A DNA stretch of 64,000 bases, from NCBI GenBank assembly GCA_024279865.1, contig JAJRRC010000057.1:1-64000 (forward strand), read 5' to 3'. Numbering within the stretch: position 1 is the first letter of the stretch; each line of letters starts with the position of its first letter. Of the stretch, positions 1 to 64,000 are shown piece after piece. A program made the position numbers and the translations under genes. Origin of the DNA: Planctomycetota bacterium (lineage in GTDB: Bacteria > Planctomycetota > Phycisphaerae > Phycisphaerales > Phycisphaeraceae). Below the pieces are notes generated by a model. The model saw only the letters and a list, made by a program, of their open reading frames with translations. It had not been told where the DNA came from and made no database searches.

Positions 1-1
1 C

Positions 2-235
2 TGGCGTGAGCATGTGATCCCATGGCAGCGTGTGGCTCAACGTCCCCAAGCCTCGGTGGACACCTTAGTTGAGCGTGTGTCGACGCATAAGCCGCCTGCT
101 GTGCCCGCCGCGGATCATCCCTGGCGAGGGGTGAGTGTGCCTGGGGTGGCACCGCGTCTGCGGGTTGGGGCGGTCTCCGCTACGGTCTCGGCTGCGCCTC
201 GCCCTCCGCTACGCCCGCCCCAACCCGCAGCGTGA
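2..235 (+). CDS. C-terminal fragment of a probable IS transposase (5' end outside window)
   Basis: The reading frame is open from the left edge to a TGA at 233-235, so this is the 3' end of a longer gene. The segment STHKPPAVPAADHPWRG resembles, from memory, the basic 'HPWR' tail that ends many integrase-core transposases. After HPWR the protein becomes Pro/Ala/Arg-rich because the frame runs through a GC-rich palindrome (158-230). Short repeats typical of an IS end follow. No catalytic DDE residues lie in the visible part, so the assignment rests on the tail motif and context only. The alternative is the tail of an unrelated GC-rich gene. Confidence 0.45.
   Translation, partial: WREHVIPWQRVAQRPQASVDTLVERVSTHKPPAVPAADHPWRGVSVPGVAPRLRVGAVSATVSAAPRPPLRPPQPAA
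158..230. repeat. GC-rich 15-bp inverted repeat at probable IS end
   Basis: CTGCGGGTTGGGGCG (158-172) is perfectly complementary to CGCCCCAACCCGCAG (216-230). The 43-base spacer is itself rich in CGCTACG and CTCGG words. The hairpin includes the last codons of the probable transposase and could act as its terminator or as part of the element's right end. The structure is seen directly; the role is inferred. Confidence 0.6.
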
Positions 236-239
236 CACA

Positions 240-279
240 TGACATTTCTATTGTCATAATAACCGTGACACTTCTATTG
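240..279. repeat. Pair of short direct repeats TGACAYTTCTATTG
   Basis: TGACATTTCTATTG at 240-253 and TGACACTTCTATTG at 266-279 differ by one base and lie 26 bp apart, just after the probable transposase gene. Repeated TGACATTTCTA-like words are compatible with transposase-binding sites at an IS terminus. The matching left end lies outside the window, so the element boundary cannot be fixed. Confidence 0.4.
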
Positions 280-359
280 AGCGTTCACACACTTGGGTTT
301 CTCGGATTGACAAGAGTGGTAGGGATCGCGAAGATATCGCTTTACCGTTGGAACCTTTG

Positions 360-446
360 GGTGGGGTGCCAGAGCGGTTGAATGGACCGGTCTTGAAAAC
401 CGGCGTGGGCCTCGGTCCACCGTGGGTTCGAATCCCACCCCCACCG
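360..446 (+). tRNA. tRNA-Ser (anticodon UGA)
   Basis: The acceptor stem GGTGGGG (360-366) pairs with CCCCACC (439-445), followed by a discriminator G. The anticodon arm is CCGGT-CTTGAAA-ACCGG, giving anticodon TGA (serine UCA). A long variable arm (GTGGGCC..GGTCCAC type) precedes the T arm GTGGG-TTCGAAT-CCCAC, as expected of a class II serine tRNA. The CCA end is not encoded. A terminator hairpin follows immediately. Confidence 0.95.
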
Positions 447-450
447 TTTG

Positions 451-499
451 AAAATGCTGAAATTCTCCTGTTTTAAGGGGGATTTCAGCATTTTTTGTT
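451..499 (+). terminator. Rho-independent terminator after tRNA-Ser
   Basis: AAAATGCTGAAAT (451-463) is complementary to ATTTCAGCATTTT (482-494) around an 18-base loop, and the second arm runs into a T tract. It begins five bases after the tRNA discriminator base and would end the tRNA transcript. Confidence 0.8.
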
Positions 500-649
500 T
501 CCGCTTGGGGGCTGTTTTTCAAATCTGATTGTCTCAGCCGGTCGCCTGTTTTCTCATGCTTTCGTACCCTTGACTGCTAGGGCTTCCTGATGTGATCGCC
601 GGTGTTACGTTCACCGATGGAGAAAAACAACAGGCCGCCTAATCATCAC

Positions 650-904
650 TCATCCACAACTTTTGACAATATCTCGTACGTTGGGCTTTTGAGCCCATGT
701 GTGGGTGGAAGGTTTTGTGAGGGGGCCCTTGAAAGCCCACTCTTTTTGGGCGAGTGTCAATCCATCCAAAACCTGTTGCATCTTTTTATGGAGTTGGTTG
801 ATTTCCTCCTGAAGCAGTGCCATTTTTCTACGGTTGAGCCAAGGCATCACAAAGGCAGACACAAGACAAAAGATTACCAAGCAAAATCCAAGCAGGTATT
901 CCAT
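650..904 (-). CDS. Small single-span membrane protein with coiled-coil segment
   Basis: This is an 84-residue protein of unknown function. Residues about 2-21 (EYLLGFCLVIFCLVSAFVMP) form one hydrophobic membrane span followed by a basic stop (NRRK). The next 30 residues (ALLQEEINQLHKKMQQVLDGL) have heptad-like spacing that suggests a coiled coil. The start at 904 is preferred to the upstream ATG at 928 because AGAGGGA lies eight bases ahead of it and it puts the membrane segment at the N-terminus. The gene stands alone. I do not recognise the family; the topology suggests a membrane-anchored oligomerising protein. Confidence 0.6.
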   Translation of the reverse strand: MEYLLGFCLVIFCLVSAFVMPWLNRRKMALLQEEINQLHKKMQQVLDGLTLAQKEWAFKGPLTKPSTHTWAQKPNVRDIVKSCG

Positions 905-1024
905 GGAAAAAGTCCCTCTGTTGTGCAATAAAAGTGTGCGTTTGATTGTAAAGTATTCGATTGACTTTGGGAATCATTTAGAAGGCGATCTTCAACAAGG
1001 CAAACGCTTGAGCAATAGATATAA

Positions 1025-1063
1025 AAGCCGAGGCTCTCATGGAGGCCTCGGCTTCATTTTTTT
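1025..1063 (-). terminator. Strong hairpin terminator between convergent units
   Basis: AAGCCGAGGC (1025-1034) is complementary to GCCTCGGCTT (1045-1054). There is a T-rich stretch after the stem on the plus strand (ATTTTTTTT) and a shorter TTTTAT on the minus strand. It sits 16 bases beyond the stop of the minus-strand gene at 1079-1666 and is the likely terminator for it. It could also work in the plus direction. Confidence 0.7.
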
Positions 1064-1078
1064 TGGTGCTTCGCAAGC

Positions 1079-1666
1079 TTATTTGCTGGCGGCAATGGCT
1101 TTCACATCTTTTTTAAGTTGCTTAAGGAGGCTCCATTTCCATGAGCCTTTGCGTTTTGTTTTTGCGGGACCTTTGATTTTGGTCGCAGTCTCATGGCAGA
1201 GTGTTTTGATTTCATTTTTTTGAGCATCGGTCAGTGTCTTTTTTTTCTGATAAGGGGCAATTGATTTTTGGTAGAGTTTGAAACTTTCGAGGCCGATGCG
1301 TTGTTTTTCAGAAAGCAAAGCGTCGCTTGCGTTTTCGTGCTTGTTGACGATTTGAAATCGTTCTCTGTTGAGCTTTTGAAGGCTTGCTTTGCCTTGTTTG
1401 GCTGTTTGAGGGTCTTTTGATTTTCGATCGATGGATGCTTGTTTTAAAGCTGCCTGGTTTTCTTTTTTCCAAGCATGAAGTTCAGATTGCCGCTGGAGCA
1501 TGATCTGGGCATACTGGACTTGCTGTTCATCAGTCATTTCCAAATCTTGAGCGAGCTTCGCTGCTTGAGCCATCAACGAGGCATTGGGTGTAACCGCAAA
1601 AGTAGGGGTGTTGCCAAGGCCAAGCAGAAAAGCCATCAGAAGCAGGGCAGAAAAACATTTGTTCAT
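1079..1666 (-). CDS. Secreted Spy/LTxxQ-like helical periplasmic protein
   Basis: A 195-residue protein with a clear signal peptide (basic N-terminus, hydrophobic core LLLMAFLLGL, likely cleavage after TFA near residue 24). The mature part is almost wholly alpha-helical and rich in Lys, Gln and Glu, with two LTDAQ/MTDEQ-type motifs that recall the LTxxQ helical repeats of Spy/CpxP family proteins. Those bind unfolded or periplasmic proteins and metals under envelope stress. A second protein of similar style is encoded at 53013-53654. It is followed by a terminator and appears monocistronic. The family assignment is by motif style only. Confidence 0.55.
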   Translation of the reverse strand: MNKCFSALLLMAFLLGLGNTPTFAVTPNASLMAQAAKLAQDLEMTDEQQVQYAQIMLQRQSELHAWKKENQAALKQASIDRKSKDPQTAKQGKASLQKLNRERFQIVNKHENASDALLSEKQRIGLESFKLYQKSIAPYQKKKTLTDAQKNEIKTLCHETATKIKGPAKTKRKGSWKWSLLKQLKKDVKAIAASK

Positions 1667-1842
1667 TTTTTGAATCCTTGTAAAAAAGAAGAAGACCCCG
1701 TGTGTCCGGGAAACAGTAAACGAGAGTGAACCGCTATTTTATCCGAAGTTTAACAGATTGTCTTTGGGTGAGGATTCGAAGTGTGTGGCTGAGCCATCTG
1801 ATGCGGGTGTTTGAGAAGAAGGGATGGCTCCAAAGGCATCAA

Positions 1843-1887
1843 GGCCACGGCAACAATGAAGAATAAAACTTCATGACTGCCATGGCC
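1843..1887. repeat. Imperfect hairpin downstream of the FmdB gene
   Basis: GGCCA.GGCA...ATGAAG (1843-1861) can pair with CTTCAT...TGCC.TGGCC (1869-1887) around a loop of about seven A/T-rich bases. It lies 34 bases after the end of the grpE-side transcription unit on the minus strand. There is no T tract on that strand, so it may be an mRNA 3'-end stabiliser rather than a classical terminator. Confidence 0.45.
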
Positions 1888-1920
1888 TCAAGGGTTGATA
1901 CGTTAGAGTGAAGTGGTTGC

Positions 1921-2277
1921 TTACGGGTCGTTCTTTTTGGAAGGCTTGCTTTTAGAATCGCTTTTGGTTTGATCTTTTTTAGGCGTGTCTGTTTTGGACT
2001 CCGCTTTGGACTCCGCTTTGGTGTCGACCTTCTTGTCGTCGGACTTGGATTCTGTTTTGGGCTTGTCTGCCTTGGCATCCTTTTGATACTTGTCCGAACG
2101 GTAGTCGGTTTCGTAGAAGCCAGAGCCTTTGAAGATGACACCCGCACCGATGCCGATGAGGCGTTTGAGCTTGAGTTTGCCACATTCAGGGCATTTACGC
2201 AGATGCTTGGCAGTCATGGATTGAAATTCTTCAAACGCATGGTCACAGGCTTGGCAGATGTAGTCGTAAGTTGGCAT
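1921..2277 (-). CDS. FmdB-family zinc-ribbon protein with charged low-complexity tail
   Basis: The 118-residue protein begins MPTYDYICQACDHAFEEFQ and carries two CxxC knuckles (CQAC near residue 8 and CPEC near residue 34). This is the pattern of the FmdB / CxxC_CXXC_SSSS zinc-ribbon family of putative regulators. The ribbon ends near GSGFYETDY, and the rest (from about residue 62) is a Lys/Ser/Asp/Thr-rich disordered tail with repeats such as KAESKAESK. The gene is 11 bases downstream of grpE on the same strand, so it is probably the last gene of dnaJ-grpE-fmdB. The exact biochemical role of this family is not established. Confidence 0.85.
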   Translation of the reverse strand: MPTYDYICQACDHAFEEFQSMTAKHLRKCPECGKLKLKRLIGIGAGVIFKGSGFYETDYRSDKYQKDAKADKPKTESKSDDKKVDTKAESKAESKTDTPKKDQTKSDSKSKPSKKNDP

Positions 2278-2288
2278 GATAATTCTTC

Positions 2289-2894
2289 CTATTCAGCGAC
2301 GGCCACCTTGGCGGGGCGGAGGGTTTTGTCATTCAAGAGATAGCCCGGCTGAATTTGCATGGCAATTTGATTGGTATCGAGTTCTTCAGATTTCTGACGC
2401 ATCATCGCTTCGTGGATGTTGGGGTCAAATTCATCACCCCGAACCGCATCAATCCGTTTGACACCAAAGCTTTCGAAAGCACGCATCAGTTCATCGCGGA
2501 CAATTTGAACACCTTCAAGAAGAGCTGCGGTATTGGTCTTCTCAGGGTCGACTGCCAACGCTTGGTCAAAATGATCCATGACACCCACGAGCGAACGAGA
2601 CATCGAAAGAGCTTGTTCCTCACGGGCTGCGCTAATGTTCTGAAGCGACCGGCGGGCCATGTTCTGATAGTCCGCATTGGCACGCAATACTTGCTCTTTA
2701 GCCAGTGCGGTCTCGATTTTGGCATGCTGAAGTTCTTCTTGAAGCAGGGTCAGTTCATCTTTTTCTTCAGGTGCTTCTGCGGTTTCGGGGGAATCAGGGG
2801 AGCCGGGGGAGCCGGGGGTGGGGGTTTGTCCCTTTTCTTGGGGTTGATCGTTGGCATCTTGGGGTTGTTCTGTTTTTGGTTCGTTTTCAGTCAT
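2289..2894 (-). CDS. grpE: Nucleotide exchange factor GrpE
   Basis: A 201-residue GrpE, the DnaK ADP/ATP exchange factor. Residues about 45-95 form the long dimerisation helix (LQEELQHAKIETALAKEQ, then RANADYQNMARRS). The C-terminal beta domain has typical GrpE segments (GVQIVRDELMRAFESFGV, GDEFDPNIHEAM, and the final GYLLNDKTLRPAKVAVAE). The first 45 residues are acidic and low in complexity, with PGSPGSPDSPE encoded by a GGGGGA/CCGGGGG-type repeat at about 2786-2825. The gene ends 11 bases before fmdB and starts 2 bases after dnaJ. dnaK is not in the window. Confidence 0.95.
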   Translation of the reverse strand: MTENEPKTEQPQDANDQPQEKGQTPTPGSPGSPDSPETAEAPEEKDELTLLQEELQHAKIETALAKEQVLRANADYQNMARRSLQNISAAREEQALSMSRSLVGVMDHFDQALAVDPEKTNTAALLEGVQIVRDELMRAFESFGVKRIDAVRGDEFDPNIHEAMMRQKSEELDTNQIAMQIQPGYLLNDKTLRPAKVAVAE

Positions 2895-2896
2895 GA

Positions 2897-4033
2897 CTAG
2901 CCACCTATGTAGTCTTTGATTTTGCCCCAGAAGCTTTGGTTCTGTGGCATGACATCAAAGTGTTCAGTTTTTGCGTATTGCAATAAAAGTTCACGTTGTT
3001 CTTCGGTTAGTTTGGAAGGAATTTCAATTTCCAGCACAATGCCCAAGTCCCCTCGACGTCCGCTGCGGAGGTTGGGGAGTCCTTGACCGTCGATTCGGAA
3101 GACTTCGCCGTGTTGGGTTCCTGGTTTGATGGTGAGTTCATGCGTTTGGCCGTTGAGGGTAGGAACTTTGACGACTGCTCCGAGGGTTGCCTGTGCGAAA
3201 CTCACGGGCATGTGCAGGACAATGTGGTCTTCTTCTCGTGTGAACAAGTTATGGTCAGCAATTCGCACGATGACATGTAAATCGCCTGACGGTCCACCGC
3301 GTGCGCCGGGCTCGCCTTCACCTTGAACGCGAATGGCTTGTCCGTCATGAATCCCTGCGGGGATTTTGATATTGATGACACGTTTTTTGGGTGTTTGTCC
3401 GGAGCCTTTACATGAAGGGCAAGGGTGTGCATGTTTTTTGCCTTGCCCTTGGCAGGCCGGGCAGGTGGTGACCATTCGGAACATGCCGCCGAGGCCAGCT
3501 TGTTGAACTTGGCCGTTGCCGCCGCAGGTGACACAGGTGACCGGATCGGTTCCGGGTTTACCGCCTGAGCCTTTGCAGTTGGCACAGGTGTTTTGTCGAA
3601 CGAATTCGATTTCTCGTTCGATGCCGCTGAGGACTTCTTCGAGTGTGATTTCGGTTTCGGTTTGGAGGTCATAGCCCCGTTGAGCGCGTTGGCGTTGTTG
3701 TCCTCGTTGGCGGCCGCCGCCTCCGAACATATCGCCGAAGATATCATCGAACATGCTGAAGATATCGCCTGCGTTCATGTTGGAGAAGTCGTGTCCGGTT
3801 TGTCCTTGGAGACCTGCGTGGCCGTATTGGTCGTATCGCTGGCGTTTTTGTGGGTCTGAGAGAACTTCGTAGGCTTTTGCGGCGTCTTTGAAATTGCCCT
3901 CAGCTTCTTTATCCCCGGGGTTTCGGTCGGGGTGATACTTCATCGCCAGTTTGCGATAGGAACGTTTGATCTGATCGTTGCTGGCGGCCTGGTCTAGTCC
4001 CAGGATTTCATAATAGTCGCGTTGTGTTGCCAT
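2897..4033 (-). CDS. dnaJ: Chaperone DnaJ
   Basis: A full-length type I DnaJ of 378 residues. It has a J domain with HPD at residues 34-36, a Gly/Phe-rich segment (FGDMFGGGGRQRG), four zinc-centre repeats (CANCKGSG, CVTCGGNG, CPACQGQG, CPSCKGSG) and a C-terminal peptide-binding domain. It stimulates DnaK ATPase and delivers substrates. The frame continues 36 codons upstream, but the conserved MATQRDYYEILG start at 4033 is chosen; the extra residues would read through the groEL terminator and leader. No obvious Shine-Dalgarno precedes this ATG. grpE follows after 2 bases. Confidence 0.95.
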   Translation of the reverse strand: MATQRDYYEILGLDQAASNDQIKRSYRKLAMKYHPDRNPGDKEAEGNFKDAAKAYEVLSDPQKRQRYDQYGHAGLQGQTGHDFSNMNAGDIFSMFDDIFGDMFGGGGRQRGQQRQRAQRGYDLQTETEITLEEVLSGIEREIEFVRQNTCANCKGSGGKPGTDPVTCVTCGGNGQVQQAGLGGMFRMVTTCPACQGQGKKHAHPCPSCKGSGQTPKKRVINIKIPAGIHDGQAIRVQGEGEPGARGGPSGDLHVIVRIADHNLFTREEDHIVLHMPVSFAQATLGAVVKVPTLNGQTHELTIKPGTQHGEVFRIDGQGLPNLRSGRRGDLGIVLEIEIPSKLTEEQRELLLQYAKTEHFDVMPQNQSFWGKIKDYIGG

Positions 4034-4098
4034 GCTTGAATCAACAATCAAATAGGGGGGGGTGAGGACGTAGGAGGTTTTATTTTTTATACGATCCC

Positions 4099-4138
4099 AA
4101 AAAAAACAGCTGCGTCCGGAGTGTCGGACGCAGCTGTT
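4099..4138 (-). terminator. Rho-independent terminator between groEL and dnaJ
   Basis: A perfect 12-bp stem, CAGCTGCGTCCG (4107-4118) with CGGACGCAGCTG (4125-4136), has a 6-base loop. On the minus strand it is followed by eight Ts (A run at 4099-4106). It separates the groE unit from dnaJ-grpE-fmdB, so the latter must have its own promoter between 4034 and about 4100. Confidence 0.9.
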
Positions 4139-4187
4139 CAATGGGTTGGGTCAGTCGTCCAGTGGTGAGTGATCTCGCCACAGATAT

Positions 4188-5801
4188 TTAGGCAATAGCG
4201 CCATTGATCACTTCTTCGTCGTCTTTGATTTCAGCAATCAGGACGTTGGTGGTGAGCATGAGTCCTGAGACAGAAGCTGCATTTTGCAGCGCTGTTTTGG
4301 CGACCAATGCGGGGTCAATGATACCTGCTTTGACCATGTCGACATATTCGCTGGTGGCGGCGTTGTAGCCTTGGTTACCGGTTTTTTGTTTGACTTGGTC
4401 GACGACCACATAGCCGTCTCCGCCGCCGTTGTCGACGATTTGACGCAGGGGAGCATCAAGAGCACTGATGACAATGTCACAGCCGAGTTTTTCGTCGCCC
4501 TTGACTTTTTTGCGTGTGTATTGGATCGCTGGGATGGTGCGAATCAATGCCACGCCGCCGCCGGGGATATAGCCTTCAGCCGCGGCCGCTTTGGTCGCGT
4601 GCAATGCGTCATCGACGCGATCTTTCTTTTCTTTCATGGCGATTTCGGTGGTCGCACCGACATGAATGATTGCCACGCCGCCGGTGAGCTTGGCGAGGCG
4701 TTCGGAGAGTTTTTCACGATCATAATCGCTGGTGGTGTTGGCAATTTGCTGACGAATTTGTTCGCAGCGAGACTGGATGTCTTTCTTTTTGCCTTTGCCT
4801 TCGATGATGGTGGTGTTGTCTTTGTCGATGATGAGTTTCTTGGCAGTGCCAAGGGCATCAAGTTCCACGGTTTCAAGGTTGAATCCGAGGTCTTCGCTGA
4901 TGAACGTGCCGCCGGTGAGGGAGGCAATGTCGCCGAGCATGGCCTTGCGTCGATCACCAAAGCCAGGAGCCTTGACCGCACAGACTTTCAACACGCCACG
5001 CAGACGGTTGACGACGAGGGCCGCCAACGCTTCATTTTCAATATCTTCAGCAATGATGAACAAAGGCTTCTGTGCCATGGCGACTTTGTTGAGCAGTGGC
5101 AAGAGGTCTTGGAGGTTGCTGATTTTCTTTTCGTAGATCAGGATCAACGCATCTTCGAGGACGCATTCCTGGCTACCTGGATCGGTCATGAAGTAAGGGG
5201 AGAGATAACCTTTGTCGAACTGCATGCCTTCGACGTAGTCGAGGTATGTTTCAGCGGCATTGCCTTCTTCGACTTCGACGACGCCGTCTTTACCAACTTT
5301 GTTGATGGCCTCGGCAATGATTTCGCCGATCTGGGTATCGTGGTTGGCTGAAACGGTGGCAATATTTTTAAGGTCGTTTTTGCCTTTGCACTGGATCGCC
5401 AATTCGTCGATGGCGTTGCATGCAGCGGTGGTGGCTGCACTGATGCCACGTTGGAGAGCGACCGGATTGGCCCCGGCGGTGACGTGTCGGAGGCCTTCAC
5501 TGTAGATGGCTTCAGCGAGCACGGTGGCGGTGGTGGTTCCGTCGCCTGCTTTGTCGGAGGTCTTTTTGGCGACCTCGTTGATCATTTTAGCGCCCATGTT
5601 TTGGAACGGCTCAGCGAGTTCGACTTCCTTGGAAACCGAGACGCCGTCTTTGGTAACAGCAGGGTTGCCAAAAGATTTTTGCAAAATGACGTTGCGGCCG
5701 GTGGGGCCCATGGTCACTTTGACTGCGTTGGATAGTTGTTCGAGTCCTTTTTTGAGTTGGACTGCTGCGTCTGCATCGAACATCAATTGTTTACTTGCCA
5801 T
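4188..5801 (-). CDS. groEL: Chaperonin GroEL paralogue without GGM tail
   Basis: A 537-residue 60-kDa chaperonin. The ATP-binding [13 protein letters not shown] and the conserved [12 protein letters not shown] and PGGGVALIR segments are present. The C-terminus ends ...EVINGAIA with no Gly-Gly-Met repeat. Internal residues diverge from the neighbouring groEL (6234-7949): [11 protein letters not shown] versus [11 protein letters not shown], and a Lys-rich GKGKKKDIQ versus GAGQSSDIQ. The gene is 61 bases after groES in the same direction and ends at the strong terminator at 4099-4138. Planctomycetes commonly carry several groEL copies. A divergent, tail-less copy may serve a subset of substrates. 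Confidence 0.93.
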
Positions 5802-5862
5802 GGTATTAAATTCCTGACTTTGTTTTAGGTTTGAGTGGGTCTATTCAAGACGATCACTTGTT

Positions 5863-6168
5863 TTATTCAACGACGCCGAGCAGTTCGCCTTCACGGCAGA
5901 TCATGTGTTCTTCCCCATCAATCTCGATCTCCGTGCCGGTGTACTTACCATAGACGACGGTGTCGCCTTTTTTCACGCCCAGAGGAGCACGCTTGCCATC
6001 ATCGGTGAGCTTACCTGGTCCCAGAGCGACGACTTTGCCCATCATGGGTTTTTCTTGTGCGCCTTGGGGAAGGAGAATCCCGCTTGCGGTTTGGGTTTCT
6101 GCTTTGTTGGGCAGGATCACGATGCGGTCGTCCAAAGGTTTGACGATGGTTTTGGTGGTTGTTGCCAT
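5863..6168 (-). CDS. groES: Co-chaperonin GroES
   Basis: A 101-residue 10-kDa co-chaperonin. Typical elements are PLDDRIVILPNKAETQTASGILLP (mobile-loop region), GKVVALGPGKL, and GDTVVYGKYTGTEIEIDGEEHMICREGELLGVVE. It caps the GroEL ring during folding. It lies between two groEL genes (65 bases after the first, 61 bases before the second) and could partner with both, since no second groES is visible. Confidence 0.96.
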   Translation of the reverse strand: MATTTKTIVKPLDDRIVILPNKAETQTASGILLPQGAQEKPMMGKVVALGPGKLTDDGKRAPLGVKKGDTVVYGKYTGTEIEIDGEEHMICREGELLGVVE

Positions 6169-6233
6169 GATTATAAATCTCCGTTGCTTGTTGTATTTTT
6201 AATTGAAAAAGAAAAAGGATCCTGAGGTTGGGT

Positions 6234-8537
<2,304 letters not shown>

Positions 8538-9545
8538 ATGAGTGAAACACTCAAGAAGGCTCCGACTGTGCAAACAGACAGTCCTAAGAAGAAGGCCCCC
8601 CAAGCATTTCCACTTTGGGCTCGGACGTTTTCCGCCCCGAGACAGTTGGAAATTCGTCAGGTTTTTTCAGATTCTTTTTGTTTTGTGGATCATGACGATT
8701 TTCACAAACGCGGGGCAGAAAAACAACTCTTTGAAGTTCTACCTCAAGTACCCCAGCCGGATACCAGTTGGTATCGGCCGGTCATTGATATCCCTTCTTC
8801 TAAAGCAGCCAAACGTGTTGTCACAACGCCTTTGACGGGTGATCAAGAAAAGCTGTTGTTTCAGCAATTCAATTATTGCCGCTTCCAGGTGTACAAGCGT
8901 CGTGAAAAAATCAATAGCTGTACAGCACCGGCTCGAAAACCACCCAAAACGCAGTTGCGTGATATGTTGAAGTGGTATCGTCGTTCTGCGGAGTACCGTG
9001 ACCAGATTGCCAAAACAAATTTGGCCTTGGTGTTGGCGATGGCCAAGCGAACCCGCATGAGTGATATGGATTTCGGGGATCTGATTAGTGAAGGCAACAT
9101 GGCACTTTTGCGTGCGGTGGATAAGTTCGATGTTTCTCGGGGCTTTAAGTTTTCGACCTATGCTTGCCGTGCCATTCTTAAAGGTTTTAGCCGGTCAGGC
9201 ATGAAGTTTACCCGGTACCGTCAACTGTTCCCCACGGATTTTGATCCGAAGTTTGAAAAGTCCGACTATCTCGAACGATGCCACAAGGATCACGAACTGG
9301 ATTGCGCTGATGAAGTGGGACAGATTGTCAGCAAGAACCATGCTTCACTGACAGAAGTCGAGAAGGATGTGATTGAACATCGTTTTGCACTGGGCGAAGC
9401 CAAACAGCAGGATTTAGATGCGTCGCCAATGACGCTTGAACAGGTGGGTCGGATCATCGGCCTGACCAAAGAACGCGTACGCCAAATCCAGAACAAAGCT
9501 CTTAAAAAGATTCGTGTCACGCTTGAAAACGGCTACTTGCGGTAG
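8538..9545 (+). CDS. Sigma-70 family RNA polymerase sigma factor
   Basis: A 335-residue sigma factor. Region 2 is clear at about residues 150-220 (AKTNLALVLAMAKR, then DLISEGNMALLRAVDKFDVSRGFKFSTYACRAI), and region 4 at about 290-330 (MTLEQVGRIIGLTKERVRQIQNKALKKIR). Between them, region 3 is short and degenerate (SRSGMKFTRYRQLFPTDFD). The first 100 residues are unusual, Pro/Lys-rich and without a canonical region 1.1. Its position divergent from groE is compatible with a stress or alternative role. It resembles RpoD-type factors in regions 2.3/2.4 but is not clearly the housekeeping one. Length and N-terminus argue against an ECF sigma factor. Confidence 0.88.
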   Translation: MSETLKKAPTVQTDSPKKKAPQAFPLWARTFSAPRQLEIRQVFSDSFCFVDHDDFHKRGAEKQLFEVLPQVPQPDTSWYRPVIDIPSSKAAKRVVTTPLTGDQEKLLFQQFNYCRFQVYKRREKINSCTAPARKPPKTQLRDMLKWYRRSAEYRDQIAKTNLALVLAMAKRTRMSDMDFGDLISEGNMALLRAVDKFDVSRGFKFSTYACRAILKGFSRSGMKFTRYRQLFPTDFDPKFEKSDYLERCHKDHELDCADEVGQIVSKNHASLTEVEKDVIEHRFALGEAKQQDLDASPMTLEQVGRIIGLTKERVRQIQNKALKKIRVTLENGYLR

Positions 9546-9570
9546 TTGTAGAGTCTTTGTCATCACCTTT

Positions 9571-9815
9571 TGCCACTTGTCGCCTGTGTAAATCACGAAA
9601 AAGTGTTGTACGCGCAGAGCGTCTTCGCTTGATCAGGCCAAAGAAGCATTCGATCACATTACGGTGTTTGTATCGTTGCTTGTCACATCGCTTCTTTACC
9701 TTGGGCGTCGGTTGGGACAGATGCAGGCTTGACCCTTGTTTTGCAGGATCATTCGGCGGATCGCATTGCTGTCGTAGGCGGTATCAGCGACCACACACCT
9801 AGAACATTTAACAGT
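9571..9815 (-). pseudogene. Degenerate IS5-type transposase fragment
   Basis: Reading the minus strand, VVADTAYDSNAIRRMIL is followed, after a stop and frameshift near 9722, by RYKHRNVIECFFGLIKRRRSARTTFRDLH. These match the C-terminal DDE region of IS5-family transposases: the 'AD.AYD..AIR' block with the second Asp, and the 'Y..RN.IE..F..LK..R' block with the catalytic Glu. The N-terminal two thirds are missing and the reading frame is broken. It lies just past the sigma gene, tail to tail. Confidence 0.75.
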
Positions 9816-9861
9816 CATCTGTCGCATTCAGACAGAATCCAACGTTTCAGAGTCTGGCGTT

Positions 9862-9981
9862 GTTTTAGATCGCATCACGGGCATGTGTAGCGGGCCTGCA
9901 ACTAGGAAAACGGTATAAACTTGGTTGCCAAGGCGATTAGTTGACAATCAAGCCGCGACACTTGAGTGTGAGGTGTTCTAG
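9862..9981 (+). repeat. Dispersed repeat R1, copy A (about 120 bp)
   Basis: The 120-base segment matches 56398-56516 in the same orientation with roughly 88% identity by eye and one single-base gap. Shared landmarks include GTTTTAGA at the left, GTGTAGCGGGCCT, ACTTGGTTGCCAAGGCGAT, AAGCCGCGACACTTGAGTGT, and CTAG at the right end. Internal palindromes (CTTGG-TTG-CCAAG, CACTTGAGTG) suggest a structured RNA or a non-autonomous element. It is next to IS5 debris, so it may be an end of that element. Confidence 0.85.
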
Positions 9982-10115
9982 CCGCAAGTATCCTTACGCC
10001 CGGGGCGCATCTGCAAAAAGACCGAAGACGCTGCACTTGAATGCAAAATGCTCTTTTTCGAGGGCGTTTTTTTGGGTATTGGAGTTGGTGGCATGATTGG
10101 GCGGTCACTTGTGTG

Positions 10116-10148
10116 GGCCGTTTTTTTAAACGGCCTATTTTTTTTTGC
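10116..10148 (+). terminator. Hairpin with T tract
   Basis: GGCCGTTT (10116-10123) pairs with AAACGGCC (10128-10135) around TTTT, followed by TA and a run of nine Ts. This is a good intrinsic terminator on the plus strand, but no gene precedes it closely. It may end readthrough from the sigma gene or an unrecognised RNA from the repeat region. The rest of 9982-10342 shows no coding signal. Confidence 0.65.
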
Positions 10149-10342
10149 GGTTAAAAGGGTCCGATATGGATTGCGGTGAGACGCAAAAAGGTCTCTTTGC
10201 AGCGAATTAATACACGGTTGCGATTGAAACTCAATAAAAAATAACTTTTTTACACTATTAGGACCGGATTGGTCTTGTAAAAGGTGTAAAATGTCCTATT
10301 ATCTTTTTTGTAACGAAAAACATTAAGGATTGGTTTTCCACA

Positions 10343-11065
10343 ATGCCGTCGAATTCGTCTGAAAAAAAGATTCAAAGTAATGTTGCAAAACAAGTTACGC
10401 CATTGATAGTCATGGTGGTCTTTGTATTGTTGACTATATGGTTTATTTTGGACCCGGTTGGCACGGGGGTGCCGAGCATGGTCGTGGTGGAAGTTGACGC
10501 TTCTCAGATTGATTCTTCACCGATTCGTCAGATGCTTGGAGATTCGCCTACCGCCAGGATCGGCGGGGTAGACCAGTCTTGCACGGCTTGTCATGGGGCC
10601 TTGTTGGGAACCACTCGTCGGAATGCTCCCCTTGCACAGCATCAGCATGTCAAACTGAATCATGGCATTAATGATGATTGCTTGAACTGTCATGATGCCG
10701 AAGAGCGTGATAAATTGGCTTTGCGAACCGGGCAGAAGATTAGCTTTAAAATGTCCCATCAGCTCTGTGCTCAGTGTCATGGCACCACCTACCGCGATTG
10801 GCAAGATGGGATGCATGGCAAAACCCTTGGGTCTTGGCAATTGCAGTCGCGACAAAGACGCTCGCTTAAATGTGTGGAATGTCATGACCCCCATGCACCA
10901 GCATTTGATTCGTTTGAGCCTTTGCCCGGGCCGCATACGCTGCGAATGCCTCCAGAGCACCAGAAGAATCAGGATAAAATTGATGATGGGAAGCCGGCGA
11001 CTGCCTCGCCAAGTCCGCTGCGTCGGTGGAGTTGGCCTACTGATAAAGAAGGTTCAGGGCACTAA
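10343..11065 (+). CDS. Membrane-anchored tetraheme cytochrome c
   Basis: A 240-residue protein with one N-terminal membrane span (residues about 19-37, PLIVMVVFVLLTIWFIL) and four CxxCH heme sites (CTACH, CLNCH, CAQCH, CVECH). The C-terminal 40 residues are Pro/Lys-rich without heme motifs. It is the first gene of the Fe-S/NrfD/octaheme/nap cluster, 30 bases upstream of the Fe-S gene. The likely role is periplasmic electron transfer between the NrfD-type quinol module and the nitrogen-oxide reductases. It resembles NapC/NrfH only in being anchored and tetraheme; it lacks their full pattern. Confidence 0.85.
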   Translation: MPSNSSEKKIQSNVAKQVTPLIVMVVFVLLTIWFILDPVGTGVPSMVVVEVDASQIDSSPIRQMLGDSPTARIGGVDQSCTACHGALLGTTRRNAPLAQHQHVKLNHGINDDCLNCHDAEERDKLALRTGQKISFKMSHQLCAQCHGTTYRDWQDGMHGKTLGSWQLQSRQRRSLKCVECHDPHAPAFDSFEPLPGPHTLRMPPEHQKNQDKIDDGKPATASPSPLRRWSWPTDKEGSGH

Positions 11066-11095
11066 GCCCTTAATAGTGATAAGAAGTTTTTAATT

Positions 11096-12118
11096 ATGAC
11101 GATGGACCCGCATAACAAAGAAGATCAGGCCTCTGATCAAGGTTGCCAAGGCAGCTGCGGTTGTGGCTCAGGCGATGGTAAAGTGAGCCGACGTAGCTTT
11201 TTGCGAGTGGGTGCAGCGGCCCTTGGTGGCATGGCTGCATTGACGGCTGCATTGAGTCCGTTGCGTGAGTTGGACCCTGATGACTTGCCTTCGGTCGAAG
11301 AATTTATTCAGAAGCATTACAAAGAAATGTCCGGCGAACAGATGCAAGCGGCACTGGGTCGCATTGAAAAGGACGTGCAAAAACGCTTCGGCGTGACGCC
11401 TGAGGTGGCGGATATCAAGCCTTTGGACGGCGTGGAATTTGTGTACGCTTTGAATCTGAGTCGTTGTATTGGCTGTCGCAAATGTGTTCACGCTTGCGTG
11501 GCTGAAAACAACCAGAGCCGTTCCCCTGAAGTGCAGTACATTCGTGTTTTGGAAATGCCTCGAGGTACAACCGATCTCGAACAAGGCGATCATCATTACG
11601 ACCGTCCCAAAGTTCCCAGCGATCATCATTACTACATGCCCGTGCAATGTCATCAGTGTGCCAGCCCGCCATGCGTGAAAGTTTGTCCCATTGAAGCCAC
11701 TTGGCAAGAATCCGATGGCATCACCGTGGTGGACTATGACTGGTGTATCGGCTGTCGATACTGTGAAGCGGCGTGCCCTTATTGGGCCCGACGATTTAAC
11801 TTTGCAGAGCCACAGATTCCCAAAGACAAGCTCAATAAAAAAATGAGCTATCTCTCAAACCGCCCAAGACACAAGGGTGTGATTGAAAAATGCCATTACT
11901 GCCTGCAACGCACGCGTCAGGGACAAATGCCCGCCTGTTTGGAAGTTTGCCCCGTTGGTGCTCGTAAGTTCGGCAACGTGCTGGACGCCGATAGTGACGT
12001 GACACAAATTCTCAAACACAAACGCGTGTTTGTTCTTAAAGAGGACGTCGGAACATTGCCACGATTCTTTTACTACTTCGACGAACGTTACCCCAGAAGC
12101 CAGGGAGGTGAAGCATGA
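11096..12118 (+). CDS. Tat-exported four-cluster [4Fe-4S] protein (NrfC/HybA/DsrO-like)
   Basis: A 340-residue protein with a twin-arginine signal (SRRSFLRVGAAALGGMAALTA, residues about 30-50). Four cysteine groups would bind four [4Fe-4S] clusters: CIGCRKCVHAC, CHQCASPPCVKVCP, CIGCRYCEAACP, and CHYCLQRTRQGQMPACLEVCP. This is the ferredoxin-like electron-transfer subunit that pairs with NrfD/PsrC-type membrane proteins. The next gene is such a protein and overlaps it by 4 bases (ATGA). Together they form a quinol-oxidising module that could replace NapC or NapGH here. Confidence 0.93.
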   Translation: MTMDPHNKEDQASDQGCQGSCGCGSGDGKVSRRSFLRVGAAALGGMAALTAALSPLRELDPDDLPSVEEFIQKHYKEMSGEQMQAALGRIEKDVQKRFGVTPEVADIKPLDGVEFVYALNLSRCIGCRKCVHACVAENNQSRSPEVQYIRVLEMPRGTTDLEQGDHHYDRPKVPSDHHYYMPVQCHQCASPPCVKVCPIEATWQESDGITVVDYDWCIGCRYCEAACPYWARRFNFAEPQIPKDKLNKKMSYLSNRPRHKGVIEKCHYCLQRTRQGQMPACLEVCPVGARKFGNVLDADSDVTQILKHKRVFVLKEDVGTLPRFFYYFDERYPRSQGGEA

Positions 12119-13338
12119 GTGAGTATCTTCGCTTCTTGTGGCGGTGTGGACGAATTAGTTTCGTCGGCGACTGGCGTTATTACCTGTGGATGACTTTTTT
12201 GACCGTGATCGCGCTGCTGGGGCTTAATGCCTATTGCAAGCAGTTTGTCGAAGGTTTGATTGTCACCGGCATGACAGACCAAGTTTCCTGGGGCTTGTAT
12301 ATTGCCAACTTCACCTTCCTGGTGGGAATGGCTGCTGCCGCGGTGATGTTGGTCATCCCGGTTTATGTGTACCGCAATCATGATTTACACAACCTCGTGA
12401 TTTTTGGTGAATTGCTGGCAGTGGCATCGATCATCATGTGTTTGATGTTCGTGACGGTGGACCTTGGTCGGCCGGACCGGTTTATGCACTTGTTTTTACG
12501 CTTTAACTTTCCCATGTCCATGTTGTCATGGGACGGGATTGTACTCAACGGCTATTTGCTCTTGAATCTGCATATCTGTGGCTACCTGATCTACTGTGCC
12601 TATCGCAGACGTCAGCCAGGCAAAATGTTCTACATTCCGGTTGTCTTTATCGCGATTTTCTGGGCAATTAGCATTCATACAGTGACTGCCTTTTTGTATG
12701 TCGGGTTGGGTGGACGGCCGTTTTGGAACGCAGCAATTATTGCTCCGCGTTTTCTTGCTTCAGCATTTGCAGCAGGTCCCGCATTTTTGATTTTGACTCT
12801 CCAGATAATTAACAAGACCACGTCTTATGATGTATCGAAGAAAGGCATCATGCTGCTTCGAAGCATCGTGACGGTGGCATTGATTATCAATCAATTCTTG
12901 CTGTTGTCTGAAGTGTTCACGGAGTTTTATACCGGCTCTGCTCATGCTGCCTCGGCCTACTATTTGTTCTTTGGTTTGCATGGATATACGGGTCTGGTCG
13001 GTTGGATTTGGACAGCGATTACCTTGAATACCATTGCAATGATCTTGCTGATGCTGCCTGCGAGCCGCAGTATGAAATTCTTGAATGTCGCTTGTGTGTT
13101 CATGATTGTGGGAATCTGGATTGAAAAGGGCATGGGTTTGATTGTCCCTGCTTTTATTCCAACACCCTTGGGCGAAATTTTAGAGTATGTCCCCACGATT
13201 AATGAAACGCTTGTGTGCTTGGGCATCTGGGCGTTTGGGTTGCTGCTCTTTACGATTATGGTGCGTATTACAATTCCGGTCCTCGCAGGTCGCCTCACCT
13301 ATGACACGGAATATCACTTCGAATCAGTTGTTGAATAG
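12115..13338 (+). CDS. NrfD/PsrC-family quinol-interacting membrane subunit
   Basis: A 407-residue polytopic membrane protein with about ten hydrophobic spans, and family features such as WGLYIANFTFLVGMAAAA and DLGRPDRFMHLFLRFNFPMSMLSWD near residues 100-145. The family oxidises or reduces quinones at the membrane and passes electrons to the partner Fe-S subunit, here the overlapping upstream gene. The size and GRPDRF-type motif suggest the DsrP/HybB branch rather than short PsrC forms. Co-expression is indicated by the ATGA overlap. Confidence 0.92.
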   Translation: MSEYLRFLWRCGRISFVGDWRYYLWMTFLTVIALLGLNAYCKQFVEGLIVTGMTDQVSWGLYIANFTFLVGMAAAAVMLVIPVYVYRNHDLHNLVIFGELLAVASIIMCLMFVTVDLGRPDRFMHLFLRFNFPMSMLSWDGIVLNGYLLLNLHICGYLIYCAYRRRQPGKMFYIPVVFIAIFWAISIHTVTAFLYVGLGGRPFWNAAIIAPRFLASAFAAGPAFLILTLQIINKTTSYDVSKKGIMLLRSIVTVALIINQFLLLSEVFTEFYTGSAHAASAYYLFFGLHGYTGLVGWIWTAITLNTIAMILLMLPASRSMKFLNVACVFMIVGIWIEKGMGLIVPAFIPTPLGEILEYVPTINETLVCLGIWAFGLLLFTIMVRITIPVLAGRLTYDTEYHFESVVE

Positions 13339-13375
13339 ATTTTTTATAATGTCCCGCCGGATGAAAGGAACGAAA

Positions 13376-14821
13376 ATGTTCAAGGTCAGGAACTGGGTAA
13401 TTCCCATGGTTGTGCTGGTTGCCGCTCAGATGAGTTGGGGGCAGACCATTGGTCTTCGGGAGCTGAGCGATCAGAGCCGCGAATGTGTGGACTGTCATAA
13501 AAAAGAAAGTCGCGCACTGTATCAGCAATGGGGCGAAAGTAAGCATTACCGAGGCAACGTCGGTTGCTTTGAATGCCACGCTGCAGACAAGAAAGACAAA
13601 GATGCCATCCGCCATTACGATCAGACCATTTCGGTGATCGTCAGTCCCAAGGACTGTGCAAAATGTCACTCCAAAGAAGTGGAAGAATTCTTGGGATCGC
13701 ATCACTCCAAAGCAGCCCGTATTCTCGGCTCGTTGGACAATGTGTTAGCTGAAGTGGTTGAAGGCAACTCTGCTTTTATCACCCCAGGTTTCCCTGAAGG
13801 TAACTCTGCCGCTGCGGTCAGCGGTTGTTGGCAGTGCCATGGCTCACAGATCAAAGTATTGCCTGACGGCAAATTAGATCCTGCGACTTGGCCTAACACA
13901 GGTATCGGTCGACTGAACCCTGATGGATCAGAAGGTTCCTGTGCAGCTTGTCATAGCCGTCACTCCTTCAGCGCCGCCCAAGCTCGTCACCCCGACACCT
14001 GCGGCAAATGCCATCTCGGTCCTGATCACCCTCAAAAAGAAATTTACGAATCCTCCAAGCATGGCATCGCTTTCTTTGCCAATATCGACAAGATGAACAT
14101 GGATTCCGCTAAATGGATCGTCGGTGAAGATTATTCTGCTGCTCCGACCTGTGCGACTTGTCACATGTCCGCGACCAAAGATCAAGACGTGACCCATGAT
14201 ATCGGCATGCGAATCAGCTGGAACAACCGTCCAGTCATCTCAGTGCGTCCTGAACTGTCTGATGCCAAAATGGGACTGCCCGGCCAAAATGTGCCTTGGC
14301 AAACCCGTCGCGCCAGCATGAAGGACGTCTGCACCAATTGCCATAACCAAACTTGGGTTGATAATTTCTATATCCAGTACGATGCCCTCATCGAACTGTA
14401 CAACGAAAAATACGCCAAGCCCGGCAAGGACCTCTACGCTCTGGCCGTCCCATTACGCAAAAATCAGGTCAAGTTCGGCAATAAGATCGACTTTATCTGG
14501 TTTGAACTGTGGCATCATGAAGGTCGTCGCGCTCGACACGGTGCTTCAATGATGGGGCCTGATTACACCCATTGGCACGGCACATATGACCTGGGCAAAA
14601 ACTTCTACACAGAATATGTCCCAGAACTGAGAGAACTCATTGAGGATAACTTGCATTCTAAAGATGCAGCCAAGGCCGAAGGCGCGAAGAAGCTCCAGGC
14701 GAAGCTCACTGAAATTCTTAACAGTGATAACCATAAATGGTTTGTGGGAAAAATGGACCCTGCTGAAGTCGAACGTCGTAAGAAGGCTGCTGCCGAGTTT
14801 AAAGCCCGTTATACTAACTAA
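13376..14821 (+). CDS. Octaheme hydroxylamine oxidoreductase-like cytochrome c
   Basis: A 481-residue secreted protein with eight CxxCH sites (CVDCH, CFECH, CAKCH, CWQCH, CAACH, CGKCH, CATCH, CTNCH), the count of the HAO family. After the last heme it has WHHEGRRARHGASMMGPDYTHWHG, a segment typical of HAO-like proteins that contains tyrosines near the region where true HAO cross-links Tyr to the catalytic heme. Whether it oxidises hydroxylamine or reduces nitrite cannot be decided by eye. The start at 13376 is preferred (AAGGAA upstream, then a signal peptide MFKVRNWVIPMVVLVAAQMSWG); longer frames exist. It sits between the quinol module and napDAB. Confidence 0.9.
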   Translation: MFKVRNWVIPMVVLVAAQMSWGQTIGLRELSDQSRECVDCHKKESRALYQQWGESKHYRGNVGCFECHAADKKDKDAIRHYDQTISVIVSPKDCAKCHSKEVEEFLGSHHSKAARILGSLDNVLAEVVEGNSAFITPGFPEGNSAAAVSGCWQCHGSQIKVLPDGKLDPATWPNTGIGRLNPDGSEGSCAACHSRHSFSAAQARHPDTCGKCHLGPDHPQKEIYESSKHGIAFFANIDKMNMDSAKWIVGEDYSAAPTCATCHMSATKDQDVTHDIGMRISWNNRPVISVRPELSDAKMGLPGQNVPWQTRRASMKDVCTNCHNQTWVDNFYIQYDALIELYNEKYAKPGKDLYALAVPLRKNQVKFGNKIDFIWFELWHHEGRRARHGASMMGPDYTHWHGTYDLGKNFYTEYVPELRELIEDNLHSKDAAKAEGAKKLQAKLTEILNSDNHKWFVGKMDPAEVERRKKAAAEFKARYTN

Positions 14822-14827
14822 GCCCAA

Positions 14828-14857
14828 GGCAGAGGGGGGAATCATTTCCCCTCTGCC
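14828..14857 (+). other. Intercistronic hairpin between octaheme cytochrome gene and napD
   Basis: GGCAGAGGGG (14828-14837) pairs perfectly with CCCCTCTGCC (14848-14857) and the stem can be extended inward. No T tract follows. It is therefore more likely an mRNA processing or stability element, or a partial attenuator setting the ratio of the upstream cytochrome to napDA, than a full terminator. Confidence 0.6.
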
Positions 14858-14903
14858 AGTTGGCCTAAATGTTTGATTGTGAACCACACTTAGGAGTTGT
14901 TCG

Positions 14904-15152
14904 ATGCCGATTTCAAGTTTAATTGTTCGTAGTGGCGAGGACACGGTGGATGCTGTGGTCCAAGCGATCGGGCAAATGCCCGGAGCTTCTGTTGTCGAGG
15001 TGCAAGGCGGGGCAGTTGCTGCCCTGACTGAAACGGATGACAAAATACAGGACAAAGCGCTTTGGGATCGCATGGAACAGTTGCCTGGTGTGGTTAAAGT
15101 AGACCTGATTTATCACAACTTTGAAGACGTAATTAGGGAACCAGTATCGTGA
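14904..15152 (+). CDS. napD: Periplasmic nitrate reductase assembly chaperone NapD
   Basis: An 82-residue protein (ISSLIVRSGEDTVDAVVQAIGQMPGASVVEV..., then LPGVVKVDLIYHNFED) with the small ferredoxin-fold pattern of NapD. NapD binds the Tat signal of NapA and guards cofactor loading before export. It overlaps the napA GTG start by 4 bases (GTGA), so translation is coupled. AGGAG precedes its ATG. Confidence 0.9.
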   Translation: MPISSLIVRSGEDTVDAVVQAIGQMPGASVVEVQGGAVAALTETDDKIQDKALWDRMEQLPGVVKVDLIYHNFEDVIREPVS

Positions 15153-17500
15153 GTATATGCACTGAATTAACGCGTCGAGATTTCATCGTCCAATCAGCGG
15201 CGGTAGCAGCGGTGGCGGCCTTGTCGCCTTCGTTGACCAAGCCCGCTTATGCGGAAGATCTTCCAGATGGCTTGGCCTGGCATAAAGCCCCGTGTCGTTT
15301 TTGTGGCACGGGTTGCGGGGTCATTGTCGGCATCAAAGGCGGCCGCTTGGTGGCTGTTCAAGGTGATCCTCAAAATGAGGTGAACAAAGGGCTGCTTTGC
15401 GCCAAGGGTTACTATCTTGGGGCGGCGCTGTACGGCCGAGATCGACTGACCAAGCCGATGGTCCGCAAGGGTGGCCAACTTGTGCCAGTGACATGGGATC
15501 AGGCCATTGATGTTATTGCCGACAAAATTCTCGAAGATCCCCTGAAATTCGGTATTTACGGCTCAGGCCAGTGGACGGTCGCCGAAGGCTACGTCGCCAT
15601 GAAGCTCCTCAAAGGTGGTATGGGGTCCAATCATATTGACCCCAATGCTCGTTTGTGCATGGCCAGTGCGGTCGTCGGGATGATTACCACCTTCGGCGTC
15701 GATGAGCCATCAGGTTGTTATGACGACCTTGATGAATGCGATACCGTGATTACCTGGGGTAACAACTGGGCTGAAATGCACCCGGTTCTGTTCTCCCGTT
15801 TTATTGACCGTCGCAACCGTGGTCACAAGATTACTTACATCGATCTGGGGACACGCAAAACCCGTTCAACCGTGGCTGCGGACCATTACATGGAATTCGT
15901 GCCACAGACAGATATGGCGATTATCAATTGTGTTTGCTACCAGCTAGTCAAGCGGGGTAGCTATGACAAGAAATTTGTCAGCAAGTTTGTCCGATTCAAG
16001 GGCAGTGACAAGAAGGACATGACCTTCGATCAGTACACGAAGTTCCTTGCTGACTATACCCCCGAAAAAGTTTCCGAACTGTCAGGCATTTCCGTGGCAC
16101 ACCTGCACCTTCTCGCGGATGTATTCAGTGATGCCAGACGCAAGGTGGTGTCTTTGTGGTGCATGGGCGTGAATCAGCACACCCGTGGGACATGGGTCAA
16201 CAACCTGATTTACAATCTGCATCTGCTGTCAGGCAAATTCGGCAAGCCAGGCTCGACCCCGTTCTCTTTGACAGGTCAGCCCAGTGCTTGTGGTACTTGC
16301 CGCGAGGTCGGGACGTTGGCGCATGCGTTGCCCGGCGGTCGCGTGGTCAAAAGTGCGGAACACCGCAAAGAAACAGAAGATTTCTGGAAGTGCAAGCCCG
16401 GCGCGATCAATCCCAAGCCTGGTTTCCATACCGTAAAAATGTTTAAGGAAATGGCAGCCGGCAATCTGAACGGCATCTGGGTGCAGGTGACTAATCCCGC
16501 CCAGTCGTTGCCGAACCTCAATGAGCTTATGGCCAATGCGTCCAAACGTTTCTTTGTGGTTTCTGATATTTATCCCACCGCCACGACCCGCATCGCGGAT
16601 GTGGTATTGCCTTCATCTACGTGGGTCGAGAAAAACGGTGTCTTCGGCAACAGCGAACGTCGAACCCAGCAATGGTTCAAAATGATCGACGCGCCAGGCC
16701 AGGCCCGTGATGATGTCTGGCAGATGCTCGCCGTGGCTCGCCGTTTGTATGACAAGGGCTTTGCGGGGATGAAAGATCGCAACGGCGAATTTCTGTTGGC
16801 TATTCGTGACGACAACGGCAAGGAAATCGAAGCTTGGAAATGGGACGTGTTCAGCAAGTTCAACGTCGACAAAGTCTTGTTCAATGAATACCGTCAGTTC
16901 ACCGTGAAGAAGCACAAGGACATTGCTCCTTACGATGTGTATGTCGAATCTCATGGCATGCGTTGGCCTGTGGTCAAAGATGAAGATGGTGTCTGGCGTG
17001 AAACCAAACGTCGTTTTGTTGAAGGCGAAGATCCTTACGTCAAGCCAGGCAAAGAGATTCAGTTCTATATGTCTAAGGCCAAGGACGATAAGGCCATCAT
17101 CTGGGCGAGGCCTTATGTGGCTCCGCCAGAAGTCCCTGATAATGATTATCCTTTCTGGCTCAATACCGGTCGTGTGTTGGAACATTGGCATACGGGCACG
17201 ATGACCGGGCGTGTTCGTGAATTGAAGCATGCCATGCCTTCAGCTTATGTGGAAGTTCATCCTGAGGATGCTGATCAGATGCAGCTTGAGGATGGTGATC
17301 GGATCAATATTATTTCACGTCGCGGGTCATTGATTTTACCTGTGGTGGTACGTGGTCGAGGCATTCCTCAGAAGGGCATGGTGTTTGTGCCGTTCTTTGA
17401 TGAAACAAAATTGATTAACCGTGTGACATTGGATGCTTATTGTCCTATGTCCAAAGAACCGGATTATAAAAAATGCGCAGTTCGCATCGAAAAAGTCTAA
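15149..17500 (+). CDS. napA: Periplasmic nitrate reductase catalytic subunit NapA
   Basis: A 783-residue molybdopterin oxidoreductase. It has a Tat motif TRRDFI (residues 8-13). The [4Fe-4S] ligands are CRFCGTGC (49-56) and the CAKG cysteine near residue 84. The Mo-bis-MGD ligand Cys lies in ARLCMASA near residue 168. The cofactor-binding C-terminal domain includes TGRVLEHWHTGTMTGR. It reduces nitrate to nitrite in the periplasm. The start is a GTG overlapping napD. The length is slightly below that of well-studied proteobacterial NapA proteins. napB overlaps its 3' end by 28 bases. Confidence 0.96.
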   Translation: MSICTELTRRDFIVQSAAVAAVAALSPSLTKPAYAEDLPDGLAWHKAPCRFCGTGCGVIVGIKGGRLVAVQGDPQNEVNKGLLCAKGYYLGAALYGRDRLTKPMVRKGGQLVPVTWDQAIDVIADKILEDPLKFGIYGSGQWTVAEGYVAMKLLKGGMGSNHIDPNARLCMASAVVGMITTFGVDEPSGCYDDLDECDTVITWGNNWAEMHPVLFSRFIDRRNRGHKITYIDLGTRKTRSTVAADHYMEFVPQTDMAIINCVCYQLVKRGSYDKKFVSKFVRFKGSDKKDMTFDQYTKFLADYTPEKVSELSGISVAHLHLLADVFSDARRKVVSLWCMGVNQHTRGTWVNNLIYNLHLLSGKFGKPGSTPFSLTGQPSACGTCREVGTLAHALPGGRVVKSAEHRKETEDFWKCKPGAINPKPGFHTVKMFKEMAAGNLNGIWVQVTNPAQSLPNLNELMANASKRFFVVSDIYPTATTRIADVVLPSSTWVEKNGVFGNSERRTQQWFKMIDAPGQARDDVWQMLAVARRLYDKGFAGMKDRNGEFLLAIRDDNGKEIEAWKWDVFSKFNVDKVLFNEYRQFTVKKHKDIAPYDVYVESHGMRWPVVKDEDGVWRETKRRFVEGEDPYVKPGKEIQFYMSKAKDDKAIIWARPYVAPPEVPDNDYPFWLNTGRVLEHWHTGTMTGRVRELKHAMPSAYVEVHPEDADQMQLEDGDRINIISRRGSLILPVVVRGRGIPQKGMVFVPFFDETKLINRVTLDAYCPMSKEPDYKKCAVRIEKV

Positions 17501-18093
17501 ATCGGATCGTTTTGGTCGCACTTCTCTTTGCCGGGACCTATCCGGTCTTTGGCAAAGAAGTGGCGGCTAAATCGGTATCTTCACGGGCCGAGCGTCGTTC
17601 TTTTTACACAGCTCCCCCGGTGATTCCTCATGTGGTACATGGTTGGCAAACGGATAAAACCTGTTTGACCTGTCATGACCAGATTCGTCAGTGGCGGGGG
17701 GCGACAAGTATGTTGACGCCTCATCCGGAGTTTTCGAACTGTCAGCAATGCCATGTGCAGCAGGCAGCTCCTACTTGGCAGCCCAAGTCCAAGTTTCTGG
17801 GATCATCTTGGAATGGTTTGGCTGAGCAAGAAAAAGGAATACGGGCGAATCTGGTGGCTCCGCCAACGATTCCGCATCGTTATTTGATGCGTGAAAACTG
17901 CGTGGCTTGCCATTTGGATGTACATTCAAACTTCCCAGCTTCGGTGGAACATCCCAAACGGTCCAATTGTCAGCAGTGTCATATGATGCCCAAGGCAAAT
18001 AAGTTTATACTGGTCCCACTCAAGAAGGCAACGAAACAGACTGTCGCAAATGCTTCCTCCGAAAATTCCGGTAAAAATTCCGGGGGGAAATAG
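17473..18093 (+). CDS. napB: NapB-like cytochrome with four hemes (duplicated diheme module)
   Basis: A 206-residue exported cytochrome. Residues 47-97 match diheme NapB: PPVIPH, then CLTCH (64-68), then NCQQCHVQQA (90-94 for the heme site). Residues 130-175 carry a second, similar module: PPTIPHRYLMRENCVACH (143-147), then HPKRSNCQQCH (166-170). Standard NapB has two hemes, so this looks like a fusion or duplication giving four. The signal peptide is RIVLVALLFAGTYPVFG. The extreme C-terminus (ENSGKNSGGK) is encoded by an AATTCCGG-type repeat. It passes electrons to NapA. Confidence 0.88.
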   Translation: MRSSHRKSLNRIVLVALLFAGTYPVFGKEVAAKSVSSRAERRSFYTAPPVIPHVVHGWQTDKTCLTCHDQIRQWRGATSMLTPHPEFSNCQQCHVQQAAPTWQPKSKFLGSSWNGLAEQEKGIRANLVAPPTIPHRYLMRENCVACHLDVHSNFPASVEHPKRSNCQQCHMMPKANKFILVPLKKATKQTVANASSENSGKNSGGK

Positions 18094-18103
18094 GTTATGA
18101 TTC

Positions 18104-18544
18104 ATGAATCGTCAGCTCACCGAACAAGATGGACGTGATGCACTGCATCAACACCTGGTTGCTAAAGCCTCTGAGGCTAGGCTTAAGTATGGGCTGTATA
18201 TTGATGCTGACGTGATTGAAAAAATGCTCGATGACCGTGACGTGGTACGTTATCCCACCGGTCTTCGTTATGACGCCCAAGACCTTGAGCCCGGCGAATT
18301 TGCCTACGCCCATCCCTTATCAGAAGAATCCACGGGTGGTTATTGCCTATTCATACACCCTTGGTTTGAACCTCAACGAGAGATCCTCCCGTTGTTAGTT
18401 GCCTACCATATACCGGTCATTAACTATGGCTCGGAAATTGTGACCCACGAGGAAGCTGAACTATTCGGCGCAACCTTGCTGGGTATTGAAGTAGATTCTT
18501 ATTACCAAGCCTTATGCGAGTTGGCGGATTCTATTCCGCAATAG
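18104..18544 (+). CDS. Conserved-looking hypothetical protein within nap/ccs cluster
   Basis: A 146-residue soluble protein with no signal peptide, membrane span or heme motif. It is acidic, and contains DADVIEKMLDDRDVVRYPTG near residues 38-57 and a central PWFEPQREILPLLVAYHIPVINYG. It starts 10 bases after napB and ends 22 bases before the ResB-CcsA gene, so it is almost certainly co-transcribed. I do not recognise the family. The context suggests an accessory role in cytochrome or nitrate reductase assembly, but nothing in the sequence shows it. Confidence 0.7.
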   Translation: MNRQLTEQDGRDALHQHLVAKASEARLKYGLYIDADVIEKMLDDRDVVRYPTGLRYDAQDLEPGEFAYAHPLSEESTGGYCLFIHPWFEPQREILPLLVAYHIPVINYGSEIVTHEEAELFGATLLGIEVDSYYQALCELADSIPQ

Positions 18545-18566
18545 CCCATTACACCTCAGGAGTTGT

Positions 18567-21500
18567 TTGATGAAGTCGGATATCCGCCCCGTCCCCAAGA
18601 GCCATGAATGGCTACAAACCCCGATCGGTCAAATTGTCGCTTTCTTCGGCGGCGTTCGCTTGGCAGTCCCACTGCTTGTTTTAACGACCATTGCATTGGC
18701 ATGGGCCACTTGGATTGAAAGCACGCAAACCGCGAAGTTGGCCAAAGAGGTGGTCTATGGCTCATGGTGGTTTATTGCGATGATGGCCATGATGTGTGTC
18801 ACTTTGGTCATGGCGGTGGTGACCAGGTATCCCTGGCGTAGAAAACACACGGGATTCATATTGGTCCATGCGGGATTGATCTTGCTGGTCATCGGTGGGT
18901 TTATCTCCCTCTACGGCCGCATTGAAGGCCATATCACCTTGACCGAAGGAACAACCTCCTCTCAAATTGAAACAGACCAACAACAAATTTCTTTGTTGGA
19001 TCACGACAAAGGGAAATTTGCGGTCAGTGCTGTTGCACTGCTCGCGCCCGTGCTGCAATTGGGGAATGCTTCTTTCACCATGGTCGAAAGTTGGCCTAAT
19101 TGCAGTGAAGATGTGTACGTCGCCAATGATGGTGCACGCCCCTTGCAAGCCGTTGAAATCAGCTTTAATCCTAAAAATACAGAGGGCGTTTGGATCGGCC
19201 AAACCGAAAAAGAAGATCCCGCAGCCGTGCTAAGCGGATTTCAACTTCATGTCTTGGCGACAGGTGAAACATGGACCCCCAGTGCGTTGCCCGTGGTGAG
19301 TATGCCCGTGGTCGATGAACATGCGGGCCACAACCATGGACCCGGAGAACATCCCACCAGCCCACATCCAACAACCCAGCCTGTCGCGGCCAAGCACGCC
19401 GGCGGCGATGACTGCTGTCCTCCCACGAGCCCGCCCGCGACCAATCAACCCGCAGTTGATCCGCATGCTGGACATCAACACGCCCAATCCGCCTGTGAAC
19501 ATTCCCCCGGCGATGGCGATTGCCCGACCGAACCGTATTTCCTATTCGGCGATCAAAAAATCGCACTGACGAAAGAAGGACAAGTTTTGACCGGCACATG
19601 GCGTGTGAAACAAATCACACGCCTGCTTCGCGCCGCTGTGGGTCCTGATGGACTGATGGAATCCCCCGACCAATCCCGTAGCAATCCTGCTATCCAAGTC
19701 CTGATCGAAGATGGCCAAGGCAATGTCGAACGGCATGCCAGTTTCACCCAATACCCCGACATGATCTCGGCTCGCCAAGTAACAGGAACCGAAAAATCGA
19801 ACCTCAAGCTCATGCAGCCAGGCGCACAAGTTCCACCAACCCCTGTTGCCACAACCCCTGTTGCCACGAGCCAACCGGCGACCAGTCAACCGGCGACTAG
19901 CCAACCCGCTGTTGCGGAAATGATCACCACGACGCGTGAACGGTTGGTCTTTGAAACATCCGAGGCTGGTTTAACCGTGATCCACCAAACGGACGACGAC
20001 CAAATGACTCGCCATGTTTTAACGGGCGATTTCCCTCATCAAATCAAAATCGGCCAACGTACCTTGGTCATCTATCAAAACTTTGCCAACGCACGCCAAG
20101 CTGTCCGCTGGAAGGCTGCACCTGCCGAGGATGCCAATCGTCCGTTGGTGGTTTTGGAAACTCAAATCGATGGCGAGACCCAGCAGATTCAGTTGCCTTG
20201 GAAACAAGCAGTTCCATTTACCGCTGATGGAAAAACACATTTTCTGCGTTTTGAAGCTGGGACTCATCCGGTCCCGTTCACGCTGCGTTTAGAAGATTTT
20301 CGTAAAAAAGATTACCCCGGCAGCGCGATGGCCATGGCCTATGAATCAGATGTGAGTGTGCAATTTGACAGCGTGGGTGATTGGCATGCTCAACGGATAT
20401 GGATGAACCATCCGCTGGAGTACGAAGGCTGGAAGGTTTATCAGTCAGGCTTCATCGGCGACAACGTCTCCGTCTTTAGTGTGATGAACGATCCAGGCTT
20501 GGGCTGGACTTACCTCGGCTGCACCATTCTCTGCTTTGGCCTATTGGTTACGTTCTACAGCACCGCATTAAGTACAGGCCATCCAGGCATTCCCCGACTC
20601 ACCCGACCACAACCATCCGTTTCCTCAACAAGAAAAAAGGACCCTTCCAACATGCCTCACAAAGATGACGATTCTGGCAATACCCCCCCCGAGAATTCCG
20701 GTGGCACTCCCGGGGGCGGGGGCGGGATGGCTTCGATCTTGATTTTGTTTGTGGGCTTGTTGTTTACTTCGACCGCCAATGCGGGGGAAAAATCTGCTCC
20801 ATGGCTTGATTCAGTGAGGCATATTGCGATTCAGGAAGACGGCCGCACCATGCCGTTGGACACGTTTGCCAAGAGTTTGGCCGTTCAGCTTACTGGCCGA
20901 TCTTATTGGGGGGCTGATCGTGGTCCTGAAGCATTTGCCGGCCGAGACCGTGTGGCACTGTTGTGTGACTTGATCTTTAATGCTTCTCGTTTGGCAGATA
21001 ACCCACTGATCGCAGTGGAAAATCGCCCCTTCAAAAAATTGGTAGGCTTAACGCCCACCCAGCGATTCTTTTCGGCTCATGCACTGGCGCAAAGCCAAGG
21101 CCTACGCCAACTCATTCAAGAATTTCAACATCAACGCCAAGAAAATTCCAAATACCAACCCAGCAAAATGCAAAAAATTGCGCTGGACCTACAAACGTCC
21201 TTGGGCATTCTCAGCGATTTTGTACAGTCTCGACCGTTACGCATTGTGCAGGATTCTGAATCAACCGAGGATTCTTTTTTACCCGTGAGCCTGCACCATG
21301 TAGACCCACGCACCGAAGAAGTTCGAACAGCCATGGGAGCTTTTGGAAAACTTTACCGCGCCAACGCATCCGAAGCGGAATTGAATAAAGCCGCTGCCGC
21401 TTGGGCCCAATCAACCCACCAAGCCGACAACATGTCCTTGGCCATTCAAAAACGAGTTCGCGGTGAAGTGTTCTACAACCAGCACAAACCTTGGCGGATG

Positions 21501-22415
21501 ACGGCCATTGCTTTGGGCTTGTCCATCTTGCTCTTGGGGTTGGGGCGATTGTGTAGCCTGAAGTTCTTGGTTTGGTTGGCGTATTTGGCCATGGCCTGGG
21601 CTGTGGGTGAGCAAATTTTGGGGCTGTGTCTTCGCGTTTTCATTCTACAGCGTGCGCCAGTGAGTAACACGTATGAGTCGCTTCTTTGGATGGGACTGGT
21701 GGCCATGTTTGTGGGGGGGATTGCTCAATGTTTTAACCGCAAGGGCTGGTACCTGTTCGGCTCAGTCGTGGCAGCAGAATTGTGCATGCTGTTTGCGATG
21801 CTCGTTCCACTGGCAAGTCAGACCAATGCTTTGCCTCCGGTGTTGCGAAGTAATTATTGGCTGATTCTTCATGTTTTGGTGATTGTGGGTAGTTATGGCA
21901 TTTTGTGTCTGTCTGCCGTGCTAGGCCATATTTATCTGATCTACCACATCCTCCTAGGTAAGGGTGATCCTTCAGACCTGAAGGGCAACCGTCTGGGCAA
22001 TCCGTTGATTACGCAGGTTTACCGTTCGATGCAGGTGGGTTTGTTCCTGTTGACCGTTGGGACGATTCTTGGCGGTGTGTGGGCTGCGGATTCTTGGGGA
22101 CGCTTTTGGGGCTGGGACCCCAAAGAAACTTGGTCCTTGATTACCATTATTGTTTACTTTATCCTGTTGCACGCCCGTTTTGTCGATTGGATCTGTGACT
22201 TTGGCTTAGCAGTTGGCTCTATCGTGGGCATGCTGGCGATTGTCTGGACCTTCTATGGCGTGAATTACGTCATGGCCAGCGGTTTGCACAGCTATGGCTT
22301 TGGTTCAGGCGGTGAAGTCTGGGTCGGCGTATGGGTCTTAGCCGAGTTGGTTTTGATTGGTGTTTGTTTACTATGTAAGCCGAAGTTAACCAAGTTGCCG
22401 ACGGAAGCTGGATAG
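18567..22415 (+). CDS. Fused cytochrome c maturation protein ResB-CcsA with His/Cys-rich insert
   Basis: A 1282-residue system II heme-handling protein. The N-terminal part (to about residue 670) is ResB-like, with membrane segments near residues 28-50, 65-85 and 95-115 and a long periplasmic domain. The C-terminal part is CcsA-like, with many spans and the heme-binding WGRFWGWDPKETWSLI motif near residue 1175. An inserted stretch (about residues 250-318) is His/Cys/Pro-rich (HAGHNHGPGEH, GDDCCPP, HAGHQHAQSACEH), and TSQPATSQPATSQPA repeats follow near residue 435. A GGTPGGGGG linker joins the halves. It attaches heme to CxxCH proteins such as those encoded upstream. Confidence 0.93.
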   Translation: MMKSDIRPVPKSHEWLQTPIGQIVAFFGGVRLAVPLLVLTTIALAWATWIESTQTAKLAKEVVYGSWWFIAMMAMMCVTLVMAVVTRYPWRRKHTGFILVHAGLILLVIGGFISLYGRIEGHITLTEGTTSSQIETDQQQISLLDHDKGKFAVSAVALLAPVLQLGNASFTMVESWPNCSEDVYVANDGARPLQAVEISFNPKNTEGVWIGQTEKEDPAAVLSGFQLHVLATGETWTPSALPVVSMPVVDEHAGHNHGPGEHPTSPHPTTQPVAAKHAGGDDCCPPTSPPATNQPAVDPHAGHQHAQSACEHSPGDGDCPTEPYFLFGDQKIALTKEGQVLTGTWRVKQITRLLRAAVGPDGLMESPDQSRSNPAIQVLIEDGQGNVERHASFTQYPDMISARQVTGTEKSNLKLMQPGAQVPPTPVATTPVATSQPATSQPATSQPAVAEMITTTRERLVFETSEAGLTVIHQTDDDQMTRHVLTGDFPHQIKIGQRTLVIYQNFANARQAVRWKAAPAEDANRPLVVLETQIDGETQQIQLPWKQAVPFTADGKTHFLRFEAGTHPVPFTLRLEDFRKKDYPGSAMAMAYESDVSVQFDSVGDWHAQRIWMNHPLEYEGWKVYQSGFIGDNVSVFSVMNDPGLGWTYLGCTILCFGLLVTFYSTALSTGHPGIPRLTRPQPSVSSTRKKDPSNMPHKDDDSGNTPPENSGGTPGGGGGMASILILFVGLLFTSTANAGEKSAPWLDSVRHIAIQEDGRTMPLDTFAKSLAVQLTGRSYWGADRGPEAFAGRDRVALLCDLIFNASRLADNPLIAVENRPFKKLVGLTPTQRFFSAHALAQSQGLRQLIQEFQHQRQENSKYQPSKMQKIALDLQTSLGILSDFVQSRPLRIVQDSESTEDSFLPVSLHHVDPRTEEVRTAMGAFGKLYRANASEAELNKAAAAWAQSTHQADNMSLAIQKRVRGEVFYNQHKPWRMTAIALGLSILLLGLGRLCSLKFLVWLAYLAMAWAVGEQILGLCLRVFILQRAPVSNTYESLLWMGLVAMFVGGIAQCFNRKGWYLFGSVVAAELCMLFAMLVPLASQTNALPPVLRSNYWLILHVLVIVGSYGILCLSAVLGHIYLIYHILLGKGDPSDLKGNRLGNPLITQVYRSMQVGLFLLTVGTILGGVWAADSWGRFWGWDPKETWSLITIIVYFILLHARFVDWICDFGLAVGSIVGMLAIVWTFYGVNYVMASGLHSYGFGSGGEVWVGVWVLAELVLIGVCLLCKPKLTKLPTEAG

Positions 22416-22608
22416 CTTGTTTTTGTAGATTTATGGCAGGTTTTCGGAACCATTGGTTATTTGCGTTTAAGGCTTATAATCGGTAAATTGAGTCATTCAT
22501 GTGCGTACCATAATTTTGTTGATGCGTTAGAGAGTTTAATGAAGACTGGTTCGTTGAGTCTCCGCCAATAACAATCAAGTGCAAGATTGAAGCATGACAG
22601 ATATGACA

Positions 22609-22681
22609 GGGGCCGTAGCTCAATTGGGAGAGTGCTGCGTTCGCAATGCAGAGGTTGTGGGTTCGATCCCCATCGGCTCCA
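22609..22681 (+). tRNA. tRNA-Ala (anticodon CGC)
   Basis: The acceptor stem GGGGCCG (22609-22615) pairs with CGGCTCC (22674-22680) with one G-U pair, and the discriminator is A. The anticodon arm CTGCG-TTCGCAA-TGCAG gives CGC, reading GCG alanine codons. The T arm is GTGGG-TTCGATC-CCCAT. No CCA is encoded. It is the left neighbour of the surface-polysaccharide region. Confidence 0.95.
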
Positions 22682-22716
22682 TTTAAAACGGGTTTTAAAA
22701 TCCGTCCGAAAACCAA

Positions 22717-22758
22717 ACAAGGCCCGCCGAAGCGATTCGGCAGGCCTTTGTTTTTTTG
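22717..22758 (+). terminator. Rho-independent terminator after tRNA-Ala
   Basis: CAAGGCC.GCCGAA (22718-22731) pairs with TTCGGC.GGCCTTTG (22736-22750) around a short loop and is followed by TTTTTTTG. A second, weaker hairpin (ACGG...CCGT) lies between the tRNA and this stem. Confidence 0.85.
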
Positions 22759-22819
22759 TTCTGTAATTGAGAGATATTGGGTATCGATGGATTTATGATG
22801 AGCTGCCCGAAGGGGAGAT

Positions 22820-23893
22820 ATGACACACACTTTACGCCCTAGACTGATCTATATCGGCTATCGAATCGATCAGCCGCGACAGGAAGCTGTCACAATTAAC
22901 GCGCAACTCTACTGCTTTCTTGCCCAGGACGAAGGATATACTGTAGATCAGCTATCTTACAGCGGGAGTATGACAACCCCTCTGAAACTGTGGCGGTTTT
23001 TACGCCAGTTACGCAATTACTGTAAAAAAAATGAACGGGTGATCATTCATGATTTTTTTGTGATGCCTGCCATGAGTCGACTTGTTTTGACATGGTTATG
23101 GCTGACTGGTATTCATGCTGGATATGTCAAAAGTTTTTCCAACCATCCGGGCGGCGGTTCATGGTGGGGCGTGGTCGGTATTTATCGACAATTTTGTAAT
23201 AGTCATCGAATTTGCCAAGCCGTGGCACGGCAAGCTGACAGTATCACCTACCATACCATGTTGCCTCTGCCCCACGCATCGGTACTGTCGATTCCTCTTC
23301 GATACGTTCCACAACCTGTGCAACTCCATGAGGGGCCTGTGCGGTGCGCCTATCTGGGGCATGCATTATTACAAAAAGGTGTGGGTTTATTTCCGGAAAT
23401 AATTGAATGTGTCGAAAATTGTCGGCCAGGTCGTGCGGTATTTCGCTTTAGCTTTTCCTCTCACTGGGATGCACGCTGGATCGAAAACAAGCTTGAAACA
23501 ATGCCTGCATGCCATTTTCAAGGTGAGACGGATCCACAGGTGTTTTTTAGCGAAGCAGATATTTACATACTACCCATTAGCACGCATTTTGCAGCCGCAG
23601 GCGCCTTCAACACGATTTGGGAAGCCATGTCCAGTGGATGCTGTGTGATTACCGTTGCAGACTCACGGCTACCGGATATTATCGATGCAAACTGCGGGAT
23701 ATTACTCGACGAGATCACGTCGAGTAATATTGCAGAAAAGATCGTCGAACTCATTGATAACGCGGAGCAACGACATAAGCTACGTCTCGCGGCTGCCGAG
23801 GCATATAAAAAAGAAGAAAACGGACGTAGCGGGTTAATCCGCAATCAGCTCACGAATATCTATCAACAAGTTTCAGAAAGAAAATTTCCATAG
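22820..23893 (+). CDS. Glycosyltransferase (GT4-like, GT-B fold)
   Basis: A 357-residue protein. The C-terminal half has the GT-B donor-site layout: YLGHALLQKGVGLFPEII, FFSEADIYILPISTHFAAAGAFNTIWEAMSSGCCVITV, then LPDIIDANCGILLD. The acidic EAM region corresponds to the nucleotide-sugar-binding Glu. The N-terminal half is less conserved, without a clear first Rossmann motif. It probably adds a sugar to a surface glycan and lies upstream of a flippase gene. The acceptor and donor are unknown. Confidence 0.8.
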   Translation: MTHTLRPRLIYIGYRIDQPRQEAVTINAQLYCFLAQDEGYTVDQLSYSGSMTTPLKLWRFLRQLRNYCKKNERVIIHDFFVMPAMSRLVLTWLWLTGIHAGYVKSFSNHPGGGSWWGVVGIYRQFCNSHRICQAVARQADSITYHTMLPLPHASVLSIPLRYVPQPVQLHEGPVRCAYLGHALLQKGVGLFPEIIECVENCRPGRAVFRFSFSSHWDARWIENKLETMPACHFQGETDPQVFFSEADIYILPISTHFAAAGAFNTIWEAMSSGCCVITVADSRLPDIIDANCGILLDEITSSNIAEKIVELIDNAEQRHKLRLAAAEAYKKEENGRSGLIRNQLTNIYQQVSERKFP

Positions 23894-23935
23894 CTCTGTG
23901 CCCTGTACATCTCGCTTGCACGGAAACGAAAGACG

Positions 23936-23967
23936 GAACCATTACCGGTTTCAGACGGTAGTGGTTC
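23936..23967 (+). other. Hairpin in the leader of the flippase gene
   Basis: GAACCATTACCG (23936-23947) pairs with CGGTAGTGGTTC (23956-23967) with one mismatch and an 8-base loop. It lies 44 bases upstream of the flippase start and 42 bases after the glycosyltransferase stop. There is no T tract, so it may separate or stabilise the two messages. Confidence 0.5.
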
Positions 23968-24011
23968 AGTTTGATAGACGCCGGGTATCGGGGGGTTTAT
24001 GATGTGCGTTC

Positions 24012-25385
24012 ATGAATGAGTCTGCTGTGAACCAATCTGCAATGAAGCGTGATATATCGGGTATGCCATCGGGGGCAGAACCCTCTCCACACAATCGCAA
24101 ATTTCGCATCGGCGTGATTGCCATGCTTATTTGTCAGGGCAGCCTGGTGGTTTTGTTGTTCGGAATGCACGTCTTGCTTGCCCGATTTCTCGGGGTCGAT
24201 CAGTATGGTGTTTTTACTTACGCGTGGGCATGGATGACGTGTCTGGCAGTGCTGGCCTCGATGGGGATGGACCGTTTTCTGGTCAAACAGGTGTCAGTCT
24301 TGAGCGCCAAAGGCGAATGGTCTGTTCTGCGTGGCATTTTACGCTGGTCGAACATGACGGTCATCATTGCTTCGACCCTGACTGCACTGGTCGTTTCGTT
24401 TGTCGCGTGGGTGGTGACGGGTTTTGAAGTCTCCAGTGATCTCGAAGTTTTCTGGGTAGCGATGTCTCTGCTGCCGATCATCAGCCTCAACAGGGTTTGT
24501 CAGGCGGCATTATGTGGGTTTCACCATATTCTGGTTTCACAGATTCCGCTTTTGACCCCGCAGATCGTCTTTCTGATACTGGCAGGCTGCGTCCTCTGGA
24601 TGGGCGGCAAGTTTGACAGCTTTAACGCGATGCGTCTATATGGCTTCGCTTCGGTGACGGGATTAATCGTGAGCCTCCTTTTGTTGCGTCGATATCGTCC
24701 TGTCGCCGTCGGCAAGGCATCGCCCAGTTATCTTGGACGGATATGGCTTCCCCCCGCGTTTTCCATCATGCTCGTCAGCGGCATGCAGATCATCAATACT
24801 TATGCGGACATCCTCATGCTCGGTGCAATTACCGGCGTTAAATATGCCGGTATCTACACCGTGGCCACACGCGCAGCCGGGGTGGTGACGTTGGTTTTGG
24901 TGGCGTTCAACATAGCTCTGGCGCCGACCTTTGCCAAGCGGTATGCCACGGGTGAATTGGGCCAACTTCAAAAGTATATGACAAGGTGTTCTCGCCTGAT
25001 TTTGTTGTTATCATTTCCGGTGGCGGTGGGATTGATGGTTTTTGGGAAATGGCTGCTATTGATCTGCGGTGAGGCGTTTGTAGAAGGCTGGTATCCACTG
25101 ACTGTTCTTTGCTGTGCTCAACTATTCAGTTCCTTTGTTGGGCCGGTCGCGTTACTTTTAATGATGAGTGGCCATGAAAAACGGGCGTTGTTCGGAACTG
25201 GTTTGGGCGCACTGACGAACGTGGTGCTGAACGCCATCCTGATTCCCCAATATGGCATGGCCGGTGCTGCTTGGGCGACTGGCATGAGTATTGTGGTATG
25301 GAACGTGGCACTTTCTTTGAGCGTGTTCCAAAAAATCCGTATCTTCCCCACGGTCATCGGTCGTATTTTCAGAGTGAAAGCATGA
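24012..25385 (+). CDS. Polysaccharide flippase (Wzx/MOP superfamily)
   Basis: A 457-residue polytopic membrane protein with about 12 hydrophobic helices, and motifs common in Wzx-type flippases (VLLARFLGVDQYGVFTYAWAW near residue 55; MLGAITGVKYAGIYTVATRA near residue 273; and AAWATGMSIVVWN near the end). It moves lipid-linked oligosaccharide across the inner membrane. The stop codon falls exactly where the left end of the IS4-type element begins (25386), so the native 3' end may have been cut or replaced. Confidence 0.88.
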   Translation: MNESAVNQSAMKRDISGMPSGAEPSPHNRKFRIGVIAMLICQGSLVVLLFGMHVLLARFLGVDQYGVFTYAWAWMTCLAVLASMGMDRFLVKQVSVLSAKGEWSVLRGILRWSNMTVIIASTLTALVVSFVAWVVTGFEVSSDLEVFWVAMSLLPIISLNRVCQAALCGFHHILVSQIPLLTPQIVFLILAGCVLWMGGKFDSFNAMRLYGFASVTGLIVSLLLLRRYRPVAVGKASPSYLGRIWLPPAFSIMLVSGMQIINTYADILMLGAITGVKYAGIYTVATRAAGVVTLVLVAFNIALAPTFAKRYATGELGQLQKYMTRCSRLILLLSFPVAVGLMVFGKWLLLICGEAFVEGWYPLTVLCCAQLFSSFVGPVALLLMMSGHEKRALFGTGLGALTNVVLNAILIPQYGMAGAAWATGMSIVVWNVALSLSVFQKIRIFPTVIGRIFRVKA

Positions 25386-25728
25386 AAATATTTCACAGCC
25401 ATCCCATAGCGACTTGATGGCTGGTTGATCTATTTCAAAACAGCGGGCCATCAGGGTTATCCTGTGTGCGTCTAAAAACCCATAGGAGGCACCGATGAAA
25501 CCCGCTAAAGCCAAGTATACGACCCTGCACCAAATCTGCAATTTAATTCCCGCCCACCTCGTTTCTCGATTGGCCAAAGCACATGGCGTTGACAAACAAG
25601 CTCGCAGCTTTTTTCCTTGGTCGCATGTCGTCGCGATGCTACATGCTCAGATTGCTCACTCCCTGTCGCTCAATGACATTGCTGATACGTTGAGCAATCA
25701 CGGCGGTTCACTTGCCACCATTCGTCAG

Positions 25729-25767
25729 GCCACACCCCCGAGCCACACCCCCGAGCCACACCCCCGA
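25729..25767 (+). repeat. 13-bp unit in three tandem copies causing a frameshift
   Basis: GCCACACCCCCGA is repeated three times exactly (25729-25741, 25742-25754, 25755-25767). Removing two copies (26 bases) joins the upstream and downstream frames into QATPPSRNGLSHANRERNAE, a smooth transposase reading. The added copies therefore explain this frameshift. The unit contains the CCCCCGA word that also marks other repeats in this window. Confidence 0.9.
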
Positions 25768-26009
25768 GCCGCAACGGGCTGTCCCATGCCAACCGTGAGC
25801 GAAATGCCGAGATGGCCGAGGCCCTTTTCTGGGACATGCTAAAGCATCTTCAGACCCTTCACCCCACCTTCGGGATGGGCCATAAGTACTCGGGTTTACC
25901 CCACCGCTTTAAGCGGACCATTTACGCCATTGACTCCACGACGCTTCAGTTGGTTGCCCATTGTCTGCCGTGGGCCAAGCATCGTCGGCGCAAAGCCGTC
26001 GCCAAGTGT

Positions 26010-26116
26010 CATACCAATCACGTTTAAAACTCGTGCGTTTTGTTATTCGCGGAGACTGAATTGACAAGACTTTATAAAATTCTCAACGCGCAACAAAAAT
26101 ACGCAATGCGTATCAC
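26010..26116 (-). repeat. Dispersed repeat R2, copy 1, inserted in the IS4 transposase
   Basis: A segment of about 107 bases is, in reverse complement, closely similar to 39666-39774. Shared words include ATGCGTATTTT-like sequence, TTGTCAATT.AGTCTCCGCGA, and AAAACGCACGAGTTTTAAA. It interrupts the transposase frame between codons for KCH and MQLNLQTF. It contains the palindrome ATACGCA-A-TGCGTAT and the hairpin AAAAC-N6-GTTTT. It has no coding capacity and looks like a small non-autonomous element. Confidence 0.85.
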
Positions 26117-27087
26117 ATGCAATTAAACCTGCAAACCTTTTTTGCCACAATTCGCTATTGTCAAAGCAGCCAACACCCACGATTGCACCGAAGCAAAAGA
26201 ACTTTGCGCCAACCTCAGAGATGGAGAAATAGCCGTGTTTGACAAGGCTTATGTGGACTTTGGCCATTTGGTTGACCTCGACCATCGTGGGGTTTTCTGG
26301 GTCACCCGTGCCAAGGATCACATGAGCTACGAGACTGTGGGACAGCACCGTGATCCCAAAGGGCCAATTCTTCGTGACGACTTGATTGTCTTGAGCGTCA
26401 AGAAATCACAGAAGGCCTACCCCCCCAAGCTTTGCGACTTGTCCAAGCGACGGTGCAGATCAACGGCAAGCCCAAGACGATGACCTTCATCACAAACAAC
26501 CTCGCATGGTCGTCTCAAAGCGTGTGTGACTTGTATCAATGTCGGTGGGGCATCGAGGTATTTTTCAAGCAGATCAAGCAAACACTTCAGTTGGCAGACT
26601 TCCTGGGGCATAGCGAAAATGCGGTTCGCTGGCAGATATGGATGGCGTTGTTGGCGTATCTTCTGTTGCGTTTTATTGGTTTTGCAGGGCATTGGACTCG
26701 ATCATTTCGGCGGCTGTTTACGTTGTTGCGTGGGGTCTTGTTCAGTCGTTTGGAGATGTTCAGTGTGCTGGCTTGCTGTGGGACAGCACGGGGCAGTCCT
26801 CGTCTGGTCGCAGCACCGCAACAGGCTTATTTGCCAGGATTTGAGATGTTTGTAGTCCCCAAAATGAGATCACAGAGCAAGACCAAGGAGAGAAAAATGC
26901 CCTCGTTGTAAGGATAAGAGAAAACAGCAAAAAGAAAGTGCGAACTGCCTTTTTCGAAAGAGAGCGCCAGAGCCTATGTTTTACGGGTAAAAAATCGCAG
27001 AGACTCCAGTTTTGACGACTTATGGGATGGCTCTGAAAATATTTAGTGGCCACATGGTGGGTATGCTCAACACTTTTAGGTGCCATA

Positions 27088-28848
27088 TTACGACTTTACA
27101 ATTCGATAAAAGATTCGTGTCAAGAGATATTTTGCACTATGCCCATAGAATTGCACCGCTCGTAATTGAGTGAGGATGCTTTTTAGATAGACAATTGTTT
27201 TCTGATGTAATGCCAAAGTGCAAAAAATATGCCACCGGACAAAACGAACTCGCCCCCCCCATGTCAAGCTGTGTAGCTTGGCTTCGCAGGTGATAAACTC
27301 ACGCAGGTCACGTCGATTGATTTTTATTCCCCATTGCGAAGCAACGGTTTTCATGATGTTCGCCGTTGATTTCCAGCGTAGTTTCGAAGACATGGATGGC
27401 GACTCTCGCAATAACACCAGAAATTGAAAAATGGCTCTCATCACCAGCATTTTTACCGTAATTGGTTGCCCTTGTTCTTGCTGGTCAACGAATACAACCT
27501 GCCCGTCTTCAATGAACGTGTTTTTCCAAATGGCGTCTACATAGTGTCCACTTAATACTTTGTCGCCGTTCACTTCTTCAGCAAGCGTGACCAAGTGTTC
27601 GTGCCATGGTCGACAGGCGGCAAAAATCGTATTGATGTCGGCTATTTTAGACATTGCTGCAATTAATACACTGTGATGCAGCGATTCTCCGTTGTGCCAG
27701 TTTTCGGTATAGGGAGTTAATTGAACCGCCCCCTGTTCCGTCTGATTGAGTGGCGTTTTTGTGACTACCAAGTGCTCTTGATCTGGCGATCGAGAAATAC
27801 GCATTTTGGTATGATAAGCTTTCGTTCGATTTGTATTATAAATGACGGCAAAATCTCGAAAAGTGACATGCTCAATGGTCTTTTTCCCCGCAACCACCAA
27901 AAATGAATGGGCGAAAAAAGGTACCTGTTGATTTTTGGCAATGCCGATCCATGTCAGTTTTTCCGAAAAATTGGGACGGGAAGGTCTTAAGTAATCTCTC
28001 GATGGGAAATTGCCCAATAATTCACCGACGTTGTATTCCTCACACATTGTTTCAGACAATACCGCATCGGGGATTTTATAATCTGGAAAAGGGAAATAAA
28101 ACTTCACGGATGAAAAATGCCGAAGAATGCGACTTTGTAATTCATGGTAGCCAAACGTACGCGCTTTATTCGGGAACCGCGAATAACCTTCAAGGCCGTC
28201 ATATCGCGTTTTGGTGTGGTCCTCGGACGCTGATGCAAAATACTTTAGGCCGAATTGGTTTTCGATCGCGAGTATCAACACTCCGTCTTCAGCGAGATAA
28301 TCAGAAAAATGCCGCATGATGATCTCGTAGGGATCGTCGCCTTCGACAAAGGCGCCGGAATATTCAAATACGCCGACACAAAAAATAATGTCAAATTTAC
28401 GTTTAAAACGGATTTTTTGAAAAGGCGCGGATACAAACATAATATTGTCCATATCGCGACACCGTTTTCTAGCAAGACGTGCCCGCGTCCGACTTCCTTC
28501 TACTGAAACAACGTTATCGAATGTTTCTGCAAGATAACGACTGATTGCCCCGCACCCGCACCCGACTTCCAGAACCGAAGACGATTGGTCGTAGTCAAAA
28601 CCCTTCAGCAATTGGCTGCGTTTTTGGCTTAAATGGTATTCACTTGGCCAGTTTTTGATCCAAGTTTCCAATTCGGCTGATTCGGATCCCAAATCTTTAC
28701 ACGTATCGAAAACATGATCAAGGTACTGCTCAACATCATGGCCATCTGAATAAGCAATCGAAGCCTCTCCGATAAGCTCGAAAACACGATCGTCGTTGAT
28801 TTTTATCGCATTTTCTATCCAAGTTTCAATCATATTTTTCACCAACAT
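27088..28848 (-). CDS. SAM-dependent methyltransferase (large, two-part)
   Basis: A 586-residue protein. Residues about 90-200 form a class I methyltransferase Rossmann domain: SSVLEVGCGCGAISRYLAE (motif I), VVSVEGSRTRARLARKR (motif II), FDIIFCVGVFEYS (motif IV) and LAEDGVLILAIENQFGLKYF. The C-terminal 300 residues are not recognised and are basic near the end. The region is visibly richer in A/T than its neighbours and is oriented against them, which suggests horizontal acquisition. With the glycosyltransferase and flippase it probably modifies a surface glycan. The substrate is unknown. Confidence 0.8.
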   Translation of the reverse strand: MLVKNMIETWIENAIKINDDRVFELIGEASIAYSDGHDVEQYLDHVFDTCKDLGSESAELETWIKNWPSEYHLSQKRSQLLKGFDYDQSSSVLEVGCGCGAISRYLAETFDNVVSVEGSRTRARLARKRCRDMDNIMFVSAPFQKIRFKRKFDIIFCVGVFEYSGAFVEGDDPYEIIMRHFSDYLAEDGVLILAIENQFGLKYFASASEDHTKTRYDGLEGYSRFPNKARTFGYHELQSRILRHFSSVKFYFPFPDYKIPDAVLSETMCEEYNVGELLGNFPSRDYLRPSRPNFSEKLTWIGIAKNQQVPFFAHSFLVVAGKKTIEHVTFRDFAVIYNTNRTKAYHTKMRISRSPDQEHLVVTKTPLNQTEQGAVQLTPYTENWHNGESLHHSVLIAAMSKIADINTIFAACRPWHEHLVTLAEEVNGDKVLSGHYVDAIWKNTFIEDGQVVFVDQQEQGQPITVKMLVMRAIFQFLVLLRESPSMSSKLRWKSTANIMKTVASQWGIKINRRDLREFITCEAKLHSLTWGGRVRFVRWHIFCTLALHQKTIVYLKSILTQLRAVQFYGHSAKYLLTRIFYRIVKS

Positions 28849-28898
28849 TTACGAAGAACAAAAAGCTTTCGGTAGAAACATCACTGCTTCAGTACTGA

Positions 28899-29249
28899 AG
28901 TTTACACCAAGCAAATATTACGATTCTGCTGACTATAGAGTACAATTCCTATTCCCATCGTCAACATCCACAGTTACAGAATTTTGCAGACCAACAGGCC
29001 AACGCGCAATCTGTTTTACAGCGGGCTTTTTCGCCCAAAATCAAGGCCATGATGCGTCAGTCTCAAGAGCAAGCCCGGGTATTGCATGACCGGTTTGAGT
29101 CTCAGATGACCGATGAACAAAAGAAATTGGTTTGGGCTTGGGCAACGATGGACGAACAGGGGTTCTGGAAAAAACGTCGATTGCTCGCTCAGCATCGTTT
29201 TGAAATTGCCGGCTGGTATCGGCAGCTTGGTCTTTATTTAATGGTCTAG
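28899..29249 (+). pseudogene. 5'-truncated gene remnant at island edge
   Basis: The frame is open from 28899 to a TAG at 29247-29249 and encodes a polar, helical, Gln/Arg-rich protein (SYSHRQHPQLQNFADQQ, ... DRFESQMTDEQKKLVWAWATMDEQ, ending RQLGLYLMV). There is no ATG, GTG or TTG in frame before 29049, although the protein-like sequence starts about 30 codons earlier. The natural 5' end therefore seems to be lost at the junction with the A/T-rich methyltransferase region. A short product from 29049 (66 residues) is possible. Family not recognised. Confidence 0.5.
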
Positions 29250-29320
29250 ACTGGGTTGTGTAAGCCGTTTGAGCAAGCTGTAATTGCCGGTTGAATCGGT
29301 CGGCTTTACACTGTGGGCTT

Positions 29321-30586
29321 ATGAAAACAGCTTTTCTTATTATGTGTGTCTGCTTGCTGAGTTTGATGACCGGCTGCAAATCTGCCTCCAAGGCTCAAAC
29401 GCCCGCAACCAAGATGCCATCGCCTAAGCCGGTGGCATTGACACCTGCGGATTTTGTAGCAGCTCAGCCCACGCAAAGTGTAGCCGCCAAAGTGCCGACA
29501 CCCGCAGCTATGCCCGTGCCAACCCCCAAGCCCGTGCCAACCACCATGCCAGCGATGGCCACACCTGCGCCCGTGGCTGCAACGCAGCCCGCGAAGGCTT
29601 CGCCCGTGTCGCCAGCTCATTCATTGTCTGCCACCAAGGCTTATCAAGTGGGGGGCATGGTGGGGCAAGTCAACGGCCGCCCCATTTACGCACACCATGT
29701 TTTTAGTGACATCCATGAACGACTCGCCGACATCGGCAGCCGTCTGCCACGCGGAACCTTTCGCCAGCAGGCAGAGCAATTGCTCCGTGTGAGACTCAAA
29801 CAGATTGTCATGGATGCGTTAATTCTGGGTGAAGCTGAAGGACGGCTCACCGGTCAACAACGCACCGGACTGTTCCAATTCCTTCAGCAAGAACGCAAGA
29901 AACTGATTCGTGAGCTTGGACGTGGTTCTGAAGCGTTAGCCAGTGAACGATCACGTACAACATCGGGTTTGACGTTGGATCAGCGGATGGAAGACAGGCG
30001 TCGCGAGGTGATTGTTCAGACGTATTTGCGAGAAAAATTGTTTCCCAAGATCAATGTGAGCCGCAAGGACATTAAACGCTACTACAAAAACCATGAAGCC
30101 CAGTTCAACCCGCCACGGCGATGTACGATTCATTTGATTCGCACGAAAGATGCGTATGTGGCTGATGCCATTGACAAGGAACTGGAAATGGGCCGCGATT
30201 TTCTAGATATTGCATGCGACAAGAAGCTCAACTCGCGGACCTGGGAAAACAAGGGTTTATTTGGCGAAGGCATCACGGGTGACAAGCCCTTTGGCAATGA
30301 CGCGTTGAATGAAGCCACGCTTGGGTTGGCTGAGGGTGAATGTTCCAAGCGTTTGAAGGTTGGCTCGATGTTTACCTGGGTCTATGTCGCGAAGATCAGC
30401 AAAGGTGAATGCAAGAGCCTTCGAGAATCGCAGTTAAAAATCGAACGCATCTTGCGTCAACAGCAATACTCACGGCTAAGCGATCAATACCAGCAACGAC
30501 TCCTCGAAAATGGCAGTTACAATAATTTGGAAGACATGCTCGACAAATTGCTAACAATTGCAATGAGCTTGTACGCGTCATCGTGA
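29321..30586 (+). CDS. Lipoprotein peptidyl-prolyl isomerase (SurA/PrsA-like)
   Basis: A 421-residue protein beginning MKTAFLIMCVCLLSLMTGCKS, with lipobox LMTGC. A Pro/Ala/Thr-rich tether follows (about residues 25-100). The SurA-N-like helical region (residues 107-240) contains VGQVNGRPIYAHHVF and a long helix, and a parvulin-like domain follows (about 250-370, PRRCTIHLIRTKD... then GLFGEGITG, LGLAEGECS). It would assist folding of exported or outer-membrane proteins. The start at 29321 is chosen because it yields a proper lipoprotein signal; an upstream TTG at 29291 is less likely. The next gene overlaps by 4 bases. Confidence 0.85.
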   Translation: MKTAFLIMCVCLLSLMTGCKSASKAQTPATKMPSPKPVALTPADFVAAQPTQSVAAKVPTPAAMPVPTPKPVPTTMPAMATPAPVAATQPAKASPVSPAHSLSATKAYQVGGMVGQVNGRPIYAHHVFSDIHERLADIGSRLPRGTFRQQAEQLLRVRLKQIVMDALILGEAEGRLTGQQRTGLFQFLQQERKKLIRELGRGSEALASERSRTTSGLTLDQRMEDRRREVIVQTYLREKLFPKINVSRKDIKRYYKNHEAQFNPPRRCTIHLIRTKDAYVADAIDKELEMGRDFLDIACDKKLNSRTWENKGLFGEGITGDKPFGNDALNEATLGLAEGECSKRLKVGSMFTWVYVAKISKGECKSLRESQLKIERILRQQQYSRLSDQYQQRLLENGSYNNLEDMLDKLLTIAMSLYASS

Positions 30587-31011
30587 TCCGTGCTTGGCTT
30601 GACAATTTCTGGAGGTGGATAGGGGGCGGGGGAACCGGGGGAACCGGGGGGTTGGGGGCGCGGGGTGAACGGTTGGCTGCCCGTTATCTCAAAAAGCAGG
30701 GTTATCATTTGCTTGAGCGTAATTTGCGGAACCGTTTTGGTGAAATTGATTTGATGATGATGTCGCCTTTGCGTGACACGATGGTGGTGATTGAGGTTAA
30801 AACATCTTTGCAGTCATCGGACTATCATCGTCCGGAATTTCGGGTGAATCACGTGAAGCAGCGAAAGCTTGTTTCTTTGGCATCTCAGTGGTGCTGTCAC
30901 AAGAAAATTGAAGGTCTTCCGATTCGTTTTGATGTGGTCGGGGTGGATTTACCTGCTGGGGGTCCGCCGGTGATTCGTCATTACATAGGGGCTTTTGAGT
31001 CGGGCGTGTAG
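30583..31011 (+). CDS. YraN/UPF0102 family nuclease-like protein
   Basis: A 142-residue protein with the YraN pattern: GERLAARYLKKQGYHLLERNLRNRFGEIDLMM, then MVVIEVKTS (the D...E.K core shared with Holliday-junction-resolvase-like folds), and V...KQRKLVSLASQW. The start is a GTG overlapping the previous stop. An insert GGGGTGGTGG near residues 14-23 is encoded by a CCGGGGGAA-type microsatellite (30621-30660) and is not part of the family fold. Confidence 0.88.
   Translation: MIRAWLDNFWRWIGGGGTGGTGGLGARGERLAARYLKKQGYHLLERNLRNRFGEIDLMMMSPLRDTMVVIEVKTSLQSSDYHRPEFRVNHVKQRKLVSLASQWCCHKKIEGLPIRFDVVGVDLPAGGPPVIRHYIGAFESGV
30621..30660 (+). repeat. G-rich CCGGGGGAA microsatellite in the yraN-like gene
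   Basis: GGGGGCGGGGGAACCGGGGG and a second ACCGGGGG unit are read in frame as Gly/Thr. The repeat is close to those at 34375-34440, 48302-48345 and 59745-59858. Confidence 0.8.
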
Positions 31012-31070
31012 GCTTTTTGTGTGAGTATGGGTCGCGGTGTAATTTTCAGACAGTTTCTTCTGATCATAAA

Positions 31071-31099
31071 TTGACAATTTACGAAAATTCTTCTCTAAT
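31071..31099 (+). promoter_or_regulatory. Sigma-70 promoter for the cytochrome c / cco cluster
   Basis: A -35 box TTGACA (31071-31076) is followed after exactly 17 bases by TCTAAT (31094-31099), one mismatch from TATAAT. It is 73-83 bases ahead of the first gene. No FNR box (TTGAT-N4-ATCAA) is seen nearby. Confidence 0.65.
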
Positions 31100-31172
31100 A
31101 AAGATGACTGTCTTTGTTGTCAAAACAGGTCAGTTCTGCAAATATATGGATGGGTTTTTCTAAACGCGTAGG

Positions 31173-32216
31173 ATGAATCATATGCGAGAATATTGGCAAT
31201 GGGCTTTGGCGTTAGCCGTCATGGTTCCGTTGCTTGGGGCAGATCAGCCCGGCGACACGAAGAAGGCGGACGTTTACCCGTATGCGATTAATCAATGGCA
31301 TACGACTGAACCGGGCGAAAACGCAAATTACAACCATCGCAAGCGACTCATCGGTCGTGGCCTAGCGGTTTATCAAAACCACTGTGCCGGCTGTCATGGC
31401 GTGAAGGGCGATGGCCTCGGCCCCGCCTCTGATCGCTTGCAGGTCAAGCCTCGTGATTTCACCAAAGGCGTTTTTAAGTTTCGTTCAACCCGTCAGCTTC
31501 AGTTGCCCATGGAAATAGATTTGTATCGGGTGATTAGTAAGGGTTTGCCTGGCGTGAGTATGCCTGGGTTTCCTTTGATGGTTGAAACGGACAAGTTGGC
31601 GGTGATTCAATACATGAAAACGCTGGTTCCCAATTGGGACGAGCAGGCCAAGCAACGGCAAGTGGTTTATGTGCCTCAAGCCCCTCAGGACATGAAGTCC
31701 ACCGAGCGGATCATGCGTGGCCGCGTGGTTTACCTTGGGATGCAGTGTGGCCGATGCCATGGCATGGATGGTGCGGGTACAGGTGCTTCGATTGGCGTGG
31801 TTGAAGACGAAGCTCTAGGCTCGATTCTTCCTCGGAACTTTACTCGCGGTCGTTTTCGTGGCGGTGATAGTTCTGAAGATATTTATCGCACGTTCCACAC
31901 GGGTCTTGGCGGGGCGATGCCTCAGTTTGATGACAATGTTATTCTTTACACCAACCAACAAACCGTTGCGGCTCAAGCAGACTATATGGAACAAGGTGAG
32001 CAAGCCAAGCTGGCTCCTTATTTAGCTCAATTTCCCAAGAACTCTGCTGAGATTTTCAAGTTAGATGACGCTGCCAAGCGTGCATTGATTGTCCGTCATA
32101 GCTGGGATCTCGTGGCGTATGTAAAATCGCTGACGTTGCATCCCAAAGCCACAGCCCCCTTTGTAGCCGCTCCTGCGGATGACAATGGCCAATCTGGAGA
32201 AGATGATGAGTATTGA
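31173..32216 (+). CDS. Diheme cytochrome c of the cbb3 oxidase cluster
   Basis: A 347-residue exported cytochrome with two CxxCH sites (CAGCH near residue 72 and CGRCH near residue 192), each in a mono-heme cytochrome c domain (GRGLAVYQNHCAGCHGVKGDGLGPA; GRVVYLGMQCGRCHGMDGAGTG). The signal sequence is WQWALALAVMVPLLGA. An internal ATG at 31182 has a better-placed AGGA and may be the real start. It probably takes the role of CcoP, which is otherwise missing. Its 3' end overlaps ccoN by 14 bases. Confidence 0.9.
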   Translation: MNHMREYWQWALALAVMVPLLGADQPGDTKKADVYPYAINQWHTTEPGENANYNHRKRLIGRGLAVYQNHCAGCHGVKGDGLGPASDRLQVKPRDFTKGVFKFRSTRQLQLPMEIDLYRVISKGLPGVSMPGFPLMVETDKLAVIQYMKTLVPNWDEQAKQRQVVYVPQAPQDMKSTERIMRGRVVYLGMQCGRCHGMDGAGTGASIGVVEDEALGSILPRNFTRGRFRGGDSSEDIYRTFHTGLGGAMPQFDDNVILYTNQQTVAAQADYMEQGEQAKLAPYLAQFPKNSAEIFKLDDAAKRALIVRHSWDLVAYVKSLTLHPKATAPFVAAPADDNGQSGEDDEY

Positions 32217-33659
32217 TACGTCTGCTGAATCCCCAACCCCCGTCTTGGCGACGGAATTGGTGAATAAAAATTTAGTGACATGGCATTTGTCGGGTGCTTT
32301 TATTTGGCTCACGATTTCCATGTTTGCGGGATTCTTTTATTCCTTGCAATTTTTGCAGGCATGGATCTTGCCTGAGTGGGCGATTCTTTCGCCCGGCCGG
32401 GTGCGATTGGTTCATACGAACTTGATCGCTTTTGGCTGGCTGACCAATGCGTTCATTGCCATGTTGTACTGGACAGTCCCAAGGCTGACCGGTCAGCGTG
32501 TGGCAGCCAATTGGCTGGGCTGGGTGATCTGTGGTGCTTGGAATTTCATTATTCTGGGCACTTGGCTGGGCTTACACCTCGGTGAAGCTCAGGCCATTGA
32601 ATGGGGTGAAACGCCCGTCTGGATCGACCCGTTGGTCGTGGTGGGGGCGATTTTGATATGGATTCAGTTCTATACCCCTATTTTGAGGATGAAAGAAAAG
32701 ACGATGTACGTCACGCTCTGGTATTTCAGTGCGGGCTTCATCTGGCTTGGCCTGACTTATATCATGGGCAACTTCTTCCCCGAGTATCTGGTGGCAGGCA
32801 CCGCGGCAGGTCCGCTGTTGGGCTTGTACATCCATGACCTTGTGGGTTTGTGGGTCACGCCGATGGGTTGGGGCATGATGTACTTCTTTGTGCCGATCAT
32901 TTTGAAGAAGCCGATTTGGTCTCATGCGTTGTCCTTGGTGGGCTTCTGGGGCTTGGCGTTTTCTATCCTTTGCAGGGCGTGCATCATTTCCTCGGTTCGC
33001 CGATCCCGATGTTTGCTCAGTACAGTGCGGTGATCAGCACCATTGCCATTGAAATTGTGGTGACAACGGTGGTGATTAACTTCTATATGACCTGGCGGGG
33101 CAGCGAGCATACGCTCCGAGACAACATTGCCATTCGCTGGTTCTGGGTTGGTGCTGTGAACTACTTCCTGACCTGTTTGCAGTGTGCTTTCCAGGTGACG
33201 TTAACGCTTCAGACGATCATTCACTTTACCGACTGGGTCGTGGGTCATGCCCACTTGGTGATGTTCGGCGTGTTCAGCTTCTGGATCTATGGCATGCTGA
33301 TGCATCTGTGGCCGAAACTGACCGGTCGTGAATGGTGGTCTAACAAACTCAATAGCTGGCACTTTTGGCTTTCAGCCATGGGGCTATGGATCATGTTCTT
33401 GGACTTGATGTGCGGCGGTTTGGTGCAAGGCTTTATGTGGCGTGCGATGGCTAGCTGGGCGGATACCACCATTGCGAGTTATTCGTTCTGGTTTGTCCGG
33501 ACGATTGCCGGCGGGGCCATTCTTTTGGGCCATGTGTTGTTGATCATTAACATGATTGCCACGGCAACCAGTGGTAAATCGACCAAACATATTGATACAG
33601 ATTACGAGCCATACGAAGTGGCCGAACCTGAGGAGGCAGCCATTCATGGAACGGTTTAG
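32203..33659 (+). CDS. ccoN: cbb3-type oxidase subunit I CcoN, split by a 1-base frameshift
   Basis: Heme-copper oxidase catalytic subunit. The first frame runs from about 32203 to 33033 but loses homology after GFWGLAF. The second frame takes over at FYPLQGVHHFLGSPIP. The frames join cleanly if one T is added to the TTTT at 32959-32962. Ligands seen across both parts: the His of HTNLIAFGW (low-spin heme), the His of IHDLVGLWVTP and the pair in GVHHFLG (CuB), and VVGHAHLVMFG (hemes). The first ATG follows GGAGAAG. This is either a sequencing/assembly error or an inactivating mutation; the rest is well conserved. Confidence 0.9.
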
Positions 33660-34362
33660 CTTTATTTTTCTAGCGGCGGGTGTGGCATGTTTTGTCTTTG
33701 CGTTTGCAGTCAGCGCGGTGTTGCCGATGCTGCCTGTGAAGGATATGCATGTCCAGACGATTGCCGAGTTGGCGGAGAATGTGCCTGTTGATTTTGAAGA
33801 ATTGGCAGAGCAGTATCCCGACGCTTTTCAGAAGGCTTTTGGGTCCACCCAAGCGGACAGCGAAACGTTTGCCAAGGCACTCGTTCGAGGCCACAAAGTT
33901 TACGTCAGCGAAGCTTGCTGGCATTGTCACTCCCAACAGGTTCGCCCTTGGGGTAATGATGAAGCGAGATTTGGTCGCGTGGCGTATCCTGAAGAGTATC
34001 ACAATGAATTGAACATGCCGCCGTTGTGGGGCACACGACGCGTGGGGCCTGACTTGTCTCGTGCAGCAGGCAAACAGTCCAATGATTGGCATGTGGCTCA
34101 CTTTTACAGGCCCGTGGACGTGGTTCCCTGGAGTGTGATGCCAGCGTATCCTTGGTTTTACGAGAAGGATGGCAAGACTCCCAATCGTGACGGTCTGAGT
34201 ATTATTACTTATGTGCAGTGGCTTGGCAGTTGGCACAAGACGGTGCCAGAGTCCTTTTTCCACCTTGAAGAAATCGAAGATGGTTATGAGGCTCCTGCTG
34301 TTCCCAAGCCTATCATTCAAGAGCCAGTAGTTGAAGAAGATGTTGCTGATGAGGATTATTAA
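33646..34362 (+). CDS. ccoO: cbb3-type oxidase subunit II CcoO (monoheme cytochrome c)
   Basis: A 238-residue protein with one N-terminal membrane span (FIFLAAGVACFVFAFAVSAVL) and one heme site in the CcoO context VSEACWHCHSQQVRPWGNDEARFG. A likely heme-ligand Met lies in WSVMPAYPWF. The ATG at 33646 is preceded by AGGAGG and overlaps the ccoN 3' end by 14 bases. The C-terminus is a Glu/Asp-rich tail. It passes electrons to CcoN. Confidence 0.94.
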   Translation: MERFSFIFLAAGVACFVFAFAVSAVLPMLPVKDMHVQTIAELAENVPVDFEELAEQYPDAFQKAFGSTQADSETFAKALVRGHKVYVSEACWHCHSQQVRPWGNDEARFGRVAYPEEYHNELNMPPLWGTRRVGPDLSRAAGKQSNDWHVAHFYRPVDVVPWSVMPAYPWFYEKDGKTPNRDGLSIITYVQWLGSWHKTVPESFFHLEEIEDGYEAPAVPKPIIQEPVVEEDVADEDY

Positions 34363-34364
34363 TT

Positions 34365-34781
34365 ATGACTGATACCCCCGGAACCACCCCCGGAACCACC
34401 GGCACCACCCCCGGAACCACCGGCACCCCCGGCACCCCCGAAAAATCTTCACCGACTCCGGAGGTGGACCCACTGACACCGGTCCCTCTGTCGCTTGGTA
34501 CGCGTTGGTTTTTGTGGATTTTTAGTGTGATCATGCTTCTGACCGCGGGCTTGGCTTTTATATTTAAGTTAATCGAATTTTTCTCTGCTTTTCTCAGTGA
34601 TGAATCTGTTCGCTTCGGCGTGGTGCCGTTGCTGACGTACTTGATTGTCGCTGCGGGCTATGGATGTTTGTTTGCATGGTCCTATCTCAGAGGTCATTAC
34701 AAAGACGTCGAAGCAGCCAAGTATCGGATGCTTCAAATGCAAGATGAAATCGACGCGATGGAGGGTTCAACATCATCATGA
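34365..34781 (+). CDS. Small two-span membrane protein of the cco cluster
   Basis: A 138-residue protein. The first 40 residues are a Pro/Gly/Thr repeat (PGTTPGTTGTTPGTTGTPGTP) encoded by CCCCCGGAACCACC-type DNA. After it come two hydrophobic spans (about residues 46-68 and 82-105) and a charged helix ending GSTSS. I do not recognise the family. It starts 2 bases after ccoO and overlaps the next small gene by 4 bases, so it is a likely accessory subunit of the oxidase in this lineage. Confidence 0.75.
   Translation: MTDTPGTTPGTTGTTPGTTGTPGTPEKSSPTPEVDPLTPVPLSLGTRWFLWIFSVIMLLTAGLAFIFKLIEFFSAFLSDESVRFGVVPLLTYLIVAAGYGCLFAWSYLRGHYKDVEAAKYRMLQMQDEIDAMEGSTSS
34375..34440 (+). repeat. C-rich microsatellite encoding a Pro-Gly-Thr repeat
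   Basis: CCCCCGGAACCACC and CCCCCGGCA units repeat about five times and are read in frame as PGT/PGTT. The segment occupies the protein's N-terminal tail ahead of its first membrane span. Confidence 0.85.
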
Positions 34782-34906
34782 GTTTTCAACGTCATAAATA
34801 TCTCAGTTATACAGGCTACGCATTCCCATGGTATGTCACGCTGTTCTGGATCAGCTTCGTGATCGGTGGCACCATCTATCTGGTCAAGAATATTCTCTTT
34901 TCCTGA
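34778..34906 (+). CDS. 42-residue single-span membrane protein (CcoQ-like position)
   Basis: The frame encodes MSFQRHKYLSYTGYAFPWYV followed by a hydrophobic helix TLFWISFVIGGTIYLVKNIL and ends FS. The ATG overlaps the preceding stop (ATGA) and the stop is 33 bases before the copper ATPase start. The size, one membrane span and position between ccoNO and ccoI match the place of CcoQ/FixQ or another tiny oxidase subunit. Sequence alone does not prove homology. Confidence 0.7.
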   Translation: MSFQRHKYLSYTGYAFPWYVTLFWISFVIGGTIYLVKNILFS

Positions 34907-34939
34907 TTGTTGCAGATGTCTCTTTGACGGGATGAACCA

Positions 34940-37150
34940 GTGAGCATGGCCGCAGCCGAACCATCGGCCCCTTGTACGCATTGTGGATTGCCTGTGCCTG
35001 TTTCAAGACGGGAAACCAATCCCCGTCTGCCTCAGTTCTGTTGCTTTGGATGCCATTTCGCCTTTGGTGTTCGACAAGCTGGCGAAGCCCAAGGCAATCA
35101 AACTCCAACCGATTTATCTTCAGACCAAACGCCCATGCTTCGGCTGGGCATCGGCATCTTTCTGACCATGAACATCATGGTTTTCAGCTATTTCTTTTAT
35201 AGCCGCGATATCTTTGGCGAGCAGGCCACGGCCGGGGAAGGCTATCGTCAAATTGCGGAACTGTTGTCCTATTTCTTAATGTTTTGTTGTACCGGGGTGT
35301 TTGTGGCTTTGGGTTTGCCCTTGCTGGCGGACACCGTCAGGATTCTGCGTCACAAGCCTTGGAACATCAACGCCAACACATTGATTCTCATCGGGGTGAT
35401 CGCCGCCATGGGACTCAGCATTGTCAATACCATTCGAGGGCATTACCAGCTTTATTTTGATACTGCTGCGATTATTCTCGTCCTAGTCACACTGGGTCAA
35501 TATCTTGATGGCCGAGCCAAATCACGAGCGACCCATCAGACCCGCATGGCCATCGGTTCACTGCCCCAACAAGCATGGGTCAAACGAGATGGACAGATTT
35601 TAGAAATCCCCGCAGATGAACTTCAAATCAACGATGTTTTGCGGATCAGGCCAGGCGAATCGATTGCTGCCGACGGCATCGTGGTGGGGGGAACCAGTCA
35701 AGTGGCCGAGGCTGCGTTGACCGGAGAGTCCAAGCCTCGTCCCGTGGGGGAAAACGATAGTGTACTGGCGGGCTCGGATAATATTGATGGTTTGCTCTGG
35801 GTCAAAGCAATCCGTGTCGGGCGTGATCGAACTGCCATGATGCTTGAAGAATTATTGCGATCTGCTCGTTTGCATCAGCCTCCGATCCAGGCGTTTGCCG
35901 ATGCTGTGTCTCGCCTTTTTGTGCCTTTGGTTTTGGTCCTGGCGGTGGGGGTGTTTACTTGGCATACCTACGACGGCAATTTTCAACGCGGGTTGTTTGA
36001 TGCGCTCAGTGTGCTTTTGATTAGCTGCCCGTGTGCATTGGGCTTGACAACGCCCTTGGCGACATGGTGTGCGTTGGCTTCGGCTGCTGAGCATGGAATT
36101 ATTTTTGATTCTGGCTTAACGCTTGAGCGGGCGGCCCGCATCCGCAAAATCTATTGGGACAAAACTGGCACGCTGACAACCTCGGGCATGTCCTTGTTAA
36201 AAATCCAAACCACTGCCGACTGTTCAGAAGATCAGGCCATCGCCATTGCCGGGGCTCTTGAATCCGCGAGCCATCATCCCATTGCCCGTGCGTTTGCCGA
36301 TGAAGTTTCACGACGACAATTAACCATCCAATCGCCCCAAACCTGTTCACTGGTTCCAGGGGTGGGAATCAAGGCCACCCTTGAAGGTGAACATTGGCAA
36401 CTGGGCAATGCCACGGGATTGACCCCCGAATCGCTGGCAGCAAGTTTGCCGCTATTTTCCCCGCCATCAGATCAACGCCGAAGCCTAAGGTCTGCCGAAG
36501 GGTCGGATTCTGCGACATTGATGGCCTCTCAAGGCTTGGCCGTCTATCTCACGCGAGATGATCAGATTTTCGCCCGGTTTGAATTGGGAGAAACGCTTCG
36601 TCCCGATGCCAAGGCCGCTCTGGATCAGCTTCGGCAAATGAAAATTAAAATGCACATGATCACCGGTGACTCTCAAGCCAACGCCCAGCCGATTGCCACG
36701 CAACTGGACCTGAGCATGGAGGGAGGCTTGTTGCCTGACCAGAAGTTAACCCTTTTGCAACAAGCCCATCATGAAACCGAAAAAGGGACCGTCGGCATGG
36801 TCGGTGATGGCATCAATGACGCTCCGACCCTGGGCGCTGCAGACGTCGGCATTGCCATGGCAGGCGGGACGGATCTGGCTCACGCAGCAGGCAACATTCG
36901 CCTCTTGACAGATCGGCTCACCCATGTCCCTGCGGCCCTTGCGATTGGTCGTCAGGCCATGACTCAAATCAGGCGCAGTCTTTGCTGGGCGTTTGGGTAC
37001 AATCTGGTGGGTTTGACCTTGGCGACGATGGGGATGCTCAACCCGGTTTTTGCCGCGGCCGCGATGGCTGGTTCGAGCTTGTTTGTGATTAAAACCGCTC
37101 AACAGGCAGGGCAGATTGACACCTTGTTTGCGGTGGAAAAGAGGGTATAA
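34940..37150 (+). CDS. Copper-transporting P-type ATPase (CcoI/CopA2-like)
   Basis: A 736-residue P1B ATPase. The N-terminus has CTHC and CCFGC cysteine groups (residues about 12-38), as in CcoI/FixI. The membrane metal site is SCPCALGL (near residue 361). Phosphorylation is at DKTGT (near residue 406). TGES, an HP motif in ASHHPIARAFADE, and GDGINDAP follow. Location in the cco cluster suggests copper supply for the cbb3 centre. The start is a GTG (ATG at 34946 is the alternative). Residues about 510-525 (QRRSLRSAEGSDSATL) are encoded by a dispersed repeat (36474-36511) and look inserted. Confidence 0.93.
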   Translation: MSMAAAEPSAPCTHCGLPVPVSRRETNPRLPQFCCFGCHFAFGVRQAGEAQGNQTPTDLSSDQTPMLRLGIGIFLTMNIMVFSYFFYSRDIFGEQATAGEGYRQIAELLSYFLMFCCTGVFVALGLPLLADTVRILRHKPWNINANTLILIGVIAAMGLSIVNTIRGHYQLYFDTAAIILVLVTLGQYLDGRAKSRATHQTRMAIGSLPQQAWVKRDGQILEIPADELQINDVLRIRPGESIAADGIVVGGTSQVAEAALTGESKPRPVGENDSVLAGSDNIDGLLWVKAIRVGRDRTAMMLEELLRSARLHQPPIQAFADAVSRLFVPLVLVLAVGVFTWHTYDGNFQRGLFDALSVLLISCPCALGLTTPLATWCALASAAEHGIIFDSGLTLERAARIRKIYWDKTGTLTTSGMSLLKIQTTADCSEDQAIAIAGALESASHHPIARAFADEVSRRQLTIQSPQTCSLVPGVGIKATLEGEHWQLGNATGLTPESLAASLPLFSPPSDQRRSLRSAEGSDSATLMASQGLAVYLTRDDQIFARFELGETLRPDAKAALDQLRQMKIKMHMITGDSQANAQPIATQLDLSMEGGLLPDQKLTLLQQAHHETEKGTVGMVGDGINDAPTLGAADVGIAMAGGTDLAHAAGNIRLLTDRLTHVPAALAIGRQAMTQIRRSLCWAFGYNLVGLTLATMGMLNPVFAAAAMAGSSLFVIKTAQQAGQIDTLFAVEKRV
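36474..36511 (+). repeat. Dispersed repeat R3, copy 1, inside the copper ATPase gene
   Basis: The sequence from GCCGAA.. through CTAAGGTCT to AGGGTCGGATTCT matches the reverse complement of 52817-52855 and the plus strand of 56333-56370. It is in frame and contributes RRSLRSAEGSDSA to the ATP-binding domain. The other two copies are intergenic. Confidence 0.75.
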
Positions 37151-37930
37151 ATGGAAACCACGACTTGGACATTGTTGGGATCACTTTTCTTGGCGGGCCT
37201 TGCGGGGAGTCTGCACTGTATGGGAATGTGTGGCCCTATTTTGGCGGGCTTTGCTCAAACTTTCGCGCGGGGTTCTCAAGCCTCAGGCAAAAAAAAATAT
37301 TCACTTCTCTGGGATTTTGTAGGTTACCACGTCGGCCGGGTGTGGACCTATAGTTTGTTGGGTTTTTTGATGGGCATGGGGGCAGCCCAATTAGAAGAGA
37401 CTGCGACGTGGCTTCAGTTTCAACACGCTCTGGCGTGGGTGGCCGCGATTGTGGTGATTCTTAGTGGGCTTGGTTTGGCAGGTTTGTTGCCTTGGCGTTC
37501 ATTGGGCAAATTGACCCGTTGCACCGCGGGTGGGTTTGTAGGCGTGTCTTTTTTAACCCAGTTGGCACAAGGTCGAGGTTTGTGGCCTCGCTTGTTACTG
37601 GGCGCGGTCATGGGGTTTTTGCCCTGTGGTCTGGTTTATGCCATGCTCGCTTTGGCAGCCACATTGGCGAATCCGTGGCTGAGCGCCTTGGGCATGATGC
37701 TCTTTGGTTTGGGGACGGTTCCATCGCTTTCAGCGGTATTGGGATTGACTCAGCTTGCCTCTGAGGTGAGTTGGCTTGGCCGTTTGCGAAAACATGGCAG
37801 TCATTTGGCAGCCGTTTTACTTTTGATCAGTGGCGGTTGGATGGCTTACCGCGCGACGATCACGCCTCAAGAAGGATGCTCGCATTGTCATTCTGCTCCG
37901 GCCGCGCCAGAGCCTGCGGCAATTGACTGA
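37151..37930 (+). CDS. SafE/TauE-like membrane protein linked to cytochrome oxidase assembly
   Basis: A 259-residue polytopic protein of about six spans. It has the typical opening GLAGSLHCMGMCGPILAGF (Cys-Met-x-Met-Cys motif, possible copper site), GYHVGRVWTYSLLGFLMG and LGAVMGFLPCGLVYAML. This subgroup (sulfite exporter TauE/SafE annotation) is commonly found beside ccoI and is thought to act in copper handling for cbb3 oxidase. It starts directly after the ATPase stop. The C-terminus has CSHCH, reading like a heme site, but in a short tail after the last span; heme binding there is doubtful. Confidence 0.85.
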   Translation: METTTWTLLGSLFLAGLAGSLHCMGMCGPILAGFAQTFARGSQASGKKKYSLLWDFVGYHVGRVWTYSLLGFLMGMGAAQLEETATWLQFQHALAWVAAIVVILSGLGLAGLLPWRSLGKLTRCTAGGFVGVSFLTQLAQGRGLWPRLLLGAVMGFLPCGLVYAMLALAATLANPWLSALGMMLFGLGTVPSLSAVLGLTQLASEVSWLGRLRKHGSHLAAVLLLISGGWMAYRATITPQEGCSHCHSAPAAPEPAAID

Positions 37931-37956
37931 AGCAATTTCAGTTAGACTGTTGGTAG

Positions 37957-38278
37957 ATGCCGCCTGAACTTTCAATCATTATCCCTGTCTTAAATGAAGC
38001 TGCTCACTTGGCTGCCACGTTGACTCCGTTGGTCTCACTTGCTGGCTGGAAGTGATTGTCGTAGACGGCGGAAGCGATGACGCAACTTGCCAAATAGCCC
38101 GTGACAGCGGCGCGAAGGTCATGGTCGGCACACAGATGAACTTGGGGCCTTGGGTGCGGTGGGGAAAATCTCATTTTTTTTACATGCAGACACGACCTTG
38201 CTTTTAGGTAAAGCCAAACTTGTGCCAACCCTTCGCGAAGCACTGACTCCCCGGAACCCTCCCCCTCTGACGCATTGA
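37957..38278 (+). pseudogene. Decayed TIGR04283-type glycosyltransferase
   Basis: Three short frames in order spell a family-2 glycosyltransferase. ELSIIIPVLNEAAHLAATL (37966 on) is followed by a stop. Then LEVIVVDGGSDDATCQIARDSGAKVMVGTQMN appears in another frame. After a break at a T run near 38176, HADTTLLLGKAKLVP...REALTP follows. The D.GSxD and HADT motifs are diagnostic of the TIGR04283 group, often paired with arsenic methyltransferases in arsenosugar-type clusters. About half the gene is missing. The intact ArsM-like gene follows. Confidence 0.75.
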
Positions 38279-38470
38279 AAAGCCTTGTTTTTTTGAGTTG
38301 GGGGAACTTTTTTTGATTGACAGGGCCAATGGTGGGAATCAATCGGCTCTCTAGCGGGTTTGTTTAGAGAATCCCCTATTTCGAATGCGTTTGGGGGTAT
38401 AATCACCCCTTGCGATAAAAGATGGTTAAACCTAATGTTTAAAGCAAAGACCGATTAAAGGAAATCCCGC

Positions 38471-39625
38471 ATGCCTCAATCTTATGACATTGAATCAACT
38501 GTTCTAGACCGATACAAACAAGGCGCCCGTGAGGTGGAGCCAGCTCTGTGTTGCCCGATTACCGATTACGATGGTCAATTTCTCAAAGTTTTACCTCAGG
38601 AAATCTTGGAAAAAGATTACGGCTGTGGTGACCCCTCCAAGTACGTCGGCCTAGACGAAACGGTCATTGACCTGGGCTCTGGTGCAGGCAAAATTTGTTA
38701 CATTCTTGCCCAGAAAGTTGGCTCAGAAGGCAAGGTCATCGGCGTGGATTTCAATGATGAAATGCTCGGCCTCGCTCGTAAATACCAAGACGAAATTGCA
38801 GGCAAAATCGGATATCAGAACACCCAGTTCGTCAAAGGACGCATTCAAGACCTGGCTCTGGACCTAGATGAAGTCCAAGCTTGGCTCGCTCAAAACCCCG
38901 TACGCAATGTAGACGACGCTATGGCGTTCGATGCGTATTGCAGCCGATTGCGACGTGAAAAACCGATGATTGCCGATGACTCCGTGGACGCGATTGTCTC
39001 CAACTGTGTTTTGAATCTGGTGCAGACAGACCTTAAAAAACAGTTGTTTGCTGAAATGTATCGGGTGTTGCGCAATGGTGGCCGAGCAGTGATCAGTGAC
39101 GTGGTCTGCGATGAAGACCCCTCCAATGAAATTCTCAATGACGCGGACCTGTGGAGCGGATGTATTGCGGGCGCTTTTCGGGAAGATCATTTCCTGAAAA
39201 TGTTCCAAGATGCGGGTTTCCATGGCATCGAAATTCTCGCCCGTGCTGAAGAACCCTGGCAGGTGATCCATGGCATCGAATTCCGATCCATGACCGTGCG
39301 AGCCTACAAAGGCAAAGAGGGGCCTTGTCTCGAACGCAATCAGGCAGTCACCTACAAAGGCCCCTGGAGCAAGGTCAGCGATGATGATGGCCACACGCTT
39401 TACCGTGGCAAGCGGATGGCAGTTTGTGACAAGACCTATCAACTTTACACCGATCCGCTGGGCCCTTATGCCAATCAGGTTATTGGGATTGAACCCATGA
39501 ATGAGATTTCACTGCAAGAGGCGAAGCCTTTTGACTGTGGCACCTCCGCTCAGCGTGACCCACGCCAAACCAAAGGCGATGATTACGACGTGACGCGTGA
39601 ATTTTGTGGGCCTGGGTGTTGCTGA
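38471..39625 (+). CDS. arsM: ArsM-like arsenite methyltransferase
   Basis: A 384-residue SAM methyltransferase. Motif I is VIDLGSGAGKICYILA. Cysteines match the arsenic-binding set: ALCCP near residues 26-29, SNCVLNL near 179, and C-terminal CGPGCC. The rest follows ArsM (VIGVDFNDEMLGLARKYQDEIA; MYRVLRNGGRAVISDVV; AGAFREDHFLKMFQDAGF). It methylates As(III). No arsR or arsenite pump is adjacent. A ruined glycosyltransferase gene lies just upstream, so any arsenosugar pathway here is probably incomplete. A GTATAATCA stretch about 70 bases upstream may be part of its promoter. Confidence 0.88.
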   Translation: MPQSYDIESTVLDRYKQGAREVEPALCCPITDYDGQFLKVLPQEILEKDYGCGDPSKYVGLDETVIDLGSGAGKICYILAQKVGSEGKVIGVDFNDEMLGLARKYQDEIAGKIGYQNTQFVKGRIQDLALDLDEVQAWLAQNPVRNVDDAMAFDAYCSRLRREKPMIADDSVDAIVSNCVLNLVQTDLKKQLFAEMYRVLRNGGRAVISDVVCDEDPSNEILNDADLWSGCIAGAFREDHFLKMFQDAGFHGIEILARAEEPWQVIHGIEFRSMTVRAYKGKEGPCLERNQAVTYKGPWSKVSDDDGHTLYRGKRMAVCDKTYQLYTDPLGPYANQVIGIEPMNEISLQEAKPFDCGTSAQRDPRQTKGDDYDVTREFCGPGCC

Positions 39626-39665
39626 TTCACGATAGTTTGTTGCCTATCATGTAGAATGAAAAAAC

Positions 39666-39774
39666 GTATGATGCGCATTGCGTATTTTAGTTGCGTGGTG
39701 AGGTTTTTATAAAATCTTGTCAATTGAGTCTCCGCGACTTACAAAACGCACGAGTTTTAAATGAAATTGGTATG
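39666..39774 (+). repeat. Dispersed repeat R2, copy 2
   Basis: This is the inverted partner of 26010-26116, with about 80-85% identity by eye over about 107 bases. It begins near GTATGATGCGCATTGCG and ends near AAATTGGTATGA. It overlaps the ATG of the next gene by three bases. In this copy TCATAC-like words occur at both ends. Confidence 0.85.
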
Positions 39775-42243
39775 ATTCGTCGCTCACGTTCTATTTTTTA
39801 CAGCATCGGGTTACTGCTGATGGTGGTGGCGGGGATTTTACGCTTAACGGGAGAATTGCCCATGTCTGTGGATGCTCAGCACGTGACCAAATCAGCTCAT
39901 TACCCTCAAAAACATAAAAATGGCTCGTGGAAGTGGACCAACCACTTGGCCCATGAGTCCAGTCCGTACCTGCTTCAACATGCACACAATCCGGTGAACT
40001 GGTACCCGTGGGGACAAGAAGCTTTTGACGAATCTCGTCGCACAGGTAAGCCTATTTTTCTGAGCATTGGCTATTCCACGTGCTACTGGTGTCATGTCAT
40101 GGAACGCCAGAGTTTTGAAAACCCTGCCATCGCAGCGGTGTTGAACGAGCATTTCATCAGTATCAAAGTCGACCGTGAAGAACGGCCAGACGTTGATGAT
40201 ATTTACATGGCTGCCGTCCAACTCATCACCGGCTCAGGTGGTTGGCCGATGAGTGTGTTTCTCACCGCTCCGACCCAAACGGACGTGGGTCTCAAGCCCT
40301 TTTACGCGGGGACCTATTTCCCCCCCCAAGACGGCTACGGCAAGCCGGGTTTTCCGACCTTACTCAAGAGTCTGTCCAACGCCTGGAACACCCAGCATGC
40401 CCAGGTGATCGAGCAAGCCGACCGCATCGTAGAAGCCGTCGTTCGACAATTGACCCAGCAACATACGCCCAGCCAATTGTCCGAGCATGTCACGTCTGAT
40501 GCCGTGTCTCTACTGATGCGAATCTACGAGCCAACCGATGGCGGATTTGGCAAAGCCCCGAAATTCCCTCAGCCCGCCAATTTGCTGTTTCTGCTTGAAG
40601 CTCAAAAACGCTTGCCTCATGCACCGGTCGCCAAAGCCTTGATCCATACCCTCGACCGCATGGCACGTGGGGGCATGTATGACCAGGTTGGCGGCGGGTT
40701 TCATCGGTATTCCACCGATGGCCAGTGGCTGGTCCCCCATTTTGAAAAAATGCTCTACGACAACGGACAGCTCGCTGAAACCTATATCAAAGCCCATGAG
40801 CAAAAGCTTGCCTCGCCGACGGACGATCCCCAGTTTTACGCTCGGGTGGCTCGCAGAATATGCGACTATGTGTTACTTGAAATGCTCGATCAATCCGGGG
40901 GCTTTTGGTCCGCCCAAGATGCAGAGGTCGATGCCAAAGAAGGTTTGAATTATCTGTGGGTTAAAAAAGAAATTCACGCAGCCATCAAAGACCCCAAGGG
41001 GGCGGCCTTGGCTTTGCAGATGTATGGGTTCGGGGGTGGAACCAATTTTCAAGACCCGCATCACGCCAAAGAACCGAGGCGGAACGTGTTGTTTTTGCCC
41101 CAGCCCTTGACCGAGGTGGCCCGCGAGCAAGGCATGTCGCTCGAAGCGTTGCTTCAAGTGAAAAAGAAAATAGACGCTCAGCTCTATGCTACGCGGCAAA
41201 CGCGTAAGCAGCCGGGGACCGACGAGAAAATGCTGGTCGCTTGGAACGGGATGATGATCGCGGGCATGGCAAACACCGGCCGCGTGCTGGGCGATGCACG
41301 CTATATCCAGGCTGCCGCCAAGGCGGCCAATGCGATTTTGACCCACATGCAGGCCGACGACGGCAGTCTCTATCGCACAATGAGTCACGGCCACAACGCA
41401 AAAATTCCAGCCTTCTTAGAAGACTACGCCTTTTTCATCCATGGACTCATTGAGTTGTATCGTGCTGATGGCAATGACCGTTGGCTCAACGCTGCAACGC
41501 AACTTGACGCGGTGGTTGAAAAACAATTTGTCGCAGAGCATGGCGGATACTTTGATACCCTTGCAGACCAGGCGGACCTGTTCGTACGCACCCGATCCAT
41601 GTACGACGGCGCTCTGCCCAGTGGCAACAGTCAAATGGTGCACAACCTCATCGACCTAGCTGAAGTGACGGGCGACGTTGCTTATCACAAGCGTGCCACG
41701 AGAGATTTGCAAGCGGCCGTCGGAGCGATGGCCCAGTCGCCCGTGGGGCTGGTTCACATGGTCCACGCTCAGCTAAGGCTCACCGATCAGATGCCCGTGG
41801 TGAGTTCATCACCCACGCGCTCGACGGTGGGTCGTCAGGTGGTGGATGTTAAAATAGAACCCCAGGAAGTCACACTCGCTGATCAACCCGTCAAGCTCAC
41901 ATTGACGTTGGACATTGGTTTGGATTATCACCTCAATGCCCATCATCCGGGGGCGGGCGACGACGCTTTGATTCCCACCACGGTCACGTTAGAGCAAGGC
42001 GAAGGTCTTACTCTGCAAGTTGATTATCCTCAGGGCATCAAACGTCAGTATCCTTTTGGCGATCAGCCGATTCAAGTGTATGAAGGTCATGTTGAAATCG
42101 AGTTGACGCTTACGCCATCTTCAACAGGTTTGGGAGAGTTTTCTGGGGAGCCTGTCTTGGTTTTGCAGTATCAGGTTTGCACAGAGCAAAGTTGTCTCAA
42201 GCCACAAACAGTCACATTGCCTGTGCAGATTCATCGTCAATGA
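39772..42243 (+). CDS. YyaL-like thioredoxin-domain protein with DsbD-alpha-like C-terminus
   Basis: An 823-residue protein. It has an N-terminal signal anchor ([17 protein letters not shown]), then a thioredoxin-like domain with [25 protein letters not shown] opening and [13 protein letters not shown] (CxxC). An alpha/alpha-barrel glycosidase-like region follows ([27 protein letters not shown]). These define the DUF255/YyaL family. The last 140 residues (from about 685) resemble DsbD N-terminal domains, ending [21 protein letters not shown]. The frame extends upstream to a TTG at 39691, but that part lies in repeat R2, so ATG 39772 is preferred. It ends tail to tail with the uroD-like gene. 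Confidence 0.88.
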
Positions 42244-43400
42244 GCATGACTCGGAAGTGACACTGCCAGTGGTCTGAGGTTTGTGTCTTTGCCCCAGACT
42301 GTGCGGGCGAGTTTCAGATAGTACATATAATTTTCAAACGGGACATCTGGCGGCACACGATGATCAGGCATCGGAATGTAGCCACCTTCTTCGACGAGGG
42401 GGGCAAGGTGGTGGATCATTTGGTCGATGCCTTGCTTATCGCCTGCGAGGATGGATTTACCCACACCGCCCATGAGGCGAAGGTTCTGCCCATAGATTTT
42501 ACGATAAGCAACCGGGTCTGCGTTCCATGTGCCGACTTCCAGCGGGAACATGGTGTTGACCCCCGCGTCGATCCAGAGGGGGAGTAGCTGATCGATCATG
42601 CCATCACAATCGACCCAGATGATATCAACGCCATTTTTCCGCAGCAGGTCTGTGATGCGTCGGTATTGCGGGACAAGAATTTTTTTAAACTGGTCGGGGG
42701 CGATCAACGGCCCGGTGTTAAAACAAATGTCTTCCCAGAAGGTGGCAGCTTCGAATTGACCTTGTGTGATTTCGAAGGTTTTCGTCAGGGTCGCCACGGT
42801 GACATCTGCGAGCGTGGTAATCATTTCTTCAAGCAACGCAGGGTCGTCGTAGGCTAGGTAGGACGCTTGCTCGATTCCCATCCAGTCACGAATCCAGCCG
42901 TAGAGACTGCCGCAGTTGAGCAGTTGGATATGTTCACGATCAGGGTTGTTCCATCGTTGGGCACATTGCTGGGGATTGCCAGGCAAACGGGCTAAATCAT
43001 CGGGGTTGAGTTTGGGCAAGTAGTGTTTTTTCCAGCTTGCTCGATCAACAAGGAGATGGCCTTTGTGCATGGGAATGGAACCCATTACTTTTTTGCGTAA
43101 CACACGAACGCCATTAGGTTGTTGGACGATTTCATGATCGCCCTGATCTTCCAAAATGGTCAAGCCGAAATTAGGCAAGAGACCGACCCCAATGCCTGAG
43201 TCTAAATGCGCAGAGGCCGGGGAGGCCAAGCTTTGATCCATCCCGAAATAGACATCGGAATTGGAGCAGTCCACCGAGGTCGGCAACCCCTGTTCATGCC
43301 ACAGAGGCAAGGTCTCTTCCCAAAAACTAAAGTCGTAAAACGGCACTCGGTCGACCGGTTGGTAATGCATACACGCTTGGAATCGCTGTCGGTCATTCAT
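42237..43400 (-). CDS. Uroporphyrinogen decarboxylase-like protein (URO-D superfamily)
   Basis: A 387-residue TIM-barrel protein: [23 protein letters not shown] at the start, [31 protein letters not shown], then [54 protein letters not shown]. These match the large 'uroporphyrinogen-III decarboxylase-like' group found in catabolic clusters, which is related to corrinoid methyltransferases more than to HemE. The start at 43400 is favoured because homology starts there; ATG 43412 is possible. It is 39 bases after the phyH-like gene in the same direction. Confidence 0.87.
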
Positions 43401-43439
43401 GATAAAACTCACGGGCGGGAGTTTGAAAAAAAGAGGTTT

Positions 43440-44300
43440 TTACGCAGTGGTGACGCACGTTTCGCATTCCGTACATTTTGTACGATTAGAGCGTTCATAC
43501 ACAACAGGAAAGTGTTCGCCCCCAAACGGTTCGCCGGGCGCAACGGTGACGGAAGGTTCCATGACATGGCGACCTGTTTTACGGTAAATCGTATAGCCTG
43601 GCATGTAGTGGACTGCAATCGCGCGGCGGGGACGTTCAGATTGATTTGCCGGCGAGCCATGCCACGTCATGCAATGGTGAAAGGCGACTTCCCCTTTTTT
43701 AACAGGCATGGGAACGGTTTTAACTTCCACGCCCAGAGGCAGTTTAGAAGGGTCATACTTCAATTCAAAATCAGGGCCAGAGCTTAATGGCATCTGTCCC
43801 CAGCGATGACTCCCAGGCACCATCCACATACATCCATTGTCCACGTCCGCATCATCCAACGCGACCCACGCACTGACCAAGTCTGCCGGGACCAACAAAG
43901 GCCACGCAGGATAATCCTGATGCCAACCAGTAGGCCCGCCTGTCTTGGGGGGCTTGAATTGAATCTGGTCATGCCAAATGCGTACCGTGTCGGTGTTATT
44001 GCATAGCCGTGCGACGGTTTCGGTGACTTGGGCATGGCGAGCGTGATCTTCAAAGGTTTGAGAGACTTCCCACATGTTGACGATCTGATGGACGGTCAGG
44101 TTTTTAGGGTTACCTGCTTGGCCAGACTCTTTGCCTTGGAGCATGTTGTGTTTGAGGACGGGGCTTTGCTCGTTTTTGTCATTGAGTACAAGCTGTAGTT
44201 CTTCACGCAGGTGATCGACTTCAGCGTCGCTGTAAATTTTTCCTGCATTGACAAATCCGTCAAGATGAAAGGTGTCGAGTTGGTCTTGTGTTAAGAGCAT
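43440..44300 (-). CDS. Phytanoyl-CoA dioxygenase (PhyH) family oxygenase
   Basis: A 286-residue Fe(II)/2-oxoglutarate-type oxygenase. The iron triad is probably the His and Asp in GWHQDYPAWPL (near residues 127-130) with the His in TWHGSPANQSERPRRAIAVHYMP (near 215); the Arg there would hold 2-oxoglutarate. DNGCMWMVPGSHRWG is typical. The C-terminus carries C..CETC (KCTECETCVTTA), an unusual Cys cluster. It is transcribed with the UroD-like gene and divergently from an AraC regulator. Confidence 0.88.
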   Translation of the reverse strand: MLLTQDQLDTFHLDGFVNAGKIYSDAEVDHLREELQLVLNDKNEQSPVLKHNMLQGKESGQAGNPKNLTVHQIVNMWEVSQTFEDHARHAQVTETVARLCNNTDTVRIWHDQIQFKPPKTGGPTGWHQDYPAWPLLVPADLVSAWVALDDADVDNGCMWMVPGSHRWGQMPLSSGPDFELKYDPSKLPLGVEVKTVPMPVKKGEVAFHHCMTWHGSPANQSERPRRAIAVHYMPGYTIYRKTGRHVMEPSVTVAPGEPFGGEHFPVVYERSNRTKCTECETCVTTA

Positions 44301-44415
44301 GGCAGCGGGGTCCTTTTATAGGCGACTTGATCTTGGAGGTGACAGTATTTTCATCTTGATGTTTATATTGTAGGTTTGGCTTAGATGTGTAAAATGGATG
44401 AAGGAGCGTAAAAAG

Positions 44416-45444
44416 ATGGATAAATCGCCGCCTATTTCATTGCCCGTGACTACGGTGAGTCAAGCAGACTGGCGTGTTGATGTTCGTTTGCCCAGCGAGC
44501 CGTTGTCGCCATGGTTGCGGCTCGCACATGTCTCTGATGATCGGGGTAAAAGCGATAAAAAAGAGATTCCTTTGCGGGTGTTGAACGATTTTGAAATTGT
44601 TTTTCAAACGCATGGCAACGCTTGGATTGGGCTAGAAGCATTTGGTGGAAGCATGGATATTTGCGCGGGGGATGTGGTATTTATTCCGCCGGGCTTGAGC
44701 CATTCGTGGGCGAGCCTGGGTGGGTCGCACATGGCGGCACATTTTGATTTACATGCTTCGCCTGGTTTGCCAATGCGGGAACATATTAATTGCCTCGGCC
44801 GCACCATTGAACGCAGGCCGTTGCCTGGGATTCCTCATCTGTCAATCAAGGGTAGCCCCGTGGATGCGACGGTTCATGCGGGAGATGCCTGGTTTGAGTG
44901 GAAGATGCCTCTGGTGAGCAAAGTTTCTCAACCCAAGCGTTGGCAGAAACGAATGAATGAATTGGTTTGTCTGGGCAATCACCGTTGTCAGAGTACGCCT
45001 GTGGGTCAGATGGCAGCCATGGAAATTTTAGCCTGGATCATTGGCGCATTGCAGCAGGGCGACAGCCATCAAGGGCTTGTACCACGGGCCGATGTACCAT
45101 CCGCGATTTTGGAAATGATCGACCGGGCGGACGTGCTTTGCCGGGACCACCCTTCGGTGTCTGAGATGGCTAGGCAAGCTCACATGGGAATCACTTCATT
45201 TCGAGAGGCATTTGTGAAAGCAACCGGTCGACCGCCTCGTGAATATTGGGAGGAGCTTCGTATGCAACAGGCGATCCGTGATTTGGCAGAATACGATATG
45301 ACCATTTCAGACATTGCCCAAGGGCTGGGATATAAGGATGTGTACCATTTTAGTCGTGTGTTTAAGCGTGTGATGGGCCACTCTCCTAGAGCCTATCGCG
45401 ATCAGATGATTGGACGAGATACAAAAAAAAATAATGCGAGGTGA
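44416..45444 (+). CDS. AraC-family transcriptional regulator 1
   Basis: A 342-residue regulator with an N-terminal cupin-like sensor (AGDVVFIPPGLSHSWAS near residue 80) and two C-terminal helix-turn-helix units (PSVSEMARQAHMGITSFREAFVKATG; DISDIAQGLGYKDVYHFSRVFKRVMGHSPRAYR). The start at 44416 is chosen because AAGGAG lies nine bases ahead; ATG 44398 would include that sequence. It is divergent from phyH-uroD and heads the plus-strand genes, so it probably controls both arms. Confidence 0.9.
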   Translation: MDKSPPISLPVTTVSQADWRVDVRLPSEPLSPWLRLAHVSDDRGKSDKKEIPLRVLNDFEIVFQTHGNAWIGLEAFGGSMDICAGDVVFIPPGLSHSWASLGGSHMAAHFDLHASPGLPMREHINCLGRTIERRPLPGIPHLSIKGSPVDATVHAGDAWFEWKMPLVSKVSQPKRWQKRMNELVCLGNHRCQSTPVGQMAAMEILAWIIGALQQGDSHQGLVPRADVPSAILEMIDRADVLCRDHPSVSEMARQAHMGITSFREAFVKATGRPPREYWEELRMQQAIRDLAEYDMTISDIAQGLGYKDVYHFSRVFKRVMGHSPRAYRDQMIGRDTKKNNAR

Positions 45445-45496
45445 ATTTTTTAAGTGTGAATCAACTTTTCAAGGATCAACAAGGTAAAATGCCCAC

Positions 45497-46429
45497 ATGC
45501 GTGAAGAACCTCAAATGTTACGCCAATTGATTGGCACCAAGATTCTCGCAAGTTTAGCGACCTTGAGTGAACAGACCGTGCTGCAAGGGCAAATGGTGCC
45601 TGGACGAATGTCTTCACGAACGCGATTTCCGCGTGTGGGATTCTACGGCGAAGTCAAAATGAATTGCGGCCTATTGGGACATTCACATTCTCATGGAGAG
45701 CTGGCGGTGGTGACCCAAGGCCATCTTAATGTAGGCATCGGCGACCATCTTTATGAAGCAAGGGAAGGCGATCTGCTCGTTTTTCCGCCAGATGTACTAC
45801 ACACAGAGTGCTGTCTGACGTCACGTCGATCCTATGAATTGACGTGGCTTATTTTTAAGGCACCACAACAACGTGTCGTGCACGTGACAAGATATCATCG
45901 CCAAAAAGGCTATCAAGTGGTCGCCCGTATCGTGTTTGATGGGTTGTCCGATTCCATAGGCGATCACTCAAAAATCATCATGCAGGACGCATGGAAAGAT
46001 CTTGAACAGGCCCGATACTGTCTGGTTCGAGAAGTGGCTGAATTGCTGGAGGGATTGAGCAAAGCCAAGCCCAAAGATAAAACCCAAAACGCCATGCAGC
46101 CCCATCCCATGGTGACTGAGGTTCAACAAATTCTCGCACGCCACACAGGGAAATTTCCCACAGTGGTACAGTTGGCCAATGAAGTGGGACTGTCCCCCAA
46201 TTATTTATCGAACTTGTTTCACCAGGAAATGTCCACCCGCTTGGTGCATTACATGAATCAAGTGCGCGTGGAGCGTGCCAAGCAGTTGTTAAACGACCCT
46301 GCCTGTAGCATTAAACAGGCTGCTTATCAGTTGGGCTTTACCGATCCGTATCACTTCAGTCGCGTGTTTCGTCGTGTGACAGGGATCAGTCCGACGGCCT
46401 TTCGACAATCAATCATGCCCAAATCGTAG
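45497..46429 (+). CDS. AraC-family transcriptional regulator 2
   Basis: A 310-residue regulator with a cupin ligand domain (GHSHSHGELAVVTQGHLNVGIG..., EGDLLVFPPDVLHTE) and an AraC DNA-binding domain (TVVQLANEVGLSPNYLSNLFHQEMS; SIKQAAYQLGFTDPYHFSRVFRRVTGISPTAFR). It follows the first regulator by 52 bases but is not a simple duplicate: the sensor domain is His-rich and differs. Confidence 0.9.
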   Translation: MREEPQMLRQLIGTKILASLATLSEQTVLQGQMVPGRMSSRTRFPRVGFYGEVKMNCGLLGHSHSHGELAVVTQGHLNVGIGDHLYEAREGDLLVFPPDVLHTECCLTSRRSYELTWLIFKAPQQRVVHVTRYHRQKGYQVVARIVFDGLSDSIGDHSKIIMQDAWKDLEQARYCLVREVAELLEGLSKAKPKDKTQNAMQPHPMVTEVQQILARHTGKFPTVVQLANEVGLSPNYLSNLFHQEMSTRLVHYMNQVRVERAKQLLNDPACSIKQAAYQLGFTDPYHFSRVFRRVTGISPTAFRQSIMPKS

Positions 46430-46545
46430 AAATGTCCATCAGTTCGTTGAATTTGTTATGGGCATGGGGGTTTACGTGGCTAATATAAAAATGAATTCAT
46501 AGCACGATTTATTTAAACACTCTATTTCAGAAAGGCCACATAAAC

Positions 46546-47880
46546 ATGACCACAACCATTTCTACCGAAGAACTTGCTATCCACGGCGGGCCCAAAGCCT
46601 TTGAAGCGATGACAGGCAAAGAACTTCCCAAAATCGATACAGAAGAATTTCTGTCCATTGCCACGCGATTTGGTTTTAACGATCAAGCTCTCGGACGAAT
46701 TGCTGACGCGATCAGCAATGAAGATATGGAAGGCAACGGCCCGAACTTTGCTCGCTTTGCATGTCCACGTCCCAAAGCCACCATGGGTGAAAAATTCGAT
46801 CAGCGAGCCTGTGAAATCATGGGTGTGAAATTCGCCCGTGGGACAAGCTCAGGCACCGGTGCCCTGCATGCGGCCATGATCGCCGTGGGTGTGCAAGCTG
46901 GGACGGAAGTGATCTTGCCCGCGTTGGGTTTTGTTGCCACTGCCATGGCGGTACGCTTGGCCGGCGGTAAGCCAGTGTTTTGTGATGTGGATGCGTCACT
47001 ACAAATTGACCCAGCCAAAATAGAAGCCTGTATCACCCCTCAGACCGTGGCGGTTGCCCCAACCCATTACATGGGACGGGTGTGCGACATGGACCCGATT
47101 CTGGCGGTTGCTAAAAAGCATGGCATCAAGGTCATTGAAGATTGCGCTCAATCGCCCGGTGCTCAATACAAAGGTCAATGCGTCGGCACGATGGGTGACG
47201 TGGGCTGCTTTAGCATTTCCTGCTATAAAATCATCGGCGGCGGCGAAGGTGGTATGTTCATCACCAACGACGAACGGACGTTCGAACGTGCTTGTCAATT
47301 AGCTGAAGCTGGAGGCTTGTGGCGGGGTGCCAAACGTTTCCACCAACCTGATTATGAAGGCCAGGTTTTCTGGGGTAGCAACTATCGGATGTCCGAACTA
47401 GAAGCTGCTGTTGATTTTGTGCAGTTGGGCAAGCTCAAGGATGTGGTGGGGCGTTCCCGTAAGGTGGCTCATCGGGTTCTGGGTCAGTTAAAAACATACA
47501 AGGAAATCACGCCACAGGCATCGAATGACGCTCAAGGTGATATTGGTTATGGCTTGCGATACTTGCCCCAAAACAAAGCCTTGGCTGAAAAATTGACCCA
47601 AGCCCTTGGAGCTGAGGGTGTGGGTGGTTCTGTGCGTTCGGAAAATCCAACGCCCGATTGGCATTTGTATCGGGAGATGTTGCCGATCACGCTCAATGAT
47701 AGTCATCCCAGTTATGAAAAGGGTGCTTGCCCGGTGACAGATCATTGGTTTGGAAACATGCTGACAATGGGTCTGTGCCAATGGTGGAGTGAAGAAGATT
47801 GCGACCGGGTTGCTGCTGGGATGACCAAGGTTTTTGATGCGTATTGCACTGAAGATCCTCAGGGCGCTGCTTGGATTTAA
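46546..47880 (+). CDS. DegT/DnrJ/EryC1/StrS-family PLP aminotransferase
   Basis: A 444-residue fold-type I aminotransferase. Signs are FARGTSSGTGALHAAMIAVGVQAGTEVILPALGFVATAMAV, PTHYMGRVCDMDPI, KVIEDCAQSPGAQYKG, and the PLP Lys in FSISCYKIIGGGEGGMF. The WGSNYRMSELEAA segment is typical. These enzymes transaminate sugars or act in catabolic pathways of planctomycetes and relatives. Co-transcription with the amidohydrolase 31 bases on is likely. The substrate is unknown. Confidence 0.9.
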   Translation: MTTTISTEELAIHGGPKAFEAMTGKELPKIDTEEFLSIATRFGFNDQALGRIADAISNEDMEGNGPNFARFACPRPKATMGEKFDQRACEIMGVKFARGTSSGTGALHAAMIAVGVQAGTEVILPALGFVATAMAVRLAGGKPVFCDVDASLQIDPAKIEACITPQTVAVAPTHYMGRVCDMDPILAVAKKHGIKVIEDCAQSPGAQYKGQCVGTMGDVGCFSISCYKIIGGGEGGMFITNDERTFERACQLAEAGGLWRGAKRFHQPDYEGQVFWGSNYRMSELEAAVDFVQLGKLKDVVGRSRKVAHRVLGQLKTYKEITPQASNDAQGDIGYGLRYLPQNKALAEKLTQALGAEGVGGSVRSENPTPDWHLYREMLPITLNDSHPSYEKGACPVTDHWFGNMLTMGLCQWWSEEDCDRVAAGMTKVFDAYCTEDPQGAAWI

Positions 47881-47911
47881 TTTCAAATTTTAATTGAGAG
47901 GAATTGATTAG

Positions 47912-49561
47912 ATGTTACCACTTTCCTTTTTTGATACGAATTGTGTGGTTGGCCAGACGGTACGCAGTACACCTGACCAGATGCACTCGGCGGAGCAGTT
48001 GCTCGCAGAGATGGATCATTACGGCATTGCTGAGGCCATGGTGATTCATGCCTTGGGCCGCCAGCTTCATCCGATTGATGGCAATCGTGAAGTTTTGAAA
48101 GTCACCGCCAATCAACCGCGACTGCATCCAGCGTGGACGGCGTTCCCTTGTGGCGTGGTGCATGAGCAGCCGCCTGCTGAGGAGTTTCTCCAGCAGATGC
48201 GAGAAAACAAAGTGGGCGCGTTGTACTTATTTCCCAATCAGTTTCAGTTTACGCTGGATGACTGGTGCATTGATGAATTGCTTGAGCCGTTGGCGGATGC
48301 AGGGGGACCGGGGGGACCGGGGGTGCCGGGGGTGCCGGGGGTGCCTGTGGTGATTAGTCCGGTGGCAACGGAGGGTCGCGATACATTCGTTCAAGATGGG
48401 ACGGATTGGAATTCTGTGGTGAATTTGTGTCGTCGTTTCCCCAATTTGCCTGTGGTGATTAGCGAAAGACGAATTCGTCGCAGTCAGCGAAAAATGTTCA
48501 AAGCGTTTGAAGCCTGTGACAATTTACATATTGATGTTTCGGGGCCTTGGCTGCATCGTTGCATCGAATTTATGGTCGAGAAATTTGGCGTTGAGCGACT
48601 CATTTTTGGTTCTAATTGGCCTATGTTTGGACAGCACATGACGCTAGCGATGGTGGCAAATGCTGATCTGAGTGACGAAGACAAGCAAAAAATCGCAGGG
48701 GACAATTGGCGGAACATGATTCGATGGTGCGAGCCAGAGCATCCTGTGGTGCCTGTTTCGCCGCCTGCCGATGAGTATGTCCACTTCGGCCGCACCGGTG
48801 AAAAATTTGAAGGCATGCAGTTCGATGACTGTCATGCCCACATCGGCGAAAGCTCTGCCCATTACTTTTTAGATAAAGCAGCCACCGATGATCTAATTAC
48901 CTTGATGGATCAATTCTCGATCAAGGAAACCTGTATCTTCGGCCTCACCGGTATCGTCTGTCAAGATGAGCCGGGCAACGATATCGTCACAGATGCCGTG
49001 GCAAGATATCCCGACCGAATTGTGGGCTTTACCATGCTGAACCCACATCGAGGCCCCGAACAAATGCGAGCTGAATTGCAACGCGGCCTAGACAATGGTC
49101 ACCGCGCGATCAAACTGATTCAAACCTATCAAGGTTATCCCGATGAAGGACCCAATATCGATGTGGCCTGCCAATGGGCCCATGATCATGGGATGATCAT
49201 TTTGAATCACTATTGGGGAACGCCCGCGAACATGCAACGGCTCGTGGAAACCTATCCCAATGCACTATTCCTGACCGGGCATACCACCATTGCTTATGCG
49301 GACATCATGAAAAAGCATGACAACCTTTACGTTTGTTCTTGTCCACTGCTTGATCCCAAATCGTGTGAACGTGTGGTGGATGCTATCGGTGCGGACCGTT
49401 TTATGTTCGGTTCAGACATGGTGGATCTTCCCGTGGCGTGGGGCTTGGGCCCGATCCTGTTTGCCCGTATCAGTCCCGAAGAAAAGGAACTGATCCTAGG
49501 CGGGAATTTACGGCGACTGCTTAAAAAATACAGCCTCGTGGCTACAGAATCAATTTCTTAA
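47912..49561 (+). CDS. Tandem amidohydrolase-2 domain protein
   Basis: A 549-residue protein with two amidohydrolase-2 (TIM-barrel) units. The first half (1-275) opens FFDTNCVVGQ and ends LIFGSNWPMFGQH...NWRNMIRW. The second (from about 305) opens FDDCHAHIGESSAHYF and ends RFMFGSDMVDLPVAWGLG...GGNLRRLL. The metal-binding HxH is intact only in the second unit (CHAHIG); the first has DTNCVVG, so it may be non-catalytic. A GGPGGPGVPGVPGVP linker (about residues 131-145) is encoded by a CCGGGGGTG microsatellite. It probably hydrolyses or decarboxylates a ring or lactone substrate. Confidence 0.87.
   Translation: MLPLSFFDTNCVVGQTVRSTPDQMHSAEQLLAEMDHYGIAEAMVIHALGRQLHPIDGNREVLKVTANQPRLHPAWTAFPCGVVHEQPPAEEFLQQMRENKVGALYLFPNQFQFTLDDWCIDELLEPLADAGGPGGPGVPGVPGVPVVISPVATEGRDTFVQDGTDWNSVVNLCRRFPNLPVVISERRIRRSQRKMFKAFEACDNLHIDVSGPWLHRCIEFMVEKFGVERLIFGSNWPMFGQHMTLAMVANADLSDEDKQKIAGDNWRNMIRWCEPEHPVVPVSPPADEYVHFGRTGEKFEGMQFDDCHAHIGESSAHYFLDKAATDDLITLMDQFSIKETCIFGLTGIVCQDEPGNDIVTDAVARYPDRIVGFTMLNPHRGPEQMRAELQRGLDNGHRAIKLIQTYQGYPDEGPNIDVACQWAHDHGMIILNHYWGTPANMQRLVETYPNALFLTGHTTIAYADIMKKHDNLYVCSCPLLDPKSCERVVDAIGADRFMFGSDMVDLPVAWGLGPILFARISPEEKELILGGNLRRLLKKYSLVATESIS
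48302..48345 (+). repeat. G-rich microsatellite (CCGGGGGTG units) in the amidohydrolase gene
   Basis: GGGGGACCGGGGGGACCGGG is followed by three GGGGTGCC units, read as Gly-Pro/Val-Pro repeats inside the first domain. Confidence 0.85.
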
Positions 49562-49573
49562 AAAAGTAAAAAA

Positions 49574-50356
49574 ATGCGTATTCAACAATCACTTTGTTAT
49601 CCATTGTTTGCTTCTGATGAATATGACTTAAACCATTTATTTGCCAAGGCTCGGGCCATAGGCTATCAAGCAGCCGAGTTCTGGTTTCGAGAGGAAGCCC
49701 ATGACCAAGTGATTGCCGAGGCCAAAGCCAACGGACTCGTCATCGCCAGTGTGTGTGGGCATACCAGTTTGCCCGTCGGCTTGAATGATGTTTCTGAACA
49801 TGACCGTATTGAAGCAGAATTGATTGCTTCGATTGACTATGCGGTCAAGTACGAAATTCCGAGCTTGATTACTTTTTCAGGGAATCGTTTAGAAGGCCAA
49901 ACCGATGAGGAAGGTCTTCAAGCCTGTGCAGCAGGTCTTCGACGGGTCACTGGCTATGCTGAAAAACACAACATTAATTTGAATATGGAACTCTTGAATT
50001 CAAAGGTGAACCACAAAGGCTATCTCTGTGATCACACGGCATGGGGGGTGGCCTTGTGCGAAGAAGTGAATAGCCCACGGGTGAAATTGCTTTACGATAT
50101 TTATCACATGCAAATTATGGAAGGCGACGTGATCCGTACGATCCGCGAAAATATTCAATGGATCGGTCACTTCCATACCGCAGGCAACCCCGACCGAAAA
50201 GACCTCGACGACAAGCAAGAACTCAACTATCGCGGGGTCTGTAATGCCATTGCCGCCACGGGTTACACCGGCTATCTCGGCCATGAATTCAGCCCCAAAG
50301 CTGACAAACTCAAAGCCTTGGAAGTCGCTTTTGAAATTTGTAATCAAACCGCTTGA
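49574..50356 (+). CDS. Sugar phosphate isomerase/epimerase-like TIM barrel
   Basis: A 260-residue AP-endonuclease-2-like barrel close to hydroxypyruvate isomerase: LNMELLNSKVNHKGYLCDHTAWG, KLLYDIYHMQIMEGDVIRTIRENIQWIGHFHTAGNPDRKDLDDKQELNYRGVCNAI, and YLGHEFSPK. The Glu, Asp-His, His and Glu metal ligands of the family are in these blocks. It isomerises a keto sugar or acid. It is 12 bases downstream of the amidohydrolase gene. Confidence 0.88.
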   Translation: MRIQQSLCYPLFASDEYDLNHLFAKARAIGYQAAEFWFREEAHDQVIAEAKANGLVIASVCGHTSLPVGLNDVSEHDRIEAELIASIDYAVKYEIPSLITFSGNRLEGQTDEEGLQACAAGLRRVTGYAEKHNINLNMELLNSKVNHKGYLCDHTAWGVALCEEVNSPRVKLLYDIYHMQIMEGDVIRTIRENIQWIGHFHTAGNPDRKDLDDKQELNYRGVCNAIAATGYTGYLGHEFSPKADKLKALEVAFEICNQTA

Positions 50357-50365
50357 GCCAAAAAA

Positions 50366-51223
50366 ATGATACGTATCATGCCAGATCGATTTTCAGAATT
50401 ATTGTCGATGGACCACGCTTGGGCCAGTACAACGGTTCTGAGTCTTGACGAAGAAAGTTCGTTTGAAGGCCAGTCAGGCCTGTGTTATCAAAGCAGCTAT
50501 GACCAGCTTTATGATTGGGCTTTGATTCAACAGCAATCCGCGTCCCCTTGCTGGGTGGTGAATTTGCACGGCCACGGCTCGTCAGGCGATCAGCTCTATA
50601 CCCGCAAGGATATCTGTGAAAACTGGCTTCCTTTGTTCAAGCAATATGATTGCAATATCGTGACGCCGAACCTGCGAGGCAATGCTTGGATGGGGCCCGC
50701 TGCGGTGGCGGACCTGCATGAACTGCTGAAATATCTTCGGGTGCATCACCAGGCGAGAAAATTTATTTTTGTCGGCGGCTCAATGGGCGGAACAAGCTGC
50801 CTCATTTACGCCATCTGCCATCCCCAGGATGTCGATGCGGTGATCGCCATGTGTTCCGCAACGGATATTGGAGACTATGCACGCTGGTGCCGTCGCAATC
50901 AAGATGTCAATGAGACGATCCACGAAATAGCCGACGCCATCGAAGCGTCCTATGGCGGATCGCCAGACGAACAGCCACAGGCTTATTTCAAACACAATGT
51001 CCTTGGGAACGTTTCAAAGCTAAAAATGCCCGTGGCCATCGCTCATGGCGACGCAGACGCGGTGATTCCCGTTGAGCAAGCTCAGTCTTTGGCTGCCAAG
51101 TTAGTTCGTCATGCCCATTTTAAATACGACGAATTGCCCGACGGCGATCACGATGCTCCGTTGATGAACTTGCGCTCGCTATTTGAATTTATTTTAAAGT
51201 CTGAACTGAGCGAAAAGATATAG
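50366..51223 (+). CDS. Alpha/beta hydrolase (esterase/peptidase-like)
   Basis: A 285-residue hydrolase. It has WVVNLHGHGSSGDQLY (oxyanion region), the nucleophile in FVGGSMGGTSCL (GGSMGG, Ser near residue 142), a likely acid in AHGDADAVIP (Asp near 231) and the His in DGDHDAPL near 261. There is no signal peptide. It lies between an isomerase gene and a sulfatase gene and may remove an acyl group from the same substrate. ATG 50378 is an alternative start. Confidence 0.85.
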   Translation: MIRIMPDRFSELLSMDHAWASTTVLSLDEESSFEGQSGLCYQSSYDQLYDWALIQQQSASPCWVVNLHGHGSSGDQLYTRKDICENWLPLFKQYDCNIVTPNLRGNAWMGPAAVADLHELLKYLRVHHQARKFIFVGGSMGGTSCLIYAICHPQDVDAVIAMCSATDIGDYARWCRRNQDVNETIHEIADAIEASYGGSPDEQPQAYFKHNVLGNVSKLKMPVAIAHGDADAVIPVEQAQSLAAKLVRHAHFKYDELPDGDHDAPLMNLRSLFEFILKSELSEKI

Positions 51224-51230
51224 GTACGCC

Positions 51231-52754
51231 ATGAACGAACAAGTAACTCCCTCAAGCAAAAAACCCCATGTCGTTTGGATTATGTGTGATCAGCTTCGGT
51301 CGGACAAACTGGGGTTTATGGGAGATGCGGTAGCTCGCACGCCGAACCTGGACCGCTTGGCGAATCGTGGCGTGGTGTTTGAGAAGATGTATCCGCAGTG
51401 CTCGGTTTGTATGGGAAGTCGCGCGTCGATTTTGACAGGGCGATATCCACGGACCTGTGGCATGGGGGGGGGGTCGCCATTGTTAGACCCACGCGAAGTC
51501 ACTTGGCCTACGGTTCTCCAGGAATCAGGCTATCAAACCGGTTTGTTTGGCAAGCTTCATGTGACACCTCAGCAATATACATTCCAGACACTTGGCAGTT
51601 CCGATGCACTGACGGATGCGTCTGTTTTTGTTGAACCTGCGGGGATTGGTCGAGCTGAGTTTCCGCCTTCGCATCGGAATTATGGCTTTCAATATTTGGT
51701 TCCCTACGAAGATTTGTTACCCAGTGGGTATCACGATTGGGTGAGGCCTCACGATCCACAGCTCGCAGCCGATTTCCCGCGGCAAGGAATGACCGCATGG
51801 AAAGGATGGGATCAACCCTATACCGAGCATCAGCCTTCGGACATTGGTCCAACGGCCCTCCCCGTCAACCTGCATCCATCAATGTATATCGCCAGTTCCG
51901 CGGCAGAATATTTCCAAACACACCACAAGCAAGGCCCCTGTGCCATGCAGGTTTCGTTTGTTGATCCGCATCACCCCTTTGATCCACCGGGTGAATTGCT
52001 CGCCAATTATCCACGCGATGAAATGCCGTTGCCACGCTATGCCGACACCGGCGAAATTCAATGGCCCCAGCGGTTGCTGGATCGTTCTTCGGATTATAGC
52101 CAAGCCTCTGAAGAGCAAACCCGTGACGGCATTGCCTGCTATTACGCCATGATTGAAATGGTGGATCGGGCGGTGGGCGAACTGGTCAAGACCATTGAAG
52201 AAGCAGGGGAGCTAGAGAATACCGTGTTCCTCTTTGTGGCAGATCATGGCGAATACCTCGGCGACTATGGGCTTTGGCGTAAAGGGTCTTATCATTACGA
52301 TTGTGTGATGCACGTGCCGGCCTTTATCAGCTATCCTAAAACAATCCCCAGTGCCCAACGTAGTGAAGGCTTAACCGAAGCGTTGGACCTGACTGCGACC
52401 TTGTTTGGCCTGTTGGACCTTGAGGTTCCATCTTCAATGCAAGGCACAGACATGGCCGCAGGGTTAAAACAGCAGCAACATTTAGATCGCCCGTGGACCT
52501 ACACCGAATTGCACACCACGCCAGCAGGTCCGTTTGTGAGCATTCAAACCCTCCGCACGCAGACGGCCCAGATTGACGTGTACCCTGAAGATGAACGCAC
52601 GTTGCTATTCGATTTAGAAATAGACCCCGATCAACGGCAAGACGTGTACAGCAATCCGGCGTACCAAACCTTGCGTGACCAGATGCAACGCAATTTATTC
52701 AAAGAAATCACACGCCAACTAGACCCCTTGCCCAAGCCGTTGTCTCAGTTTTAG
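51231..52754 (+). CDS. Type I sulfatase with atypical CMGSR active-site motif
   Basis: A 507-residue sulfatase/alkaline phosphatase superfamily protein. Metal ligands are present (MCDQLRSD near residue 20; DHGEYLGDYGLWRKGSYH). The maturation motif reads CSVCMGSRASILTGRYP, so the catalytic Cys60 is in C-M-G-S-R rather than the usual C-x-P/A-x-R. No signal peptide is visible, which is unusual for the planctomycete sulfatases that are exported. It is the last gene of the plus-strand cluster, 7 bases after the hydrolase. Confidence 0.9.
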   Translation: MNEQVTPSSKKPHVVWIMCDQLRSDKLGFMGDAVARTPNLDRLANRGVVFEKMYPQCSVCMGSRASILTGRYPRTCGMGGGSPLLDPREVTWPTVLQESGYQTGLFGKLHVTPQQYTFQTLGSSDALTDASVFVEPAGIGRAEFPPSHRNYGFQYLVPYEDLLPSGYHDWVRPHDPQLAADFPRQGMTAWKGWDQPYTEHQPSDIGPTALPVNLHPSMYIASSAAEYFQTHHKQGPCAMQVSFVDPHHPFDPPGELLANYPRDEMPLPRYADTGEIQWPQRLLDRSSDYSQASEEQTRDGIACYYAMIEMVDRAVGELVKTIEEAGELENTVFLFVADHGEYLGDYGLWRKGSYHYDCVMHVPAFISYPKTIPSAQRSEGLTEALDLTATLFGLLDLEVPSSMQGTDMAAGLKQQQHLDRPWTYTELHTTPAGPFVSIQTLRTQTAQIDVYPEDERTLLFDLEIDPDQRQDVYSNPAYQTLRDQMQRNLFKEITRQLDPLPKPLSQF

Positions 52755-52816
52755 AACGTTGGCGATGCTCGACGCTTTACGCTTGAGCGTGATGAATTGA
52801 TCTGTAGCGTTTGAAA

Positions 52817-52855
52817 AAGAATCCGACTCTTCGGAAGACCTTAGAATTCGGCTTT
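52817..52855 (-). repeat. Dispersed repeat R3, copy 2 (inverted)
   Basis: Its reverse complement reads AAAGCCGAATTCTAAGGTCT and continues TCCGAAGAGTCGGATTCTT. It matches 36474-36511 and 56333-56370. It lies between the sulfatase gene and the Spy-like gene. The rest of 52755-52931 shows no coding signal. Confidence 0.8.
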
Positions 52856-52931
52856 GTCAAAGCCACGGCCATAAACCAAGGGAAGTCCATTCTTTCTTTC
52901 TGACAACTGATAGCTTTTAACGAATCGCTAT

Positions 52932-52967
52932 AAAAAAAACCGCCGACCACAAGGGTCGACGGCTTTC
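52932..52967 (-). terminator. Rho-independent terminator of the Spy-like gene
   Basis: On the minus strand GCCGTCGACC pairs with GGTCGGCGGT (one G-U) around CTTGT and is followed by TTTTTTTT. It is 46 bases past the stop at 53013. It is also reached by the convergent sulfatase transcript. Confidence 0.85.
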
Positions 52968-53012
52968 GTATGGGGGTTTGGGACGACCTGGGTTTAGAGG
53001 TCGTGTATTTTG

Positions 53013-53654
53013 TTAGTTGCCTCGGTTGCCACGGTCGCCACGGTCGCCACGGTCGCTTCGGTTGCCACGGTCGCCACGTCGGTTGGCCTTGTTGTCAAAG
53101 TCTTTGCCTTGGCGGTGACCTTTTTTATATTTGCCACGGTTCTTTTTCATATCCTTGAGTTTTTTATCAAGTTGTTTGATTTGTTCTTCAGTGAGAACAC
53201 TTTTGATTTTGTTCAAAGCATCCTTGCGGCTGGGCATGTCTTTGAAGAGGGTTTTGCGTTGGTCTAGAAGATCTTTTTGTTTGTCAATATCGTCGTTTTG
53301 ACGAGCTTCACGCATGTCTTGATGCCACTGCTTGAGTTCTCTGCCATGTTCTTTGTGGAATTTTTTCATGGTTTCGCGTTGTGATTCTATGATCTTTTTC
53401 AGTTGTACTTGCTGTTCTTGGCTGAGGTCGAGGCTTTGGAGAATTTTCTGGATTGGATGGCCTCGTTTGGCACCTTTGTGTTTTTTGCCATCAAATCCCC
53501 GCTTGCCTTTTTGAGTTTGTGGGGCATCGCCAGAGCCTGCCAAAACGCCGTCAGATTCGGCAGAAGCAAAGCTCGGACCAAAGGCAAAGACCATTAAAAG
53601 GACCATGCCAAGGCTTCCTAACAGGTTTTTGAGGGGTGGGTGGGTGGTTTTCAT
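53013..53654 (-). CDS. Secreted Spy/LTxxQ-like protein with RGDRGN tail
   Basis: A 213-residue exported protein with signal peptide LLGSLGMVLLMVFAFGPSFASA. LTxxQ-type helical repeats are seen: LDLSQEQQVQLKKII and SVLTEEQIKQLDKKLKD. This matches the periplasmic Spy/CpxP-like class, as does the protein encoded at 1079-1666. The C-terminus is a tandem RGDRGNRSDRGDRGDRGN tail, encoded by 9-bp GTTGCCACG/GTCGCCACG repeats (53020-53085). The tail is strongly basic and probably disordered. Confidence 0.75.
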   Translation of the reverse strand: MKTTHPPLKNLLGSLGMVLLMVFAFGPSFASAESDGVLAGSGDAPQTQKGKRGFDGKKHKGAKRGHPIQKILQSLDLSQEQQVQLKKIIESQRETMKKFHKEHGRELKQWHQDMREARQNDDIDKQKDLLDQRKTLFKDMPSRKDALNKIKSVLTEEQIKQLDKKLKDMKKNRGKYKKGHRQGKDFDNKANRRGDRGNRSDRGDRGDRGNRGN

Positions 53655-53853
53655 TGTAAAGGCTCCTTTGGGTTGAATGAGATTCTGGTTTGCTTTTGTA
53701 ACTACTGGCTAAACGCCCGGCCCCGAATATTATTGCAACGTTCATGCAGAAATTTTGATCCCAGCGGTCCAACCCCTAATATATGGCAGCATTCTAGAGT
53801 GCATCACACGCTCTAGGCCTGATTGATAGAAATGATTGCCAAGGAGAATCCGC

Positions 53854-54942
53854 ATGTCGATTACACGTGAACAAGTAATGGAACAGCTCAAAACGGTCAT
53901 GGACCCGGATCTGGGTAAAGACCTGGTGACGCTGAACATGATCAAAGAAGTTGAAATCAAAGGTGTGACAGTCAATGTGGGTGTGGAACTGACCACGCCT
54001 GCCTGTCCATTGAAAGATAAGATTGCTGGCGATGTCCAAGAAGCCGTCAAGCGAGTCCCAGGTGTGCAAGAGGTCACTGTGGACTTTACCGCTCAGGTGC
54101 GTGCGTCACCTCAGCAGCAGGCCTCAGAGAGCAATCCGTTGCCTGACGTGAAGCATGTCATTGCTGTGGGTGCGGGTAAGGGTGGCGTGGGTAAAAGCAC
54201 CGTTGCGATCAATCTTGCCGTTGGCCTTGCTCGTCAGGGCGCCACCGTTGGCTTACTCGATGGCGATATTTATGGCCCGTCGTTTCCGACAATGTTGGGC
54301 CTTGATGATCTGGAAGTCACCACCGCCGGCAGCGATACGATTATCCCTTTTGACGTGCATGGCATTAAGTGCATGACCATTGGTAAGCTCGTGGAAACGG
54401 ACAAACCGTTGATTTGGCGTGGCCCGATGGCGCATGGCGCGTTTCGTCAGTTGGCGACGCAGACTGCTTGGGGCGAGTTGGATTATCTCATCATTGACTT
54501 ACCGCCGGGGACGGGTGACGTTCCGTTGACGTTGGCGCAGTTGTTGCCGTTGACGGGTGCGGTGGTGGTTTGCACGCCTCAGAAGGTAGCTCAAGATGAT
54601 GCCCGTCGTGCGATCCGCATGTTCGAGCAGCTCCAAGTTCCCGTGCTAGGCGTTGTGGAAAACATGAGTTACTTCATCGGCGACGATGGCAAGGAATATG
54701 ACATCTTTGGCCGAGGCGGCGCTGAAGCCATGGCACACCAGATGGCAGCCCCGTACCTGGGAGGCATTCCGATCAACATGGCCTTGCGTGCTAATTGTGA
54801 TGCAGGCACGCCTCTTGCCAACTTTGAAGAGGGTTCTACCTTGGGAACGGATCTGACCCGCATGGTTCAGAATACGGCTGCTCAGGTGAGCATTCAATCG
54901 ATGAGTGGTGACTTTGTGCAGCCGACCATTTCCGTGAGCTAG
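53854..54942 (+). CDS. Mrp/NBP35-family iron-sulfur carrier ATPase (ApbC)
   Basis: A 362-residue protein. An N-terminal MIP18/DUF59 domain (residues 1-85; [19 protein letters not shown]) is followed by the deviant Walker [16 protein letters not shown]. Then come [52 protein letters not shown] and VVENMSYF. The usual C-terminal CxxC is replaced in the visible [14 protein letters not shown] segment, so cluster binding may differ. It loads Fe-S clusters on target proteins, here possibly the many Fe-S enzymes. The start at 53854 has AAGGAG upstream. Confidence 0.93.
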
Positions 54943-54952
54943 GAGCCAACGC

Positions 54953-55747
54953 ATGCAGGCGTATCTTGATTTAATGCAGCATGTGCTGGATCATGGCACC
55001 GTCAAATCTGACCGCACCGGAACCGGAACGCTCAGCGTTTTTGGCTATCAAATGCGTTTTGATCTGGCGGCAGGGTTCCCACTACTTACCACGAAAAAAG
55101 TGCACACCCGAAGTATTATTCATGAATTGCTCTGGTTCTTAAAAGGCCAGACCAATGTCAGCTATCTGCGTGAAAACAAGGTTTCAATCTGGGACGAATG
55201 GGCCGACGACAACGGCGACCTTGGTCCAGTCTATGGCCAGCAATGGCGGTCCTGGCGTGGTGCTGATGGGAAAACCCATGATCAGATTCGTGAACTGCTG
55301 GAAATGCTCAAGACCAACCCCGATTCTCGCCGGCTGATTGTCAATGCGTGGAACGTCGGCGAGATCGACAAGATGGCATTGCCTCCCTGTCATACGATGT
55401 TTCAGTTTTACGTGGCTGATGGCAAACTTTCATGTCAGCTCTATCAGCGGAGTGCGGATATTTTTCTGGGTGTGCCGTTTAACATTGCCTGTTATGCGTT
55501 ATTGACATCCATGATTGCGCAGGTGGTTGGGCTGAAGGTCGGGGACTTTGTGCATACGTTTGGCGATGCGCATTTGTACACCAACCACATGGATCAGGTT
55601 CACGAGCAATTGTCCCGCAAGCCCGGCACCTTGCCGACGTTGAAATTGAACCCGAAGGTGACGTCGCTATTTGATTTTACGTATGACGATATCCAAATCG
55701 AAAATTACGATCCTGCTCCGGGCATCAAAGCGCCTGTGGCTATTTGA
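54953..55747 (+). CDS. thyA: Thymidylate synthase
   Basis: A 264-residue ThyA, the standard length. [21 protein letters not shown] is at the N-terminus, the catalytic Cys is in [13 protein letters not shown], and substrate-binding [20 protein letters not shown] and [12 protein letters not shown] are present. It makes dTMP from dUMP using methylene-tetrahydrofolate. GGAG lies ahead of the ATG. It is 10 bases after mrp and 28 before folA, which recycles the folate by-product. Confidence 0.97.
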
Positions 55748-55775
55748 ACAACGTGATTAAAAAGGGAAGGCTCTC

Positions 55776-56273
55776 ATGTCTGTCAGGCTTAGCATGATTC
55801 TTGCGATGTCCGAAAACCATGTGATTGGTAAGGACAACACGATGCCTTGGCATTTGTCTGATGAGCTTAAGCGGTTTCGTCGGATTACCACGGGTCATGC
55901 GATCATCATGGGTCGTAAGACGTTTGAATCGCTCGGCCGTCCGTTGCCCAAGCGCCGCAATATTGTGCTGACCCATCAGTCAAATTATCAGCATGAGGGT
56001 GTGACCGTGGTGGGGGATTTGTCTGAGGCATTAGCCTGTTGTGCTGATGAAACCGATGCGTTCATCATCGGCGGCGCTCAGATTTACGAGCAGGCTTACG
56101 AACAGGTGGACCGTCTGTATCTCACCGTGGTTCATGCAATGATTGAGGGCGACACGCTGTTCGATCAGATTGATCTCGATGCGTGGGAACGGGTGGAATC
56201 TGAATCATACAAGGCCAGTGAGAAAAACGATTACGATTTTACCTGTTCGGTTTATGACCGAAAGCGGGCGTAA
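55776..56273 (+). CDS. folA: Dihydrofolate reductase
   Basis: A 165-residue DHFR: MILAMSENHVIGKDNTMPWHLSDELKRFRRIT (with the catalytic acid region PWHLSDELK), GHAIIMGRKTFESLG, RRNIVLTHQ and FIIGGAQIYEQAYEQVDRLYLT. It regenerates tetrahydrofolate for ThyA. It follows thyA in the same unit. Confidence 0.96.
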   Translation: MSVRLSMILAMSENHVIGKDNTMPWHLSDELKRFRRITTGHAIIMGRKTFESLGRPLPKRRNIVLTHQSNYQHEGVTVVGDLSEALACCADETDAFIIGGAQIYEQAYEQVDRLYLTVVHAMIEGDTLFDQIDLDAWERVESESYKASEKNDYDFTCSVYDRKRA

Positions 56274-56332
56274 AGAGCGGTTCGTTCAGCACATGTCGCA
56301 ATTTTTTTGTCGTTTTTCAACACCTGTTTTTC

Positions 56333-56370
56333 AAGCCGAACGCTGAGGTATTCTGAAGAGTCGGATTCTT
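56333..56370 (+). repeat. Dispersed repeat R3, copy 3
   Basis: AAGCCGAACGCTGAGGTATT is followed by CTGAAGAGTCGGATTCTT. It has the same layout as 36474-36511 and the inverted copy at 52817-52855. It stands 27 bases before repeat R1 copy B. Confidence 0.75.
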
Positions 56371-56397
56371 CTTAAGCGAGGCCGTTGGATTTAGAGC

Positions 56398-56516
56398 GTT
56401 TTAGAGCGTATCACGTTCATGTGTAGCGGGCCTACAACTGGGAAAACGGCATGAACTTGGTTGCCAAGGCGATGGTTGATCATCAAGCCGCGACACTTGA
56501 GTGTTAGGTGCTCTAG
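56398..56516 (+). repeat. Dispersed repeat R1, copy B (about 119 bp)
   Basis: It pairs with 9862-9981 (same orientation). It carries palindromes CTTGG-TTG-CCAAG, TTGAT-C-ATCAA and CACTTGAGTG. Its right end CTAG supplies the stop codon of the minus-strand gene that begins at 57190. Nothing else is seen in 56274-56512. Confidence 0.85.
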
Positions 56517-57190
56517 TCTTCTTTGGATTTACGCAATTGTTTGAGTAATTGCGTGTACATCGCTTGTGACATGTCGCCTTGGGGTGGTTGGCTTTGATCT
56601 GTATCCGTGTCTATTTCAGCGGCTGGCTCTGAGGCTTGCTCTTGAGAAACTTCTTGGGCAACATCGGTGACTTCGGATGGCGGAGCCGCAACTTGGACGG
56701 TTGTTTCGGCAGCTTCTTGGGAAGAAGGATGATCCACAAGCGTATTTGCTTGTGAGTCTGCGGGCGCATTTTGCAGCATTTGGCTGGACCGTTGAATCAT
56801 GGTTTCAATGCGTTGTTGGGTGTGGGTCCAGGTGGCTTGAAGTTTTTCGATTTTTTCTTCTAACGCTTCGATGGAGCGGGTGAAGGTTTCATCAATTTGG
56901 CCGACCCATTGGTCATAGGAATGTAGCGACTGGGCGACATCTCGGTGGACTTCATCGCGTAATTCTTGTTGCTCGGTTTTGATTTTGGCGATGACATCTT
57001 TGTGGGCATCGGTTTGGGTTTGGGCTGCTTTGAATAGTTTGAGTCCCAGTTCCACGCGTTGTTCTGCCTGGGCCTGGACACGTTGGATGGCTTCCATCTG
57101 TTGCTGGGGCGTTAACGGCAGACGGCTCGCGGTGCGTGCTTGTGGGATTGGCGGAGTCGCTTGGTCTTGGTTGGAGGCGATGGTTGTCAT
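56513..57190 (-). CDS. Coiled-coil protein of unknown function
   Basis: A 225-residue protein. Residues about 28-145 are a long charged helix region (PQQQMEAIQRVQAQAEQRVELGLKL..., IKTEQQELRDEVHRDVAQ, ALEEKIEKLQATWTHTQQRIE) likely to form a coiled coil. A Glu/Gln/Ala-rich disordered stretch follows, and the protein ends LLKQLRKSKED. There is no signal or membrane segment. Its stop codon is inside repeat R1, so the C-terminus may have been altered by that insertion. Family not recognised. Confidence 0.7.
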   Translation of the reverse strand: MTTIASNQDQATPPIPQARTASRLPLTPQQQMEAIQRVQAQAEQRVELGLKLFKAAQTQTDAHKDVIAKIKTEQQELRDEVHRDVAQSLHSYDQWVGQIDETFTRSIEALEEKIEKLQATWTHTQQRIETMIQRSSQMLQNAPADSQANTLVDHPSSQEAAETTVQVAAPPSEVTDVAQEVSQEQASEPAAEIDTDTDQSQPPQGDMSQAMYTQLLKQLRKSKED

Positions 57191-57292
57191 ATGAAAAACC
57201 TCAAGTCAGAATCAATTCGTTCATTTTTGTTATCGGTCAATTTGGCATAAGGGCTGCACTTTCAGTGTGTTTGGCGGTATCCTTTAAGTCTT

Positions 57293-58417
57293 ATGAAACT
57301 ACAAAAATTGCTGTCGGTCTTAGAAGCCTTCGCTCCGCTGGAATTGGCGGAATCCTGGGACAATGTGGGTCTATTGGTAGGCGATGCTGATAGCCGCTTC
57401 GGGGGGCGGGCGCTGTTGTGCATTGATTTGACCGAAGCGGTGCTCGCTGAGGCGATTGAGCAGAAGGTTTCGTTGATCCTGTCATACCATCCCCCGATTT
57501 TTGATCCTTTGACCAGGGTGACAGCCGCGACGGTCAAACAAAGGATCATTTTGAAGGCCATTGAACATCGCATTGCGATTTACAGCCCACATACCGCATT
57601 GGATTCAGTCGAAGGGGGCGTCAACGATTGGCTTTGCACAGGACTTGGCAGTGGCACGGTTGAGGCCATTGTGCCCGCAGAAACACGTGGCCAGGGGGAT
57701 TATAAATTGGTGACCTTTGTGCCGTTGGCGCAGGCTCAGACGCTTCGCCTTGCGTTATCCCAAGCAGGTGCGGGCCAGATTGGGCAGTATGACCAGTGTA
57801 GCTTTGTAAGTGAAGGAACCGGAACATTTTACGGAAACCCGTCAACCCAGCCAGCCGTGGGCCAGGCAGGGCGTTTAGAAGAAGTTCCCGAACTGCGGCT
57901 AGAGATGCTTGTGCCCGGAAACTGCTTGTCCAACGTAGTCGGGGCTTTGCGTGAGGTTCATCCCTATGAAGAGCCAGCTTTTGATCTATTTCGTCGGGCT
58001 AGTGTGCCTGCATTGGGCGTGGCAGGGCAGGGGCGTATTCTCGAATTGGACCGCCCGATGGCTTTGGCCACGGTGCTCACTCGGATCAAAAAGCACTTAA
58101 AGGTCAAAAGTTTAGAAGTATCCATTCCCAAAAAGAATCGTAAGAAGATTAAAAGAATAGGTTTATGTGCAGGGTCCGGTGCGTCTTTGTTGCCCAAAGC
58201 CCGGGAGATTGATTTGTTTTTAACTGGTGAAATGCGTCATCATGACATGCTTGACGCGGTCAGTCGTGGTCTTGGCGTGGTCTTGGCGGGTCACACCCAG
58301 ACAGAGCGGCCGTACTTGCCGACCTTGCGTAAGCAGCTCAAGAAAAGGGGCCCCCGCGAGGTGACATGGCTCATCAGCCGGGCCGACCGGGCTCCCACGC
58401 AGGTCAAGGTATTTTAG
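57293..58417 (+). CDS. Nif3-like dinuclear metal centre protein
   Basis: A 374-residue Nif3/YqfO family protein: MKLQKLLSVLEAFAPLELAESWDNVGLLVGD, LILSYHPPIFDPLTRV, IAIYSPHTALDSVEGGVNDWL. The YqfO insert is present (YKLVTFVPLAQAQTLRLALSQAGAGQIGQYDQCSF). The C-terminal metal residues lie in LTGEMRHHDMLDA and VVLAGHTQTERPYL. The biochemical role is unsettled. Once annotated as GTP cyclohydrolase I type 2. Stands alone. Confidence 0.92.
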   Translation: MKLQKLLSVLEAFAPLELAESWDNVGLLVGDADSRFGGRALLCIDLTEAVLAEAIEQKVSLILSYHPPIFDPLTRVTAATVKQRIILKAIEHRIAIYSPHTALDSVEGGVNDWLCTGLGSGTVEAIVPAETRGQGDYKLVTFVPLAQAQTLRLALSQAGAGQIGQYDQCSFVSEGTGTFYGNPSTQPAVGQAGRLEEVPELRLEMLVPGNCLSNVVGALREVHPYEEPAFDLFRRASVPALGVAGQGRILELDRPMALATVLTRIKKHLKVKSLEVSIPKKNRKKIKRIGLCAGSGASLLPKAREIDLFLTGEMRHHDMLDAVSRGLGVVLAGHTQTERPYLPTLRKQLKKRGPREVTWLISRADRAPTQVKVF

Positions 58418-58640
58418 CAACCCTATTTGATGAGCCTAAAGCAAACCGGATGAACCTGAATTGTTCTTCAATCTAATCTCCCCGGAAGAATTAAAAAAGA
58501 TCATATTGACCCTGCATTTGCCCGATGCGTGAGGCTGGGGTAAAATGCGTGGCTTGACTTCGTGGTCAAGAATTGAACAGAACCGTCGCTACATCCTTGA
58601 GACGTAGCTATGACTAACCCAAGACGGAAGGAATTAGATT

Positions 58641-58880
58641 ATGAGTGAAGACAACCAGTACGGCAGCCCACGTCCAAAACCCGTTGTAACCTCCAGCAAT
58701 GGAATTACATACGTTAATTACCGCGATAGCGATATGCTTCGCCGCATCTTGACCCCCAACGGCAAGATCCAAGGACGTAAACGCACCGGCCTCGACGCAC
58801 GCCAGCAACGCATGGTCGCCCAAGCCATCAAGCGAGCCCGTCACATGGCATTGCTTCCGTTCACCTCGGCAACGATGTAA
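58641..58880 (+). CDS. rpsR: 30S ribosomal protein S18
   Basis: A 79-residue S18: ITYVNYRDSDMLRRILTPNGKIQGRKRTGLDARQQRMVAQAIKRARHMALLPFTS. The 'I..R..TG......QR.....IKRAR..ALLP' pattern is diagnostic. AAGGAATTAG lies ahead of the ATG. It is monocistronic here, apart from its usual rpsF/rplI neighbours, and ends in a terminator. Confidence 0.95.
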   Translation: MSEDNQYGSPRPKPVVTSSNGITYVNYRDSDMLRRILTPNGKIQGRKRTGLDARQQRMVAQAIKRARHMALLPFTSATM

Positions 58881-58942
58881 AACTCGTTTCGCCAAGATAT
58901 AGTTATAATCGCTTTGACGCTTAGCCTTTTGGCCAAGGCGTG

Positions 58943-58973
58943 ACCAAAGCCTCGGTAGCTTGGTTTTTTTTAA
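58943..58973 (+). terminator. Terminator after rpsR
   Basis: CCAAAGC (58944-58950) pairs with GCTTGG (58958-58963) with one bulge and is followed by eight Ts. It lies about 60 bases after the rpsR stop. Confidence 0.7.
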
Positions 58974-58980
58974 TACCCGA

Positions 58981-59131
58981 CTTCCGGGGGAAGTTCCCAT
59001 TTAATGCCTGGTTTCCTTGGGGAAAGCTTCCGGGGGAAGTTCCCATTTAATGCGGGGACTTCCTAGGAAAAGTTTCCGGGGGAGATTCTCATTCAATGCC
59101 TGGTTTCCCTAGGGAAAGTTTCCGGGGGGGG
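58981..59131 (+). repeat. 46-bp tandem repeat array in the uvrA leader
   Basis: There are three full units (58981-59026, 59027-59072, 59073-59118) and a partial fourth (59119-59131). Each begins YTTCCGGGGG, continues AAGTTCCCATTTAATGC-like, and ends TTCC..GGAAAG with a palindrome such as TTTCCCTAGGGAAA. The array stops 8 bases before the uvrA ATG, so it makes up nearly all of the leader. The G run at its end supplies the only Shine-Dalgarno-like sequence (GGGGGGGGAG). Confidence 0.9.
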
Positions 59132-59138
59132 GAGTTTT

Positions 59139-62100
59139 ATGTCCTCAAAAGTGATTTCTATTCGTGGCGCTCGTGAACACAACCTAAAAGCGGTCGATAT
59201 AGACATCCCACGAGATAAACTCGTGGTCGTCACCGGTCTGTCAGGCAGCGGCAAAAGCACCCTCGCCTTTGACACCATCTACGCAGAAGGCCAACGAAAA
59301 TACGTTGAAAGCCTCTCTGCCTACGCACGTCAATTTCTCGATCAACTGCAAAAACCAGATATCGAGTCCATCGAAGGACTCCCGCCCACCATTGCCATTG
59401 AACAGCGGTCCGCGTCACACAACCCACGTTCCACCGTGGCGACCACCACTGAAATTTATGATTACCTCAGACTGCTGTTTGCCCGGGCAGGACAGCCTCG
59501 CTGCTGGCATGTGGATGACAAAGGCCAATCCTGTGGCCAACGCATTGAAAGCCAGTCAGCCACGCAGATCGTCGATCAAATCATGGGCAGAGCCAACGGC
59601 TCACGGCTCATGCTGCTTGCTCCGATCATCACAGGGAAAAAAGGAAACCACAAAGAAATTCTCGCTGACATGGTTCGCCAAGGATTTGTGCGAGCCCGCG
59701 TCAACGGCACAGTCATCGACCTGCGAAAAATGGGCGCTGCTGATGCCCCCGCCCCCGGAAATGCCCCCGGAAATGCCCCCGGAAGCCTTCCCGGAAATGC
59801 CTCCGAAAATTCCGGGGGTGCAAAGCTAGACCAAGAGAAAGCTTCCGGGGGGGTGAAGTTGGATCGGTACAAGACTCATACCATTGAAGCGGTGGTGGAC
59901 CGGGTGATTTTAAAGGACGATCCCAAAGGTGAAATCCGCGGCCGGGTGGTGGAGTCTGTCGAGCTTAGCCTCAAGCTTGCGGAGGGCTTGATTGTCGTCA
60001 GCGAGCTGGTGGACAAAGCCAAAGAGCAATGGGACGACACGCTATACAGCGAACATTACGCCTGTGCGGATCATCCGTCATGTAGCCTGTCTGGATTAGA
60101 GCCTCGGCTATTTAGTTTTAACAGTCCTTATGGCGCGTGCTCAAGCTGTAGCGGGTTAGGTATTGTGCTGGAAGTCGATCCCGAACTGGTGGTGCCTGAC
60201 CCGACGCTCAGCCTTGGCGACGGCGCGATTCAAGCGTGGCGAAACTACGGCAAGCGGATGAGCATTTACTACGGCCGTCTGCTACGCAAATTCTGTCGCC
60301 ACTTTGAGGTCAATCCCAAAACCCCTTTTAACAAGCTCTCCAAATCCATCCGCCGCATCCTGATGGACGGCAGCACCGAACGCGATAAGAAAAAGTTCGG
60401 CCACACCTTCGAAGGTGTTCTCCCACACCTCCAACGTCGCTGGGAAGATACCGATAGCGAATACGTCAAAAACTATCTGCACAACTATCTATCAGAAGCA
60501 CCTTGCGAAAATTGCTGCGGCGCACGCTTGCAAAAACCCTCGCTGCACGTCTTTATGGGATCAGACTGGATGGTCCTTGATGGCAGCGGTCAAAACATCG
60601 GACACCCAAGACAATTCAACATTCAAGACGTGACAGACTTGACCATCGATCAGGCCAGCGGGTTTTTTGAAAGCCTGCAACTTAACGATGAACAAAAGCA
60701 AATTGCTGAGCCCATCCTCAAAGAAGTTCAGGCCAGACTCGGATTCATGCGAAGCGTTGGTCTTGGCTATTTGAATCTCAACCGAGCCACCGGAACCCTC
60801 TCAGGCGGCGAAGGCCAACGCATTCGACTTGCCACCCAAGTTGGCTCCGGCCTTGTCGGCTGCTGCTATGTTCTCGATGAACCCACCATCGGCCTACACC
60901 AACGAGACAACACCCGACTCATCAAAACACTTCGCCATCTCACCGACATCGGTAACACAGTCATCGTCGTCGAACATGACGAAGAAACCATCCACGCAGC
61001 AGACTATCTCATCGACGTCGGCCCCGGCCCCGGCCGTCACGGTGGAACCATTGTCGCCAAAGGACAAATCAAAAATCTTGCGGCCTGTAAAAAATCCATA
61101 ACAGGCCAATTTCTCAGTGGAAAACGGTCAATCTCGCTTCCCGAACAATATCGCACGCTTGATCACAAACATGCCATTACCATCAAAGGTGCTACGCAAA
61201 ATAACCTTAAAAATATTGATGTGGCCTTCCCCCTCGGCGGACTGCTCTGTGTGACCGGCGTCTCAGGCAGCGGTAAAAGTACCCTCGTCAATCAGATCCT
61301 GTTGCGTTCGATCCGACGCCAATTGCACAACTCGCGTGACAAGCCCGGTAGCCATGATCGTGTGGCCAATCTCAAATACATTGACCGCATCATCGAAGTG
61401 GATCAATCTCCCATCGGCCGCACGCCTCGCTCAAACCCTGCGACTTATACCGGTGTTTTTGATAGCTTGCGAAAGCTCTTTACCCAGACCCGTGAAGCAA
61501 AAATCCGAGGCTACCTGCCCGGCCGTTTTAGTTTCAACGTCAAGGGCGGGCGTTGTGAAACCTGTCAAGGCCAAGGCCTCAAGAAAATCGAAATGCACTT
61601 TCTGCCCGATGTCTTTGTGCAATGTGAAGTTTGCCAGGGAAAACGTTACAACCGACAAACATTGGAAGTGACCTACCGAGGCAAAAATATCGCAGATGTA
61701 TTGGCCATGACCGTCGAAGAAGCTGCCGATTTTTTCCAGAACATTCCCGATGCCCACCGCATGCTCAGTGCGTTGAACGATGTGGGGCTCAGCTATATCC
61801 AACTCGGGCAAAGCTCGATCACCCTCTCAGGCGGTGAAGCGCAACGTGTGAAGCTGGCCTCGGAATTAGGCAAGCGTTCCACCGGCCATACCATGTACGT
61901 CCTTGATGAACCGACGACGGGATTGCACTTTGCCGACGTGGAAAAACTGCTGAGCGTGCTGCATCGATTGGCCGACGGCGGCAATACGGTCATTGTGATT
62001 GAACACAATCTAGACGTGATTAAAAACGCGGACTGGATTCTCGATCTTGGCCCTGAAGGTGGAGATCGTGGCGGCACACTCCTCGCCCAAGGCACACCCC

Positions 62101-62177
62101 CGCAAATTGTCGATTGTCCCGAATCATTTACAGGCCAGCACTTGGCGCATTTATTAAAAGCGACGGTTACCGCATGA
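59139..62177 (+). CDS. uvrA: Excinuclease ABC subunit A
   Basis: A 1012-residue UvrA. The first Walker A is [35 protein letters not shown], the second [18 protein letters not shown] signatures are [13 protein letters not shown] and [13 protein letters not shown], and zinc modules include CETCQGQG...CEVCQGKRY. It recognises DNA damage with UvrB. Residues about 203-245 ([25 protein letters not shown], then KASGGVKL) are a Pro/Gly/Asn insert encoded by CCCCCGGAAATG repeats. The stop overlaps tatD by 4 bases. Confidence 0.96.
59745..59858 (+). repeat. C/G-rich microsatellite insert in uvrA
   Basis: Several GCCCCCGGAAAT units are followed by AATTCCGGGGGTG and AGCTTCCGGGGGGG. It is in frame and encodes a Pro/Gly/Asn-rich linker. 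The CTTCCGGGGG word also starts each unit of the leader array at 58981. Confidence 0.85.
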
Positions 62178-62956
62178 TTGATACCCATTGCCATTTGACG
62201 TATGACCCTTTGTTTGAAAAGGTTGAGCAGGTTGTTCAGCGGGCGGGAGCTGCTGGGGTGGACCGCATGATTTGTGTGGGGACGACGCCTGTTGATTCCC
62301 AAAAAGCGTTTGCGCTGACCCAGCGTTTTAAGCAGGTGTTCAGTACCGTGGGCATCCATCCGCACTATGCAGACCAATGTTCTGACCGTGATGAGCTTGA
62401 ACAGTTGATCCACTTTCTGGGTCAGCAGCCTCGCGTGGTGGCGATTGGGGAAATGGGTTTGGATCAGCACTACCCTAAACCTCCTTTGGACGTGCAGGTG
62501 CAACTGTTTCAGTGGCAATTAGAAATCGCAGCCCCGCTGGATTTGCCCATTGTGATTCACAACCGTGAAACGACCGACCCTGTTTTGGCCATGCTCCGAG
62601 AGAGCAAAATCGATCCCGCCCGATTTGTGTTTCATTGCTTCACAGGCACGATTGAAGAATTAGAAAAGATATTGGCCTTCGGAGCCAAGGTTAGTTTTAC
62701 GGGGATCACCACGTTTAAGAGTGCACCCCATTTGGCCAAGGCTGCGGTCATGGTGCCTGACGACCGAATCATGGTGGAGACGGATAGCCCGTTTCTCACG
62801 CCAGCCCCGCATCGCAAGGTTCGCCCCAATGAACCTCGTTACGTGACATTTGTGGCAGACTTTATTGCTGAGCAACGCGGGATGACCGCTCAAGCCTTTG
62901 AAGCATTGACAGATCGCAATGCAGAGCAGTTTTTTACGAAGCTGGTCTTGGTCTAA
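62174..62956 (+). CDS. tatD: TatD-family metal-dependent DNase
   Basis: A 260-residue TatD hydrolase: [12 protein letters not shown] (metal HxH), ERxx-type VGTTPVDSQKA, GIHPHYADQC, AIGEMGLDQHYP, LPIVIHNRET, FHCFTGT and VETDSPFLTPAPHR. It belongs to the TIM-barrel amidohydrolase superfamily with 3'-5' nuclease activity. The ATG overlaps the uvrA stop (ATGA), so this start is chosen over an upstream ATG at 62114 inside uvrA. Confidence 0.93.
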   Translation: MIDTHCHLTYDPLFEKVEQVVQRAGAAGVDRMICVGTTPVDSQKAFALTQRFKQVFSTVGIHPHYADQCSDRDELEQLIHFLGQQPRVVAIGEMGLDQHYPKPPLDVQVQLFQWQLEIAAPLDLPIVIHNRETTDPVLAMLRESKIDPARFVFHCFTGTIEELEKILAFGAKVSFTGITTFKSAPHLAKAAVMVPDDRIMVETDSPFLTPAPHRKVRPNEPRYVTFVADFIAEQRGMTAQAFEALTDRNAEQFFTKLVLV

Positions 62957-62962
62957 ATCGTT

Positions 62963-63568
62963 TTATTCTAGGCCGCTTTGGACAGCCATGGCAATGAGGG
63001 CCGGGAGGTTTTGGGCGCCCATCTTCTGCATCATGCGTGCACGGTAGATTTCCACCGTTTTGGGGCTTAAATTTAGATGTGCGGCCAGTTGGCGATTGGA
63101 GGCCCCGCCAATGACCTGTTGCATCACAAGGCGTTCACGTGGAGTTAAGGCTTTGGCTCGGGCTTGGATTTGTTGTTGTGGGTTTGGACTTTGATGGCAT
63201 TGGCGGTCTAGCTCAATGGCTTCTTTGATACGCTTGGTAAGAACCGTCTCGTCAACGGGTTTTTCCAAAAAGTCAAAGCCACCCTCTTTGATGGCTGTAA
63301 TTGCGGTGGGGATGTCTGCGTGGCCGGTGATAAAAATAGTAGGTATGTTGACATGTTGGTCTAGCAGGTGGTTCTGTAACGCGAGGCCGTCCATGCCTGG
63401 CATTCGTACATCGAGTATCAGGCAGCCTCTCATATCAGGTTTAAAGTAGGCCAGAAATTTTTCGCTACTATTAAATGATTGGATGTTAAACCCGTGTGCC
63501 GTAAGTAGATAGCTCAGCGAATCTCGCATCGCGTTATCATCATCCACAATAAAAACGACAGGCTCCAT
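62963..63568 (-). CDS. FixJ-like two-component response regulator
   Basis: A 201-residue regulator. The receiver domain has MEPVVFIVDDDNAMRDS (acidic DDD), the phospho-Asp in LILDVRMPGMDG, TGHAD and the Lys in FLEKPVD. The LuxR-type HTH is LTPRERLVMQQVIGGASNRQLAAHLNLSPKTVEIYRARMMQKMG. This matches the FixJ/TodT group, which often control oxygen- or nitrogen-oxide-responsive respiration. ATG 63568 is chosen since residues upstream are not homologous. No partner kinase is in the window; it would be to the right. Confidence 0.9.
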   Translation of the reverse strand: MEPVVFIVDDDNAMRDSLSYLLTAHGFNIQSFNSSEKFLAYFKPDMRGCLILDVRMPGMDGLALQNHLLDQHVNIPTIFITGHADIPTAITAIKEGGFDFLEKPVDETVLTKRIKEAIELDRQCHQSPNPQQQIQARAKALTPRERLVMQQVIGGASNRQLAAHLNLSPKTVEIYRARMMQKMGAQNLPALIAMAVQSGLE

Positions 63569-63705
63569 ATCTACAATTCTTAATAATAAAAAACCCCGAG
63601 AAGAACAGGCAAAATAGGCAGAAAAAAAGATATTAGCGTCTGCTATTCTTTTCGTCAATGGTTATATTCTTAAAATATAGAAATAGTTAAAAGCATTGCG
63701 TCGGC

Positions 63706-64000
63706 CTATTTCGAGATGACGATTTGGATTTGGTTTGGGTTCGTTACCCTGATCTGGGGAGTTTGGTTGTGGTGTTGGATTTTTCCTGTGACGCGAATGG
63801 TCTTGTTGAGGAAGTAGTCTTGAGGCGGGGCATCCCAATGGCCCAATGCTTTTTTAAATAGGATGACATAAAAGCGACCTCGCCATTTGGGGGTGAAATT
63901 TAAAAAGCAAACCTGTTTTTTACGCGGTTGGTGAGCAACGACAACTTTGCCTTCAATGGTAATTGTTTGGCCTAGATAGCGTCTTGCTTGGTTCCATGGA
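63706..64000 (-). CDS. C-terminal part of an OB-fold-like protein (5' end outside window)
   Basis: On the minus strand the frame is open from the right edge to TAG at 63706-63708. It encodes 98 residues: PWNQARRYLGQTITIEGKVVVAH, KKQVCFLNFTPKWRGRFYVILF, and IRVTGKIQHHNQTPQIRVTNP. The G-x-V...FLNF...F.V.I..G.I pattern is that of OB-fold nucleic-acid-binding domains found in secreted nucleases and helix-hairpin-helix proteins. The catalytic or other domains, if any, are outside the window. Confidence 0.65.
   Translation of the reverse strand, partial: PWNQARRYLGQTITIEGKVVVAHQPRKKQVCFLNFTPKWRGRFYVILFKKALGHWDAPPQDYFLNKTIRVTGKIQHHNQTPQIRVTNPNQIQIVISK

Follow-up and report, generated by a model that had tools for sequence, protein, structure and literature searches.

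A REP-like hairpin family of Phycisphaerales, probably inserted in some genes, including a copper-type ATPase gene

R3 sites in the window

The window, by which we mean the whole 64,000-nt stretch of DNA analysed here, carries three copies of a short repeat, R3, one read within a gene for a P1B-type ATPase and two lying between genes. The features concerned are:

9830..9862 (-): possible R3 remnant, degenerate and lacking its centre, matched by model R2 at no better than E 0.015; adjoins the repeat at 9862-9937
34940..37150 (+): P1B-type (copper-type) ATPase gene, 736 aa, Pfam E1-E2_ATPase and Hydrolase; carries the segment that looks like an R3 insertion
36473..36515 (+): R3 hairpin in the ATPase gene, translated as RRSLRSAEGSDSA; its core, 36477-36511, has 0 mismatches to the pattern
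37151-37930: DsbD_2-type membrane gene (Pfam DsbD_2), directly after the ATPase gene
36477-36511 (+), 52818-52852 (-) and 56335-56369 (+): matches to the 35-nt R3 pattern, 0 mismatches
52783..52810 (-): conserved 3′ arm, 3 mismatches against the arm consensus; belongs to a larger unit that has inverted arms at its ends
52814..52856 (-): intergenic R3 hairpin, 69.7 bits, flanked by a sulfatase gene and an LTXXQ-family gene
56331..56373 (+): intergenic R3 hairpin, 56.3 bits, 3′ of a dihydrofolate reductase gene (DHFR_1)

The three sites lie where the preliminary description had placed them, and each fits one 35-nt pattern without mismatch. Chance matches to this pattern averaged 0.00 in 100 dinucleotide shuffles of the window; the pattern was derived from the three window copies themselves, so the genome-wide count with a reversed control is the fairer test. 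The copies had been called the same 38-base sequence, which needs correcting: they are similar, not identical, the two reported pairs being 85% alike over 41 nt and 87% alike over 39 nt. The intergenic copy at 52814..52856 has the top score of the genome search, and the longer unit with terminal inverted arms encloses some R3 copies. The ATPase copy scores 57.4 bits with covariance model R1 and E 6e-11 with the wider model R2, and is itself among the sequences from which both models were built.

Other repeats occur in the window as well. A 76-nt direct repeat (9862-9937 and 56398-56473, 89% alike) has one unit near an R3 copy and the other near the possible degenerate R3. Three tandem repeats at 46-nt spacing (58982-59128) lie just 5′ of a 1012-aa open reading frame (ORF) at 59139, an inverted pair of 107 nt (26009-26115 and 39669-39775) is 88% complementary, and runs of a 9-nt G-rich unit are found at 2770-2829, 30602-30669 and 48284-48352.

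Copy number and hairpin structure

Counting R3 across the host genome (3.42 Mb, 122 contigs), as had been proposed, gave numbers far above three. The pattern had 66 matches with up to 3 mismatches and the reversed pattern, used as a control, had 0, while model R1, built from the 66 matches, found at least 146 copies, a lower bound since 150 of 1,560 first-look candidates were scored. R3 is a short imperfect palindrome, dispersed and in high copy number, as REPs (repetitive extragenic palindromes) are. These counts also bear on whether the ATPase residues are a native loop that resembles the intergenic copies at the DNA level by chance. A native loop would fit the variable protein stretch in which these residues lie, but the absence of chance matches in the window shuffles (mean 0.00) and the 66 matches versus 0 in the genome control refute chance similarity, in-frame copies in four other host genes speak against it too, and we regard this explanation as extremely improbable.

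R3 is a hairpin of ~30–50 nt. Its arms covary, a single base is bulged, the internal loop (CTGA...GAAG) is conserved, and the tip can be exchanged. A lower stem of CCG/CGG is followed by the bulged base and then by the covarying stem, whose pairs in order are mostly A-T or G-C; C-G or T-G; and T-A, G-C or C-G. Above this stem come a C-G and a T-A pair, the purine-mismatch internal loop (CTGA versus GAAG), a covarying R-Y pair, a G-C pair and a short loop. The covariation score was 0.304 versus 0.155 in shuffles, 0 of 500 of which reached 0.304, and sliding the partner strand as a control gave 0.088 at most; the structure counted was drawn from the same sequences, which favours it. With the alignment alone as input, RNAalifold returned the same fold except for one pair. 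Further copies keep the lower part and have the loop swapped for other stems of varying length. The bulge and variable tip made an integron attC site a further candidate reading. Among the 66 pattern matches, the 3′ flank is ATTC in 61 and the 5′ flank is CAAN in at least 45.

The ATPase segment and other host genes

The best solved relatives of the ATPase are copper ATPases, for example 3j08 and 3rfu. As the preliminary description had it, R3 is read in frame in this gene, RRSLRSAEGSDSA starting at residue 513 of the 736-aa ORF at 34940-37150, and it falls in the ATP-binding region: the HAD hydrolase match PF00702, which we take to hold the P and N (ATP-binding) domains, spans residues 405-635 and encloses residue 513. 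The suggested comparison with homologues was made using the best homologue from each of 29 of 30 relatives. None of the 29 fills more than 4 of the 12 R3 columns, the stretch around R3 is shorter in 28 (the exception has its own longer stretch nearby), and extra residues are seen at the R3 segment relative to the solved CopA 3j08, all of which suggests an insertion. The counter-evidence named beforehand, homologues that share these residues but have no R3 elsewhere, was not seen among the 29. The closest homologues are 45–46% identical over their longest match and the insertion borders therefore cannot be fixed, and the flanks of the ATPase copy resemble those of no other host copy. The earlier proposal that a mobile or gene-conversion-prone repeat had entered a coding region without breaking it is supported by the insertion-like segment, the many copies and the open frame; the movement itself is inferred.

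An ORF scan and alignment identified four further host genes with an in-frame R3, encoding PriA, an exosortase, FliH and a 742-aa membrane protein. The PriA copy is antisense, beside a Gly-Pro-rich repeat, and its stretch is shorter in 28 of 28 homologues (one weak match, L307, was omitted). In the fused exosortase the copy lies between the EpsH and DUF3485 domains, and 26 of 28 homologues are shorter there (one weak match, L337, was omitted). The FliH copy is in the tail; all 19 aligned loci have a shorter stretch, and one of these homologues fills all 12 R3 columns with other residues. The membrane protein has no Pfam match and was counted via the homologue alignment, in which the stretch is shorter in 22 of 22 and other residues fill 3 to 12 of the 12 R3 columns. 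A point against reading these segments as insertions is that the copies tend to occupy poorly conserved stretches.

The PriA locus (L127:489-2783) has Gly-Pro runs (GVPGVPGVPGGG, GSPGSPGSPGS) at two places, which match other places in the genome and look similar to the 9-nt G-rich unit runs of the window.

Distribution among relatives

The exact R3 type had 0 stretches in viral contigs and 0 in the named collection of 84,980 species, which may not contain the host's own records. The short type had 35 stretches in four genomes of the named collection: the MAGs SJ399 and PL23b_bin.82 (both titled Phycisphaeraceae, SJ399 being a member of the host's family) and Co_bin.173 (titled Phycisphaerae), and the complete genome ZRK34, which is titled Planctomycetales, yet is placed in the host's order by genome search. 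A loose pattern matched 15 of 392 genomes of the phylum, host included, with more than one match in only four (69, 29, 9 and 2); its reversed control matched two genomes, once each. The wider model R2, built from 68 matches in 65 loci, had hits in 27 of 121 genomes, again including the host, with up to 52 candidates scored per genome. R3 is one branch of a REP-like short hairpin family in Phycisphaerales (Planctomycetota). No genome of the host's genus was among those compared, and so no empty site is shown and the exact borders are not seen.

Copies of the family lie inside core genes of ZRK34 and of the MAGs SJ399 and Co_bin.173. In ZRK34, 10 of 25 pattern copies fall within Pfam-bearing ORFs, the domain being in the same frame, and the extragenic rule is weaker than in the host. 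The carriers there are DnaE (two copies), ValS (antisense), GcvP, DnaX, ThiC, RecN, a chorismate-binding enzyme (PabB-like), a DUF481 protein and a FabA-like protein, and some copies lie beyond the matched Pfam domain, towards the protein end. The other named loci have 14 of 38 copies in Pfam-bearing ORFs, which encode aconitase, PurL, an oligopeptide-type ABC ATPase, an ABC-F-like protein, BioA, a KDO transferase (antisense), an alcohol dehydrogenase, MutL (two), a lipoyl-domain acyltransferase, an HI0933-type protein, an MnmE-like GTPase, a uracil-DNA glycosylase and an aldose epimerase. Further carriers are SucB (two) and LipA of Co_bin.173 and a sodium symporter of genome G009.

In comparison with solved structures, BioA carries 15 additional residues where its copy lies, and the PabB alignment breaks at the copy. 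GcvP has a 12-residue extra, AHADAERSEASG, which reads like a second, degenerate copy; its main copy, KPHAERSEASDQ, replaces a loop of nearly equal length and adds no residues. A MutL fragment of Co_bin.173 (L403:2-1345) apparently contains, beside the two counted, one more copy that is degenerate (KPWAEERTDEAPEQ).

The family, with its covarying fold, is spread in multiple copies, and it is present in frame in protein segments that most homologues lack. The same repeat sits between genes and in frame inside unrelated genes, five in the host and many in relatives, which is the pattern known from Rickettsia palindromic elements (RPEs). We consider it quite probable that this is a REP-like hairpin family of Phycisphaerales whose host copies are mostly intergenic, often 3′ of genes, with some that have landed in genes, the ATPase gene included.

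Reading frame and peptide

To look at how the copies are read we used 33 gene-supported copies (5 from the host, 4 from other loci, 10 from ZRK34 and 14 from the named loci). Copies left out of this set were one in BioB (L128) at residue 18, which probably precedes the true start, one at residue 2 of a DNA methylase ORF of ZRK34 (L432), four N-terminal copies in named loci (two in L412, two in L381), those in ORFs with no Pfam match, such as L437, L421 and L433, and one in MurG (L359) that looked antisense by eye. Thirty of the 33 are in sense orientation (two-sided p 1.4e-6), and 28 share one frame, as judged on the hairpin's 3′ half (E-x-S/P-D), with p 2e-15 if five open frames are taken as equally likely; these p-values serve as guides, given that copies from related genomes are not fully independent and that the host-type R3 has only about four open frames.

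The preferred frame is polar, encoding K/R-P-x-A-E-R-S-E-A-S-D (KPxAERSEASD) or R-x-L-K-S-S-E-G-S-D, the 33 peptides having a median GRAVY of −1.83. This frame is the most polar open one in three of the four example elements (GRAVY −1.5 to −1.9); in the fourth it has −1.29 versus −1.41 for an antisense frame. A recurring peptide in a recurring frame is again what RPEs show. The simplest reading would be that selection for a polar linker acts as a filter on insertions: those within genes would survive only where their length keeps the frame and their peptide serves as such a linker, which would explain why 28 of 33 share one frame. One copy would in this way have given the nucleotide-binding region of the ATPase a polar loop, leaving the gene unbroken as far as the open frame shows.

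Genomic context

Gene context was taken from simple ORF calling for 133 host copies, of which 70 lie between convergent genes, 35 between genes in the same direction, only 8 between divergent genes and 11 at edges. Nine are inside ORFs of at least 120 aa, some of them probably spurious, and 5 of the 133 are gene-supported. Host copies are thus mostly extragenic, between convergent or same-direction genes, as REPs are.

This distribution, together with the compensatory changes that hold the fold, is what one would expect if the hairpin were mainly a functional RNA signal, such as a terminator, an mRNA stabiliser or a protein-binding site at gene ends, its copies being retained for that role and the coding ones arising as by-products. 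Several observations speak against this: there are copies inside unrelated genes and in a preferred peptide frame, the host has close inverted pairs, and between same-direction ORFs both orientations occur (21 copies the same as the ORFs, 14 opposite). A search of the window and seven loci also argues against a known RNA family, with only two tRNAs passing the Rfam gathering threshold and no Rfam family matching the hairpin in these stretches. We find a mainly RNA-level role improbable.

Close pairs, terminal arms and transposases

REPs can form dimers in opposite orientation (REPIN/BIME). Close pairs of copies are found in the host 7 times versus 1.9 expected within 300 nt, and all 7 are in opposite orientation, one of them overlapping (7 pairs only, among 146 copies). 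The named MAG loci have 5 close pairs, all of them opposite, and ZRK34 has 3, of which 1 is opposite and 2 share an orientation. Terminal inverted arms were looked for around the 133 host copies: a 5′ arm was found in 12, a 3′ arm in 22 and both in 6, these six sitting in a unit of 118–175 nt whose arm consensus is complementary at 24 of 30 positions. Most host copies have no terminal arms at the cut-off used.

With regard to how copies spread, new ones might arise via a single-stranded hairpin intermediate, which would be handled by a HuH-type (IS200/REP-like) enzyme or pass through template switching in replication; a HuH enzyme as the mobiliser is our guess. Y1_Tnp was present in 26 of 31 genomes, whether or not they carry the repeat, and both the host (G000:C57:37930-38280) and SJ399 have Y1 transposases. 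Of the many Y1-transposase neighbourhoods 20 were examined, 1 of which contained a copy, and six copy-rich regions had no obvious transposase among ORFs judged by eye from their translation starts; in these places no transposase could be tied to the repeat. The one copy near a Y1-type match is L351:1349-1390 (G006:C17), which by contig position lies inside the aconitase gene of SJ399.

Enzyme-free spread, through gene conversion or template switching among hairpins as the DNA replicates, is what the words 'gene-conversion-prone' in the preliminary description suggest. It would agree with the lack of a linked transposase in the places checked, and PMC3733652 reports CGTC-type REPs likewise with no dedicated enzyme. 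Gene conversion alone makes no copies at new sites, however, and the flank of the ATPase copy is unlike that of any other host copy. We hold enzyme-free spread to be possible, if on the doubtful side.

Comparison with known repeats

PMC3733652 describes the GTAG and CGTC super-families of REPs as palindromes of 20–40 nt in high copy number, mostly in gaps between same-direction or convergent genes, frequently as dimers and in some cases intragenic, including in DNA-repair genes; both super-families are said there to reach deep phyla such as Planctomycetes. R3 resembles them in being a short palindrome of high copy number in convergent and same-direction gaps, with some copies inside genes. It differs in lacking their tags, with GTAG at 1 of 66 copies and CGTC at 0 of 66 (within 12 nt of the stem ends, both strands), and in having a conserved bulge, a CTGA/GAAG internal loop and an exchangeable tip. 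For the E. coli REP, PMC8266576 states that the internal bulge of the imperfect hairpin matters for TnpA-REP and that the upper half is non-specific. The conserved bulge and loop and the variable tip of R3 form a parallel, but R3 is without the GTAG tag and had no linked TnpA-REP gene in the places checked.

The classic case of repeats in genes is the RPEs of Rickettsia, which PMC10969869 and PMC3733652 describe as ~150 bp long, the latter equating two short RPE families with CGTC REPs. By description, R3 is like them in being in frame inside unrelated genes with a recurring peptide, and unlike them in its family core of ~30–50 nt, its lack of a CGTC tag and its origin in Phycisphaerales. A partial likeness to MITEs (miniature inverted-repeat elements) may be seen in the 6 of 133 host copies that lie in a 118–175 nt unit with both terminal inverted arms, whereas most R3 copies have no such arms at the cut-off used. 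Our searches of open-licence papers turned up no description of the R3 family. The kind of element is already known (intragenic REPs, RPEs, REPs in Planctomycetes), and what sets this family apart is the lack of GTAG or CGTC tags.

In-gene repeats are best known from Rickettsia and scattered REP-rich genomes, and here they occur in another bacterial order. Their carriers are conserved enzymes (DnaE, PurL, aconitase, MutL, ValS, GcvP and PriA) with a strong, measurable frame preference, so the copies amount to a natural experiment in the tolerance of proteins for short insertions, with test sites already at hand. In a hairpin family without the known tags, the mobiliser is also a testable question. 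More tentatively, and rather less likely than not, R3 could be a mobile hairpin under two demands, having to stay foldable for a putative enzyme and to encode a harmless polar linker in one frame. If that were true, such a hairpin could spread through coding DNA too, and would make a new coding-compatible class; the frame preference across five carrier genomes, the polar peptide, the fact that DnaE, MutL and SucB have two counted copies apiece, and the lack of the GTAG and CGTC tags are what suggest it.

A further repeat, CCTGAGCTTGTCGAAGG, which we take to be a bacterial repeat, has at least 120 stretches in viral contigs (L441-L520). The first and second bases flanking it pair in 74% and 51% of 89 distinct copies, respectively, and pairing beyond the third is near background. 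By this pairing, CCTGAGCTTGTCGAAGG may share the CTGA...GAAG hairpin core with R3.
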